Source of the DNA: Spirochaeta sp.
GTDB taxonomy: Bacteria > Myxococcota_A > UBA9160 > UBA4427
DNA: 46,408 bases
Assembly: GCA_002691025.1 (NCBI GenBank)
Contig: NZGT01000100.1
Coordinates: 6,973 to 53,380, forward strand
Reading direction: 5' to 3'
The notes beneath the pieces were generated by a model, which saw nothing but the letters and a program-made list of their open reading frames with translations, had not been told where the DNA came from and did not search any database. Of the stretch, positions 1 through 46,408 are shown one piece after another; the first letter of the stretch is position 1, and every line of letters begins with the position of its first letter. Made by a program: the position numbers and the translations under genes.

Positions 1-2183
1 ACCTTGAGCACCTCTGTGGCCTCTCTCATGAGCCTATCCTGCTCGCGGATATACGCCAGAGCCCCCATGCCTGTCTGCGCCTCGATCCGACGAATCCCCG
101 CAGCCACACCCCCTTCGGATGTCACCTTCAGCAAACCGATTTCACCCGTCGCTCCCGCGTGCGTGCCGCCGCACAGTTCCGTACTGCAATCGCCAAACGA
201 CACCACACGAACTTCATCGCCATATTTCTCATCAAAAATCGCGACCGCACCCGAAGCCACCGCATCGTCGTAGTTCATGAGACGCGTCCCGCCCTCCAGG
301 TTCTCTTCGATCCAGCCATTCGCCAGATCCTCGATCCGCTCGATCTCTTCTCTCGAGAGCGGAGAATCATGCGTAAAATCAAAACGAAGGCGGTCGGCAC
401 TGACCAGCGAGCCCTTCTGCATCGCCTGAGGCCCCAGCACTTCCCTCAACGCCGCATGGAGAAGATGCGTACCCGTGTGGTTCCGCACCGTGGCCTGACG
501 TCGTTCTTCCGACACCTGCAACTCGGCCTCTGTATCCACATGGATCTCACCCTGAATCACCCTGCCCTTGTGGACAAAGAGATCTTCCACCGGTTTGACG
601 GTGTCCAGCACTTCAACACGACCCGATTGCGTCGTGATCACACCACCGTCTCCGCACTGGCCACCACTTTCGGCGTAAAAGGGGGTCTCATCAAATACCA
701 GTTCAACCGAATCGCCTTCTCGTGCCACATCGGCCGGCTCTCCCCCTACCAGCATGGCGGCGAGATTTGCCTGGCCACTCAGGCCTTCATATCCGGAAAA
801 CCGGGTTTTGACGTCCGCTGCCATCCGGCCGTAGATGTCGGCCACCGTCTGATCGCCACTTCCGACCCAGGCTGCCCGGGCCCGCTCCCGTTGACCCTGC
901 ATGGCCGTTTCAAATGCGGAGCGGTCCACTTTCATTTCACGACTACTCAAGATGTCTTCCGTGAGGTCCAAGGGAAAACCGAATGTGTCATAGAGCTTGA
1001 AAGCAGTCTCTCCGGCCAACGTGTCCTCACCCTTCGCAGCATTCTGCTCCAACTCTTCTTCCAGCAGAGCAAGGCCCTTGGACAAGGTCTTGAGGAAACG
1101 GTTCTCGTCCTTTTCTATCTGACCGAGAATGAAATCGCGGCGCTCCACAAGATCCGGGTAGGCCCCTCCCAACTCGTCGATCACAGCATCCGCGACCTGA
1201 TAGAGGAAAGGACCGTCGATTCCAAGCAGAACGCCGTGGCGTGAACCTCTGCGAAGAATCCGACGAAGCACATACCCGCGCCCTGCATTGGACGGCAGGA
1301 CACCATCGCTGATCATGACGGCAAGCGTCCGAGCATGATCCGCAACCACGCGAAGAGAAACATCCTTGTCCGGATTCTCACCCAGAGCCACGCCCGAAAT
1401 TTCACTGGCCCGTTCGATCAAGGGGGTGAACAGATCCGTCTCCCATGTGCTCGACCCGCCCTGGAGCACGGCCGCCCACCTCTCAAGACCTCCGCCCGTA
1501 TCAATCGATGGACGAGGCAGAGGATGCATGACCCCCGACTCATCGCGATTGAACTGCATGAAGACCAGATTCCACAACTCGATCCAGCGCCCGCAATCAC
1601 AAGAAGGGTCGCAGGCTTCGTTGAGGCAGTGGTCGGGACGTCCGTAGTCGAAGTGGATCTCGGAGCAGGGACCACAGGGCCCTGTGTCCCCCATGCTCCA
1701 GAAGTTCTCTTTCTCGTCAAGGCGGTAGAGCTTGGCCTCAGGTATACCGACGTTGTCCTGCCAATGGGCGTACGCCTCATCGTCCTCGCGAAAAACAGAG
1801 ACCGCGAGCCGCTCTGCCGGAATGCCCATTTTTTCCGTCATCAACTCCCAGGAGAAGTCGATGGCTTCCTGCTTGAAATAATCCCCAAAAGAGAAATTCC
1901 CCATCATCTCGAAGAACGTATGATGACGAGGAGTGCGACCGACATTCTCCAGATCATTGTGCTTGCCCGAGACCCGAACGCACTTCTGCGAAGTCGTCGC
2001 TCGGTTGTAATCACGAGTCTCTTCACCGAGAAAAACCCTCTTGAAGGGCACCATGCCCGCATTGACGAACATCAACGTCGGATCGGAGTCGGGAATGACC
2101 GAAGAACTCTTCACGCGGCGGTGGCCGCGCGCCTCAAAGAAGCTGAGGAACTCTTCGCGTATATCATTGGCAGATCGAAACAT
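1..2183 (-). CDS. alaS: Alanyl-tRNA synthetase (C-terminus beyond window)
   Basis: Charges tRNA-Ala with alanine in the cytoplasm and clears mischarged Ser/Gly-tRNA through its editing domain. About 727 N-terminal residues are present; the gene runs off the left edge. The class II catalytic domain begins MFRSANDIREEFLSFF and contains the family segment RTPRHHTFFEMMGNFSFGDY. The editing domain shows the zinc motif HTGTHLLH (around plus positions 450-470) and the second motif CGGTH (around 160-175). The start ATG at 2181-2183 is supported by a GGAGG sequence eight bases upstream. The gene lies 95 bases downstream of pilT on the same strand, so the two may be co-transcribed. The missing part should hold the rest of the oligomerisation (C-Ala) domain. 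Confidence 0.97.
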   Translation of the reverse strand, partial: MFRSANDIREEFLSFFEARGHRRVKSSSVIPDSDPTLMFVNAGMVPFKRVFLGEETRDYNRATTSQKCVRVSGKHNDLENVGRTPRHHTFFEMMGNFSFGDYFKQEAIDFSWELMTEKMGIPAERLAVSVFREDDEAYAHWQDNVGIPEAKLYRLDEKENFWSMGDTGPCGPCSEIHFDYGRPDHCLNEACDPSCDCGRWIELWNLVFMQFNRDESGVMHPLPRPSIDTGGGLERWAAVLQGGSSTWETDLFTPLIERASEISGVALGENPDKDVSLRVVADHARTLAVMISDGVLPSNAGRGYVLRRILRRGSRHGVLLGIDGPFLYQVADAVIDELGGAYPDLVERRDFILGQIEKDENRFLKTLSKGLALLEEELEQNAAKGEDTLAGETAFKLYDTFGFPLDLTEDILSSREMKVDRSAFETAMQGQRERARAAWVGSGDQTVADIYGRMAADVKTRFSGYEGLSGQANLAAMLVGGEPADVAREGDSVELVFDETPFYAESGGQCGDGGVITTQSGRVEVLDTVKPVEDLFVHKGRVIQGEIHVDTEAELQVSEERRQATVRNHTGTHLLHAALREVLGPQAMQKGSLVSADRLRFDFTHDSPLSREEIERIEDLANGWIEENLEGGTRLMNYDDAVASGAVAIFDEKYGDEVRVVSFGDCSTELCGGTHAGATGEIGLLKVTSEGGVAAGIRRIEAQTGMGALAYIREQDRLMREATEVLK

Positions 2184-2278
2184 CCGGAGCCTCCAGGACA
2201 TGGTTCTGAAGGCCGAAATATAACCGACGCGGCAACCCTTGCCCCGAAGTCAGGGCATCTAATGGGCGACCCGGTTGT

Positions 2279-3478
2279 TCAAAACCGCTCGAGGTTCCAA
2301 TCTTCCGCGGAACCTTCGGAATCCGGCGCGTCAAAAATGCTGGACTCGGGTTTTTCCGCCTCTGCCTCCGGCGCAAAGGCATCCCAATTCGAGTCGGAGG
2401 TCGAGGCAATTCCTCGGAATCGAAGGGCAAAATCGTCGGGATTCGACACGTGCTTGAGGGCTTCGTCGTAGGTGACCAGCTCCCGCTTCACCAGATCCAT
2501 CAACGATTGATCAAATGTCTGCATCCCGTAGGTGATATGGCCTTTTGAGATGGCATCGTGAAGCTCCTTGGTACGGTCCTTGTCAGCAATCAATTCACGA
2601 GTCAGCGCCGTGGAAACCAGCACCTCCAGGGCCGGCACCCTTCCCTTCCCGTCCGCTCTCGGTACCAGTCTCTGAGAGATGACCGCCTTGAGAATCGTCG
2701 AAAGTTGAAGACGAACCTGCTTCTGCTGGTACGGGGGAAAAACCGAAATGATGCGATTCACGGTTTCAGTGGCATCCAGCGTGTGCAGCGTACTCATCAC
2801 AAGGTGCCCCGTCTCAGCCGCCGTCAGCGCAGTTTCGATGGTTTCAAAATCGCGCATCTCACCCACCAGGATCACATCCGGATCCTGACGAAGAGCCGCC
2901 CGCAAGGCATTGGAAAAACTATGGGTGTCCACACCGATTTCACGCTGATTGACGATGGAACGCCGATCACGAATCAGGAACTCGATCGGATCCTCAATGG
3001 TCATGATGTGCGAAGTTCGCTGGGCGTTGATCTGATCAATCATCGCCGCCAGAGTCGTCGACTTTCCTGAACCGGTCGTTCCCGTTACCAGAACAAGACC
3101 CCGGTTCTCCTCCGCGATGGTCTCGACAATCTTGGGTAGATAGAGCTGCTCAACACTCTTGACCCCAAAGGGGATGACACGAAAGACCATCCCCATGGTC
3201 CCGCGCTGCTGGAAGACGTTGACACGGAATCGGCCCAATCCAGCCACGCCATAACCCAGATCCGCTTCACGGTTCTCCTCAAAGCGAGCCTTCTGCACCG
3301 GGTTCATGATGGAGAGTGCGATCGTATTGATCTCATCCGATGTGAAGCGCTCGCCATCCCGCAGAGGGACCAAAGCGCCATCCACACGAAACATCGGCGG
3401 CAAACCGGTCTTGAGATGGATATCGGAAGCGCCACCCTTGATGGCGACCTGCAAGATCTCGTTCAGTTCAATGGCCAC
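2279..3478 (-). CDS. pilT: Type IV pilus retraction ATPase PilT
   Basis: Hexameric cytoplasmic ATPase that depolymerises type IV pili and drives twitching motility. The 399-residue protein has a PAS-like N-terminal domain (about 1-100), the Walker A motif GTTGSGKST at 133-141, the family's Asp/His-box region around IEDPIEF, and the Walker B region LVGEMRD followed by ETGHLVMSTLHT. It ends in an acidic, disordered-looking tail of about 50 residues, which makes it longer than the usual 345-370. It sits between recA and alaS. A pilT-recA-alaS neighbourhood is familiar from deltaproteobacterial genomes. PilU is the nearest alternative, but the sequence follows PilT more closely. No pilin genes are in the window. 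Confidence 0.93.
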   Translation of the reverse strand: MAIELNEILQVAIKGGASDIHLKTGLPPMFRVDGALVPLRDGERFTSDEINTIALSIMNPVQKARFEENREADLGYGVAGLGRFRVNVFQQRGTMGMVFRVIPFGVKSVEQLYLPKIVETIAEENRGLVLVTGTTGSGKSTTLAAMIDQINAQRTSHIMTIEDPIEFLIRDRRSIVNQREIGVDTHSFSNALRAALRQDPDVILVGEMRDFETIETALTAAETGHLVMSTLHTLDATETVNRIISVFPPYQQKQVRLQLSTILKAVISQRLVPRADGKGRVPALEVLVSTALTRELIADKDRTKELHDAISKGHITYGMQTFDQSLMDLVKRELVTYDEALKHVSNPDDFALRFRGIASTSDSNWDAFAPEAEAEKPESSIFDAPDSEGSAEDWNLERF

Positions 3479-3722
3479 GGCGACTCACTCTCCCGTCACA
3501 AGAGTCTCTTACAAGCCTCTTGAGATCTTGAGTCGATCCAGTCGCCTCCGACTCACGAGACTCTCCGGCCTGTCCGGCGATCTCCGGTCATCCCCGACTG
3601 AGGATCGTTTCTCAACGGGGCTCCACCGCGATCATCCATGCTGAAGATGGAACGCAGGCCCCATGATGACTTTCGACACACTGGCCCGTGGCCTTGAGCC
3701 AGCGATGGGAAGACATCGAGTC

Positions 3723-3751
3723 CCCGGGGGCGAAGCGCCTCCGCCCCCGGG
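3723..3751 (-). terminator. GC-rich hairpin downstream of recA
   Basis: A perfect 10-bp inverted repeat (CCCGGGGGCG / CGCCCCCGGG) with a 9-base loop lies 21 bases beyond the recA stop codon. It has no T-tract on either side, so it is not a textbook intrinsic terminator. It may stabilise the recA 3' end or attenuate read-through into pilT. The rest of the 294-base recA-pilT gap (3479-3772) shows no gene. Confidence 0.5.
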
Positions 3752-3772
3752 AACGAGAAGAGCACCGAAGTT

Positions 3773-4876
3773 TCAGGCTTCCTCGGGTGCAGCCTCAGCT
3801 TCGACCAAAGGCTCCACCGGGTTCGCCAGCACAGGCAACTTCAGTCCACGAGACGCGTAGATCTGCTCGGTGAGGCGGTTGCATGCATCCGGATTGTCCT
3901 TGAGGAAGCGCCGAGCATTCTCTCGACCCTGGCCTATGCGCTCATCACCATAGGAATACCAGGCTCCGCTTTTCTCAACGAAACCATCCTCAACGCCGAG
4001 GTCGAGCAAATCACCCTCTTTCGAGATGCCTTCGTTGTAGATGATATCGAACTCGGCCTGCTTGAAGGGCGGTGCCACCTTGTTCTTCACCACCTTGACA
4101 CGAGTCCGATTGCCTACGACATCGTCCCCGTCCTTGATGGCCGCGATACGACGAATATCCAGGCGAACCGAGGAGTAGAATTTCAGCGCGTTGCCGCCGG
4201 CCGTCGTTTCAGGACTCCCGAACATGACGCCGATCTTCATTCGGATCTGGTTGATGAATATGACCGAAGCACCCGACTTCGAGACCGTACCCGTGAGCTT
4301 CCGCAAAGCCTGACTCATGAGTCGGGCCTGAAGACCGACATGGGTATCACCCATGTCCCCTTCCAATTCTGCCCGAGGCACCAGCGCCGCCACCGAGTCG
4401 ATCACAACGAGATCAATGGCTCCTGATCGGAGAAGCAGATCCGCGATCTCAAGAGCCTGCTCCCCGGTGTCGGGCTGCGAAACAAGGAGATCTTCCACAT
4501 TGACTCCAAGTCGCCTCGCATAGTTGATATCCAAAGCATGCTCGGCATCCACAAATGCAGCCACACCTCCAGCTCGCTGAACTTCAGCAATCGCGTGCAA
4601 GGTCAGAGTCGTCTTTCCACTCGACTCGGGCCCATAGATCTCGATCACGCGTCCACGCGGGTACCCCCCGATTCCCAGCGCAAGATCGAGGCTCGGACCA
4701 CCACTGGAGAAACAAGGCATTTCAAGATCCGACCCATCATTGTTCATGGTCTGGATCGCACCCTTGCCGAACTGCTGCTCAATATTGGAAACCGCGAGAT
4801 CGATGGCCTTGCGGCGATCATCGTCTGCTGTCACAACCTTCATTTCACCTTTGCTCTTACCTTTGCTCTTTGCCAT
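3773..4876 (-). CDS. recA: Recombinase RecA
   Basis: ATP-dependent strand-exchange protein for homologous recombination and the co-protease of the SOS response. The 367-residue length is normal for the family. A short basic N-terminus precedes the helix [20 protein letters not shown]. Walker A is GPESSGKT at 82-89, followed by FVDAEHALD, the Walker B region [18 protein letters not shown], and the L2-loop region with [18 protein letters not shown]. The C-terminal tail is acidic, as usual. AAGGAG is placed 9 bases upstream of the ATG. It is followed downstream by pilT, and cinA lies upstream on the same strand, the common cinA-recA order. I found no LexA operator of the E. coli or Bacillus type upstream. 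Confidence 0.98.
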
Positions 4877-4955
4877 TGCTATGGACTCCTTCCAGTGGTC
4901 TATTTCGTAAAACGATTTAAATTCGCACTCTCATGCGGGGTGAGCGTATGTCGGA

Positions 4956-4970
4956 GTGGGATTCTTCCAC
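4956..4970. promoter_or_regulatory. Imperfect dyad upstream of recA
   Basis: The 15-mer GTGGGATTCTTCCAC forms an imperfect palindrome (5 of 7 pairs) about 80 bases upstream of the recA start, in the recA-cinA gap. It is the only palindromic element I see there and could be an operator. It shares the core GAATCC (read on the other strand) with the perfect dyad in front of ssb at 24003-24017. This is a weak, inferred call. Confidence 0.2.
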
Positions 4971-5032
4971 CCGAATAGAAAACATCCTTGTCTGAGGCAG
5001 GGAATGGCATCCCCATCAATTCTTCCCATGGC

Positions 5033-6370
5033 CTAGCTGACCGTGACCGAGCTGGGGGTCGAGCCACCCCCCGTTTTTCTGAGCAGCCCGGGACCCACAA
5101 TCTCAAGACCCAGCATTCGCCGCCGAAGCCAATCCAGCGCCGTTTGTATCGTGAGGGTCTGGTGTCTCGGCCGATCCACGGGAAATTCAAACCTTTCGAC
5201 ATGGATGAAATCAGGAGACGAAGGCCCAGAACCCGCCTGAGAGATCGCGACATAGACCAAGCCAACGGGCTTCTCAGCCGAACCTCCGCCCGGGCCCGAA
5301 ATTCCAGTCGTAGCCACACCAAAGTCAGAACCCAGCCTTTCGCGGATTCCTTCCGCCATGGCCTGAGCCACCGGAGCGGAAACAGCACCGTGTTCTTCAA
5401 GCAAGGCTCCTGGCACGCCAAGCAAGCTCTTCTTCACTTCGTTCGAGTAGGCGACTACTCCGCCCAGGAAATAACCTGAAGACCCGGGAATCGCCGTCAG
5501 TTTCTGGGCAATTCCTCCACCGGTGCAAGACTCCGCCACAGCCACCGTCTGCCCGCCTTCGGTCAACAAGCGCCCGACCACAGCCTCCATGGGATCAGTG
5601 CCCTCGCCATAGATCAGATCTCCCAGGCGTTCTCGGATCTGTTTCGCCACCGAGTCAATCTTACGGTCGGCCTCCTCAATGGAGGAGCCCCGTGCCATCA
5701 CGCGAAGGAAATTATCCGGAAAGGAGGTCCGGAAGGCCAGCTCCACATCCCCATCCCGTGCGATTCCAGAAAGTTCTTTTTCCAGAGTCGACTCCCCCAT
5801 ACCAAACGTGCGGAGCATTCGAGTCCGAATACGAACCACTTCGCCGGCCGAATCCAAACGAGCTTCGATTCGTGGAAAGACCTGTTCGTCGAGCATCCGG
5901 GTGAGTTCCCTGGGAACACCGGGAAGACAAAAGAAGACAGTCCCCTTCTCTTCCACAGAAAAACCCGGAGCCGTTCCTTCGGGATTGGCCAGGATGTCAG
6001 CCTCGGTGGGAAAGAAGGCCTGCTTGCGATTCGTCTCCGCCATTTCGCGACCGACTCGGGCAAAGAAAAGGCGCATGGTCTCAAGAGAATCCTCATCGAG
6101 CTGAATCTCTCGGCCCAGGGTCTCGGCCAGCACCTCAGTGGTAATATCGTCGCGTGTGGGCCCGAGCCCCCCGGAAACGATCACCAGGTCGCTTCGTTGA
6201 ATCGCCAACTCAAAGGCCGCTTTCATATCCGCCGGGTCATCTCGAAGAGATACCTGATACTGGCACTCCAGATCAAGTTCCAGCAAACGTTGCGCAATCA
6301 ACGCCTTGTTGGAATCGACGATCTCGCCACGAACCACTTCGTCTCCAATTGTCAGGATTTCGACCTTCAC
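5033..6370 (-). CDS. cinA: CinA family protein (MoCF domain + nicotinamide-nucleotide amidase)
   Basis: Two-domain protein of pyridine-nucleotide recycling. The N-terminal MoCF/COG1058 domain (about 1-170) acts on ADP-ribose or related nucleotides. The C-terminal PncC domain (about 265-420) deamidates NMN to nicotinate mononucleotide. Visible motifs are VEILTIGDEVVRGEIVDSN at the start, GGLGPTRDD at 67-75, VAESCTGGGIAQKLT, and TTGISGPGGG near the end. I set the start at a GTG (6368-6370) that overlaps the pgpA stop codon as GTGA and follows a GGGGA stretch; this gives 445 residues and places the conserved N-terminus exactly at the start. The open frame continues upstream but inside pgpA. A roughly 25-residue Gly/Pro-rich tail extends beyond the usual end. 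Confidence 0.93.
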   Translation of the reverse strand: MKVEILTIGDEVVRGEIVDSNKALIAQRLLELDLECQYQVSLRDDPADMKAAFELAIQRSDLVIVSGGLGPTRDDITTEVLAETLGREIQLDEDSLETMRLFFARVGREMAETNRKQAFFPTEADILANPEGTAPGFSVEEKGTVFFCLPGVPRELTRMLDEQVFPRIEARLDSAGEVVRIRTRMLRTFGMGESTLEKELSGIARDGDVELAFRTSFPDNFLRVMARGSSIEEADRKIDSVAKQIRERLGDLIYGEGTDPMEAVVGRLLTEGGQTVAVAESCTGGGIAQKLTAIPGSSGYFLGGVVAYSNEVKKSLLGVPGALLEEHGAVSAPVAQAMAEGIRERLGSDFGVATTGISGPGGGSAEKPVGLVYVAISQAGSGPSSPDFIHVERFEFPVDRPRHQTLTIQTALDWLRRRMLGLEIVGPGLLRKTGGGSTPSSVTVS

Positions 6371-6936
6371 GCCAATCCATTCCCCAGATAAAGAGCCCAG
6401 TCCTGAATGGCGACAAGAGTGTCCTTGACCATTTCTCGCCAACGAATCGAGACGATCACAAAGGCGGGAACCGTCACGGCCACCGCCGCCAACCCCCCTG
6501 CCACTATGTCGTCTGCCATCACACCCGCTCCTCGCCTGAATCTGTCTTCGGCCCACTTCACCGGACCTGGCTTGCGAATATCTAACCATCTGAATGCGAC
6601 AAATGCGGTCACAACCAGGAACCAACGAAGATCAATTCCGGATTCGGGGAAAAAAGGCAGCCCTGGGAGGCGCAAGGCGCCGAGCGGAAGGCTGTGAAGC
6701 AGGACCAGAGGGGTGAGGGCGATCCATTGGCCCACCACTTCATCAATCACGATTCGTCCATCATCGTGGCGCCCGAAATACTGCTCTGAGGCCGTGGATG
6801 CCCAAATCCCAACGACGGAAGCCAGCACCAGCAAAAGCATGTAAAGCGGAACGCCAAGCCGGTCCATTCCGGCCACAAAGAGCAGAACCGCCACCAAGGC
6901 ACCCCAGGTGCCCGGTGCCCATGGGCCAAAACCCAC
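6367..6936 (-). CDS. pgpA: Phosphatidylglycerophosphatase A (start uncertain)
   Basis: Membrane phosphatase that converts phosphatidylglycerol phosphate to phosphatidylglycerol. The family signature PWAPGTWGALVA lies at the N-terminus, with IVIDEVVGQW, FRWLDIRKPGPVKWAE and GVMADDIVAGG following, plus several hydrophobic segments. The first usable start in frame is the GTG at 6936, giving 189 residues. The reading frame stays open upstream, however, and encodes the family-like helix LAVWIATAGG immediately before it, preceded by a Gly/Ser/Pro-rich stretch back to an in-frame TGA near 7181-7183. That extension contains no in-frame ATG, GTG or TTG. The true start is therefore unresolved (see findings). 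The gene overlaps cinA by 4 bases. Confidence 0.85.
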   Translation of the reverse strand: MGFGPWAPGTWGALVAVLLFVAGMDRLGVPLYMLLLVLASVVGIWASTASEQYFGRHDDGRIVIDEVVGQWIALTPLVLLHSLPLGALRLPGLPFFPESGIDLRWFLVVTAFVAFRWLDIRKPGPVKWAEDRFRRGAGVMADDIVAGGLAAVAVTVPAFVIVSIRWREMVKDTLVAIQDWALYLGNGLA

Positions 6937-7282
6937 ACCGCCGGCTGTGGCGATCCATACAGCCAGGCCTTTCTGAGCGTGGCCGGACGTAGACTGCCCG
7001 GGCCCACTCCCCTGGGAGCGTCCCGAAGCATCCGGCTTCTCAGGTGCCCGAGTGCCCGCAGCCGCGGGATCCGGCGCGGAAGAAGACTCGTAAGATCCTG
7101 TTTTATCTCCGTTTTCCTGATTTTCCAGGATTCGACTCCATCCCCCTTGAGCGGGGATATCCGACGGACCAATGATTCAACGGGGGGGAGAAGCGACATC
7201 AAAGGTAGCCCCGAGCATCCGAGGCAGTCAATCCAAAAAGGCGAAATAAAGGTGAAAACGTATTCTTTGCCCATCCAGCCGC

Positions 7283-7288
7283 TACAAT
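7283..7288 (+). promoter_or_regulatory. Putative -10 element of ruvX (leaderless type)
   Basis: TACAAT ends 9 bases before the ruvX ATG, and there is no Shine-Dalgarno sequence in between (GCGCCCCGC). Transcription starting 7-9 bases after such a -10 would produce a leaderless mRNA. No good -35 match is visible. lysK shows the same spacing. Confidence 0.35.
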
Positions 7289-7297
7289 GCGCCCCGC

Positions 7298-7741
7298 ATG
7301 CGTGTGCTTGGTGTAGACCTAGGAAGCAAGAGGATTGGCCTCGCCCTCTCAGACTCTGAGGCCAGCCTTGCGTTTCCTGCAGGCACCTTGAAAAGCGTCG
7401 GGCGCAAAGCCGATATCGCAGCGCTATGTGAATTGATCCAAGAGCGCGAGGTCGAAAGAGTCGTGGTCGGCCACCCGCGGCATATGGACGGCCGAAAGGG
7501 ACCCGAGGCCGAATCGGCCGAACGATTCGCCCGCGCCCTGAGTCAGGCATCTGGCGTTCCCGTTGACCTCCTCGACGAACGCTGGACCAGCATGGAGGCC
7601 GAACGGGCACTGAGAGACATGGGGCATGACTCTCGACGGAGCCGCAAGCATGTCGATGAAGTCGCCGCCGCGCTCATCCTTCGCACCTATCTCGCTATGC
7701 CGGATCAGGTGCGAAGATCCCAGGAAAAGACGTCGAAGTGA
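7298..7741 (+). CDS. ruvX: Putative pre-16S rRNA nuclease / Holliday-junction resolvase-like RuvX (YqgF)
   Basis: RNase H-fold nuclease; the family is implicated in maturation of the 16S rRNA 5' end and in some species in Holliday junction resolution. The 147-residue protein has the first acidic site in RVLGVDLGSKRIG (Asp7), then VVVGHPRHMDG, LLDERWTSMEAE (Glu94 region), and VDEVAAALIL with Asp120, all expected for the family. It starts the plus-strand set ruvX-mltG-SCP2, divergent from pgpA. Its stop codon overlaps the GTG start of mltG (GTGA). Confidence 0.94.
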   Translation: MRVLGVDLGSKRIGLALSDSEASLAFPAGTLKSVGRKADIAALCELIQEREVERVVVGHPRHMDGRKGPEAESAERFARALSQASGVPVDLLDERWTSMEAERALRDMGHDSRRSRKHVDEVAAALILRTYLAMPDQVRRSQEKTSK

Positions 7742-8742
7742 TCGTGCGCTGGATCGCCGCTTTCATCCTGATCGGAATGGGAGGACTCTACTTCCTGGCG
7801 GAGTACGGGAGAATCCAACTCGAGCCTGTGGCCGCCACGGCCGCTCCGCAGCTGTTTGAAGTCCAGCCTGGAAGCACCTTCCGGTCTGTCGCCAATCGGC
7901 TTCAACAAAACGGCTTGATCCGAAATGCCCGACTCGCCGTCTGGCTGGGTCGATACAACGAGATGGACGGACGACTCCAAGTGGGACAATACGAACTCTC
8001 CCCGCACCAGAGCACAAACGAGATCCTCGAAGCCATCACCGAAGGCCGCATCAAGACCTGGCGCGTGACCCTACCCGAAGGCAGCCGATCCGATGAAATT
8101 GCAGAAAGGCTTGAAGCCAGTGGCCTCGTGGAGAGCGAGCAATTCAAGACCGCTCTAGGAAACCAGAGACTGGCCGAGGATTTAGGGGTGCCCTCAGTCA
8201 ACTTCGAAGGGTATCTCTATCCGGACACTTATTGGCTTCCTCGTGGGCTTGGTTCGGAAGAAGTGATCCGTATCCTGGTCGAACAATTTGATCGGGTCTG
8301 GGAAGCTGAAATCCAACCTCAGGCCGCACAAGCGGGCCTATCCAGGAATGAGGTGGTCACACTGGCTTCGATTGTCGAGAAAGAGACTGCTGCGTCGCTT
8401 GAGCGACCTCGTATCGCGGCTGTCTTTCTCAATCGCCTTGAAAAAGGGATGCGCCTGGAAACGGACCCCACCGTCATCTACGGAATCGAGGACTTTGACG
8501 GAAACCTTCGCCGCCGACATCTGAACGACAAGAAAAACCCCTACAACACCTATCAACACTTCGGGCTTCCGCCGGGTCCCATTGCCAGCCCCGGACTCGC
8601 TGCTCTCCAATCGGTCGTCAATCCGGAAGAAACCGACTATCTATATTTCGTCTCGAAAAACGACGGGACGCATAAATTTTCGAAGACCTATGCCGAGCAC
8701 GTAGAAGCGGTCAATGAACATCAACGACGGAAACGCAGGTAG
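7738..8742 (+). CDS. mltG: Endolytic murein transglycosylase MltG
   Basis: Inner-membrane lytic transglycosylase that cleaves nascent peptidoglycan strands and sets glycan chain length. The 334-residue protein has one N-terminal membrane helix (about 5-20), a LysM-like subdomain (about 38-105), and the YceG catalytic domain. Hallmarks are FEGYLYPDTYWLP, LASIVEKET with the likely catalytic Glu214, PRIAAVFLNRLEKGMRLETDPTV, the NPYNTY...GLPPGPIASPG segment and LYFVSKNDGTHKFS. The GTG start overlaps the ruvX stop by 4 bases. A ruvX-mltG pairing is common in bacteria. Confidence 0.95.
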   Translation: MIVRWIAAFILIGMGGLYFLAEYGRIQLEPVAATAAPQLFEVQPGSTFRSVANRLQQNGLIRNARLAVWLGRYNEMDGRLQVGQYELSPHQSTNEILEAITEGRIKTWRVTLPEGSRSDEIAERLEASGLVESEQFKTALGNQRLAEDLGVPSVNFEGYLYPDTYWLPRGLGSEEVIRILVEQFDRVWEAEIQPQAAQAGLSRNEVVTLASIVEKETAASLERPRIAAVFLNRLEKGMRLETDPTVIYGIEDFDGNLRRRHLNDKKNPYNTYQHFGLPPGPIASPGLAALQSVVNPEETDYLYFVSKNDGTHKFSKTYAEHVEAVNEHQRRKRR

Positions 8743-8748
8743 ATTTGA

Positions 8749-9393
8749 ATGAATGCCTACTTTGAAGAATTGGATGACTTCTACAAGAATCGCGTGCCCG
8801 ACCATTGGAATCTCAGTCTCGAAAAGCAGGCTGAGACCGCGCGACAAGATGGAGAGGAAGCCCAACGCCTACTCGAAGAGATGACAGAAGTGCGGGCCAC
8901 CATCGACATCATCGTGCAAGACGGGCAGGACGAGAAATCATCCCACTACCATCTGAACATAGATGCAGGACGCATGCATGCCGGACAGGAGGGTCTCCGC
9001 TCGCCCTTTCTCACGCTCTGTCATGACCGCGAGAGTTTCGAAGTGCTCCGTGAAGAATCCGGCGATTCCATCCTGGGTTTCCTGGGCGCACTCGCGGGTC
9101 AGCAGGACGACCTACAGCTCACGCCGGGTCGAATCCGCAATCTCAGCGGGATCAACGGAACACTCTCGTTCCAACTCACGGGCGAGAAACCCATGACCCT
9201 GGAAGCCCGATTCGGTGACACGGAAAGCGAAGAGCAGACTCGTTGCTTCGTTCGCCTTTCTCGGGAGACCTTTCAAGACCTGAAGACAGGCGCCATCGCA
9301 CCGCAGGACGTCTTCCTCAACGGACTGGTCGAAATCGAAGGGGATATGCAGATGGCCATGCAGATTGCGCTTGCAGCCGTCGCACCGAGCTGA
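8749..9393 (+). CDS. SCP2 sterol-binding-domain protein
   Basis: A 214-residue soluble protein with no signal peptide or membrane helix. The C-terminal half resembles the SCP2 lipid-binding fold: the segment DLKTGAIAPQDVFLNGLVE followed by EGDMQMAMQIALAAVA matches the conserved end of that family, where the hydrophobic tunnel binds acyl chains or sterol-like lipids. The N-terminal 45 residues are acidic and helical and could mediate dimerisation. It follows mltG by 6 bases, so it is likely translated from the same transcript. The ligand is unknown. Given the acyl-CoA dehydrogenase and ETF-QO elsewhere in the window, binding of fatty acyl groups is plausible but inferred. Confidence 0.75.
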   Translation: MNAYFEELDDFYKNRVPDHWNLSLEKQAETARQDGEEAQRLLEEMTEVRATIDIIVQDGQDEKSSHYHLNIDAGRMHAGQEGLRSPFLTLCHDRESFEVLREESGDSILGFLGALAGQQDDLQLTPGRIRNLSGINGTLSFQLTGEKPMTLEARFGDTESEEQTRCFVRLSRETFQDLKTGAIAPQDVFLNGLVEIEGDMQMAMQIALAAVAPS

Positions 9394-9459
9394 AGAACTC
9401 CACGCTCGGCCTCGAGGTCAGATCGAACGGCATGGAAGCAGACGGTCGATCCGTTGCGG

Positions 9460-11094
9460 CTATTCAGACAGGCTCGGTTCAAAGAGAGAAACCGCCTTCT
9501 CTCCACCCAGTGTGGTAAGCAAGGTCGTCAGCTTCGGCCCCCGATCACGACCCAGCAAGAGGTCGTAGACCACGGGACAGAGCGTCTTCAAGGTGAGTTC
9601 GGTCCCTTCACAGAGCCCCTGCATGTGTGGAATGAGGTCCGGTTCACTGATATCCGGCTCTGCGCGCATGACTTCGACCAGACGGTGGAGCGCACGATGC
9701 TGATCCGCCGACAATGGCTGCTGGACCGGCTCGGATCGGATCTGGAACCGGAATTCCTCCGGTGCATAGGTGCGGGTCCAGTTCCAGCAACAGATCGCTC
9801 GCTGCCGACATGCCTCCGCATCGGCTTGGCTCTGGATGTCACCGCTCTTTTCGTAGTAGGCGACCACCCGGTCTACATCCCCGTCATAAGCCTGAAGCAA
9901 CATGGAGAGCCCTCGGAAGGGAGCAGCAAAAGGGACGGCCTCCCCGGGTACGATTCGAGCCCCCGACGGCGAAGCCAGTTCCAGCGTTCGGCGGGCAATC
10001 TGACGTTTCTTGTCCGCCTTGCTTCCGTCCTCGCTTTCGTGGGCCAATCGGGTTGCTCGATCAAAATCCTCGTAGAGTCGAAGCACATCGAGATCAAACG
10101 AAATCTGGAATTCGCTTCCGGGGCGCTGGGACGCAAAGATCCAGCGCAGAATCATGGGCTCATAGATTTCGAGACAGTCCGCCACCGTAACCACATCACC
10201 GGAGGAACTCGAGATCTTGCCTCCCTTTCCCTTGATCCGGACGAAGTCATAGGAAATGTATTGTGGAGCCTCACCACCATAGACCCGGTCCACGATCACG
10301 GAGCCGGTATCGTAGCTCCCCCCTGCACTGCTGTGGTCCTTTCCTCCTGGCTCAAAGAGGACTCTTTCCACGGACCAGCGCATGGGCCAATCGATGCGCC
10401 AGGGCAACTTGACGTTCCCACCCTGCCTGAGATCCAACTTGGCCTCATGCCCGCAAGACCGACACGAATAGGAGACCTCCCATTCCCCAGACCACTTGAA
10501 ATCAATCTCATCCCGACCGCAGGAATCACAAAAACCAGCCAAAGGAAGCCAGTCCTCGGGAAGAGGTTGAGTGCGGTGGGAGTTGAGAATCTCCCGAAGA
10601 ATGTCTTTTGATTCGAGCGCACGGCGTATGCCGTCCGCATAGTCACCCGCCCGATAACGAACCGACTGCCGAATGAATTCCGGCTCGATCCCAAGAGGAG
10701 CGAGACTCTCTTCAAAGAGAGCCACGAAGTGGGAAGCATAACTATCGTGCTCTCCAAAGGGGTCTGGCACATCGACCACGCTCCGGCGGAGGTTCTCCTC
10801 GAGCAGATCCGGCCGAGGCATTCCAGCAGGTACCTTGCGAAAAACGTCGAAATCATCCCACGAATAGATGAAACGGACTTCGGCGCCTTGATCGCGCAGA
10901 GCCCGGGCCACCAGGTCGACCGTTATGACTTCGCGAAAATTCCCGATATGCACGACACCGGACGGCGTGATCCCCGCCGCCACCGTTACCCCGTCTCCTT
11001 CCTCGCTGGAACGCAGTGTGCGAAATGCGGCCTGATCGGCCCAATGCGAGAAATAAGGATCCCGAACGTTCTGCTTCGACGATTTTGAACTCAT
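9460..11094 (-). CDS. lysK: Lysyl-tRNA synthetase, class I
   Basis: Charges tRNA-Lys. This is the archaeal-type class I enzyme, unrelated to the class II LysS of most bacteria. The 544-residue protein has the HIGH-type motif VVHIGNFRE at 47-55, the class I LysRS segment FIYSWDDFDVFRKVP, two zinc-type cysteine pairs (CDSCGRDE and CRSCGHE), the substrate segment PGGKDHSSAGGSYD, and the KMSKS equivalent KGGKISSSSG. The C-terminal half is the helical anticodon-binding region. I chose the ATG at 11092-11094 because the family N-terminus begins shortly after it. No Shine-Dalgarno is present; instead a -10-like GACAAT ends 9 bases upstream. It follows mreB on the same strand by 91 bases. Confidence 0.95.
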   Translation of the reverse strand: MSSKSSKQNVRDPYFSHWADQAAFRTLRSSEEGDGVTVAAGITPSGVVHIGNFREVITVDLVARALRDQGAEVRFIYSWDDFDVFRKVPAGMPRPDLLEENLRRSVVDVPDPFGEHDSYASHFVALFEESLAPLGIEPEFIRQSVRYRAGDYADGIRRALESKDILREILNSHRTQPLPEDWLPLAGFCDSCGRDEIDFKWSGEWEVSYSCRSCGHEAKLDLRQGGNVKLPWRIDWPMRWSVERVLFEPGGKDHSSAGGSYDTGSVIVDRVYGGEAPQYISYDFVRIKGKGGKISSSSGDVVTVADCLEIYEPMILRWIFASQRPGSEFQISFDLDVLRLYEDFDRATRLAHESEDGSKADKKRQIARRTLELASPSGARIVPGEAVPFAAPFRGLSMLLQAYDGDVDRVVAYYEKSGDIQSQADAEACRQRAICCWNWTRTYAPEEFRFQIRSEPVQQPLSADQHRALHRLVEVMRAEPDISEPDLIPHMQGLCEGTELTLKTLCPVVYDLLLGRDRGPKLTTLLTTLGGEKAVSLFEPSLSE

Positions 11095-11103
11095 GCGGCC
11101 CGA

Positions 11104-11133
11104 ATTGTCACGCAGAACGGTTGGGCACGCCAA
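11104..11133 (-). promoter_or_regulatory. Putative lysK promoter (leaderless type)
   Basis: On the minus strand, TTGGCG (11128-11133) and GACAAT (11104-11109) are separated by 18 bases, and the -10 ends exactly 9 bases before the lysK ATG. The spacing and lack of a ribosome binding site mirror ruvX. It would produce a leaderless transcript. This is inferred from sequence only. Confidence 0.4.
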
Positions 11134-11185
11134 CCCGGACAGCAAGAACTTCGCAGATCAGCGCGAACTCGTCGCACAAAAAAGA

Positions 11186-12223
11186 CTAGGCCAGAGCCAC
11201 CTCTCGAAGCAGGGAGATCCGATCAAGGGCTTCGCCTGCTCCATGGACAACCGCCGTATACGGATCCTCGCTTCTCACTATCGGAAGCTTGGTTTCCTCA
11301 CGGAGAACCTGATCCAGGTCCTGGATCAGGGAGCCTCCACCCACCAGCATGATCCCACGATCGACGATATCGGCCGCAAGCTCAGGCGGGGTCTTTTCCA
11401 GGGTCAGATGGACGGTTTCGATGATGGCATGAAGCGGCTCTACCAGCGCGTCCCTGATTTCCTCGGTGGTCGTCACCACGACTTTAGGGATACCCGCAAC
11501 CAGGTCTCGGCCCTTGATCTCCATCGCCGCTGACTCACTCTGGCTCCATGCGCTCCCGATATTGAGTTTGACGTTTTCAGCGGTGCGCTCACCGATCAAC
11601 ATATTGTATTTGCGACGGACATAATTGACGATGGCCTCGTCCATGGTATCTCCGCCGGTTCGAATCGACCTTGAAGTGACAATTCCCGATAGCGAGATCA
11701 CAGCGACATCCGTGGTCCCCCCTCCAATATCCACAACCATGTTTCCGGCAGGCGCTGTCACGTCAAGGCCCGCACCGATCGCCGCAGCCATTGGCTCTTC
11801 GATCAAGAAGACTTCTCGTGCACCCGCAGACAAAGCCGATTCACGCACGGCCCTCTTCTCAACGCTCGTGATACACGGAGGCACGCAAACGACAATCCGA
11901 GGACGTGCGACAATTCGACGGTTGTGGGCACGGGCGATGAAATAGCGAAGCATCGCCTCGGTCACCTCGAAGTCGGCGATCACACCGTCCTTGATCGGAC
12001 GAATCGCCCGTATCGAACCGGGCGTGCGCCCAAGCATCTCCTTGGCGGCATGACCCACGGCCAGGACCCGTTGGCCGCGACCATCACCACTATCAGAAAC
12101 AGCGACCACACTGGGCTCAGAACACACCAAGCCATCACCTCGGCGATAAACCAGTGTGTTCGCAGTCCCCAGATCAATCGCCAAATCATGGGAAAACAAG
12201 CCGGCTAAAGATTTGAGCAACAT
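11186..12223 (-). CDS. mreB: Rod-shape actin homologue MreB
   Basis: Cytoskeletal ATPase forming membrane-associated filaments that direct lateral cell-wall synthesis. The 345-residue protein has the normal length. It begins LFSHDLAIDLGTANTLVY with phosphate-binding loop 1, followed by phosphate loop 2 VVDIGGGTTDVAVISL and the adenosine motif GIMLVGGGSLI near the C-terminus; LIEEPMAAAIGAGLDV is also diagnostic. AAGGA precedes the ATG at suitable spacing. It stands downstream of the proteasome locus, and mreC/mreD are not adjacent, which is unusual since mreBCD often form one operon. Upstream (12224-12467) is a 244-base gap with a GAGGGT/ACCCTC inverted repeat but no gene. Confidence 0.96.
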   Translation of the reverse strand: MLLKSLAGLFSHDLAIDLGTANTLVYRRGDGLVCSEPSVVAVSDSGDGRGQRVLAVGHAAKEMLGRTPGSIRAIRPIKDGVIADFEVTEAMLRYFIARAHNRRIVARPRIVVCVPPCITSVEKRAVRESALSAGAREVFLIEEPMAAAIGAGLDVTAPAGNMVVDIGGGTTDVAVISLSGIVTSRSIRTGGDTMDEAIVNYVRRKYNMLIGERTAENVKLNIGSAWSQSESAAMEIKGRDLVAGIPKVVVTTTEEIRDALVEPLHAIIETVHLTLEKTPPELAADIVDRGIMLVGGGSLIQDLDQVLREETKLPIVRSEDPYTAVVHGAGEALDRISLLREVALA

Positions 12224-12467
12224 AGAAGAATCCTTCCGAGGGTTTCCGGGCCACCGCGCTAAAGCGAGACCCTCCGAAAGAACTCATCGGCAGACTCCAT
12301 GCAGTCCTGAAGGAAAACTCCACAAACGCACACGAGCTGCACGTACAGACAGGGATGCCTGCTCGTGGGTGCAGTCGTCCCATGGGGACGTTGACCAAGG
12401 ACCTAATACGACGTGGGAAGGCATGTTGGACCGGGGCATTCTCCACCCCACCCCTACCGAATGGAGC

Positions 12468-12896
12468 TCAAGGGTTCGTAAGAGACCCTGCAGCCTGCCC
12501 TGGCGACACAGAAGGAACGGGCGCCTTCGGATCGCTTTCAACCAGCACTTTGAGTTCTTCCACGCGCTGATCCAGGTCGCCCACACGAATCCGTACATCG
12601 CTGAACCGGTCGTCGTACGCCTTGATCTGACGCTGGGCTTCAAGCAGCGCGGAATCCAAGCGGCTGACCTCAAGCTCCAAGCCTTCAGCGCGACGGTACT
12701 GCTGAAAAGCCAACGCCATTCCCATCAGGAGCCCGACCAATCCCCAGAGCCATACACCGCCGCTCCGACGAACACGGGACGCCTCCTGAGGCTTGGGCGC
12801 CGAGGTCGTGGCCGAGAACTCTTCAGCCGACTCGTCGGGCTGCCCGGCTTCTTCTCCCACTACTCGCAACTTGGATTCTTCGCCCAGCGCTTCCAC
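12468..12896 (-). CDS. Unknown single-pass membrane coiled-coil protein downstream of pafA
   Basis: I do not recognise a family. The start is a GTG at 12894-12896 preceded by GGAGGGG at ideal spacing, giving 142 residues. The frame is open upstream to 12980 but without a comparable ribosome site. Residues 1-45 are acidic, Ser/Pro-rich and probably disordered. 47-64 is one membrane helix (VWLWGLVGLLMGMALAF). 67-121 is a strongly heptad-like coiled coil rich in Leu, Glu and Arg. The last 20 residues are Pro/Ser-rich. Positive residues just before the helix (RVRR) suggest the N-terminus is cytoplasmic and the coiled coil lies outside. It follows pafA by 111 bases on the same strand, so it may belong to the proteasome transcript. 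A role in that system is inference. Confidence 0.7.
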   Translation of the reverse strand: MEALGEESKLRVVGEEAGQPDESAEEFSATTSAPKPQEASRVRRSGGVWLWGLVGLLMGMALAFQQYRRAEGLELEVSRLDSALLEAQRQIKAYDDRFSDVRIRVGDLDQRVEELKVLVESDPKAPVPSVSPGQAAGSLTNP

Positions 12897-13007
12897 GGTG
12901 CCCCTCCATACTGATTCACGCGTCAGAGAGACTCTCGCAGATTCGTAAGGAAATGAGAAGGCTGAAAAACGATTTCCCAAACGCCGCCCGGAGAACCCGG
13001 AGCAACC

Positions 13008-14414
13008 TCAGGACTGGATCACCAATTTCGAGAGACTGGTTTTACGCAGGTTCGTCTTCTGGATGGTTCGTACCAGTTCGGCCACCTTCTCGGTATCCGT
13101 TTCGAAAGGATTGTTGCAGATCACCCGAACGTTCAGGAGATTCCCCAAACGGATATTGGACCAGTCGAGGTCGTATTGGATCGAATTCTCTCTGGCCAGT
13201 TTGATGAACTCCCCACGCATACGAGCCCGGGTGTCCGGCGGCGGCTCCGTCTTGGCCAGATCAACCGCTTCGTCATCAAAAAGGCGATCCACGGCCCCAT
13301 TTCTTTCAAGGAGGTGGTAGAGGCTGCGCTTTCGCTGGATGTCGTGGTATTGCAGATCCATCATGAAGACCTTGGGATCATTCCATGAGGTACCGTGGCG
13401 ATCGATATAGGATTCGATCATACGACGCTTGATGACCCAATCTACCTGACGATCCAATCGGTTGGGGTCATCATTCAAGCAGTCGAGCACGTGCTGCCAC
13501 ATGCCCACCGCCTCTTTGTGCTCATCATCCACCGGATACTGCTCGATATATTTCTGCGCCATCTCGCAGTACTCCATCTGGATCTCGATGGGCGAATACT
13601 CTCGACCGTTATCCAGACGAAGCTTACGCTTGCAGGTCACATCATAGGTGATGTCCTTGATCGCCTTGACGGGATTGCGAAGCGTGAAGTCCTTGTTGAT
13701 GTAATTATCTTCGATCATCTGGAGCACAACCGAGCAGGTTCCCACCTTGATGAAGTTGGTGTACTCGCTCATATTCGAGTCGCCGACGATGACATGGAGC
13801 CTGCGATACTTCTCTCGGTCGGCGTGCGGTTCATCCCGGGTATTGATGATGGACCGGTCATTCGTGGTCGTCCCAGAGATCTTCTGATAGATGTGCTGCG
13901 CCCGCTGACTGATGCAGTAATGGACCCCGTCCTGGGTCTGGAAGACCTTGCCAGCGCCCGTATAGATCTGACGCGTCACCAGGAAGGGAATCAACTGCTC
14001 GGCCAGGTAATAGAAATCTACATCCCGATCAACGAGATAGTTTTCGTGACAGCCGTAGCTGTTCCCGACGAAATCCGTGTTGTTCTTGAAGATCGAGAGC
14101 TTCCCAGGAATCCTCTCCTCACGGATCTTCTCTTCCGCGTACTGTTGGAGATCCTCTAGAATCCGCTCTCCCGCCTGGTCGTATATGATCAACTGCTTGG
14201 GCGAAGCGCACTCCGGCGTCGCATACTCCGGATGACAACCCGTATCCTGGTAGAAACGCGCTCCATTCTCGAGAAACACGTTGAGAAAGTGCTCTGTCGT
14301 GATGAGCTTCTCAAAGAGAAACCGGATCGCTTTTTCTACAGGAAGTGTTTTACGCCCTTCCGGCGTAAAAATGATCCCGTATTCAGTCTCTATTCCATAG
14401 ATTCGCTTCTGCAT
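13008..14414 (-). CDS. pafA: Pup-protein ligase PafA
   Basis: Uses ATP to phosphorylate the C-terminal Glu of Pup and joins it through an isopeptide bond to a substrate lysine. The 468-residue protein has the glutamine-synthetase-like fold motifs: YGIETEYG with the metal-binding Glu, the catalytic Asp57 in YQDTGCHPEYATPEC, FKNNTDFVGNSYGCHENY, the central NTRDEPHADREKYRRLHVI and VGDSNMSEYTNF. It lacks the Dop-loop insertion between the first motif and NVFLENGARFY, which separates it from the paralogue at 16327. The C-terminal small domain (about 400-468) that binds Pup is present. It is the last enzyme gene of the proteasome locus, 44 bases after prcA. Confidence 0.96.
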   Translation of the reverse strand: MQKRIYGIETEYGIIFTPEGRKTLPVEKAIRFLFEKLITTEHFLNVFLENGARFYQDTGCHPEYATPECASPKQLIIYDQAGERILEDLQQYAEEKIREERIPGKLSIFKNNTDFVGNSYGCHENYLVDRDVDFYYLAEQLIPFLVTRQIYTGAGKVFQTQDGVHYCISQRAQHIYQKISGTTTNDRSIINTRDEPHADREKYRRLHVIVGDSNMSEYTNFIKVGTCSVVLQMIEDNYINKDFTLRNPVKAIKDITYDVTCKRKLRLDNGREYSPIEIQMEYCEMAQKYIEQYPVDDEHKEAVGMWQHVLDCLNDDPNRLDRQVDWVIKRRMIESYIDRHGTSWNDPKVFMMDLQYHDIQRKRSLYHLLERNGAVDRLFDDEAVDLAKTEPPPDTRARMRGEFIKLARENSIQYDLDWSNIRLGNLLNVRVICNNPFETDTEKVAELVRTIQKTNLRKTSLSKLVIQS

Positions 14415-14458
14415 TCATCCCGCCAATCTTTCGCAAGTAGGGATCCTACAAACCCGAC

Positions 14459-15157
14459 TCAATTCGTCAGCAGGTCTCGCACCTGCTCTACCGACAGACG
14501 CTCGAACTTCCTGCCACGTTTGGCACTGCGCATGATCGAAACCTCAAGGCTTGACTCGTCCAGGCTGGATGTCCGATCCGCGCCTCCCTCCAGAGCCCGA
14601 ACACCCAGGCGGAGTATCGAACCGACTTCCATGCCCTCTTCATATTCACCCGACATGACACCCTCGACGTCATCGACATTTCCACCAATGACGCAGAATC
14701 GACTGTGCTCACTTATGAAGCCATCGAAGGTCACGCGGTACAGTCGGTTCCGGCAGTCATCGTCCCATCGATCGTCGCCTACTTCAGCAACAATGATTTC
14801 GATCTCAAGCGGCTTCGGGTCTCGTGTAAAAGCTTCTCCGATGACTCGGGAATACTCGTTCGCAAGAGCCTTACCGCCTACGTCTTCCCGACTGTAGGCG
14901 TACCCTTTCGTATCGGCGTAGCGAACGCCGCCCTTCCGGAGTTGATCGAATTCACTGAATTTGCCTACACCCGCAAAAGCGATGCGGTCATAGATCTCGC
15001 CGATCTTGGAAAGGCTCGTCGCATTCTCTGCCACCAACAGAACACCCTCTGAGTATTCTGCGGCAATGATCGACTTCCCTCTCGCAATTCCCTTCCGCGA
15101 GAATTCAGCCTTGTCGGCCATGATCTGTTCAGGAGACACATAGAACGGGGCACTCAT
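14459..15157 (-). CDS. prcA: Proteasome alpha subunit PrcA
   Basis: Forms the outer heptameric rings of the 20S core particle and gates substrate entry. The 232-residue sequence opens with FYVSPEQIMADKAEFSRKGI and continues with IARGKSIIAAEYSEGVLLVAEN, YDRIAFAGVGKFSEFDQLR and GGVRYADTKGYAYSREDV, all close to actinobacterial PrcA. It lacks a propeptide and a catalytic Thr, as expected for an alpha subunit. The ATG overlaps the prcB stop by 4 bases (ATGA), which favours translational coupling and 1:1 stoichiometry. The C-terminal 35 residues are basic and more variable. Confidence 0.96.
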   Translation of the reverse strand: MSAPFYVSPEQIMADKAEFSRKGIARGKSIIAAEYSEGVLLVAENATSLSKIGEIYDRIAFAGVGKFSEFDQLRKGGVRYADTKGYAYSREDVGGKALANEYSRVIGEAFTRDPKPLEIEIIVAEVGDDRWDDDCRNRLYRVTFDGFISEHSRFCVIGGNVDDVEGVMSGEYEEGMEVGSILRLGVRALEGGADRTSSLDESSLEVSIMRSAKRGRKFERLSVEQVRDLLTN

Positions 15158-15996
15158 GCTCGCGCTTCTCCATTTCTTCGTTCTGAGACAACCGAACGGT
15201 ACGCTTCCTCGATTTCGGATTCGACACCATCTTCCACGCCATCACCACTGCATATCTTGATGACCGGGTAGATGCCTCTTTCCAGATCCACTCCACCGGT
15301 GGCACGGTCCTCGTCCGCCGCCGCGGTCAACGCCCTGACCGCCAGCACCACCGACTCTGCACGTGTTATATCAGGTCGCCAGAACTGCTTGAGTGTCTCC
15401 CTGGCATAGATTCCACCAGACCCGGTCGCGTCAAACTCCGTCTCTTCGTAGCGCCCACCCGTGATGTCGAATTTCCACAGACGGCCGGTTTTCCGGCGTG
15501 AATCGAAACCAGCAAAGAGCGGCACCACGGCCAACCCCTGCATGGCCGCTGGCAGATTCTGTCGGAGCATCTGGGAGAGCTTGTTTGCCTTCCCTTCCAA
15601 CTCCAGCGCCTGTCCTTCAATCTTCTCGTAGTGCTCGAGTTCCACCGACAGAACCCGGGCCATCTCGATGGCCGGACCGGCTGCTCCCGAAATGGCCATG
15701 CAGGAATAGTTGTCTGTCGCAAAGACCTTGACGACGTCCCTCGAGGCCACGGAATGTCCCGCAGTAGCAAGTCGATCTCCAGCCACAACGACACCGTCTG
15801 CACACTTCATGGACAGCACAGTCGTCCCGTGAGGAATCGACTCCAGTGCCGCCTGACTCCATACTGCTTCATCAGGCAGCAGGTGAGGATGCTCTATCCG
15901 CAAAAGGTCGAAGAAACTCGACCCGTTATATTGGGCATTCAAACGCACGCTTCCCTCCATGACGGTATTCGTCGGCATAGACCGATTGGCCACCAT
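15154..15996 (-). CDS. prcB: Proteasome beta subunit PrcB (N-terminal threonine protease)
   Basis: Catalytic subunit of the inner rings of the 20S proteasome. The 280-residue precursor has a 57-residue propeptide; autocleavage at HG/TTVLSM would expose Thr58, the same position as in the Mycobacterium enzyme. Mature features are TTVLSMKCADGVVVAGDR with the Asp and Lys neighbourhood of the active site, AISGAAGPAIEMARVLSVEL, and FDATGSGGIYARETLK. The acidic C-terminus (DGVEDGVESEIEEAYRSV) is typical. The ATG follows the pup stop by 7 bases, and its ribosome binding site lies inside the last pup codons. It is coupled to prcA downstream. Confidence 0.97.
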   Translation of the reverse strand: MVANRSMPTNTVMEGSVRLNAQYNGSSFFDLLRIEHPHLLPDEAVWSQAALESIPHGTTVLSMKCADGVVVAGDRLATAGHSVASRDVVKVFATDNYSCMAISGAAGPAIEMARVLSVELEHYEKIEGQALELEGKANKLSQMLRQNLPAAMQGLAVVPLFAGFDSRRKTGRLWKFDITGGRYEETEFDATGSGGIYARETLKQFWRPDITRAESVVLAVRALTAAADEDRATGGVDLERGIYPVIKICSGDGVEDGVESEIEEAYRSVVSERRNGEARA

Positions 15997-16003
15997 CGGA
16001 AAA

Positions 16004-16276
16004 TCACTCCCCGCCGCGCTGCACGTAGTTCTTCACGAACTCTTCCGCGTTCTCTTCGAGAACCGAGTCGATTTCATCGAGCAGGGAATCCATGTCTTCT
16101 TTTATTTCCTCGCCCTTCTTGGCAATCTTCTTGCTGGAACCACTGCCCCCTTCAGGGCCGGAATCCCCACCGCCTTTTGCCTTTTCCTTCTGCTTCTGAT
16201 CCGAACCCGCGGCCATGAAGACCCTGGCCCGATCAGATGCGTGCTGATGGGCTGATCGCTCTATGAATTTTGCCAT
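16004..16276 (-). CDS. pup: Prokaryotic ubiquitin-like protein Pup
   Basis: Small disordered modifier that is attached to lysines to mark proteins for the proteasome. The C-terminal half, DSLLDEIDSVLEENAEEF then VKNYVQRGGE, matches the Mpa-binding helix and the conjugation terminus. The last residue is Glu, so no deamidation by Dop is needed before ligation, unlike Pup ending in Gln. The centre is Gly/Lys-rich and disordered. I chose the ATG at 16276 (90 residues) because GGAGAGG lies seven bases upstream. The internal Met21 would give a 70-residue protein of more usual size but has only a poor ribosome site. The extra segment MAKFIERSAHQHASDRARVF is unlike known Pup N-termini. Confidence 0.95.
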   Translation of the reverse strand: MAKFIERSAHQHASDRARVFMAAGSDQKQKEKAKGGGDSGPEGGSGSSKKIAKKGEEIKEDMDSLLDEIDSVLEENAEEFVKNYVQRGGE

Positions 16277-16326
16277 CGGTCTACCTCTCCAGTTTTCTTG
16301 TGTGCACGATTGTTCAGGACTTATCG

Positions 16327-17808
16327 TCAGTCCATATTGGCCAGCAACGACTTCGCGTTCTCGGATTTGTCCAGAAGTTCCTCGACGTGGGCCTGGGTGC
16401 CTTTCAGAGGCTCATTCATCATCACCCTCTTGATGGGATCATCGTCCACACCAAACGAGATCGAATCCCAGTTGACTCCAAAAACCTCGCCCGGATAACG
16501 CCGAAGACACTCACCACGAAAGAAAGCCCGGGTGTCCGCAGGAGGTCTGAAAACTGCATTATTGATCTCTTCATCAGTGCAGATACGTCGCATCTTGCCC
16601 TGGCGTTCGAGCATGTGATAGAGCCCTTTGTCCGGGCGCGTATCATGATATTGAAGATCCATCATCTGGACTTTCGGGTCCTTCCAATCAAGCCCCTGGC
16701 GATCCATGAAGCTCTCGATCAGTGCTTTCTTCGCCACCCAATCAATGCGATCCCTCAGTTCCATGGGATCGCTGGCGAGCAGGGTCATGACTTCTTGCCA
16801 CTCTGCCAGAACCTCGCGAACCGCATCGTCCACGGGGTTCCGCTCGGCATAGGTCAAAGCCATCTCGAGGAATGCAGTCTGGATCTCCACGCCCGTCATC
16901 TTCTTGCCATTATCCAGCTGGATTTCCTGCTTCAAGCTCGGATCGTGGGATACATCCTTGATCGACTGGACGGGGTCTCGCAAAACGAGATCCTGATCAA
17001 TCGCTCCGTCCTCGATCATCGAAAGAATGAGCGCCGTCACACCGCTTCGCAGATAGATCGTATATTCACTCATGTTCGAGTCACCGACGATGATATGAAG
17101 GCGGCGATATTTTTCCCGATCGGCATGCGGCTCATCGCGCGTGTTGATGATCGGACGCTTCACCATCGTATCCAAAGCCACTTCCGTCTCGAAGAAGTCG
17201 GCCCTCTGGCTGATCTGGAAATCGCATCGCTTCGCGCGATTTTCGCTGCCGACCTTGCCGGATCCGCAAAACACCTGCCTGGTCGCAAAAAACGGAAGGA
17301 GATGCTCAACGATACGCTTGAATGACGCTCTACGATCCATGAGATGATTCTCATGGGAGCCATAGCTGTTGCCTTTGTGGTCGCTGTTGTTCTTGTGGAG
17401 GAGCATCAAAGCCCCTTCAGGCAGAAGCTCGGTGGCTTCACGCCGACTGATCTCCATGACACGCTCACCCGCCTTCTCATGCATCACGAGATCACGTGCG
17501 TTGGTCACCTCCGGACAGGAGTACTCGGGATGCGCATGGTCAACGTAATAGCGAGCCCCATTGATCAGCGTCTTGTTGCGGGCAATGTTCTCCTGCTGGT
17601 TGGGCGTATACTTTTCGCCATCCACCTGAAAACCACGAGCATCTGCCAGCGGATTTTCCTGATCGTAATCCCAGAGAATCCGACCTTCCGGATCTTCGCG
17701 ATATGCGTTGACCAGAAGCACGCAGCTGGAAATGGGATCGAAGTCAGGACTATTCTTTACGATAATCCCGTACTCGATCTCTGTGCCCATGATGGTGGGT
17801 ATCGCCAT
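16327..17808 (-). CDS. dop: Depupylase / Pup deamidase Dop
   Basis: Paralogue of PafA that hydrolyses the Pup-substrate isopeptide bond and, where Pup ends in Gln, deamidates it. The 493-residue protein has IMGTEIEYGI at the N-terminus with metal-ligand Glu10, a Dop-loop region with ILWDYDQENPLADARGFQ at 44-61, and the catalytic Asp90 in YYVDHAHPEYSCPE. It also has HKNNSDHKGNSYGSHENHL, NTRDEPHADREKYRRLHII and VGDSNMSEYTIY, and the C-terminal MNEPLKGTQAHVEEL. The Dop-loop and the HAHPEYS variant separate it from PafA. Because Pup here already ends in Glu, depupylation is its likely main task. It lies between mpa (114 bases) and pup (50 bases). Confidence 0.96.
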   Translation of the reverse strand: MAIPTIMGTEIEYGIIVKNSPDFDPISSCVLLVNAYREDPEGRILWDYDQENPLADARGFQVDGEKYTPNQQENIARNKTLINGARYYVDHAHPEYSCPEVTNARDLVMHEKAGERVMEISRREATELLPEGALMLLHKNNSDHKGNSYGSHENHLMDRRASFKRIVEHLLPFFATRQVFCGSGKVGSENRAKRCDFQISQRADFFETEVALDTMVKRPIINTRDEPHADREKYRRLHIIVGDSNMSEYTIYLRSGVTALILSMIEDGAIDQDLVLRDPVQSIKDVSHDPSLKQEIQLDNGKKMTGVEIQTAFLEMALTYAERNPVDDAVREVLAEWQEVMTLLASDPMELRDRIDWVAKKALIESFMDRQGLDWKDPKVQMMDLQYHDTRPDKGLYHMLERQGKMRRICTDEEINNAVFRPPADTRAFFRGECLRRYPGEVFGVNWDSISFGVDDDPIKRVMMNEPLKGTQAHVEELLDKSENAKSLLANMD

Positions 17809-17922
17809 CGAAGCTCCTAAGAAAATCGGTCCCTGGAAAGAATCGATCTCTGCAACAAAATTTGGAATCCAGACTACCGCTCATCCCACAAGCACGAAGG
17901 AATCAAGCCTCCGAAACAACTC

Positions 17923-19767
17923 CTAGAGATATTGACCCTGGCCACCAGTGGTCACGGTCTCGATTGTCTGCTCCTTGCGCTCCATCCCGGTAATCAGGGT
18001 CCGGACATTGATGATCCGCTCACCCTTACGGCCCGAAATTCGAGCCCAATCGTCGGGATTCGTGGTATTCGGCAGATCTTCATTCTCCTTGAACTCTTCG
18101 CGAACGGAATCGATCATATCCTCGTACCGGATACCTCCGTCGCCGTCATCAATCATGCGCTTGACCGCTTTGCGCTTGGCTCGCGCCACAATGTTCTCGA
18201 TCATGGCTCCACTCGCAAAGTCCTTGAAGTAGAAGATTTCCCGCTCGCCCTTCGCGTAGGTCACCTCAAGGAACTTGTTCTCTTCTCCCGTTGAGTACAT
18301 GTTCGCTATGACTTCATCGATCAAGCCAAGACAAACGTCTTCCGCATCGTTTCCATATCGCTCAAAAGCACTCTGGTGGATCGGAAGGTTCGACGTCAGA
18401 TACTTCCTGAAGATTTCCCGTGCCGCCGCACCATCCGGACGCGAGACCTTGACCTTGAGGTCCAGACGTCCCGGCCTGAGCACGGCAGGGTCGATGAGAT
18501 CCTGACGATTACTCGCACCGATCACGATCACATTCTGCAAGGATTCCACGCCGTCAATTTCAGAAAGGAACTGAGCAACCACCGTCGCCTCCATGTCGGA
18601 GGAAACACCGGACCCTCGCATTCGGAAGAGCGAGTCCATCTCGTCGAAGAACACCACCACGGGACTCTCTTCAGAAGCTTTCTCACGAGCCTTCTTGAAG
18701 ACCTCCCGAAGCTTGCTCTCGGTCTCGCCCACATACTTGTTCAGAAGCTCCGGCCCCTTGACATTGAGGAAGAAGGCCGCCGTTTGACGACCTGTCCGCT
18801 TCTCGATCTTCTTGGCCAGGGCGTTCGCTACAGCCTTGGCAATCAGTGTCTTACCACAACCGGGAGGCCCGTAGAGCAAGATGCCCTTGGGCGGATTGAG
18901 TTCATAATCCTGGAAGATCTCAGGATGTAGATACGGCAACTCCACCGAGTCCCGCAAGATCTCGATCTGATCTCCCAAACCTCCGATATCGTCATAGGTC
19001 ACGTCCGGCACTTCTTCGAGCATGACTTCTTCCACGGCCGATTTCGGCATCTTCTCGAATGCATACTGGGTCCGCGGATCCACCATCAATCGATCGCCAA
19101 CTCGAATCTTCTCAGCTCGAAGAGGCTCAGCCAGATTCACGACGCGCTCGTCGTCCGTATGCCCCAGGACCATGACCCTGCTCTCGGAGACCACGTCCGC
19201 CACAGTCACAACCTCGCCGCGCTGCGTATACCCAGCCGCTTCAACAACATTGAAGGCTTCATTGAGAACGACCATCTGGCCCTCCTCAAGCTGGAAGGCA
19301 TCGAGATCGGGGTGGACATTGACTCTCATATTTCGTCCATCCACGAGGATCTCGGCCGTATCATCCTTGTTCGAACGCAAGAAGACCCCATAGGAATTCG
19401 GCGGAGCGCAGAGTTTGTCTACCTCTTCCTTCAGCAACTCGATCTGCTGCTTGGATTCCTGCAGCATGCCCACAAGCTTCTCATTCTGACGTTCAGAATC
19501 CCGATGTTGAACACGGACCTGCTCGTAGCGTCTCCTGAGCGTCTCGAAGTCGGTCAGGAGACGATCCAAACGGTGCCGGAATTCACCGGAGTCGCTCCCG
19601 AAAAACCGCATCGCGTCCTGCAGGTCGTCAGCGCCGCTTTCGCGCCGTCCTTCACCGAAAGGCAAGGACTCGTCCCCTTCCTCTCCCGGTGCAGGAGACA
19701 TACGCCTCATCACGTCTCGTACAAAGCCAGACCGCCCGTTGCCCGAATCAGAATCATGTTCGCTCAT
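17923..19767 (-). CDS. mpa: Proteasomal AAA ATPase Mpa/ARC
   Basis: Hexameric unfoldase that captures pupylated proteins and threads them into the 20S core. The 614-residue protein has a variable acidic N-terminus (1-55) and a coiled coil at about 60-120 that binds the Pup helix. A double OB domain (about 122-245) follows, then the AAA module with Walker A GPPGCGKT at 300-307 and Walker B VVFFDEMD at 371-378. The pore-loop region NVKGPELLNKYVGETE is also visible. It ends in Gln-Tyr-Leu, the HbYX-like tail that docks on the alpha ring, identical to mycobacterial Mpa. GAGGAGAGGG precedes the ATG. It is the first gene of the locus, with operator-like repeats just upstream. Confidence 0.97.
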   Translation of the reverse strand: MSEHDSDSGNGRSGFVRDVMRRMSPAPGEEGDESLPFGEGRRESGADDLQDAMRFFGSDSGEFRHRLDRLLTDFETLRRRYEQVRVQHRDSERQNEKLVGMLQESKQQIELLKEEVDKLCAPPNSYGVFLRSNKDDTAEILVDGRNMRVNVHPDLDAFQLEEGQMVVLNEAFNVVEAAGYTQRGEVVTVADVVSESRVMVLGHTDDERVVNLAEPLRAEKIRVGDRLMVDPRTQYAFEKMPKSAVEEVMLEEVPDVTYDDIGGLGDQIEILRDSVELPYLHPEIFQDYELNPPKGILLYGPPGCGKTLIAKAVANALAKKIEKRTGRQTAAFFLNVKGPELLNKYVGETESKLREVFKKAREKASEESPVVVFFDEMDSLFRMRGSGVSSDMEATVVAQFLSEIDGVESLQNVIVIGASNRQDLIDPAVLRPGRLDLKVKVSRPDGAAAREIFRKYLTSNLPIHQSAFERYGNDAEDVCLGLIDEVIANMYSTGEENKFLEVTYAKGEREIFYFKDFASGAMIENIVARAKRKAVKRMIDDGDGGIRYEDMIDSVREEFKENEDLPNTTNPDDWARISGRKGERIINVRTLITGMERKEQTIETVTTGGQGQYL

Positions 19768-19779
19768 GCCACCCTCTCC

Positions 19780-19798
19780 TCGTTCGTCTCGCTAACGA
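19780..19798. promoter_or_regulatory. Operator-like dyad in front of mpa
   Basis: Read on the minus strand, TCGTTAGCGAGACGAACGA is an imperfect palindrome (TCGTT ... AACGA with inner GCG/CG matches), ending 13 bases before the mpa start. Its 9-base half CGCTAACGA (19790-19798, plus strand) recurs exactly at 19858-19866, 68 bases away. Two copies of a 9-mer in so short a space suggest a regulator binding site for the proteasome operon. The regulator is unknown. Confidence 0.35.
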
Positions 19799-20337
19799 AT
19801 GATTGGATCTAACCTTCAGCCGCTTAAAAAGCAAAGACCGTGCCGACTATTCAATTGCGCTAACGACGACGGCAATCCCTCACAGGCCTTACGAGTTGAA
19901 CCACCGTCCCCACTCCTACTTTCGACCCGATCCCTGCTCGGGTTTAGGACGTATTTCCAGGACGAGGGGTTCCCGGCTGCCGACTCTATTGTGCCAGGGG
20001 GGCAATGACCCGCGGGCGAGGTCACTGGGCGGATTACAAAGCGAGTATCTGCCGGACGCTGAAGAGTCCGGGAATTCAATTCGCAGCGGCTCGTGCCTGG
20101 CCTACGAAGAACACCGAAAGCGGCAAAGTTCCCGAAATTACGCATGTTTTGCCTTAAAAAAGTCTACCCACTGGACTTGGAGTGTCAAGCGTATCCGGCC
20201 GGTTCAATACCCATGCCCCGCTCGAATTCATCAGAAGCCAAATACCAAACGCCAATCCCTGACAGTGACGACAAATTTATAACGATGGTTTACACGGAAC
20301 CCGCCTCAGAAGCGCGGAGATGAACTGCGATGCGCGC

Positions 20338-20353
20338 CCGCAAAGCTTTGCGG
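20338..20353. repeat. 16-base perfect palindrome
   Basis: CCGCAAAGCTTTGCGG is a perfect palindrome in the lolA-mpa gap, 245 bases beyond the lolA stop. It could be a protein-binding site or a hairpin. No T-tract follows on either strand. Confidence 0.4.
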
Positions 20354-20597
20354 AACCCCCCTGAGTTCATTCAAAAGCCGTGAAACAGACCGTCCACTTT
20401 TCCCTACATGCACTCAAATAACTCCGGCATTATTCGTTCCTGCCCCGGTCAACAAAATCGATCTTTTGACTGAGAAGGAGAATGCGCGAAGGATTCGAGA
20501 GGAACTCAACTTCCATGAATAGGAAGAATTGATTCCCTCCATCCACCGTGCTTCCCGGGGGCAAAAGCAAAGTGCGCCCCTCCTCGCCCGTCGCAAA

Positions 20598-21338
20598 TTA
20601 CGGAACACCACCCATATCGATCAGTTCAACATCGTCGGGCTTTCGAAAGACAAACACGGAATCGTCCGGCGATTGATTGAGCACGATCTCACGAAAGCTG
20701 AGAGTGGTCCGATTGCCGAAAAGATCGTAGACGGAAGTCTCGGAAACCAGCCCCGATCGCCGATCGACCGTGGCCCGGATCTTCTCATAACTCGCGGGAT
20801 TCCTGGGGCTCAGCTCCAGTTCAACTCCATCTGAAGAGCAAGCCGTTTCCTCTACCTCGAAGAGATCCCGAAGGCGAGCTTCACCAAGAAGGAACTGAAG
20901 AGCCGCCCCTGCCAGGTAGCCCCGGCCGACAGAAGCACGAGTCACTTGTTTCGCAGCCACATCGTAGATCCAGAGCACCTCGCCATTGCTCACGACCAGA
21001 CTGGGATCGGGATCCCGGTAGCTCCAGCGCATACGGCCAGGCTTCGCCAGAACCACGTTTCCAGCGCTCTCCAATGCCTCTTGAGGCGAAGTGCCGGCCA
21101 GAACAACCGATTCACTGGTCTGCGTGAAGACCGCAGAGAGGGCCTGGATTTCGTTATAGCGCGATTGCATCCGTTCCAGTGCGGCATCGGCATCTCCGCA
21201 AACCGCAGCCGGGTCATCATCCGCAGCCTGTGCATTCATGCCTTCAGCAAGACTGCAGAACACAAGAAGAACGGCAGAGAGCCCGAGAGCCTTCGCCCGG
21301 CAGCGGCCTCGCCTGCGGATTCCCTCAACCACCGACAT
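20598..21338 (-). CDS. lolA: Outer-membrane lipoprotein carrier LolA
   Basis: Periplasmic chaperone that carries lipoproteins from the LolCDE transporter to the outer membrane. The 246-residue precursor has a signal peptide with a basic start and the hydrophobic core LGLSAVLLVFCSLAEG, with likely cleavage after AQA near residue 38. The mature part follows the LolA pattern: a helix with SRYNEIQALSAVFTQTSES, then GNVVLAKPGRMRWSYRDPD, VVSNGEVLWIYDVAAKQV and the late strand-rich VSETSVYDLFGNRTTLSF. It lies 36 bases downstream of ftsK; ftsK-lolA adjacency is common in proteobacteria. Its presence implies an outer membrane. Confidence 0.9.
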   Translation of the reverse strand: MSVVEGIRRRGRCRAKALGLSAVLLVFCSLAEGMNAQAADDDPAAVCGDADAALERMQSRYNEIQALSAVFTQTSESVVLAGTSPQEALESAGNVVLAKPGRMRWSYRDPDPSLVVSNGEVLWIYDVAAKQVTRASVGRGYLAGAALQFLLGEARLRDLFEVEETACSSDGVELELSPRNPASYEKIRATVDRRSGLVSETSVYDLFGNRTTLSFREIVLNQSPDDSVFVFRKPDDVELIDMGGVP

Positions 21339-21374
21339 ATCCCACCTTTACTCGTCGAGTCGATGGAGGGATCT

Positions 21375-23828
21375 TCACTCCTCGCTCGGATCCCGCAAGA
21401 ACACCTCGCGCGAACGAGTGCCCACTTGAGGGCCGATCATGCCATCGCGCTCCATCTGTTCAACCATCCGAGCGGCACGGTTGTATCCGACCTTGAGTCG
21501 ACGCTGGACATAGGAGATCGAAGCATTCCGGGACTCGGCCACCACGGAGACAGCCTGGTCGAACATTTCATCGGCCTCTTCGTCGGCCGCAGGATCCGAA
21601 CCCTCCGCCGATTCTCGGGTGAATTTGACGAGTTCTTCATCAAAGACCGGCTTCCCTTGCTCGCGAAGGAACTCCACGAGTTCAACCACTTCCGACTCAC
21701 TTACGAAGCAGCCGTGCAGTCGCTCCACCAAGGCCGTTCGAGGCGCAAGGAAGAGCATGTCTCCCAGACCCAGGAGGTTCTCCGCCCCCTTCTGGTCGAG
21801 AATCGTTCGCGAGTCGGTGGCCGAGGAAACCTGGAAAGACACCCGAGAGGGGAAATTGGCTTTGATCACACCGGTGAGAACATCGACGCTCGGCCTCTGG
21901 GTTGCCAGAACAAGGTGGATGCCGGCGGCTCTCGCCATCTGGGCCAGCCTCTGAAGCGATTCCTCCACATCCTTCGCCGCCATGACCATCAGGTCAGCCA
22001 ATTCGTCGATAACCACGACAATGTAAGGCATTGTGGCCCAGGCCATCTCTTCGACAACCTCTTCACCATCGGCCGATCGGGTCTTGATCTCGAAGAACTT
22101 GTTACCCGCTTCGATCTGTTCACGCGCCTTGGCGTTGAACTGGGCCACATTACGGACCTGAACCGAGCTCATCATGAGGTAGCGCTCTTCCATCTTGCGC
22201 ACGATGCCCTTGAGCGCTGCCGCCGCCCTCTTGGGGTCTGTCACTACATCCGCAATGAGGTGAGGAATTCCCTGGTAGATCGACAACTCAAGTAGCTTGG
22301 GATCCACAAGAAGAAGCTTCAACTCATCCGGAGTCGCTCGGCAGAGAAGCGAACAGAGGAAGGAATTCAGGAAAACACTCTTCCCCGTTCCCGTTGAACC
22401 CGCGACCAGCAGATGAGGCATCTTGGCCAGGTCAGAACTCGCTGCGTTCCCGAAGATGTCCTTCCCCATCGCCACCGTGATCTCAGAGGGGCTCTTCCTG
22501 AAGCCATCACTTTCCAGAACAGTCCTGAGGTAGACGGTCTCCCTGGAAGGGTTGGGAATCTCGATACCCACCACACTCTTGCCTGGCAAAGGCGCGATGA
22601 TACGAATGGAAATCGCCCGGAGGGCCATGGCGAGATCGTCGGTCAGTCCGACAATCTTGTTCACTTTGACGCCCGGTGCCGGTTCGTATTCATACATGGT
22701 GATGACCGGACCGGGGTGAACCCGAACGACCTTGCCCATCACACCGAAGTCGGAAAGCTTCTTCTCCAGAATCCTGGAATTCATGAGAAGACTTTCGCGA
22801 TCGAAATTCCGTCCTCCCTCAGGCGGTGGCTCGAAAAGGCCTGTATCCGGCAATTGGAACGGGCCGGAGGGGCCTTCTTCCTTGAACTCGAAAGCCTCCT
22901 GCTCCGGCTTCCGTTTGCTGTCATTCTTCTCGCCGTGGTCGATGATCTGCGGATCGTTCGGCGCGGCTCCTCGACGGGCGGGCAACTCCGGTTCCGCATG
23001 GACCGGCTCAAGCTCTTTCTCCTCCTGAACCGGTGCGGCCGTCTTCGGCTCTGGGGGCAATGCGGGCGTTCGGAGTTCTTCGACCCGACTTCGCCGGGCC
23101 CGACGTTCTCTCCACACTCCAAATGCAGTCCAGCTTTCTCCGAGGCGAGTCAACATACCCTCGGTTCCAACCGAAAAGCGACGCCCCAGAAAAGAGAGGC
23201 CCGACCCAAGGCGAGTCCCCAGGACCAGGGCCCGCTCGCCAACCCACGTCGCTCCCGATCCCACAGATGACAAAGCCACCCCTGTGGAAATCCCCGTCAC
23301 GTTCAAAATGCCTAGAACCACCAACATCGCATTGAGCAGGAGCGCGCCCCAATGGCTGAGCAGCAACTGCTCAAAGCCGGCCAGGCGGTCCCCCAGCTGG
23401 CCTCCAAGGGCCGAGCCGAGCCGTCCCGGAGCCAGATCGTTGAGCAGCGGTGGCAGAGTCGCCATCGCCAACATCAACAGGAAAGCGCCAATCCAGACTC
23501 GGGTACCCAACCCCGAAAAACCTCGCCCAATGGACAGGCTCACCCCGAGCAGGGCCATGGCCGCTACCCCGACGACAGATCCCCACCCAAGCAGCCAGAG
23601 CATGCCTCCGCCGAGATTGGCCCCCAGCAGACCGGCCGCATTGGAAACCGGGCCTATTCGGAGCATTGGGTCGGAAGCAGAATACGTCGCGATCGCGAGG
23701 GTGAGCAGCGCCGAAAGGCCCAGAAGCACCACACCGGAAATTTCAGACACGGCAAAACCAACCCAGCCTGATTCATCAGACTGCGATCGCTGCCGGGACC
23801 CTCGCTTCTTGGCTGCTGCTTTAGCCAC
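21375..23828 (-). CDS. ftsK: DNA translocase FtsK
   Basis: Septal motor that pumps chromosome ends apart and activates XerCD at dif. The 817-residue protein has a four-helix membrane N-terminus (about 20-190), a short Pro/Glu-rich linker, and the motor domain with Walker [11 protein letters not shown] near residue 477. Walker B lies at [19 protein letters not shown], followed by [21 protein letters not shown]. The C-terminal winged-helix gamma domain that reads KOPS sequences is present ([20 protein letters not shown]). I chose the GTG at 23826-23828, giving [10 protein letters not shown], with GGGAAG upstream. A TTG eight codons earlier (23852) is the alternative. The linker is short, so it resembles the SpoIIIE-like short FtsK. 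Confidence 0.95.
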
Positions 23829-24002
23829 GGAAACCAGCTTCCCGGAAAACAAAACACATTTCCCGCAACACTCGCTGCAAAAACTTCATCCCCACCCCCC
23901 AGGAACGGGAAAACATGCCGAGAATACCCCCCTCCAGCGAACCTCGCCATTCGATCCCCCGGGTACAGAGCCCAAAAGGTCACCCTTGACTCTCCGGGCC
24001 TG

Positions 24003-24017
24003 CACAGGAATCCTGTG
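24003..24017. promoter_or_regulatory. Perfect 7-1-7 dyad upstream of ssb
   Basis: CACAGGAATCCTGTG is a perfect inverted repeat around one central base, 33 bases before the ssb ATG, in the ftsK-ssb divergent gap (23829-24050). A TTGACT hexamer lies about 20 bases farther upstream. The position suits an operator overlapping a promoter. A regulator cannot be named. Confidence 0.4.
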
Positions 24018-24050
24018 GCCACTCCCCCTTTGGTCTTGGAGATACCCCCT

Positions 24051-24494
24051 ATGGCAGGCGTCAACAAAGTAATTCTTCTTGGAAATCTCGGTCGGGACCC
24101 TGAACTCCGCTACACGCAGAGTGGTCAGGCGGTGGCCAATTTTACCCTGGCGACCAGTGAAAACTGGAACGACAAGAGCGGCGAGCGGGTGGAAAAAACA
24201 GAGTGGCACCGCGTTGTCGTCTGGGGAAAGGTGGCCGAGCTCTGTTCTCAATATCTTTCGAAAGGGCGATCCGTCTATTTGGAAGGTCGTATCCAGACCC
24301 GTGAGTGGGAAGACAAAGAAGGACAAAAGCGATTCACAACAGAGGTCAACGCACAAACCGTCCAGTTCCTCGGGAGTGGTCGCAACGAAAACAACACTGC
24401 GGGCCCAGGAACGGACATGCCCGCCGGCAATGCGCCCCCGGATACAAGTGGCGGAGGCGGGCCCCCGGCCCCAGGCGACGACATCCCCTTCTAA
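24051..24494 (+). CDS. ssb: Single-stranded DNA-binding protein
   Basis: Tetrameric OB-fold protein that coats single-stranded DNA in replication, repair and recombination. The 147-residue protein starts [20 protein letters not shown] and has [36 protein letters not shown] and [20 protein letters not shown] Gly/Pro-rich linker follows, then the terminal DDIPF, which recruits partner proteins. The ATG at 24051 is preceded by GGAG. An in-frame upstream GTG is possible but would add residues not found in the family. It is divergent from ftsK and convergent with the PilZ gene. The 68-base space to that gene contains a GGGCTTG/CAAGCCC inverted repeat. Confidence 0.97.
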
Positions 24495-24562
24495 AGGGGC
24501 TATTCGGGACCTGGAGGGCTTGTCGTTCGACGAAGTCGCTTGCATCCGGGGATCAAACGAAG

Positions 24563-24937
24563 TCAAGCCCGTAGAGTGCGCACCCATCGGTCGATTCGGG
24601 TGCGATCGTCCTTGTGCAACGTTTCGAACTCGACCCCCATGCCCGGAGGGCCCTCCCGGTCACCGAGACTGATTCGCACCACGTGACCGACGGTCTCGAT
24701 CATCTGATCACCACCGGGCAGATTGAAACGCATCATTACCTCGGCTCCCATAGACAGGGGCTGCGACGTTTCAATAAAGAGGCCTCCCTGATTGATGTCG
24801 CGAGAGAACTCCGCAAAGAATTCATCCACCGTGGAGTACTCGACTCGTACGATCAGTTGAGTCCGCTCCGTCTTGCGACGATCTACATCAAGGCGGGTCG
24901 CCTCGGACTGCTGACCTTCTAGAATGACGCTCGCCAT
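24563..24937 (-). CDS. PilZ-domain protein (TIGR02266-like)
   Basis: Small 124-residue protein that is essentially one PilZ domain, the fold that commonly binds cyclic di-GMP. Visible features are an Arg-rich entry (RRKTERTQLIVRVEY), then FSRDINQGGLFIET, where DxNxGG takes the place of the usual DxSxxG, and PGMGVEFETL at the end. This pattern matches the deltaproteobacterial TIGR02266 group, in which ligand binding is often not shown. The Ser-to-Asn change leaves c-di-GMP binding uncertain. The ATG follows GGGAGGG at good spacing. It is the last gene of the minus-strand series starting with the lytic transglycosylase at 31010. Together with pilT, it hints at regulated surface motility. Confidence 0.82.
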   Translation of the reverse strand: MASVILEGQQSEATRLDVDRRKTERTQLIVRVEYSTVDEFFAEFSRDINQGGLFIETSQPLSMGAEVMMRFNLPGGDQMIETVGHVVRISLGDREGPPGMGVEFETLHKDDRTRIDRWVRTLRA

Positions 24938-25048
24938 GGTCTGCCCTCCCCGCTCTAGAAAAATGGGTTGCCTTGTAGATCGGTCATTTCCGGATCGGAC
25001 CTGAGCCCTAAAACCACACAACCCAAAATCTCTTAAAACCTATATAAA

Positions 25049-25804
25049 TCAGTCACTTGGGCCTTCCTCAGGCAGACCACCCTCCTCGCGGAAGCTGTAA
25101 TACCCCTGATCTGCGACCACCACATGATCCACGATACGAATCCCGACCACCTTTCCGGCCTCCACCAACCGACGGGTCACTCGCCGGTCTTCGGCACTGG
25201 GCGCAGGGTCGCCACTGGGATGATTGTGAACAAGAACAAGGCTCGCAGCGGCCTCCCTTACGGCCGACCTGAAAACCTCACGAGGATGGACCAGGCTGGC
25301 ATTGAGTGTGCCTTGCGAGATGATCGACTCCCGGATGACGCGGTTCCGACCATCGAGCAACAGTACTGCGAATTCTTCCTGCTGATGCCACCGCATTCGT
25401 TGAGCGAAATGCTCATACACATCCTCGGCACTTCGAATCATCGCCCCTCTTTCCAAACGACTCTCGGCCAAGCGTCGCCCCAGCTCACGAGACGCCAGAA
25501 TCGAAGCGGACTTCGCAAACCCCATACCGCGACGAGCTGAAAGCTCATTCAATGAAATTTCGGCCAGGCCTGGAATTCCGCCAGCCTCGGACAAGAGTCT
25601 TCGGGAAAGAGTCATCGCGTCTGCATCCCGAGTCCCGGTTCGCAGGATCAAAGCGATCAACTCAGCGTCGGATAGCGAATGAAGCCCCAGGCGGTCCAAC
25701 CTCTCTCGAGGCCCATCCGTGCGTAGACCTTGTGCTCTCTTTACACCGTCGCTCTGTCGTCCTGAGAGCAAAGGAGCGTCAGACGCCGGCTGTGAGTTCT
25801 CCAT
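25049..25804 (-). CDS. radC: RadC family JAB-domain protein
   Basis: The family was once called a DNA-repair protein; its real role is unsettled, and it carries a JAB/MPN metalloprotease-like fold. The 251-residue protein has an N-terminal helix-hairpin-helix UPF0758 part (about 30-115) with LSDAELIALILRTGTRD, and the MPN domain with the metal site HNHPSGDPAPSAED (His193, His195, Asp206). The final segment, VDHVVVADQGYYSFREEG, is typical. It lies between the secreted PEGA-like gene (83 bases) and the PilZ gene (111 bases). Confidence 0.95.
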   Translation of the reverse strand: MENSQPASDAPLLSGRQSDGVKRAQGLRTDGPRERLDRLGLHSLSDAELIALILRTGTRDADAMTLSRRLLSEAGGIPGLAEISLNELSARRGMGFAKSASILASRELGRRLAESRLERGAMIRSAEDVYEHFAQRMRWHQQEEFAVLLLDGRNRVIRESIISQGTLNASLVHPREVFRSAVREAAASLVLVHNHPSGDPAPSAEDRRVTRRLVEAGKVVGIRIVDHVVVADQGYYSFREEGGLPEEGPSD

Positions 25805-25887
25805 CTCGAACCACTCGATCGGAACCAGGGAGAGGAGAGCCTATAGGCTCGCTCTGGCCTCATCCAGGGAGAACACCAGGGCCGCGG

Positions 25888-27147
25888 CTAGCGCCCCCCA
25901 CCCTGCCTGCAGGTCGACTCCGCGGCCTCGGCTACTCTGAGGCGCCTTTCAAATTCATCGATATCCAGTTCCGGTGCCAGGAGGCTTCGCAAGGCCTGTT
26001 TCTTCGGCATTGCACCCACTTCGTTCCGGTTCACAAAACTGCGAAGCAACGAAAGATACCCCTTTGCGGTGGAAGCATTGGCGATGGCCATTTCGAGTTC
26101 AAGAGTACTCTCGACACGCAGTTGCGTTCCATCCTCGAAATACACGACACGGTCCAAAGAGACCTCTCCGAGCCTTCTCATCGCCGCTCTCAAATAGCGG
26201 TCCGAGAAGGATCCCCGAGGTCGAAGCGCACGCGAGAGGGACGCCGGATCCAATTCGGAACGAAGGGTCGAGTCAAATACGGCCGCGCAGCCATTTACAT
26301 CCGATGGACGAACTTCCTTCAGGGCCGCCAGAGCTCGCTCCACTGAGCTCGCAGACGCCCCCGTCTCCACGATATCAATCTCGAAAACGTGGAGATCTCG
26401 AGGCGCGTCATAGGACTGACGAGAGCGAAGGTCCATCTTGAGGTTGCGAGCGTCCTCACGCAACACAAACCCGACCATCAGGTCATCTCCCAACTGCTGA
26501 TGGTAGGCTTCGGCAATTCTTGGGCCGTAGATTCCTTCCACCACACGCAGAGCCTCGGGTCCAATGGCAGTCTGATTCAAGATGATCGAATAGCCTGTAT
26601 CCGAATCCTGCACCCGGAACGTCAAGGCCTCGCGAGTCATGAAAGTGATCGTAGACCTACCTGCAAAGTAACGATAGTCGACTGCCTCAAGCATGTTCGG
26701 AAGTGGATCGAGATCAATCACAAGATCTTCCAAGCGGCCATCGACATCGATGGTCACACTCGACTGCTCATAGCCTTCCGCGAACGCACGAATGGTGATG
26801 GCATCCCGCGGTCCCGATTCGACACGAGAGGGAACGATGACCATGGCGGGAGATTCAGCCTGTTCGAATTTCTTCTGGAACCCCGAGCGCACATAGAATA
26901 TGTCGAGATAGCCCGCAGAGGGCGTTGTCTCCACCCGGAACGAGCGTTCGCCGTACATATGGTCCGGGCCACGAAACAAGGAGACAATGGGCGCCGAAAG
27001 GTGCCTGGCTCCCCAGGAAGATGGGGTTTCCGGTCGCATATCAACCGTCTCGACATTTTCGAGGTTGGGTTCGGCCGACGCAAATGCAACCTGCGTCAAT
27101 AGCATCAAGACGACAAGCCATAAGCAAAAGCGACAAGCGCCCAACAT
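25888..27147 (-). CDS. Secreted protein with PEGA-like domain, function unknown
   Basis: A 419-residue exported protein. It begins with a hydrophobic signal (FCLWLVVLMLLTQVAFASA), with likely cleavage near residue 25. The segment from SFRVETTPSAGYLDIFYV to FAEGYEQSSVTIDVDG resembles a PEGA/carboxypeptidase-like beta domain, used by surface proteins to interact with the envelope. The remainder (about 170-419) has no recognised domain. It contains the strand-rich FMTREALTFRVQDSDTGY and a helical C-terminus with MPKKQALRSLLAPELDIDEF and one Cys pair (Cys288/Cys414 by rough count) that could form a disulfide. AGGAGG precedes the ATG. It directly follows the anti-sigma gene (101 bases) and may be an effector or sensor of that envelope-stress module. 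Confidence 0.75.
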   Translation of the reverse strand: MLGACRFCLWLVVLMLLTQVAFASAEPNLENVETVDMRPETPSSWGARHLSAPIVSLFRGPDHMYGERSFRVETTPSAGYLDIFYVRSGFQKKFEQAESPAMVIVPSRVESGPRDAITIRAFAEGYEQSSVTIDVDGRLEDLVIDLDPLPNMLEAVDYRYFAGRSTITFMTREALTFRVQDSDTGYSIILNQTAIGPEALRVVEGIYGPRIAEAYHQQLGDDLMVGFVLREDARNLKMDLRSRQSYDAPRDLHVFEIDIVETGASASSVERALAALKEVRPSDVNGCAAVFDSTLRSELDPASLSRALRPRGSFSDRYLRAAMRRLGEVSLDRVVYFEDGTQLRVESTLELEMAIANASTAKGYLSLLRSFVNRNEVGAMPKKQALRSLLAPELDIDEFERRLRVAEAAESTCRQGGGR

Positions 27148-27248
27148 GGAAAGCCGATCCTCCTGCTAGTTCCGCATTCCCTTGATGGAAAGCGATGACC
27201 CGCAAAGAGTAACCAGCGTTCGGTAGCTACGCTTGCCTGTTCGCGAAG

Positions 27249-28205
27249 CTACTGTTCTCTACCCACCGCCTCGAAGTCATCTGCGAGAAGCCTCGCGCCA
27301 CGACTGGGGCTGGAGCGAAGAGAGGCAACCACTTCGCCGAGTTGATTATTCTGACTCGCCACCCTTGCGAGGTTGTCCACCCAGAGTTCTTGCTCAGCCA
27401 GGCTTGCAGAGGCCAACCGACCCGCAAAGCCGCTGGGATCCTGACGAATCCGTACTAGCCATTCCTCTGCGCTGGGCTGACGAGAACGCTCGATTGCAGA
27501 AGAATCGGACTGGATCGGAACTCGATTCTGCACACGAGCACCTCCTGGATTCACAGCCACGGTTTCATACGTGGAAGCCAACTGCCCCGGGCCATAAGCG
27601 GGCGGTATTGCCAACGGAGGCATGAGCGAGGGCCTGAGTCGGACTCGACCCAAAGGAGAGGAATTCGCAATCAAATTCGATAAAGCCATCATCTCCTGCT
27701 GGGAATCCGGCTGCACCAGGGCAATCTGAGGCGCGACAGAATTCGGCTTCAAAAACAAGAAACCAGGAGCACCGGCAGTCGGAACCAGAACGGATTCCGA
27801 ACCGGCAACTTGGCCTGCGTTTGTGATGCGTCCATCCACCGCTCCCGAATCTTGTTGCCTGAAGTCCACGGCACCCAGGAACAGGCCAAAGACGAGAACC
27901 CCGGCTGAAACCGGCGCCAGGATCCGAGGCTCGAGAAGAGGAGCCAAGACCGCTTTCAGCCCTTCCAGCCAACCTGGATACGCTTCACCGGACCGGATCC
28001 TGCGCATCACCTGTCTGCTCATTTCCTGAGGTACAGATGGATCTGGAAGACTGTGCAGGAGAGAGATCGTTCCCCTCATCCCAGCCACTTCATCTGAACA
28101 GCCAGCACATTCATCCAGGTGAGCGTCGAACAGGGCACGCTTGTCGAGATCAAGGTCGCCTTCCAGGTAATCGGCCATCAAGTTCTTCACGTCAGAATGC
28201 TTCAA
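27249..28205 (-). CDS. Membrane-bound zinc-finger anti-sigma factor
   Basis: Predicted to hold the adjacent ECF sigma factor inactive at the inner membrane. The 318-residue protein has an N-terminal zinc-containing anti-sigma domain with HLDECAGC (His29, Cys33, Cys36). One membrane helix (about 95-113, LAPVSAGVLVFGLFLGAV) follows, then a roughly 200-residue extracytoplasmic part rich in Pro, Ser and Gln. The start is TTG at 28203-28205, two bases after the sigma stop, with GGAGAGAG inside the sigma gene as ribosome site. The arrangement implies translational coupling. The periplasmic part has no recognised sensor domain. Release by regulated proteolysis is typical of the family but is not visible here. 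Confidence 0.85.
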   Translation of the reverse strand: MKHSDVKNLMADYLEGDLDLDKRALFDAHLDECAGCSDEVAGMRGTISLLHSLPDPSVPQEMSRQVMRRIRSGEAYPGWLEGLKAVLAPLLEPRILAPVSAGVLVFGLFLGAVDFRQQDSGAVDGRITNAGQVAGSESVLVPTAGAPGFLFLKPNSVAPQIALVQPDSQQEMMALSNLIANSSPLGRVRLRPSLMPPLAIPPAYGPGQLASTYETVAVNPGGARVQNRVPIQSDSSAIERSRQPSAEEWLVRIRQDPSGFAGRLASASLAEQELWVDNLARVASQNNQLGEVVASLRSSPSRGARLLADDFEAVGREQ

Positions 28206-28207
28206 AA

Positions 28208-28864
28208 CTAAGCTCTCTCCGTCGACTGGCTCACCACGGCACTGAGATCTTCTCTCAATGCCTGGCGTGCGCGATGGATTCGCGATTTTACTGTTCCCTC
28301 CGCAATGCTCAGGATCTTGGCGATTTCCGCATAGGCCAGACCCTCTATGTCGTAGAGCACCACCGGCATTCGTAGCGTCGGAGACAAACGCTGCAGGGCG
28401 TCTCGAACATGTTCGGTCATCTCGTGACCCAGAGTCGCATCTTCAGGGTCCCTCGGGGAATACGGAAGATCGTCGCCGGCCGACTGCCGGACGGCCAATT
28501 TGTCGATCCGAGCACGGCTGCGCCCCAGCGATCGTCTGCGATTCAGCGCCGCGTTGGCGGCAACCCGATATACAAAGGTCGAAAACCGAGCCTCACCACG
28601 AAAACGACGACCATGGCGGTAAAGACTCAGGAAAGTCTCCTGAGCCACATCTTCCGCCTCCTCGCGGCTCCCCATCATCCGCATCAAGAGCCGGAAAACA
28701 CGTTGCTGATGGCGCTCAACCAGCGTTTCGAAGGCATCATCGTCTCCAGCCTTCCAGCGGGCCACCAGATCCGCATCGGGATCCTCAATTACAATGCCGC
28801 GACCGGCCGCTCGTCGTAGAGCGGGAACTTCTCCGGGCCGCCGCTCCACCATTTCAAAAGTCAT
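28208..28864 (-). CDS. ECF-type RNA polymerase sigma factor (RpoE-like)
   Basis: Directs RNA polymerase to stress promoters. The 218-residue protein has region 2 at about 40-110 (FETLVERHQQRVFRLLMRMM, EEAEDVAQETFLSLYRHG, FSTFVYRVAANAALNRRR) and region 4 at about 155-205 (LQRLSPTLRMPVVLYDIEG, then YAEIAKILSIAEGTVKSRI). The ATG at 28862-28864 follows GAGGAGG by seven bases, a strong site. The frame is open upstream but without such a site. It is followed at once by its anti-sigma factor. moaC lies 71 bases upstream on the same strand. The promoter motif it recognises cannot be deduced here. Confidence 0.94.
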   Translation of the reverse strand: MTFEMVERRPGEVPALRRAAGRGIVIEDPDADLVARWKAGDDDAFETLVERHQQRVFRLLMRMMGSREEAEDVAQETFLSLYRHGRRFRGEARFSTFVYRVAANAALNRRRSLGRSRARIDKLAVRQSAGDDLPYSPRDPEDATLGHEMTEHVRDALQRLSPTLRMPVVLYDIEGLAYAEIAKILSIAEGTVKSRIHRARQALREDLSAVVSQSTERA

Positions 28865-28935
28865 GGATTGCCTCCTCTCAGAATGACCCCGAGAGGAAGC
28901 GGACGGTTCCCCGCTGTCTTCAGCATCGGGCCCGA

Positions 28936-29472
28936 TCACTCCGCCTCCCTGCCGTGCATCGGACTTTCTTCCTCGCCCTCTCGAAGAAAATGGCCACTCT
29001 TGCCCCCGGTCTTTTCACTGAGGCGGAGATTCTGGACGGACATCGCGCGGTCTACGGCTTTGCACATGTCATATATAGTGAGCGCCGAAGCAGAAGCCGC
29101 AACCAAAGCCTCCATTTCAACACCCGTTTTCCAGTGTGTTTCGACACGCGCCTGCACCCTCAGGATGCCCCGAGGGGGGTCCGGGGTGAGTTCCACTTCA
29201 ACCGAATCCAGTGGGAGCGGATGCGCCAACGGGATCCACTCCCCCGTTCGCTTGGCCGCCTGGATCCCGGCCACCCTGGCCGTCGCCAAGACGTCGCCTT
29301 TCGGGATTCGTCCCGAAGTAATCAGGTCCAGGGTCTGGGCCTCCATGTGCACCTCGCAACGAGCCACGCAAACGCGGTGCGTAATCGCCTTCTCCCCGAC
29401 GTTGACCATCCGCGCTCGACCCTCTGTATCGATATGGGTCAGACCCGATGCGCTCTCTTCTTTCGTACTCAT
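28936..29472 (-). CDS. moaC: Cyclic pyranopterin monophosphate synthase MoaC
   Basis: Second step of molybdenum-cofactor biosynthesis, converting the MoaA product to cyclic pyranopterin monophosphate. The 178-residue protein includes LTHIDTEGRARMVNVGEK, IAxHPLP-type segment IPLAHPLPLDSVEV, and the active-site stretch KTGVEMEALVAASASALTIY followed by DMCKAVDRAM with the catalytic Asp/Lys. The C-terminus is Gly/Lys/Glu-rich (LSEKTGGKSGHFLREGEEE). It overlaps the upstream hydrolase gene by 4 bases (ATGA). No other moa gene is in the window. Confidence 0.95.
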   Translation of the reverse strand: MSTKEESASGLTHIDTEGRARMVNVGEKAITHRVCVARCEVHMEAQTLDLITSGRIPKGDVLATARVAGIQAAKRTGEWIPLAHPLPLDSVEVELTPDPPRGILRVQARVETHWKTGVEMEALVAASASALTIYDMCKAVDRAMSVQNLRLSEKTGGKSGHFLREGEEESPMHGREAE

Positions 29473-30335
29473 TGGCTTGTTTCCGTCTCTTTCAGCCAGC
29501 GGAACAGATGTTGAAAAATCTCTTCCCGCTCGGGCTCATTGAAGATTTCATGCCGCAATCCTGGATAGGTCCTGATCTCGCTACGAGACGCCACCCCCTC
29601 AGACAGTCCCTCGAAGAAAATACGACTGCGATCCACGGGACACAAAGCATCTGATTCACCGTGCATCAGCAAGGTCGGAACCAAAACCTCACCCGCCGAA
29701 GTCGAAGTCGTAGCCTGTCGCTCCATCATACCCACCGCCAGCGATGCGGACATCCGGCCATGAACCCATGGGTCCTCGCGATAGCCTCGAACCACTTCGG
29801 GGTCCCTGGACAAGGCATCGGGATCCAGACCCGCCTCCATCGAGAAGCGGGGTACAAACCGGCGAAGAAGGCGAGCCGCAGCGACCCGGCCACGCGAAAC
29901 ATCGCCTCCCAATGCCAAAGCAGGCCCCGAGAGAACCAGCCTTGAAATAGCGGGCGCTCGCTCACAAGCCAGCGTGGCTGCGATCAAACCGCCCAGGCTA
30001 TGTCCAACCAGGACCGGGAGCGGGTCATTGGGCGAGGCTGACACGCGGCCCAACATGAACTCGAGATCATCGAGGTAGTCCTCAAACTGTGTGACATGCC
30101 CACGCGCACCCGAAGACAGCCCGTGTCCCATCTGATCATAGGCGTGCACACGCCGACCGCGTTCCGCCAACCAGCGAGCCATCGCCTCATACCGGCCCGA
30201 GTGCTCGCCAAAGCCGTGCACAATGAGAATCGCGGCTCCGTCCACGGAAGCAGGAGCCCAGGTTCGACAGTAGAGCCGACGCCCCGAAGGCGCCTCTATA
30301 TGCTCCTCACTCCTGCGAAGGAGAACCGATCCCAC
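29469..30335 (-). CDS. Alpha/beta hydrolase, monoacylglycerol lipase-like (Hydrolase_4)
   Basis: Predicted serine hydrolase of 288 residues acting on lysophospholipid or monoacylglycerol-type esters. It has LIVHGFGEHSGRYE (oxyanion region), the nucleophile elbow VGHSLGGL with Ser113, the acid Asp229 in MHGESDALCPVD, and His262 in YPGLRHEIFNEPE. The HGxGEHSGRY form is the hallmark of the monoglyceride lipase group. No signal peptide is seen. The start is GTG at 30333-30335 after GGGAG. It overlaps moaC by 4 bases and follows the lytic transglycosylase gene by 87 bases. The substrate is inferred from the family only. Confidence 0.85.
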   Translation of the reverse strand: MGSVLLRRSEEHIEAPSGRRLYCRTWAPASVDGAAILIVHGFGEHSGRYEAMARWLAERGRRVHAYDQMGHGLSSGARGHVTQFEDYLDDLEFMLGRVSASPNDPLPVLVGHSLGGLIAATLACERAPAISRLVLSGPALALGGDVSRGRVAAARLLRRFVPRFSMEAGLDPDALSRDPEVVRGYREDPWVHGRMSASLAVGMMERQATTSTSAGEVLVPTLLMHGESDALCPVDRSRIFFEGLSEGVASRSEIRTYPGLRHEIFNEPEREEIFQHLFRWLKETETSQ

Positions 30336-30422
30336 GAAGTGAACTCCCAGAGGCAGTGGTTTCTTGCAGCGAGTTCACGGAACCCGAAGATCATCGCCGA
30401 GCGACTAGACCGGGAAACCTAT

Positions 30423-31010
30423 TCAGGAAGCGCGTTGCTCTCGGACCTGATCACGCACTTCAAGAACCTTGTTGAGGTAGGCCACACCGCGAATTCGCGA
30501 GCCCCAGAAATAGGCCGAAATGCCTCTTTCAAGGCCCAACCGCCTGATATTGTTCGACAGGATGAAGCATCCAGCTTCAATGTTGCTCTCAATCGTCGCT
30601 AGATTTCCAGCAAGATCCATCGGCCTCATCATGTGCGGCATGACCTGCATGAGGCCTACAGCCCCTTTGGGACTATGTGCCCAGGGTCGGGCGCCGCTCT
30701 CAACCAACATCACCGCCATCACCAGATCCGCATCCAATTCGTATTGATCGCTGTAGCGATCAATCGCATTGAGAATCCGGCCCCGCTCCTCGGAGCCCAA
30801 GGAAGGGTTCGCCCGGACCAGACTCACCTCGAAGGGATCCATGAGTACAGGAGCCAAGACCTCTTCCACCGCGACGACAGTCTCTTGCGAGGAGGCTCCC
30901 TCGACAGACCGAAGCGCCGTTCCGCTCATCAAAAAAAGCGAAAGGCTGATCAGCACCAGAATCCGATTTCTCTGGGTCTGAGCCAAACTGGGGGATGAAC
31001 TGCTGTGCAC
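30423..31010 (-). CDS. Exported lytic transglycosylase (SLT domain)
   Basis: Cleaves peptidoglycan with formation of 1,6-anhydromuramic ends. I place the start at GTG 31008-31010 because GGAGG lies six bases upstream, giving 195 residues and an immediate signal peptide (RNRILVLISLSLFLMSG, cleavage near residue 39). The SLT domain has the helix ELDADLVMAVMLVESGARPW with the catalytic Glu104, followed by AHSPKGAVGLMQVMPHMM and later YFWGSRIRG, AYLNKVLEV. It is a small single-domain enzyme of the MltE/SLT type. It heads the minus-strand series and is divergent from the histidine kinase at 31387. Confidence 0.88.
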   Translation of the reverse strand: MHSSSSPSLAQTQRNRILVLISLSLFLMSGTALRSVEGASSQETVVAVEEVLAPVLMDPFEVSLVRANPSLGSEERGRILNAIDRYSDQYELDADLVMAVMLVESGARPWAHSPKGAVGLMQVMPHMMRPMDLAGNLATIESNIEAGCFILSNNIRRLGLERGISAYFWGSRIRGVAYLNKVLEVRDQVREQRAS

Positions 31011-31386
31011 TTCGGGCCTCCGAACCGCAGACCCAAGCGCCAAGCGCCTCATCGAAACTGCCCGTAGGCAACCGATGCCATCCAGAATGGAATCAAAGGG
31101 GGGTACTGTGGTCTTGTGATCCAGTCGGGAATCAGCCTTAAAATGGATCGCCAACGAAAACTTCGAAAGCCCCCAGGGGCAAACGAGAGCCCCTCCCCGA
31201 CTTTTTCACGTCCCCATGATACTACCGGGACGGTCCCGAGGCCAACCCCGTTTTCATGTCGGGCCCCAGATAGAATGCCCTCAGGAGCAGGATTCGGGGC
31301 GCAAAAGGGACCTTTTGGCCGGTTCTACTTGAGCACGGAGTGAGTCTGGTAGACTCTACGGGGCCTGAAACCGACTGAGGTCCACG
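31011..31386. other. 376-base divergent intergenic region
   Basis: Between the lytic transglycosylase and histidine kinase genes, no gene is supported. It holds two tight dyads: CGGGACGGTCCCG (31226-31238), and GAGTCTGGTAGACTC (31342-31356), which lies 30 bases upstream of the kinase start. Both are possible regulator sites. Divergent promoters must lie here, but I see no clear -10/-35 pair. Confidence 0.5.
31342..31356. promoter_or_regulatory. Dyad upstream of the histidine kinase gene
   Basis: GAGTCT-GGT-AGACTC is a perfect 6-bp inverted repeat with a 3-base centre. It lies close to the expected promoter of the kinase gene. An operator function is inferred from position. Confidence 0.3.
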
Positions 31387-32526
31387 ATGGACTCCCCCCC
31401 CTTCGATTCTGCACAATCCGACTTCTTCGCACTCCAACCCCTCCTTGAGGGGCTGGCGCACCTTCACGAATGGGTCGCCATCAGCAATCGAGATGGACGA
31501 ACCCTCTGGACAAGCGACGGCCAGCTTGCAAACGACGTTCTGGCCGGGCGAAGCCAGGGACCCTGGCTCAGCGATGTCCTGCCAATCCGAGAAGGCCAAG
31601 GCCACCGAGGGGAATTGCAAGAGGACTTGGCCAGGATTCATCGCGAACTCGAGAAGGGCTCCGAATCGGGAAGTCGCAGGGTAGACATCGGACGAGGCCT
31701 TTGCGCCGATGGGCCTGAAATGAGACTTCAGATCTTCCGAACCACGGTCTCACCCGGGAAAACCCTAATCGTCTCGGTGGTGGACCCCGCAGTTCCCGTT
31801 CCCGCCGAAAGCCCCATCAAGAGGATCGAGGAACTGGAGGTCAAGAATGCGGCACTTGAAAATGATCTTCATGGCATGGCCCACAGTCTACGCTCGTCCC
31901 TTGTCCCTCTTCTCGGATTCTCCCGCCTTCTCAAGGATGACTACTCGAGTGCGATCGGCGCAGAGGGCGCTCACTTCATCAAACGGATAGAAGAAGCGGG
32001 CACCGCCTTGAGTGAAAAAGTCGACAAAGGCCTGCAGGTGTCGCAAATCAAGGTCGAACCAGGCGATCGAACCCTGGTCGATCCACGCAGGACCCTGATG
32101 CAGATCCAGTCACAACAGAAGCTGGAGTTGGAGGAAGCCGAGGTAGAACTGATCATTCCATCGGATATGCCTCTCGTGTGCTGCAACCGAACTCATCTCT
32201 ACGAGATCATGTTCCACCTTGTCATGAATGCGGCTCAACACATGGGAGACTGCGAAGATCGGCGTATCGAGATTTCCGTCTCGACACATGAATACGAGCA
32301 CCAACTGGAGGTCCGGGATCACGGTCAGGGAATCCCAGCACAGGAACTCGAGAGGGTTTTTGAGATCTTCCGCTCCAATTCCACCTCCGGCCGGAAACGG
32401 GTCGTTGAAGGCCTGGGGCTTGCGATCGTTCGGAAGATTGCCGAGGCCCATGGCGGACGAGCCTGGGCTGAGAATGCAGCCGATCAGGGGGCTCTCTTCC
32501 GGGTTTCACTGCCTTTCGCCGAGTAG
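31387..32526 (+). CDS. Cytoplasmic sensor histidine kinase
   Basis: A 379-residue kinase without membrane helices. Residues 1-140 have a PAS-like look (WVAISNRDGRTLWTSD, FRTTVSPGKTLIVSVVDP). A short coiled coil (about 143-160) leads to the dimerisation helix with the predicted phospho-His166 in GMAHSLRSSLVPLLGFSRLL. This departs from the usual HELRTPL in that Ser follows the His and no Pro-Leu pair is in register. The ATPase domain is complete: N box around Asn281 (FHLVMNAAQH), G1 VRDHGQGIP, F box VFEIFRS and G2 GLGLAIVRKIAEAHGG. GAGG precedes the ATG. No response regulator is adjacent, so it is an orphan. Confidence 0.9.
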   Translation: MDSPPFDSAQSDFFALQPLLEGLAHLHEWVAISNRDGRTLWTSDGQLANDVLAGRSQGPWLSDVLPIREGQGHRGELQEDLARIHRELEKGSESGSRRVDIGRGLCADGPEMRLQIFRTTVSPGKTLIVSVVDPAVPVPAESPIKRIEELEVKNAALENDLHGMAHSLRSSLVPLLGFSRLLKDDYSSAIGAEGAHFIKRIEEAGTALSEKVDKGLQVSQIKVEPGDRTLVDPRRTLMQIQSQQKLELEEAEVELIIPSDMPLVCCNRTHLYEIMFHLVMNAAQHMGDCEDRRIEISVSTHEYEHQLEVRDHGQGIPAQELERVFEIFRSNSTSGRKRVVEGLGLAIVRKIAEAHGGRAWAENAADQGALFRVSLPFAE

Positions 32527-32637
32527 CCCCCCCTGCGTTCAGCCGGCGCTTTTTCTTGCCCTGAACGAGACCATCACTTAGGTTTTCCCGGCACGTGACT
32601 TTTCTCTCGCCTCGAAAAGGCGCATCAAGGAAGCTTC

Positions 32638-33393
32638 ATGTATCCCGAGCTCTTCACCGTTCCTGGAACGCAGTACACCATCAGCACCTTTGGAGTGATG
32701 ATGGCCATGGGCTTCCTGGTGGGGTACTGGATCACACAGAAGAGGATGGTCGAGGAAGGCCTTGATCCAGAAGCTGCACCCAACATCCTGATATGGATCA
32801 TGCTGGGCGGCGTCGGTGGCTCAAAACTCTATTTCGCCATCGATGTGTCGATCCGAGAAGGGTACCCATTCTTCGAACTGCTGTTCGCTCGAGCCGGTAT
32901 CACCTGGTATGGCGGACTCATGGGCGGAGCCCTTGCTGGGGTCCTCGCGTGTTATTACTACGGAGTCAACATCCGTGGCTTTGCCGATTCAGTCGCACCC
33001 GCACTCGCTGTCGGTCAAGCGCTCGGGCGGGTCGGATGTTTTCTGGTCGGCGACGACTACGGGAAAGTCACAGACGTCCCCTGGGCTGTCACCTTTCCTC
33101 AAGGCGCTCCCCCCACACTGGACTGGGTTCACCCGACACAGCTCTACGAAGTGGCGTGGCTACTTCCGGTGGCTGCCTTTTTGTGGTGGCGCCGAAAGAA
33201 GAGTCCATTCCTGCTCGGCGAGTATCTCGCGCTGAATGGAGCCGGACGCATCGTCATTGAGCACTGGCGGGTGAATGAGGAAGTTGCCCTGGGCTTCACC
33301 GAACCTCAGTGGATCGGAGTCGCGTTGATCGTGGTGGGGACCAGCCTCTGGTTCTACTACCTCAAACAAGGGCCCAGACAAATCGAGGCGTAG
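32638..33393 (+). CDS. lgt: Prolipoprotein diacylglyceryl transferase family protein (divergent Lgt)
   Basis: Integral membrane enzyme family that moves a diacylglyceryl group from phosphatidylglycerol to the lipobox cysteine of prolipoproteins. The 251-residue protein has about seven hydrophobic segments and the order of conserved motifs: STFGVMMAMGF, ITWYGGLMGGALAG, GQALGRVGCFLVGDDYG with Arg131, VHPTQLYE at 164-171, and a late EYLALNGAGRIVIEHWRVNE. Two positions differ from E. coli Lgt: Tyr91 in WYGG replaces the His of FHGG, and Cys134 replaces the Asn of GRIGNF. This WYGG/GCFLVGDDYG form is known to me from deltaproteobacterial relatives. AAGGA precedes the ATG. Confidence 0.85.
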   Translation: MYPELFTVPGTQYTISTFGVMMAMGFLVGYWITQKRMVEEGLDPEAAPNILIWIMLGGVGGSKLYFAIDVSIREGYPFFELLFARAGITWYGGLMGGALAGVLACYYYGVNIRGFADSVAPALAVGQALGRVGCFLVGDDYGKVTDVPWAVTFPQGAPPTLDWVHPTQLYEVAWLLPVAAFLWWRRKKSPFLLGEYLALNGAGRIVIEHWRVNEEVALGFTEPQWIGVALIVVGTSLWFYYLKQGPRQIEA

Positions 33394-33423
33394 CCTTCCT
33401 TCCACGGCCTGCCCGGCCGCTGA

Positions 33424-34401
33424 TCAGGATGCGAATGAGCGGAGCTGCTCCATCAATGCTCCTGACCCGAGCGTAGCGACAGCCGGGTCCGGTCCATTCT
33501 CCTCTACACCGATGCTTTCGACATGCGCGACGGCCTCAATCGCAAGCGTCACACGATTTATACCGACTTCTTCGTGACGGGTCAGACTCCACCACTCCGT
33601 CAGTTCGCGAATACAGGCCTCATAGTCTCGCTGCATGAAAGAACGCATGCCGGTCGCATAATGGATGCGTTCATCCACAACGCCCTCAGTGGATGCAAGC
33701 AAGCGCGCCTGCTCGAGAACAAGAAGTGCATCCTCGTAGTAGGCACTGTCCAGATACGAGTCGGCAATCAAAAGCAAGGCAGAGATGGATTCACCGTGTA
33801 TCTCTGCGAACAGGTCGACCAGATCCTGCCCGAATGTCGATGCGACGTCGTCCGCATGCTCCCAAAGACAACGAGCCAGAAGCCCTTCCTCTTTATACTC
33901 GACCAGTACATGAAGGAATTGTCGTCGTGCTTGTCCCAGGAGCGCCTCGATTTCCGTCACGGCTTCATCGAGTCGCTTCGAAGACGCGGCATGAATCTTC
34001 TCGAACTCCTGAATCAATTCATCCGTAACCGCACGAGGCTCTCCATGAAGCGTCCGCACCTTCGCTCCATAACTCTCCAATTGGTACAGGTTCTCCCGAA
34101 GGGCCATCGCCTCATGAAAAAGAGACCCCACTACGAGATCCAGCAGGGCTCCCGCCCCGACCTCAACCCGGTCTTCGCTCCCGGAGGGCCTGAAAAGTGA
34201 GTGACAGGATTCCTTGAGGCGGAACAGAACACTGGAAGAGTCATCCCCGACGAACTTCTGAACATCCTCGAAAACCACTGTCCCGAGGGCATAGCGCTGA
34301 GTCATAGACTGGAGCAGTCCATGAACCCCTAGGAAATCCCGGGCGATGTCAACCATTCCAGAGCGTATCCTCTGCATGAATCCAGTATACTCCGGCTTCA
34401 C
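33424..34401 (-). CDS. Unknown helical protein with TPR-like C-terminal half
   Basis: I do not recognise a family. The 325-residue product is soluble, almost all helix, and has no signal peptide. Residues 145-175 are an amphipathic segment with coiled-coil character (LDEAVTEIEALLGQARRQFL). Residues about 205-285 resemble two to three tetratricopeptide-like units (LLIADSYLDSAYYEDALLVL, MRSFMQRDYEACIRELTEWW), a protein-protein interaction fold. The start is GTG at 34399-34401; an ATG nine codons in (34377) is possible. It converges with lgt (30 bases) and diverges from etfD. Confidence 0.7.
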   Translation of the reverse strand: MKPEYTGFMQRIRSGMVDIARDFLGVHGLLQSMTQRYALGTVVFEDVQKFVGDDSSSVLFRLKESCHSLFRPSGSEDRVEVGAGALLDLVVGSLFHEAMALRENLYQLESYGAKVRTLHGEPRAVTDELIQEFEKIHAASSKRLDEAVTEIEALLGQARRQFLHVLVEYKEEGLLARCLWEHADDVASTFGQDLVDLFAEIHGESISALLLIADSYLDSAYYEDALLVLEQARLLASTEGVVDERIHYATGMRSFMQRDYEACIRELTEWWSLTRHEEVGINRVTLAIEAVAHVESIGVEENGPDPAVATLGSGALMEQLRSFAS

Positions 34402-34532
34402 CGCCCGCCCGCCTTGTAGGGCCGCAGCCCCTCTTCTAAAGTCAAGTTCCGGGCGGGTCGGGTCTGTTGCCGAGAAGACGCGGAAATGCCTGTAATTGTT
34501 CAGGAAGTGAGCATAGGGAGATAGAATCCAGG

Positions 34533-36218
34533 ATGACTGAACGCGAAAGTATGGAAGTCGATGTCCTTTATGTGGGAGCTGGGCCAGCGAATCTAGCCTC
34601 CGCCTACCATCTCATGAAGCAGGTGGAAATCCACAATGAAGCCGCCGAGAAGAATGGAGGCGAGGCTATCGAGCCGCCTGTCATCCTCGTGATCGAGAAA
34701 GCGGCTGGAATCGGGGATCATCAGCTCTCGGGTGCCGTCATCAATCCGAAGGCTTTTGAGGAATTGATGCCTGACTTCGTCGAGCAGGGATTCCCCACCG
34801 AATACGTGTGTGACGATGCCCAGTTCATTGCTTTTACCCGAAAGCACACTTTCAAGTCGCCGATCTGCCCCCCCATGTTCAACAAGGTGGGATACCACGT
34901 GGCATCGCTCTCAAATGTCGCCAAGTGGTTGGGCGAAAAATGTGAAGAAGTCGGAGTTGAAATCTATCCCGGCTTTGCTGCAGCCGAAGTGCTCCTTGAA
35001 GAAGACCGAGTCGTGGGTGTTCGGACAGGAGACATGGGGATCGACAAGAACGGCGGTGAAAAGTCCACCTATCAGCCCGGAATGGATATTCTGGCCAAAG
35101 TGACCGTGCTCGGTGAGGGCGTCCGAGGAACCCTGAGCGAGAGTGTCATCCAGAAGCTCGGCCTTCAGGGCGAACATCCCCAGGCCTTCAAAACCGGCAT
35201 CAAGGAAATCTGGCGCGTCAAGCCTGAGAAGCATAAGCCTGGACGCGTCGTCCACGGAAACCTGTTCCCCGATGTCTTCAAGTCATTTGACGGAATGTGG
35301 TTGTATGACATGAAAGACAACATGGTCTCTTTCGGATACGTCACTTCCCTGGCCGCCAAGAATCCGAACAATGATCCCCACTTGAACGCACAACGATTCA
35401 AAACAGTGCCATTCATGCGAGACCTCCTCGAAGGGGCGGAACTCGTGCGCTACGGAGCGAAATGCGTTCCCATGGGTGGGCTCTACTCCCAGCCAAAACT
35501 GTACGCAAACGGATTGATGCTGGTCGGCGACTCCGCCGGGATGCTGAACCCGATGCGACTCGCGGGCGTTCACCTCGCGGTCAAGAGCGGGATGCTGGCT
35601 GCCGAGGCCATCGTTCAGGCCATGGCGCATGACGACTTCAGTGCGGTCCAGCTCGGAAACTATGCCGAGAGCTACAAACGCAGCTGGGCCTACGAAGAGC
35701 ACAGGCAAGCGCGAAACTTCGAAGCGTCAGCCGACCTCTCTTCCTTCTTTGCCTTCGCGAATATTCCGGTCATGATGGTCACCGGAGGGCGTGGATTGAT
35801 TGAAAACCTCGACCTCCACGCGCCGTATACGGCCATGAAGAAGATCTGGGAACTGCCTGTCTCGGAGCGCAAGAAAGAAGAATTCGAGTTCGACGGCAAG
35901 CTCACCTTCAGCAAAGAGCACCTGGTCGGTTTCAGCGGCACTCAGCACGAAGTCGATCAGCCGGCCCACCTCAAGGTGGCAGACCGGAATATCTGTGCGA
36001 CCGCCTGCGCTCGAGACTACGGAAACCCGTGCCAGAACTTCTGCCCCGCCGCGGTATACGAAATGGTCGAGGACACCGAAAATCCGGGAAGCAAGCGACT
36101 CTTCGTGCATCACGAAAACTGCGTGCACTGCAAGACGTGCGACATCGCGGATCCGTATCAGATCATCACCTGGACCCCTCCTGAAGGAGGAGAAGGGCCC
36201 GACTACACCTTGATGTAG
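34533..36218 (+). CDS. etfD: Electron transfer flavoprotein:ubiquinone oxidoreductase
   Basis: Membrane-associated flavo-iron-sulfur enzyme that passes electrons from ETF (fed by acyl-CoA dehydrogenases) to quinone. The 561-residue length is normal. The N-terminus has the FAD-binding MEVDVLYVGAGPANLASAYH, then IGDHQLSGAVINPKAF, and later MLVGDSAGMLNPMRLAGVH. The 4Fe-4S cluster is formed by CPAAVYEM and ENCVHCKTCDIADPYQIITW near the C-terminus, which ends PEGGEGPDYTLM. An extra Cys-rich stretch, ICATACARDYGNPCQNFCPA, precedes it, more Cys than usual. I chose the ATG at 34533; the next in-frame ATG (34551) is also possible. The acyl-CoA dehydrogenase at 43249 is a likely upstream partner. Confidence 0.95.
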   Translation: MTERESMEVDVLYVGAGPANLASAYHLMKQVEIHNEAAEKNGGEAIEPPVILVIEKAAGIGDHQLSGAVINPKAFEELMPDFVEQGFPTEYVCDDAQFIAFTRKHTFKSPICPPMFNKVGYHVASLSNVAKWLGEKCEEVGVEIYPGFAAAEVLLEEDRVVGVRTGDMGIDKNGGEKSTYQPGMDILAKVTVLGEGVRGTLSESVIQKLGLQGEHPQAFKTGIKEIWRVKPEKHKPGRVVHGNLFPDVFKSFDGMWLYDMKDNMVSFGYVTSLAAKNPNNDPHLNAQRFKTVPFMRDLLEGAELVRYGAKCVPMGGLYSQPKLYANGLMLVGDSAGMLNPMRLAGVHLAVKSGMLAAEAIVQAMAHDDFSAVQLGNYAESYKRSWAYEEHRQARNFEASADLSSFFAFANIPVMMVTGGRGLIENLDLHAPYTAMKKIWELPVSERKKEEFEFDGKLTFSKEHLVGFSGTQHEVDQPAHLKVADRNICATACARDYGNPCQNFCPAAVYEMVEDTENPGSKRLFVHHENCVHCKTCDIADPYQIITWTPPEGGEGPDYTLM

Positions 36219-36376
36219 CCGGAAGAAACGAGCTTTGCGCTGCGTCGAGACTGGGCGACGGTGGCTTCCTGAGCCCGGATCCGCATCTGTGGTTCAGATG
36301 CGATAGCAGATCTTCAACACCAGACTCCAAGACTGACTTTGGGGCCTGCGATCGGGGCGGCGTCGGGCCACGAGCG

Positions 36377-36406
36377 GGCGCTGGGGCAACAATTCACCCC
36401 AGCGCC
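36377..36406. terminator. Strong hairpin between convergent etfD and nrdJ
   Basis: GGCGCTGGGG / CCCCAGCGCC is a perfect 10-bp stem with a 10-base loop, placed between the ends of two convergent genes and 18 bases from the nrdJ stop. It has no T-tract but is well placed as a bidirectional transcript end. The rest of the 206-base gap shows nothing else. Confidence 0.6.
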
Positions 36407-36424
36407 AGTCACTCAAAGCGCGGA

Positions 36425-39220
36425 TCAGCTACATCCGCTCGTGCTGCCACAGTTGGCGCACTTGTAACACGCTCCATTGCGAATCATGATCGCACCACAA
36501 TCCATGCAAGAAGGTGCATCCGCTTGATTGATGAAGCTTGAGGTCGGTTCTTCGTGACCCACCCCTGAGCCACCGGCCACGGCTCCAATCACGGCGACTC
36601 CCTCAGAGGATTCCTCTCCTCCCGCCTCGGTCAGCACCGCCTGGCCATCAATGAAACGATGCCCCAGGTACCGGAACACGTAATCCATGACCGACTTGGC
36701 GATCGGGATTTCCTTGTTGTTGGTGAATCCAGAAGGTTCGAACCGGGTGTGGCTGAACTTGTCGACCAGGGCCTTGAGCGGAACGCCATACTGAAGAGCA
36801 ATCGACGTCATGGTGGCAATCGTATCCATCAAGCCCGAGATGGTACTGCCCTCTTTCGCCATCTTGAGGAAGATTTCTCCAGGATCGCCCTCGGCATACA
36901 TGCCGATGGTGAGATATCCCTCATGACCCGCAATCGAGAACTTATGCGTAAAGGCCTGCCTCTCATCATCAAGCTTGCGACGAAGAGGACGATACTCATC
37001 AAGTCGAGTGACATTGTCCTCTTCTGCATCACGGCCTGAGTTGAGCGGCTGGGTCCTCTTGCTTCCGTCGCGATACACAGCCAACGCCTTGAGGCCGAGA
37101 TGCCAGCCCTGCGTATAGGCCTCCATCACGTCCTCCACCGAGGCATCCGCGGGCAGATTGACCGTCTTGCTGATGGCACCCGAGAGGAAGGGCTGAACCG
37201 CACCCATCATTCTCACATGACCCATCCAGTCGATGGAACGCTCACCGTTCTGAGCACGAAACGCACAGTCAAACACGGGAAGATGCTCATCAAGAAGGCC
37301 AGGAGCCCCTTCAATGGTCTCTTTTTCGTCCACGTACGCGAGGATCGCATTCTTCTCTTCCTCGCTGTAGCCGAGGCGATCCAGAGCCATGGGGACGGTG
37401 TTGTTGACGATCTTGAGAAAGCCACCGCCCACGAGCTTCTTGTACTTGACCAAAGCGATATCCGGCTCGACACCGGTCGTATCGCAATCCATCATGAAGG
37501 CGATGGTCCCGGTCGGCGCCAGAACAGTCACCTGTCCATTTTTGTAACCGTGCTTGCGGCCCAGTTCCAAGGCGTCATCCCAGACCACTTTGGCTGAGTC
37601 AAGAAGGTCCGCCTGGAAGGACTCGCCCTTGAGTTCATGAGCGGCATCGCGATGCATGCCCATCACTTCAAGGAACGGTTCCCGGTTCATGTCGTATCTC
37701 GGGAACGGCCCAAGCGCCTGCGCCACTTCGGCACTGGTCAAGTAGGCCTGGCCACACATCAACGAGGTAATGGCAGCCGCAAGCTCTCTTCCTTCTTCGC
37801 TGTCGTAGGGCTTGCCACTGGACATGAGGAGCGCGCCCAGGTTCGCATAACCCAAGCCAAGCGGTCGGAACAGGTGGCTGTTCTCCTCGATGGCCTTGGT
37901 CGGGTAACTTGCGAAATCAACCAGGATCTCCTGGGCCAGGATCGTAATGGCCACGGCTCGCCGGAAATCCTCTGTCTCGAAATCGCCCGACTCATCCGCG
38001 AAGGTCATCAAGTTGAGGCTGGCCAGATTGCAGGCCGTGTCGTCCAGGAACATGTATTCGGAGCACGGATTGCTGGAATTGATCCGCCCCGAAGCCTTGA
38101 CCGGATTCCAGCGATTGATCGTGGAGTCATACTGGATCCCGGGGTCACCGCAGACGTGCGCCGCCTCGGCCATCTCGCGCAGCAGGCCTCGTGCGTCGTG
38201 GGTTTCAACCGGATCTCCGTGGGTTACCGAACGGGTTTCCCAAGACAGGTTCTTCTCAGCATTCGTCATGAAAGAGTCTGTGACCCGAACCGAATGATTG
38301 GCATTCTGGAAGAAGATCGAATCGTAGGCGCCGCCCGGGACATTGAAGCCCCCGTCGTAACCCGCATCGATCAAAGCCCAGGCCTTTTCTTCTTCCGTCT
38401 GCTTGGAGCGAATGAAGTCCAGGATATCCGGATGATCCACATCCAGAATGACCATCTTTGCGGCCCGCCGGGTCTTCCCCCCCGACTTGATCACGCCGGC
38501 AAATGCATCAAAGCCCCGCATGAACGAAACCGGACCGGACGCCATGCCTCCGCCCGCCAGCTTCTCACGAGAAGACCGGATCGCGGAGATGTTTGTTCCG
38601 GCACCGGAACCGCCCTTGAAAAGCATGGCCTCCGTCTTGGCGAGATCCATGATCGATTCCATCGTGTCATTCACGGAATTGATGAAACACGCACTCGCTT
38701 GCTGAGGCGTGTCCGGAACGCCGAGGTTGAACCAGACAGGACTATTGAAAGCCATCTTCTGATGAAGGAGAAGGTGGGTCAACTCATCGGAGAAAGCTTC
38801 GGCATCCGATTCAGACGCAAAGTAACCACCCTCATGTCCCCATTCCGTAATTCGAGACACAACACGACCAATCAGCTGTCGGATGCTGTGCTCGCGATTC
38901 GACTCACCGATGTGACCACGGAAATACTTTGAGACCACAACATTGGTGGCAAGCTGAGACCAGCTCTTCGGAATTTCGACATCAGTCTGTTCGAAGACCG
39001 TCTCACCGGACTCGTTGCTGATACCGGCCGTGCGAAGCTCCCACTCAACGAGGTCATAGGGGTCCTCGCCCTTGCGGGTAAAGTGCCGTTCGATCTTGAG
39101 CCCGCCCTTCTTGGCCTTCTTGCCTTTTCCGCGGGCGCCCTGCTTCGCGTTCTTCGTCTTGGATTTTTCCGAGCTTCCCGCTCCGGTTGCTCTTTTACTG
39201 GTCGTTGTGGCTTGATTCAC
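36425..39220 (-). CDS. nrdJ: Adenosylcobalamin-dependent (class II) ribonucleotide reductase
   Basis: Reduces ribonucleotides to deoxyribonucleotides with vitamin B12 coenzyme, with or without oxygen. The 931-residue protein has a Lys/Gly-rich N-terminal tail (1-42) and then ERHFTRKGEDPYDLVEWELR. The catalytic barrel follows with ACFINSVNDTM, FKGGSGAGTNISAIRSS, the NxCxE active-site motif in SNPCSEYMFLDDTACNLASL, and APTGTIAFMMDCDTTGVEPD. A C-terminal region with TSIALQYGVPLKALVDKF and the Cys-rich CMDCGAIMIRNGACYKCANC provides the redox/zinc element. The start is GTG at 39218-39220 after GGGAG. Upstream lies a long gene-poor region with possible NrdR sites. I did not find a cobalamin riboswitch core. 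Confidence 0.96.
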   Translation of the reverse strand: MNQATTTSKRATGAGSSEKSKTKNAKQGARGKGKKAKKGGLKIERHFTRKGEDPYDLVEWELRTAGISNESGETVFEQTDVEIPKSWSQLATNVVVSKYFRGHIGESNREHSIRQLIGRVVSRITEWGHEGGYFASESDAEAFSDELTHLLLHQKMAFNSPVWFNLGVPDTPQQASACFINSVNDTMESIMDLAKTEAMLFKGGSGAGTNISAIRSSREKLAGGGMASGPVSFMRGFDAFAGVIKSGGKTRRAAKMVILDVDHPDILDFIRSKQTEEEKAWALIDAGYDGGFNVPGGAYDSIFFQNANHSVRVTDSFMTNAEKNLSWETRSVTHGDPVETHDARGLLREMAEAAHVCGDPGIQYDSTINRWNPVKASGRINSSNPCSEYMFLDDTACNLASLNLMTFADESGDFETEDFRRAVAITILAQEILVDFASYPTKAIEENSHLFRPLGLGYANLGALLMSSGKPYDSEEGRELAAAITSLMCGQAYLTSAEVAQALGPFPRYDMNREPFLEVMGMHRDAAHELKGESFQADLLDSAKVVWDDALELGRKHGYKNGQVTVLAPTGTIAFMMDCDTTGVEPDIALVKYKKLVGGGFLKIVNNTVPMALDRLGYSEEEKNAILAYVDEKETIEGAPGLLDEHLPVFDCAFRAQNGERSIDWMGHVRMMGAVQPFLSGAISKTVNLPADASVEDVMEAYTQGWHLGLKALAVYRDGSKRTQPLNSGRDAEEDNVTRLDEYRPLRRKLDDERQAFTHKFSIAGHEGYLTIGMYAEGDPGEIFLKMAKEGSTISGLMDTIATMTSIALQYGVPLKALVDKFSHTRFEPSGFTNNKEIPIAKSVMDYVFRYLGHRFIDGQAVLTEAGGEESSEGVAVIGAVAGGSGVGHEEPTSSFINQADAPSCMDCGAIMIRNGACYKCANCGSTSGCS

Positions 39221-39579
39221 GGTCCCACTCCCATTGCGTCAATAAAATCCATTTTGCTTCGTGCACGATGATGATCCGGGCTCAGTAGTCTATCGGAAGT
39301 CTCTCGCTTCTTTCACTGCTTTGGGACTCTTCGTGAAGTTTCTTGGCACCGACCTTGGTACATCCGACTCAAGCAAACGACATTCTATTTTTGGCTCTGT
39401 CCACCGCCTCGCGTTACTGGCGCCCCAGATGCCTGCTCGTGCCTGATCTCTATCGATTCCAAACTCTCGGGCCACTGTTGGTGGGGTTCTTCTTGCAACA
39501 ACCGCAACACCCCAACCACACCCTTCACAATCTGATTACGATCTGACTTCTTTCCCGGTTTATCCACAAAAGTGACGCG

Positions 39580-39777
39580 TCAGCTTTCCGAGGAACCTCG
39601 TACCAGAACCGTCTTTCCTTTGGGGTCTTCAAGATCAAACATCATTCGAAAATCTGATCCTGGTGTTTTCCAACGAAAGCGGCTGCAGTTCCGAAGTCCT
39701 TCATGGGGAACTTCTTCAAGCCCACTGCGCGTTCAAATTCGTGATGCCTCCTCGTACCACTCGCGACCTGGATTCAC
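39580..39777 (-). pseudogene. Possible decayed small ORF (toxin-like C-terminus)
   Basis: One reading frame from a GTG (39775-39777) to TGA (39580-39582) encodes a protein-like sequence interrupted by a single in-frame TGA at 39733-39735. Its end, TPGSDFRMMFDLEDPKGKTV then LVRGSSES, is reminiscent of the last strands of RelE/ParE-type toxins. It is too short for a firm call. Two short overlapping frames follow downstream (39385-39567 and 39290-39475). This is a tentative remnant. Confidence 0.2.
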
Positions 39778-39967
39778 GCCGCATCTCTGATTGGTTTTTG
39801 TCTGCCTTGTTTTCTCTTGGGTTCTTTTTCTGATTCTTTGCTGCTTCTTTGACACAGGGGGAAATCACACACGGACTCACAAACAGCCGATCTCTTTGGG
39901 TGACTGAGCAGAGCCACTTCGGCCCGCAGTCTTTCTTGGTGGCTGCCTCCCCAGGAGTTCAGATGAG

Positions 39968-39994
39968 GGGGGCGTCGGTCCTCCCGACGCCCCC
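39968..39994. terminator. 11-bp perfect hairpin in the nrdJ upstream region
   Basis: GGGGGCGTCGG / CCGACGCCCCC with a five-base loop (TCCTC on plus, GAGGA on minus). It is the most stable hairpin in the region. No T-tract follows. It may end the transcript from the F420-reductase gene (348 bases upstream) or act inside a long nrdJ leader. Confidence 0.45.
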
Positions 39995-40178
39995 GAACCA
40001 AAGCCAAACCTGCTCTGTGCCTGCCCTTCAGGAGATGGCAAGCAACGAGCGTGGCCAGGTCTCAGGCCCTTGTTCCCCCCCGCAACCGCCAAGTTGCGAC
40101 CCCCCCAGGCTACAGGAGGAACATCACATCCCCGTGTGAGCAAGATGCTTTGAGAGGCCCCACAAGTCAACCCGAAAA

Positions 40179-40194
40179 ACACAAAATATTGGGG
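40179..40194. promoter_or_regulatory. NrdR-box-like sequence
   Basis: ACACAAAATATTGGGG matches the NrdR consensus ACACWATATATWGTGT at 13 of 16 positions. A poorer partner, ACACAATATTGACTCG, starts 50 bases away at 40229. NrdR represses ribonucleotide reductase genes, which fits nrdJ, but the distance to the gene start is about 960 bases. Confidence 0.3.
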
Positions 40195-40209
40195 TCCACC
40201 GAAACAAAG

Positions 40210-40265
40210 ACCACAAGGTGTTGTGGTTACACAATATTGACTCGGTGTAACCAGAAGGCCTTCTG
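40210..40265. repeat. Cluster of three abutting palindromes
   Basis: Three perfect inverted repeats touch or overlap: ACCACAA-GGTG-TTGTGGT (40210-40227); GGTTACAC with 12 bases then GTGTAACC (40225-40252); and CAGAAGGCCTTCTG (40252-40265). This density suggests a multi-site operator or a folded RNA. It lies 76 bases beyond the stop of the reductase gene at 40342 and far upstream of nrdJ. Confidence 0.55.
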
Positions 40266-40341
40266 CCCGCGGGGTAGTCGAGGGGTGTTGAGACAATGGA
40301 AGAGCCGTGACCGACCCTTCCGCCCATCGACTTACAGCACT

Positions 40342-41028
40342 CTACTCCGGCAGTCCCGTGAACCGGATCCCCATGCCGTCGGGCTGCTTGTAACGAATGT
40401 TCATCCCGATCAGAAGCGCGGTCATGGATTCGACGATCCGGGCATTGGCCAGAGGACCGCCATTGACCGCGCGAAGTCCGTCAACCAAAGGACAAAGTTC
40501 CATCACACGCTCGCGTGCCGCCTTGGGCCCCGAAACCACCACGTCGCATTCCACCGGAGAATCCATCTGACGCAATCGATGCGCGGAGACGTTTTGAAAG
40601 GCCGAGACAACGTGGACACCCGCCGGAGCGAGCGAATCCACCAACTCCGCCGCCGACCCTTGCCAGATGGCTACGACCTTTGCGGGGGAATCTCCCACCG
40701 CGGTTGCGAGCGGAACTGCCATGGAGACCAGGATCTGACCTTCCACGAGCGTCTCCCGAATGGCCTTCACGGTCCCTGCTGTGTGCTCGAAAGGCACGGA
40801 AATGATTACAATCGGTGCGAGTCGAGTGGCTTCTTCGTTGTCGTGGCCACTGACTTCAGCTCCCGGAACGGCTTGACGGACCTCTTCTGCGGCCGCAAGA
40901 GCCCGTTCTTCTTTTCTGGAACCGATGACAACCGGTCGCCCCGCCTTGGCGAAACGAAGTGCCAATCCCAGCCCTTGATCCCCTGTGCCACCGAGAATCG
41001 CGATGGCGTCGCTGTTATGTTCAGTCAT
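40342..41028 (-). CDS. npdG: NADPH-dependent F420 reductase family protein
   Basis: The family moves hydride between NADP(H) and the deazaflavin coenzyme F420. The 228-residue protein begins MTEHNSDAIAILGGTGDQ, with the Rossmann motif GGTGDQGLGLAL, then RPVVIGSRKEERA for the NADP phosphate. The VIISVPFEHTAG and VVSAFQNVSAHRL segments are characteristic of F420:NADP oxidoreductase, and the end GMNIRYKQPDGMGIRFTGLP is close to the family. I chose the ATG at 41026-41028 with AAGG upstream; it overlaps the preceding gene by 8 bases. A generic NADP-binding oxidoreductase is the alternative. No F420 biosynthesis gene is in the window. Confidence 0.82.
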   Translation of the reverse strand: MTEHNSDAIAILGGTGDQGLGLALRFAKAGRPVVIGSRKEERALAAAEEVRQAVPGAEVSGHDNEEATRLAPIVIISVPFEHTAGTVKAIRETLVEGQILVSMAVPLATAVGDSPAKVVAIWQGSAAELVDSLAPAGVHVVSAFQNVSAHRLRQMDSPVECDVVVSGPKAARERVMELCPLVDGLRAVNGGPLANARIVESMTALLIGMNIRYKQPDGMGIRFTGLPE

Positions 41029-41365
41029 GGCGTTGGACCTTAGCGGATCCATCGCCAATGCGGTCACCCAGATCCCGCAATCGCTCAAATGGATAGATGC
41101 CACTCTCGTGACCGTCGCTCCAGACAATGTTGAGCGCATAGCGGCCCACGGTCTTCACCCGAACAGGGTGAACGTCCGCAGCCACTTCGGCTGGGTCGAG
41201 TTGCGCCTCACCGGTCCATTCATCCACGCAAATCGCACAAGTACAGGCCAGTCTCAGATCGCGAACCGGATATTGACTCTTCCCTTCATCGGCCCACCGA
41301 ATCTCGAGGATCTGGGGAGCGGCCTGGCGAATTTCGAGCGGTCGAGTGCGGTCTGAATCGGTCAT
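41021..41365 (-). CDS. DUF971 (gamma-butyrobetaine hydroxylase-like N-terminal) protein
   Basis: A 114-residue stand-alone GBBH-like domain. It shows the family core LEIRWADEGKSQYPVRDLRL, the Cys motif CTCAICVDEWTGE, and the later strand VGRYALNIVWSDGHESGIYP followed by FERLRDL. The Cys residues probably bind metal, and relatives are found next to or fused with iron-sulfur carrier proteins. The exact role is unknown. It overlaps the F420-reductase gene downstream by 8 bases and follows the alpha/beta hydrolase gene by 25 bases, so the three form a tight unit. Confidence 0.85.
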   Translation of the reverse strand: MTDSDRTRPLEIRQAAPQILEIRWADEGKSQYPVRDLRLACTCAICVDEWTGEAQLDPAEVAADVHPVRVKTVGRYALNIVWSDGHESGIYPFERLRDLGDRIGDGSAKVQRHD

Positions 41366-41390
41366 GCCGTAAGAATAGGGCCCTCAACCG

Positions 41391-42185
41391 TCATCGGCGA
41401 CGCAAGAAGGTCTGTAGGGCCTCGTTGAAGAGCCGTGATTGATCCAGGTTGACCACGTGGCCCGCATCGGGAATCACCCGGGCCTCCACCATCGGATTTT
41501 CGCCCGCAAGGCAATGACTGGCTTGGAGCGAAGGCCCGTCGCGCTCGCCATGAAGCAGCAAGGTCGGTAGACCGGTTCGCGCCAACTCTTCCGCCAGAGG
41601 TGCGGGATCCTGAAGTTTCGCGAGAACTCCCCTAAGGACTCCCGACAATCCATGGGCGGTGTGTTCCAGAAACCCAGCGCGAACCTGAGCGACCATCGAA
41701 GCGGGCAGGCCCGACTCGGGACCCCAGATGAAACGCTCGCCAGCCAATTCCAGCCCATGATCGTCGATCGCCTGGGCGAAGGCCTCTGCCCGAAACGAGA
41801 TGCTCGCTGGATCTTCTCGACCCGGGGGGTAAGAGGCCAGGATAAGAGAGCGGACGCGCTGGGGATGAGCCAGAGCAAACTCCAGCGCCGTGGCGGCCCC
41901 CATGGAGAGACCGGCCACCACTAGAGGCTCCGACATCTCCGCTCGGTCCAGGAGGGTTTCCATGTCTGAAACCAGCCGCTGCATCGAGTATTCACCAGGC
42001 GAGGAGGGAGCGGCACTTCGAGCATGCCCCCGGGCGTCATACGTCAAGACACGATGATCCTTCGCCAGACTCCGGACCTGTGCCCTGAAATTTCGCGCGC
42101 TGCCCGCAAAGCCGTGAGCCAACACGATGCCCGGCCCGGAACCATGAACTTCGTGATGTAAAGAGATCGGAACGGTCTTTTGCAC
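41391..42185 (-). CDS. Alpha/beta hydrolase (MenH/epoxide-hydrolase-like)
   Basis: A 264-residue serine hydrolase of unknown substrate. It has VLAHGFAGSARNFRAQV, then TYDARGHARSAAP, the nucleophile elbow VAGLSMGAATA with Ser94, the acid Asp216 in LLHGERDGPS, and His243 in IPDAGHVVNLDQ. The pattern is that of 3-oxoadipate enol-lactonase, MenH and related esterases; sequence alone does not decide. The start is GTG at 42183-42185. It is the first gene of the three-gene minus unit and is divergent from the phosphatase gene at 42275. Confidence 0.85.
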   Translation of the reverse strand: MQKTVPISLHHEVHGSGPGIVLAHGFAGSARNFRAQVRSLAKDHRVLTYDARGHARSAAPSSPGEYSMQRLVSDMETLLDRAEMSEPLVVAGLSMGAATALEFALAHPQRVRSLILASYPPGREDPASISFRAEAFAQAIDDHGLELAGERFIWGPESGLPASMVAQVRAGFLEHTAHGLSGVLRGVLAKLQDPAPLAEELARTGLPTLLLHGERDGPSLQASHCLAGENPMVEARVIPDAGHVVNLDQSRLFNEALQTFLRRR

Positions 42186-42274
42186 GCCGACTTGTCACCC
42201 CTCTGGAACTCAGCAGACTTTGCCCCCTCCGGGACCGGCATGCGAGACCGCGCGGGGATGATACCTTGCCGGGT

Positions 42275-43045
42275 ATGGATAGTGCCGATCTAAAGAAAGC
42301 GGCCGAAATCGCGAGCCGGGCCTGTGATCAAGCCAGAGCCGAAATCCTCCCCCGATTTCGCGACGTCGCGGTCGAATTCAAGGCCGATGGCACTCCGGTC
42401 ACCGAGGCCGACCGTGCCGCGGAACGCGTGATTCGAGAGATTCTCCAGGAGGCCTATCCGGATTTTGGTCTCTTGGGAGAAGAATACGGCGAAGAAAGCA
42501 GCGGTGACCCCGGGCAACCCAAGTGGATCATCGATCCCATCGATGGCACGATTTCTTTTTCCAGGGGAATCCCTCTTTTCGGGACCCTGATCGCTCTGAT
42601 GGAGGACGAGAAGCCGGTGGTGGGGATCATCGACCTGCCCGCGCTGGACGAGCGCTATGTCAGCTGGTCGGGTGGGGGGTGCTCGCGAAACGGTCAACCG
42701 ATCCGGGCCTCCCGGGCGGAACGCCTGGATCGGGCCCTGATCTCGGTGGGGGATCCCATCTGCTTTGAGTGGGCTGGCTGCCGCCCGGTCTTGGATCGCC
42801 TCCAAAGTACCGTGCCCCTGGTTCGCGGCTACACCGACGCCTTTGGGCACGCCATGGTGCTGACCGGTGCACTCGACGCCATGGTGGACTGCGATCTCAA
42901 CCCCTGGGACGCAGCAGCCACTCAACTGATGGCTGTCGAGGCGGGCGGTGCCTGCGTGACCCGCCGAGGCGCGCGCGGACGGCTGGATCTGATTTTCGGC
43001 AGCCCTGCCTTGGTCGAGCAGATCGTGGAGTTTTTTGACGCCTAG
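42275..43045 (+). CDS. Inositol-monophosphatase-family phosphatase (HisN-like)
   Basis: Mg-dependent phosphatase of about 256 residues. It has FKADGTPVTEADRAAERVIR, the metal-binding LLGEEYGEES, the signature WIIDPIDGTISFSRGIPLFG, and near the end LNPWDAAATQLMAVEAGG with the last Asp ligand. The ISFSRGIP form fits the group that includes bacterial histidinol-phosphate phosphatase HisN, as well as inositol phosphatases. The substrate is unresolved. The start is ATG at 42275 or TTG at 42266, the latter with GGGGAT at better spacing. Confidence 0.88.
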   Translation: MDSADLKKAAEIASRACDQARAEILPRFRDVAVEFKADGTPVTEADRAAERVIREILQEAYPDFGLLGEEYGEESSGDPGQPKWIIDPIDGTISFSRGIPLFGTLIALMEDEKPVVGIIDLPALDERYVSWSGGGCSRNGQPIRASRAERLDRALISVGDPICFEWAGCRPVLDRLQSTVPLVRGYTDAFGHAMVLTGALDAMVDCDLNPWDAAATQLMAVEAGGACVTRRGARGRLDLIFGSPALVEQIVEFFDA

Positions 43046-43128
43046 GGGCTCAGGAAACGCCTCGCGCGGAACCCAATCCCCGTGGCTGCGCTATTCTCAG
43101 CGGGTCCCACCCTCCGCACCCGACCCGT

Positions 43129-43154
43129 ATCCGTTGTGATGGATACAAGCGGAT
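43129..43154 (+). promoter_or_regulatory. Hairpin upstream of the acyl-CoA dehydrogenase gene
   Basis: ATCCGTTGT pairs with ACAAGCGGAT (one bulged G) around the seven-base loop GATGGAT, about 95 bases before the gene. It may be an operator or a leader structure. It is the only feature seen in the 203-base gap 43046-43248. Confidence 0.3.
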
Positions 43155-43248
43155 CCCAGTTACCCAAGGGGGCGCAGCCTCCAGAGGTCTGGAACCGGTC
43201 GATCACGGTGAAACTTTTCCCGAAAACCCGAAATAAGGACTTGGCTCA

Positions 43249-44898
43249 ATGACCGCGCACCCCAGTTTCGACGAAACCGCAGACCTTCTGGAAGCCTCGG
43301 AGACTCTCCTCGAGCGCGCCCTCTCCGCCGGGCAGGAACTCACCGGAGGAGGCAAGCTCATCGACGACCATCAAATCGTCACCGAACGCCTCGCCTACGC
43401 GGCCACGGAAGCCGTTGCGGCTCGCGAATTGACCAAGGCCGTCCATGAAATCCGAGCCGAGGGACGAAGTGATGCTTCCCTTGAATTGACAGCCGTCGGC
43501 GCCATGGGCCATCTGGTCTCCGGACTCCGAAACCGAATCTTCCAGGTCATCGATGAGCTCGGACTCGGCGACGAAACCATGGAGGATATCTTCCCCGCCG
43601 ACATGCGTGGGCTTCTCCGGCGCGCATCCAGTGAATCCCTCTATCGGGAAATCGGCCTCAACGTGACCAACAGCCTCGGGGCCAACGAGTATCCCCTGGA
43701 CGAAATGCATGAGCAGGTGCGAAGTCAGGTCCGCGAATTCGCAGCCGCTGAGGTCGCCCCCCATGCTGAACACATCCACCGTAACGACGAGTTGGTGCCG
43801 GAACACTTCATCTCCAGCATGGCCGAGCTGGGTTTTTTCGGCCTCTCGGTGCCTGAGGAGTACGGCGGAGTCGAGATGGGCAATCTCGCCATGATCCTCA
43901 CAACGGAAGAACTCTCGCGAGCCTCTCTGGCCGCCGCCGGCTCGTTGATCACGCGCCCGGAGATCCTCACCAAGGCGCTGATGGGTGGAGGCACCGAAGA
44001 ACAGAAGCAGCTCTGGCTGCCCCGCCTGGCGTCCGGTGAGGTGATGGTCGGAATTTCGGTCACGGAACCCGGCATCGGAAGCAACGTGGCTGGAGCCCGC
44101 TGCAAAGCAGAGAAAGCCGTAGTCGATGGAGAAGAGGGCTGGGTGATCAATGGACCGAAGGCCTGGTGCACGTTTGCCGGTCGAGCCAATGTCCTCGCCC
44201 TTCTCGCACGAACAGATCCCGACGCGGGACAGGGAGCCAAAGGACTTTCTCTTTTCATCGTACCCAAGCAGTCCTCCACCGAGCACGCTTTTGAGGAAAT
44301 CCAACCCGGTGGCGGGAAGCTGACCGGCAAGGCGGACGCCACGCCGGGCTACCGGGGCATGCACTCCTACACGCTTCAATTCGAAAATTTCTTCGTGCCC
44401 GCCGACAATCTCGTCGGAGGTCCAGAGGGTGAGGGTCGCGGCTTCTACCTCCAGATGGCCGGGTTTGCGGCCGGACGGCTCCAAACCGGAGGCCGGGCCT
44501 GCGGGCTCGCCCAAGCGGCCCTGGAAGAAACAGCTCGCTACGTGGTCGACCGAGAGCAATTCGGACAACCGATTTCACAGTTCCAGTTGACCCAGTTCAC
44601 CCTCGGGCAGATGGAGGCGAAACTCGCCGGAGCAAGAGCCATCACCTACGCGGCGGCGCTTGCTTTTGACGAAGACGAGCGAAAAGCCTCGACCATCGCA
44701 GCGCAATCCAAGCTGCTCGCCTGCGACGTCGCAGTCGAAGTCACCCAGCAAGGTCAATTGATGCACGGTGGCTGGGGCTACGCGGAGGAGTACCCGATCA
44801 GTCGATACGTAGTCGATGCGACCGTATTGCCGATCTTTGAGGGCGTAAAGCCGATTCTCGAACTCAAGGTGATTGGGCGAGCCATACTGAACGCCTGA
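43249..44898 (+). CDS. Acyl-CoA dehydrogenase, (2S)-methylsuccinyl-CoA dehydrogenase-like
   Basis: FAD enzyme that introduces a double bond into an acyl-CoA and passes electrons to ETF. The 549-residue protein is longer than the usual 380-400 because of an N-terminal helical extension of about 150 residues with DDHQIVTERLAYAATEAVAA. The dehydrogenase core has LGFFGLSVPEEYGGVEMGN, SVTEPGIGSNVAGARCKAE, WVINGPKAWCTFAGRAN and MHGGWGYAEEYPISRYVVDA. The likely catalytic base is Glu531 in PIFEGVKPILELK. The size and extension match methylsuccinyl-CoA dehydrogenase of the ethylmalonyl-CoA pathway, a moderate-confidence substrate call. AAGGA precedes the ATG. Confidence 0.85.
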   Translation: MTAHPSFDETADLLEASETLLERALSAGQELTGGGKLIDDHQIVTERLAYAATEAVAARELTKAVHEIRAEGRSDASLELTAVGAMGHLVSGLRNRIFQVIDELGLGDETMEDIFPADMRGLLRRASSESLYREIGLNVTNSLGANEYPLDEMHEQVRSQVREFAAAEVAPHAEHIHRNDELVPEHFISSMAELGFFGLSVPEEYGGVEMGNLAMILTTEELSRASLAAAGSLITRPEILTKALMGGGTEEQKQLWLPRLASGEVMVGISVTEPGIGSNVAGARCKAEKAVVDGEEGWVINGPKAWCTFAGRANVLALLARTDPDAGQGAKGLSLFIVPKQSSTEHAFEEIQPGGGKLTGKADATPGYRGMHSYTLQFENFFVPADNLVGGPEGEGRGFYLQMAGFAAGRLQTGGRACGLAQAALEETARYVVDREQFGQPISQFQLTQFTLGQMEAKLAGARAITYAAALAFDEDERKASTIAAQSKLLACDVAVEVTQQGQLMHGGWGYAEEYPISRYVVDATVLPIFEGVKPILELKVIGRAILNA

Positions 44899-44941
44899 TC
44901 ACGGCAAGAAGGCCCATGGCCTGACAGGTGCATGGGTTGAA

Positions 44942-46246
44942 TCAGCCTTCGTTGTAGAAGGCGGTCAATACGTCCACCATGGGGCCCACATCCTCGCTGC
45001 CCGCCATCTCCCGGCAGGAATGCATGGCCAACATGGGGTTGCCCACGTCGGCTGTCCGGATGCCGGTCTGGGATGCCATGAGGGGACCGATCGTAGACCC
45101 ACAAGCCAGATCACTGCGCGTGACGAACTGCTGTGGCGTGATGCCCTGACTCTGACAGAGGGCACTGAACAGACCTGCGGTCTCGGCATCAGTGGCGTAG
45201 CTCTGGTTTGAATTGAATTTGATGACCGGCCCTCGCCCCACGATTGGGTGATGGCCGGATTCGTGCCGGTCCGGGTAATTCGGATGAACGGCATGAGCCA
45301 TATCCACTGAAATCATCCGGGAAGCCGCTGCAGCCCGAGGCATGGCTTGCGGCTCGCCTCCTTTGTAACCCGTGGCAATGCGATCCAGGATGTCGACCAG
45401 GAAGGTGCCCGCTGCGCCCTGGGCGCTTCGGCTTCCGACCTCCTCGTGATCGTAGAGGACCGCGACACGGGTAAAGGGAACCGCCCCCTCAGACTGCGCT
45501 CGGATCAGGGACGCAATCGCCGCGTGACTTGAAGCAAGATTGTCCAGGCGGGGTGCCGAGATGAACTCCCCACGCGAACCGATCACGCTACTGGGCTGTG
45601 TGTCATAGAGCATGAGATCAAAAGAAAGGAGCTGCTCCGGCGATGCATTCACCAGCCCCTGGGCCCGAAGCTCCGTCGCCAGGAGTTCGCGCACGGGCGG
45701 CGCAGACTCCAGCCCCACCACCGGAACCACATGCTTCTGCGCGTCCAGCTTCAACCCCTTTTCCCGGATCTCGCGGAAGAGATGAATGGCCAGATTCGGA
45801 ATCCTGAGGAGCGGCCGCGCGAAGTCGATCAACGTCGTCTGGACTCCACTGCCGGTCTGAACGGCCACACGCCCTGCCATGGAAAGGTCCCGGTCGAGCC
45901 ACGTATGAAGCAGAACACCGCCATAGGGCTCAACGGCCAGCTGCCGATATCCGTGGGCCGAAACATCGGGATCCGGTTTCAAACGGAGGTTCGGCGAATC
46001 CGTATGCGCTCCCAGAATTCGGAAGCCGGCCTCAGCGGGTGAACTCATTCCCACCTGAAACGCCGCAAGGCTCCCGTCACCGCGGATCACGTAGCCACAC
46101 TTCCCGGGGCCGAAATCCCAAAGCGCGGTTTCCGAAACCGGCTCGAAGCCCGCGGCGGAAATACGCGCCACGGCCTCAGCGACAGCGTGGTACGGGGTCG
46201 GGGAACGATCAATGAAGGTCAGGAGATCAGGGACCATTTCAGCCAT
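44942..46246 (-). CDS. apeB: M18 family aminopeptidase
   Basis: Zinc-dependent cytoplasmic aminopeptidase (aspartyl aminopeptidase family) of 434 residues. The metal ligands appear in order: GAHTDSPNLRLKP (His81), FISAPRLDNLASSHAA, VLYDHEEVGSRSAQGA, ISVDMAHAVHPNYPDRHE, and LAMHSCREMAGSED at the end. The N-terminal LLTFIDRSPTPYHAVAEAV is diagnostic. It probably clips N-terminal acidic or other residues from peptides; in this window such a peptidase could finish proteasome products, although that link is only inference. It converges with the acyl-CoA dehydrogenase gene. Confidence 0.95.
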   Translation of the reverse strand: MAEMVPDLLTFIDRSPTPYHAVAEAVARISAAGFEPVSETALWDFGPGKCGYVIRGDGSLAAFQVGMSSPAEAGFRILGAHTDSPNLRLKPDPDVSAHGYRQLAVEPYGGVLLHTWLDRDLSMAGRVAVQTGSGVQTTLIDFARPLLRIPNLAIHLFREIREKGLKLDAQKHVVPVVGLESAPPVRELLATELRAQGLVNASPEQLLSFDLMLYDTQPSSVIGSRGEFISAPRLDNLASSHAAIASLIRAQSEGAVPFTRVAVLYDHEEVGSRSAQGAAGTFLVDILDRIATGYKGGEPQAMPRAAAASRMISVDMAHAVHPNYPDRHESGHHPIVGRGPVIKFNSNQSYATDAETAGLFSALCQSQGITPQQFVTRSDLACGSTIGPLMASQTGIRTADVGNPMLAMHSCREMAGSEDVGPMVDVLTAFYNEG

Positions 46247-46306
46247 ACCGGGAGAATAGCGATCCGATGGAAAAAGAGCCCGGGGCCTCTCCCCGCGCTC
46301 GGCTGA

Positions 46307-46408
46307 CTAGAATATGAACTCGCACGAGACCAGGGATCGACCGATACCCGGCGCTTCAAATCGAAACAGCAGATCATTCTCCACCAACCGGATCATGGAG
46401 CTGTACTC
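46307..46408 (-). CDS. C-terminal end of an unidentified gene (partial)
   Basis: An open frame enters from the right edge and ends at TAG (46307-46309). Only 33 residues are visible (from EYSSMIRLVENDLLFRFEAP to SLVSCEFIF), too few to assign a family. It lies 60 bases upstream of the M18 gene on the same strand. Confidence 0.4.
   Translation of the reverse strand, partial: EYSSMIRLVENDLLFRFEAPGIGRSLVSCEFIF

Follow-up and report, generated by a model that had tools for sequence, protein, structure and literature searches.

The Pup-proteasome locus and the gene behind pafA

The window analysed here, a stretch of 46,408 nucleotides, has a full Pup-proteasome locus on its minus strand, with the genes in the order arc/mpa, dop, pup, prcB, prcA and pafA (Table 1). 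After a further 111 nt, on the same strand, comes a gene for a membrane coiled-coil protein, and 244 nt separate this gene from a second mreB, here called mreB2. The open reading frame runs from a GTG start at 12896 to a stop at 12468 and encodes 142 amino acids. The spacing between the GGAGGGG sequence and the GTG is suitable for translation initiation, and a longer in-frame version, starting with TTG at 12980, has no such site ahead of it. The initial annotation had described a 142-residue protein with one membrane helix and a long coiled coil, encoded after pafA on the same strand, and this description is borne out by the reading frame, the hydropathy, the heptad analysis and the structural model.

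Table 1. Features of the locus and of the membrane coiled-coil protein (positions in the window)
Feature	Positions	Strand	Basis
mreB2, second MreB	11186..12223	-	PF06723, E 9.9e-144
Membrane coiled-coil gene, 142-aa bitopic protein	12468..12896	-	Family profile match 1.3e-32 here in own genome
Coiled coil, residues 65-120	12537..12704	-	Heptad analysis, AlphaFold2 model
Membrane helix, residues 46-64	12705..12761	-	Hydropathy
Tail at the N terminus (residues 1-45), predicted to be disordered and cytosolic	12762..12896	-	Low pLDDT, no secondary structure, flanking charge
SKLRVV, residues 8-13, counterpart in the window of the conserved tail motif PxLxxV	12858..12875	-	Alignment consensus
Shine-Dalgarno-like GGAGGGG ahead of the GTG start	12901..12907	-	Read from sequence
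pafA, Pup ligase	13008..14414	-	PF03136, E 3.1e-153
prcA, proteasome alpha subunit, 4-nt overlap with prcB	14459..15157	-	PF00227
prcB, proteasome beta subunit	15154..15996	-	PF00227
pup, GGE at end	16004..16276	-	PF05639
dop, second Pup-ligase family protein, adjoins pup	16327..17808	-	PF03136; name by position and similarity
arc/mpa, proteasomal ATPase, GQYL at end	17923..19767	-	AAA and Prot_ATP_ID_OB domains

A scan for promoters and terminators gave counts near those of shuffled sequences. Downstream of mreB2, a class I (archaeal-type) lysyl-tRNA synthetase gene is found at 9460-11145, an arrangement that just 7 of the 46 compared loci with the membrane coiled-coil gene have.

The gene family and its neighbours

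The gene is a member of a genuine family under purifying selection: dN/dS ranged from 0.12 to 0.41 in seven pairs of relatives, which rules out a spurious reading frame. No Pfam or NCBIfam family was found for the protein, apart from scattered weak coiled-coil matches. The sequence search of the PDB gave a best E value of 1e-4, to unrelated coils, the best Foldseek hit against the PDB had an E value of 7, and the search of a plasmid collection returned no match.

A protein search of 97 related genomes matched 52 of them at an E value of 0.01, and nearly all of the 30 loci listed from it sit between pafA and mreB2. The PafA scan of named genomes returned 80 loci, of which 66 belong to the class group, whose metagenome-assembled genomes for the most part bear the label Myxococcota or Deltaproteobacteria; the other 14 come mainly from Nitrospira. 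The Myxococcota class in question is the one that we take to be GTDB class UBA9160. The family profile, built from 40 of the 66 class-group loci plus the window, recovers the gene in 48 of the 66; in three of the 18 loci where it was missed, the contig ends inside pafA (L086, L089, L090). The 14 non-class pafA loci gave no convincing family match, with one weak hit at E 7e-4. One sequence (L080), a 187-aa frame without the family features, was removed from the family set as spurious; another (L069), identical to L068, was left out of the heptad, motif, dN/dS and lysine counts and kept in the charge count (48 sequences); a gene split over two frames (L040) was left as found.

Searching 90 class genomes with a 30-row alignment (A1) gave 64 strong matches in 63 genomes, all with E values of at most 4.3e-12, followed by a gap and then, from 5e-10, by a background of other coiled-coil proteins. 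In a draw of 282 genomes from the phylum, all 44 strong matches fell in the class (59 genomes) and none in the 223 genomes outside it, in a search that scored at most 15 candidates per genome and may miss weak relatives. Family members are only 18-36% identical to the window protein, while the neighbouring PafA proteins are 75-97% identical. Two likely paralogues lie away from pafA (L247:1870-2487 and L248:1696-2340, in G035 and G065); they share the build of the family, and their starts, SSLAVDEASPEG and AISIVDEATPEE, are similar. In most Nitrospira loci (L098-L110), the gene right after pafA encodes a protein of 311-339 aa with an N-terminal membrane helix and an M23/LytM peptidase-like motif recognised by eye; the position behind pafA is taken there by an envelope gene of another kind.

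Among the 64 strong class matches, 61 come after pafA and share its strand. The distance is at most 700 nt in 59 of these and likewise in the other two (G077, G088), whose pafA is cut by the contig end. In G066 the gene stands at the very start of its contig. In G046 the gene is 1.2 kb from pafA, with an opposite-strand gene between them, and adjoins mreB2; in G051 it also adjoins mreB2, and no pafA is present within the preceding 1.2 kb. The conservation of the adjacency in related genomes, which the initial annotation had proposed to check, is thus confirmed, and the contrary outcome named there, homologues occurring mostly away from pafA, was looked for and not found. Start codons were picked by a heuristic ribosome-binding-site score and the gaps are approximate; on this basis, the gene starts at -4 to +10 nt relative to the stop codon of pafA in 24 of the 47 loci with a readable start, three of which overlap the stop by 4 nt. 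The gap from the gene to mreB2 is at least 74 nt in every one of the 47. Within f1, the family to which the window belongs, more than 100 nt often separate the gene from pafA, leaving room for a separate promoter.

The association with mreB2 is nearly as extensive, with mreB2 at most 1 kb downstream in 56 of the 64 strong matches. This second mreB is carried by 71 of the 90 class genomes and is 70-100% identical to that of the window, besides a canonical mreB at about 65-69%; in the window's own genome the canonical mreB, at G000:C148:16577-17602, adjoins mreC. The gene is kept with pafA in G006, where mreB2 was not found, in G033 and G038, where other genes come before mreB2, and in G049 and G053, where mreB2 is on another contig. 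At one locus of G049 (L218, contig C127), two overlapping PafA matches in different frames point to a probable frameshift or assembly error. Eleven genomes have mreB2 and lack the gene, nine of them with a full-length pafA, and in six of the 11 pafA and mreB2 are at most 600 nt apart. Since the two adjoin in six genomes without the gene, the linkage between pafA and mreB2 is independent of it.

Cross-tabulating the gene against mreB2 gave 61 genomes with both, one with the gene alone (G006), 11 with mreB2 alone and five selected genomes with neither (Fisher p 0.001, ignoring kinship). The five double negatives were chosen among 16, and keeping all 16, many of which are incomplete or have pafA cut or absent, gives p 1e-9. 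Besides the 11 double negatives set aside, G013 (contig end) was excluded from the test, G057 was kept despite its fragment of pafA, and G041, with a fragment of mreB2 at a contig end, was counted as having both.

Protein anatomy and comparison with known systems

The AlphaFold2 model of the window protein is a single continuous helix over residues 47-120 with disordered ends, and block pLDDT values are 95-98 across most of the coil. In the 32 members of standard length, the heptad core positions hold 342 L/I/V/M/F residues versus 125 +/- 8 in shuffles. The coil spans 35, 42, 49 or 56 residues between two anchors in 44 of 47 members, always whole heptads; the coil thus keeps its phase between the membrane and the LVxxxP end, which is conserved, and drifts in length by heptads. 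The tail has a median length of 38 aa in the family, and its PxLxxV-like motif recurs in the alignments across families of the class; the strict pattern, with the initial P, is carried by 31 of 47 members, while 16, including the window protein, depart from it.

Lysine and arginine are more numerous before the membrane helix than after it in 31 of 48 members, fewer in seven and equal in 10; the totals, 138 versus 86, amount to a modest bias among sequences that are related to each other. The share of lysine among the basic residues, K/(K+R), is 0.052 in the family coil, compared with 0.076 in FtsB, 0.129 in FtsL and 0.167 in MreC (after the membrane helix) and 0.351 in the ARC coil, and lysine is entirely absent from 13 of 47 members. 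On the strength of flanking charge and lysine content, the tail is probably in the cytosol and the coil in the periplasm, as a topology that composition indicates rather than proves. Lysine deserts occur in pupylating bacteria (PMC10665810). We did not adopt the idea that the lysine-poor coil is a shield against pupylation, because the FtsB, FtsL and MreC coils of the class are likewise lysine-poor and the compartment can explain the composition. A role of the protein itself as a Pup substrate is ruled out for the part of the family that lacks lysine.

Among known proteins, the short bitopic build with a periplasmic coil is shared with FtsB/DivIC (PF04977). The profile comparison matched the family to FtsB at 82.7% over 65 columns, covering the membrane helix and the coil only, and coiled coils match each other easily; the match may reflect distant kinship or a shared build. 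PF04977 itself did not match the window protein, nor is it among the 25 of 35 families listed for 41 members. The family differs from FtsB in its long tail with a motif of its own and in lacking, in its consensus (A1, A2), the C-terminal segment DPFAxERAIREELxLARPGE present in the FtsB alignment (A4), and a separate FtsB was found in 30 of 30 genomes searched. FtsL has a similar size and the same succession of tail, single membrane helix and coil, but the profile match to it is 2.0% and the family gene is not downstream of rsmH. Pfam detected FtsL in none of the 30 genomes, but of 12 rsmH loci inspected, eight have a gene for an FtsL-type small membrane protein after rsmH. MreC carries after its coil a PF04085 domain that is absent from the window protein, the family-to-MreC match is 0.3%, and a separate mreC is present in 30 of 30 genomes. 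That the reading frame is the genome's own FtsB, FtsL or MreC is ruled out, all of them being present elsewhere.

The coiled coil of Mpa/ARC is encoded in the same locus; unlike the family, ARC has no membrane helix and its lysine content differs, and hhalign of its Pup-binding coil against the family gave 0.2%, with no profile similarity. Bpa/PafE is likewise a small helical protein of proteasome-bearing bacteria, and it has a GQYL-type end. An HbYX-like end was found in 0 of 47 members, which rules out a proteasome activator of this type; Bpa is moreover described as a ring-shaped activator encoded outside the Pup locus (PMC8223512). The closest precedent by description is that of Iyer et al. 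2008 (PMC2588565), who report a membrane protein adjoining the Pup ligases of Plesiocystis and Rhodopirellula, ligases with four membrane segments, and suggest the pupylation of membrane proteins there. Going by that description, a membrane-protein gene is linked to a Pup ligase in both cases, but no proteasome genes are linked in Plesiocystis and Rhodopirellula, whereas the locus of the window is complete. Several class genomes encode additional proteins of the Pup-ligase family, with frame lengths of about 600-655 aa (G083:C53, G084:C54, G070:C379, G032:C77, G079:C83, G066:C466, G064:C361, G062:C282, G085:C226). Outside the class, a different Pup ligase occurs in 10 of the 223 phylum genomes, usually with a frame of 545-627 aa. 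The size of these proteins recalls the ligases with membrane segments (PMC2588565).

Candidate partners and meaning of the locus

The initial annotation had proposed that the coiled coil recruits proteasome components or tagged proteins to the envelope. The part of this proposal that placed a membrane-anchored coil in the Pup locus stands, since the gene does belong to the locus. The recruiting mechanism is unlikely, as a periplasmic coil could not reach Pup and Mpa in the cytosol, and we give very little credence to the whole reading, in which a cytosolic coil captures Pup, Mpa or tagged proteins at the membrane. Seven of 48 members do have the charge excess after the helix, and a lysine-poor coil, down to the members with no lysine, would also resist pupylation if it were cytosolic; the majority of members, however, have the opposite bias, the lysine share is far from that of the cytosolic ARC coil and closer to those of periplasmic coils, no similarity to ARC was found, and the conserved motif is in the tail. 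A dedicated proteasome role is in general weakened because most of the genes are linked to mreB2 and the gene has been lost where the Pup ligase is kept.

We tentatively favour, at somewhat less than an even chance, a reading in which the gene is the last of a class-specific Pup-proteasome operon and its product is an oligomeric anchor in the inner membrane, with a tail that holds a partner in the cytosol, most likely PafA. This reading starts from established features, namely the gene, its family, the membrane helix, the heptad coil, the adjacency to pafA and purifying selection. The periplasmic coiled coil would tie two or more chains together, the disordered cytosolic tail would present the short PxLxxV-like motif as a docking site, and this motif would hold the partner at the membrane; PafA, together with which the protein is probably made, is the most likely candidate. 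The linkage to pafA, the starts near its stop codon and the retention of the gene beside pafA when mreB2 is lost or separated favour this reading, as do the recurring tail motif, the whole-heptad coil, the orientation and the absence of strong matches from the 223 outside genomes. It is weakened by mreB2 being almost as close a companion, with G046 and G051 on the side of mreB2, by the 11 mreB2-bearing genomes that lack the gene, mostly with a full-length pafA, and by the modest charge bias, the members that depart from the strict motif and the frequently wide gap in f1.

The partner could instead be MreB2, a possibility to which we grant a smaller but substantial weight: a small bitopic elongation or envelope protein, with a tail that binds MreB2 filaments and a periplasmic coil that meets wall-synthesis proteins, would owe its link to pafA to operon position only. 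The proximity of mreB2, the co-occurrence of the two genes, the two genomes in which the gene adjoins mreB2 with pafA apart, and a build of membrane helix plus periplasmic coil like that of FtsB, FtsL and MreC, with the FtsB profile match, are all consistent with this. Nevertheless, the gap to mreB2 is never short, the gene has stayed next to pafA in G006, where mreB2 was not found, and in G033 and G038, where other genes precede mreB2, pafA and mreB2 adjoin in six genomes without the gene, and the Fisher test takes no account of relatedness and includes double negatives that were picked. Overall, PafA is slightly favoured over MreB2 as the partner. Rather unlikely, in our view, is an envelope protein distantly similar to FtsB that merely occupies a conserved neighbourhood, with no working tie to Pup or MreB2. 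Its fast divergence beside a well-conserved PafA, its several losses while the neighbours stay, the occurrence of similarly built proteins at other places in these genomes (L247 and L248 among them also resemble the family in their start) and a profile match to FtsB far above those to MreC and FtsL would fit such a protein; against it, the adjacency outlasts far sequence divergence across the families of the class, the starts lie very close to the stop codon of pafA at roughly half of the loci, and FtsB and FtsL are present elsewhere in the genomes.

The gene is real and conserved, belongs to the Pup locus and has no name so far. The literature searched, which did not extend to most subscription papers or to any preprints, yielded no description of a gene of this kind. 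The searches for the Pup-proteasome with Myxococcota and for UBA9160 with proteasome found no paper, and the matches for proteasome with pafA and mreB were unrelated by title and abstract. Actinobacterial and Nitrospirae Pup loci are reviewed in PMC8223512 and PMC3511204, and the former places pafBC near pafA in Actinobacteria.

Work on the bacterial Pup-proteasome rests on Actinobacteria. Most of a Myxococcota class has a complete Pup system in which a membrane protein takes the place of pafBC and is followed by a second mreB. Binding of the tail to PafA would give pupylation a membrane address; binding to MreB2 would mean that the locus couples protein turnover with cell shape. The fullest version of the anchor reading, which we regard as doubtful, is that the protein is a dedicated anchor of the complete Pup-proteasome system, whose tail would hold PafA, and perhaps MreB2 filaments, focusing tagging and degradation on the growing envelope. 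If the anchor reading is true, these bacteria would have a proteasome pathway that is sited at the membrane and connected with the cytoskeleton.
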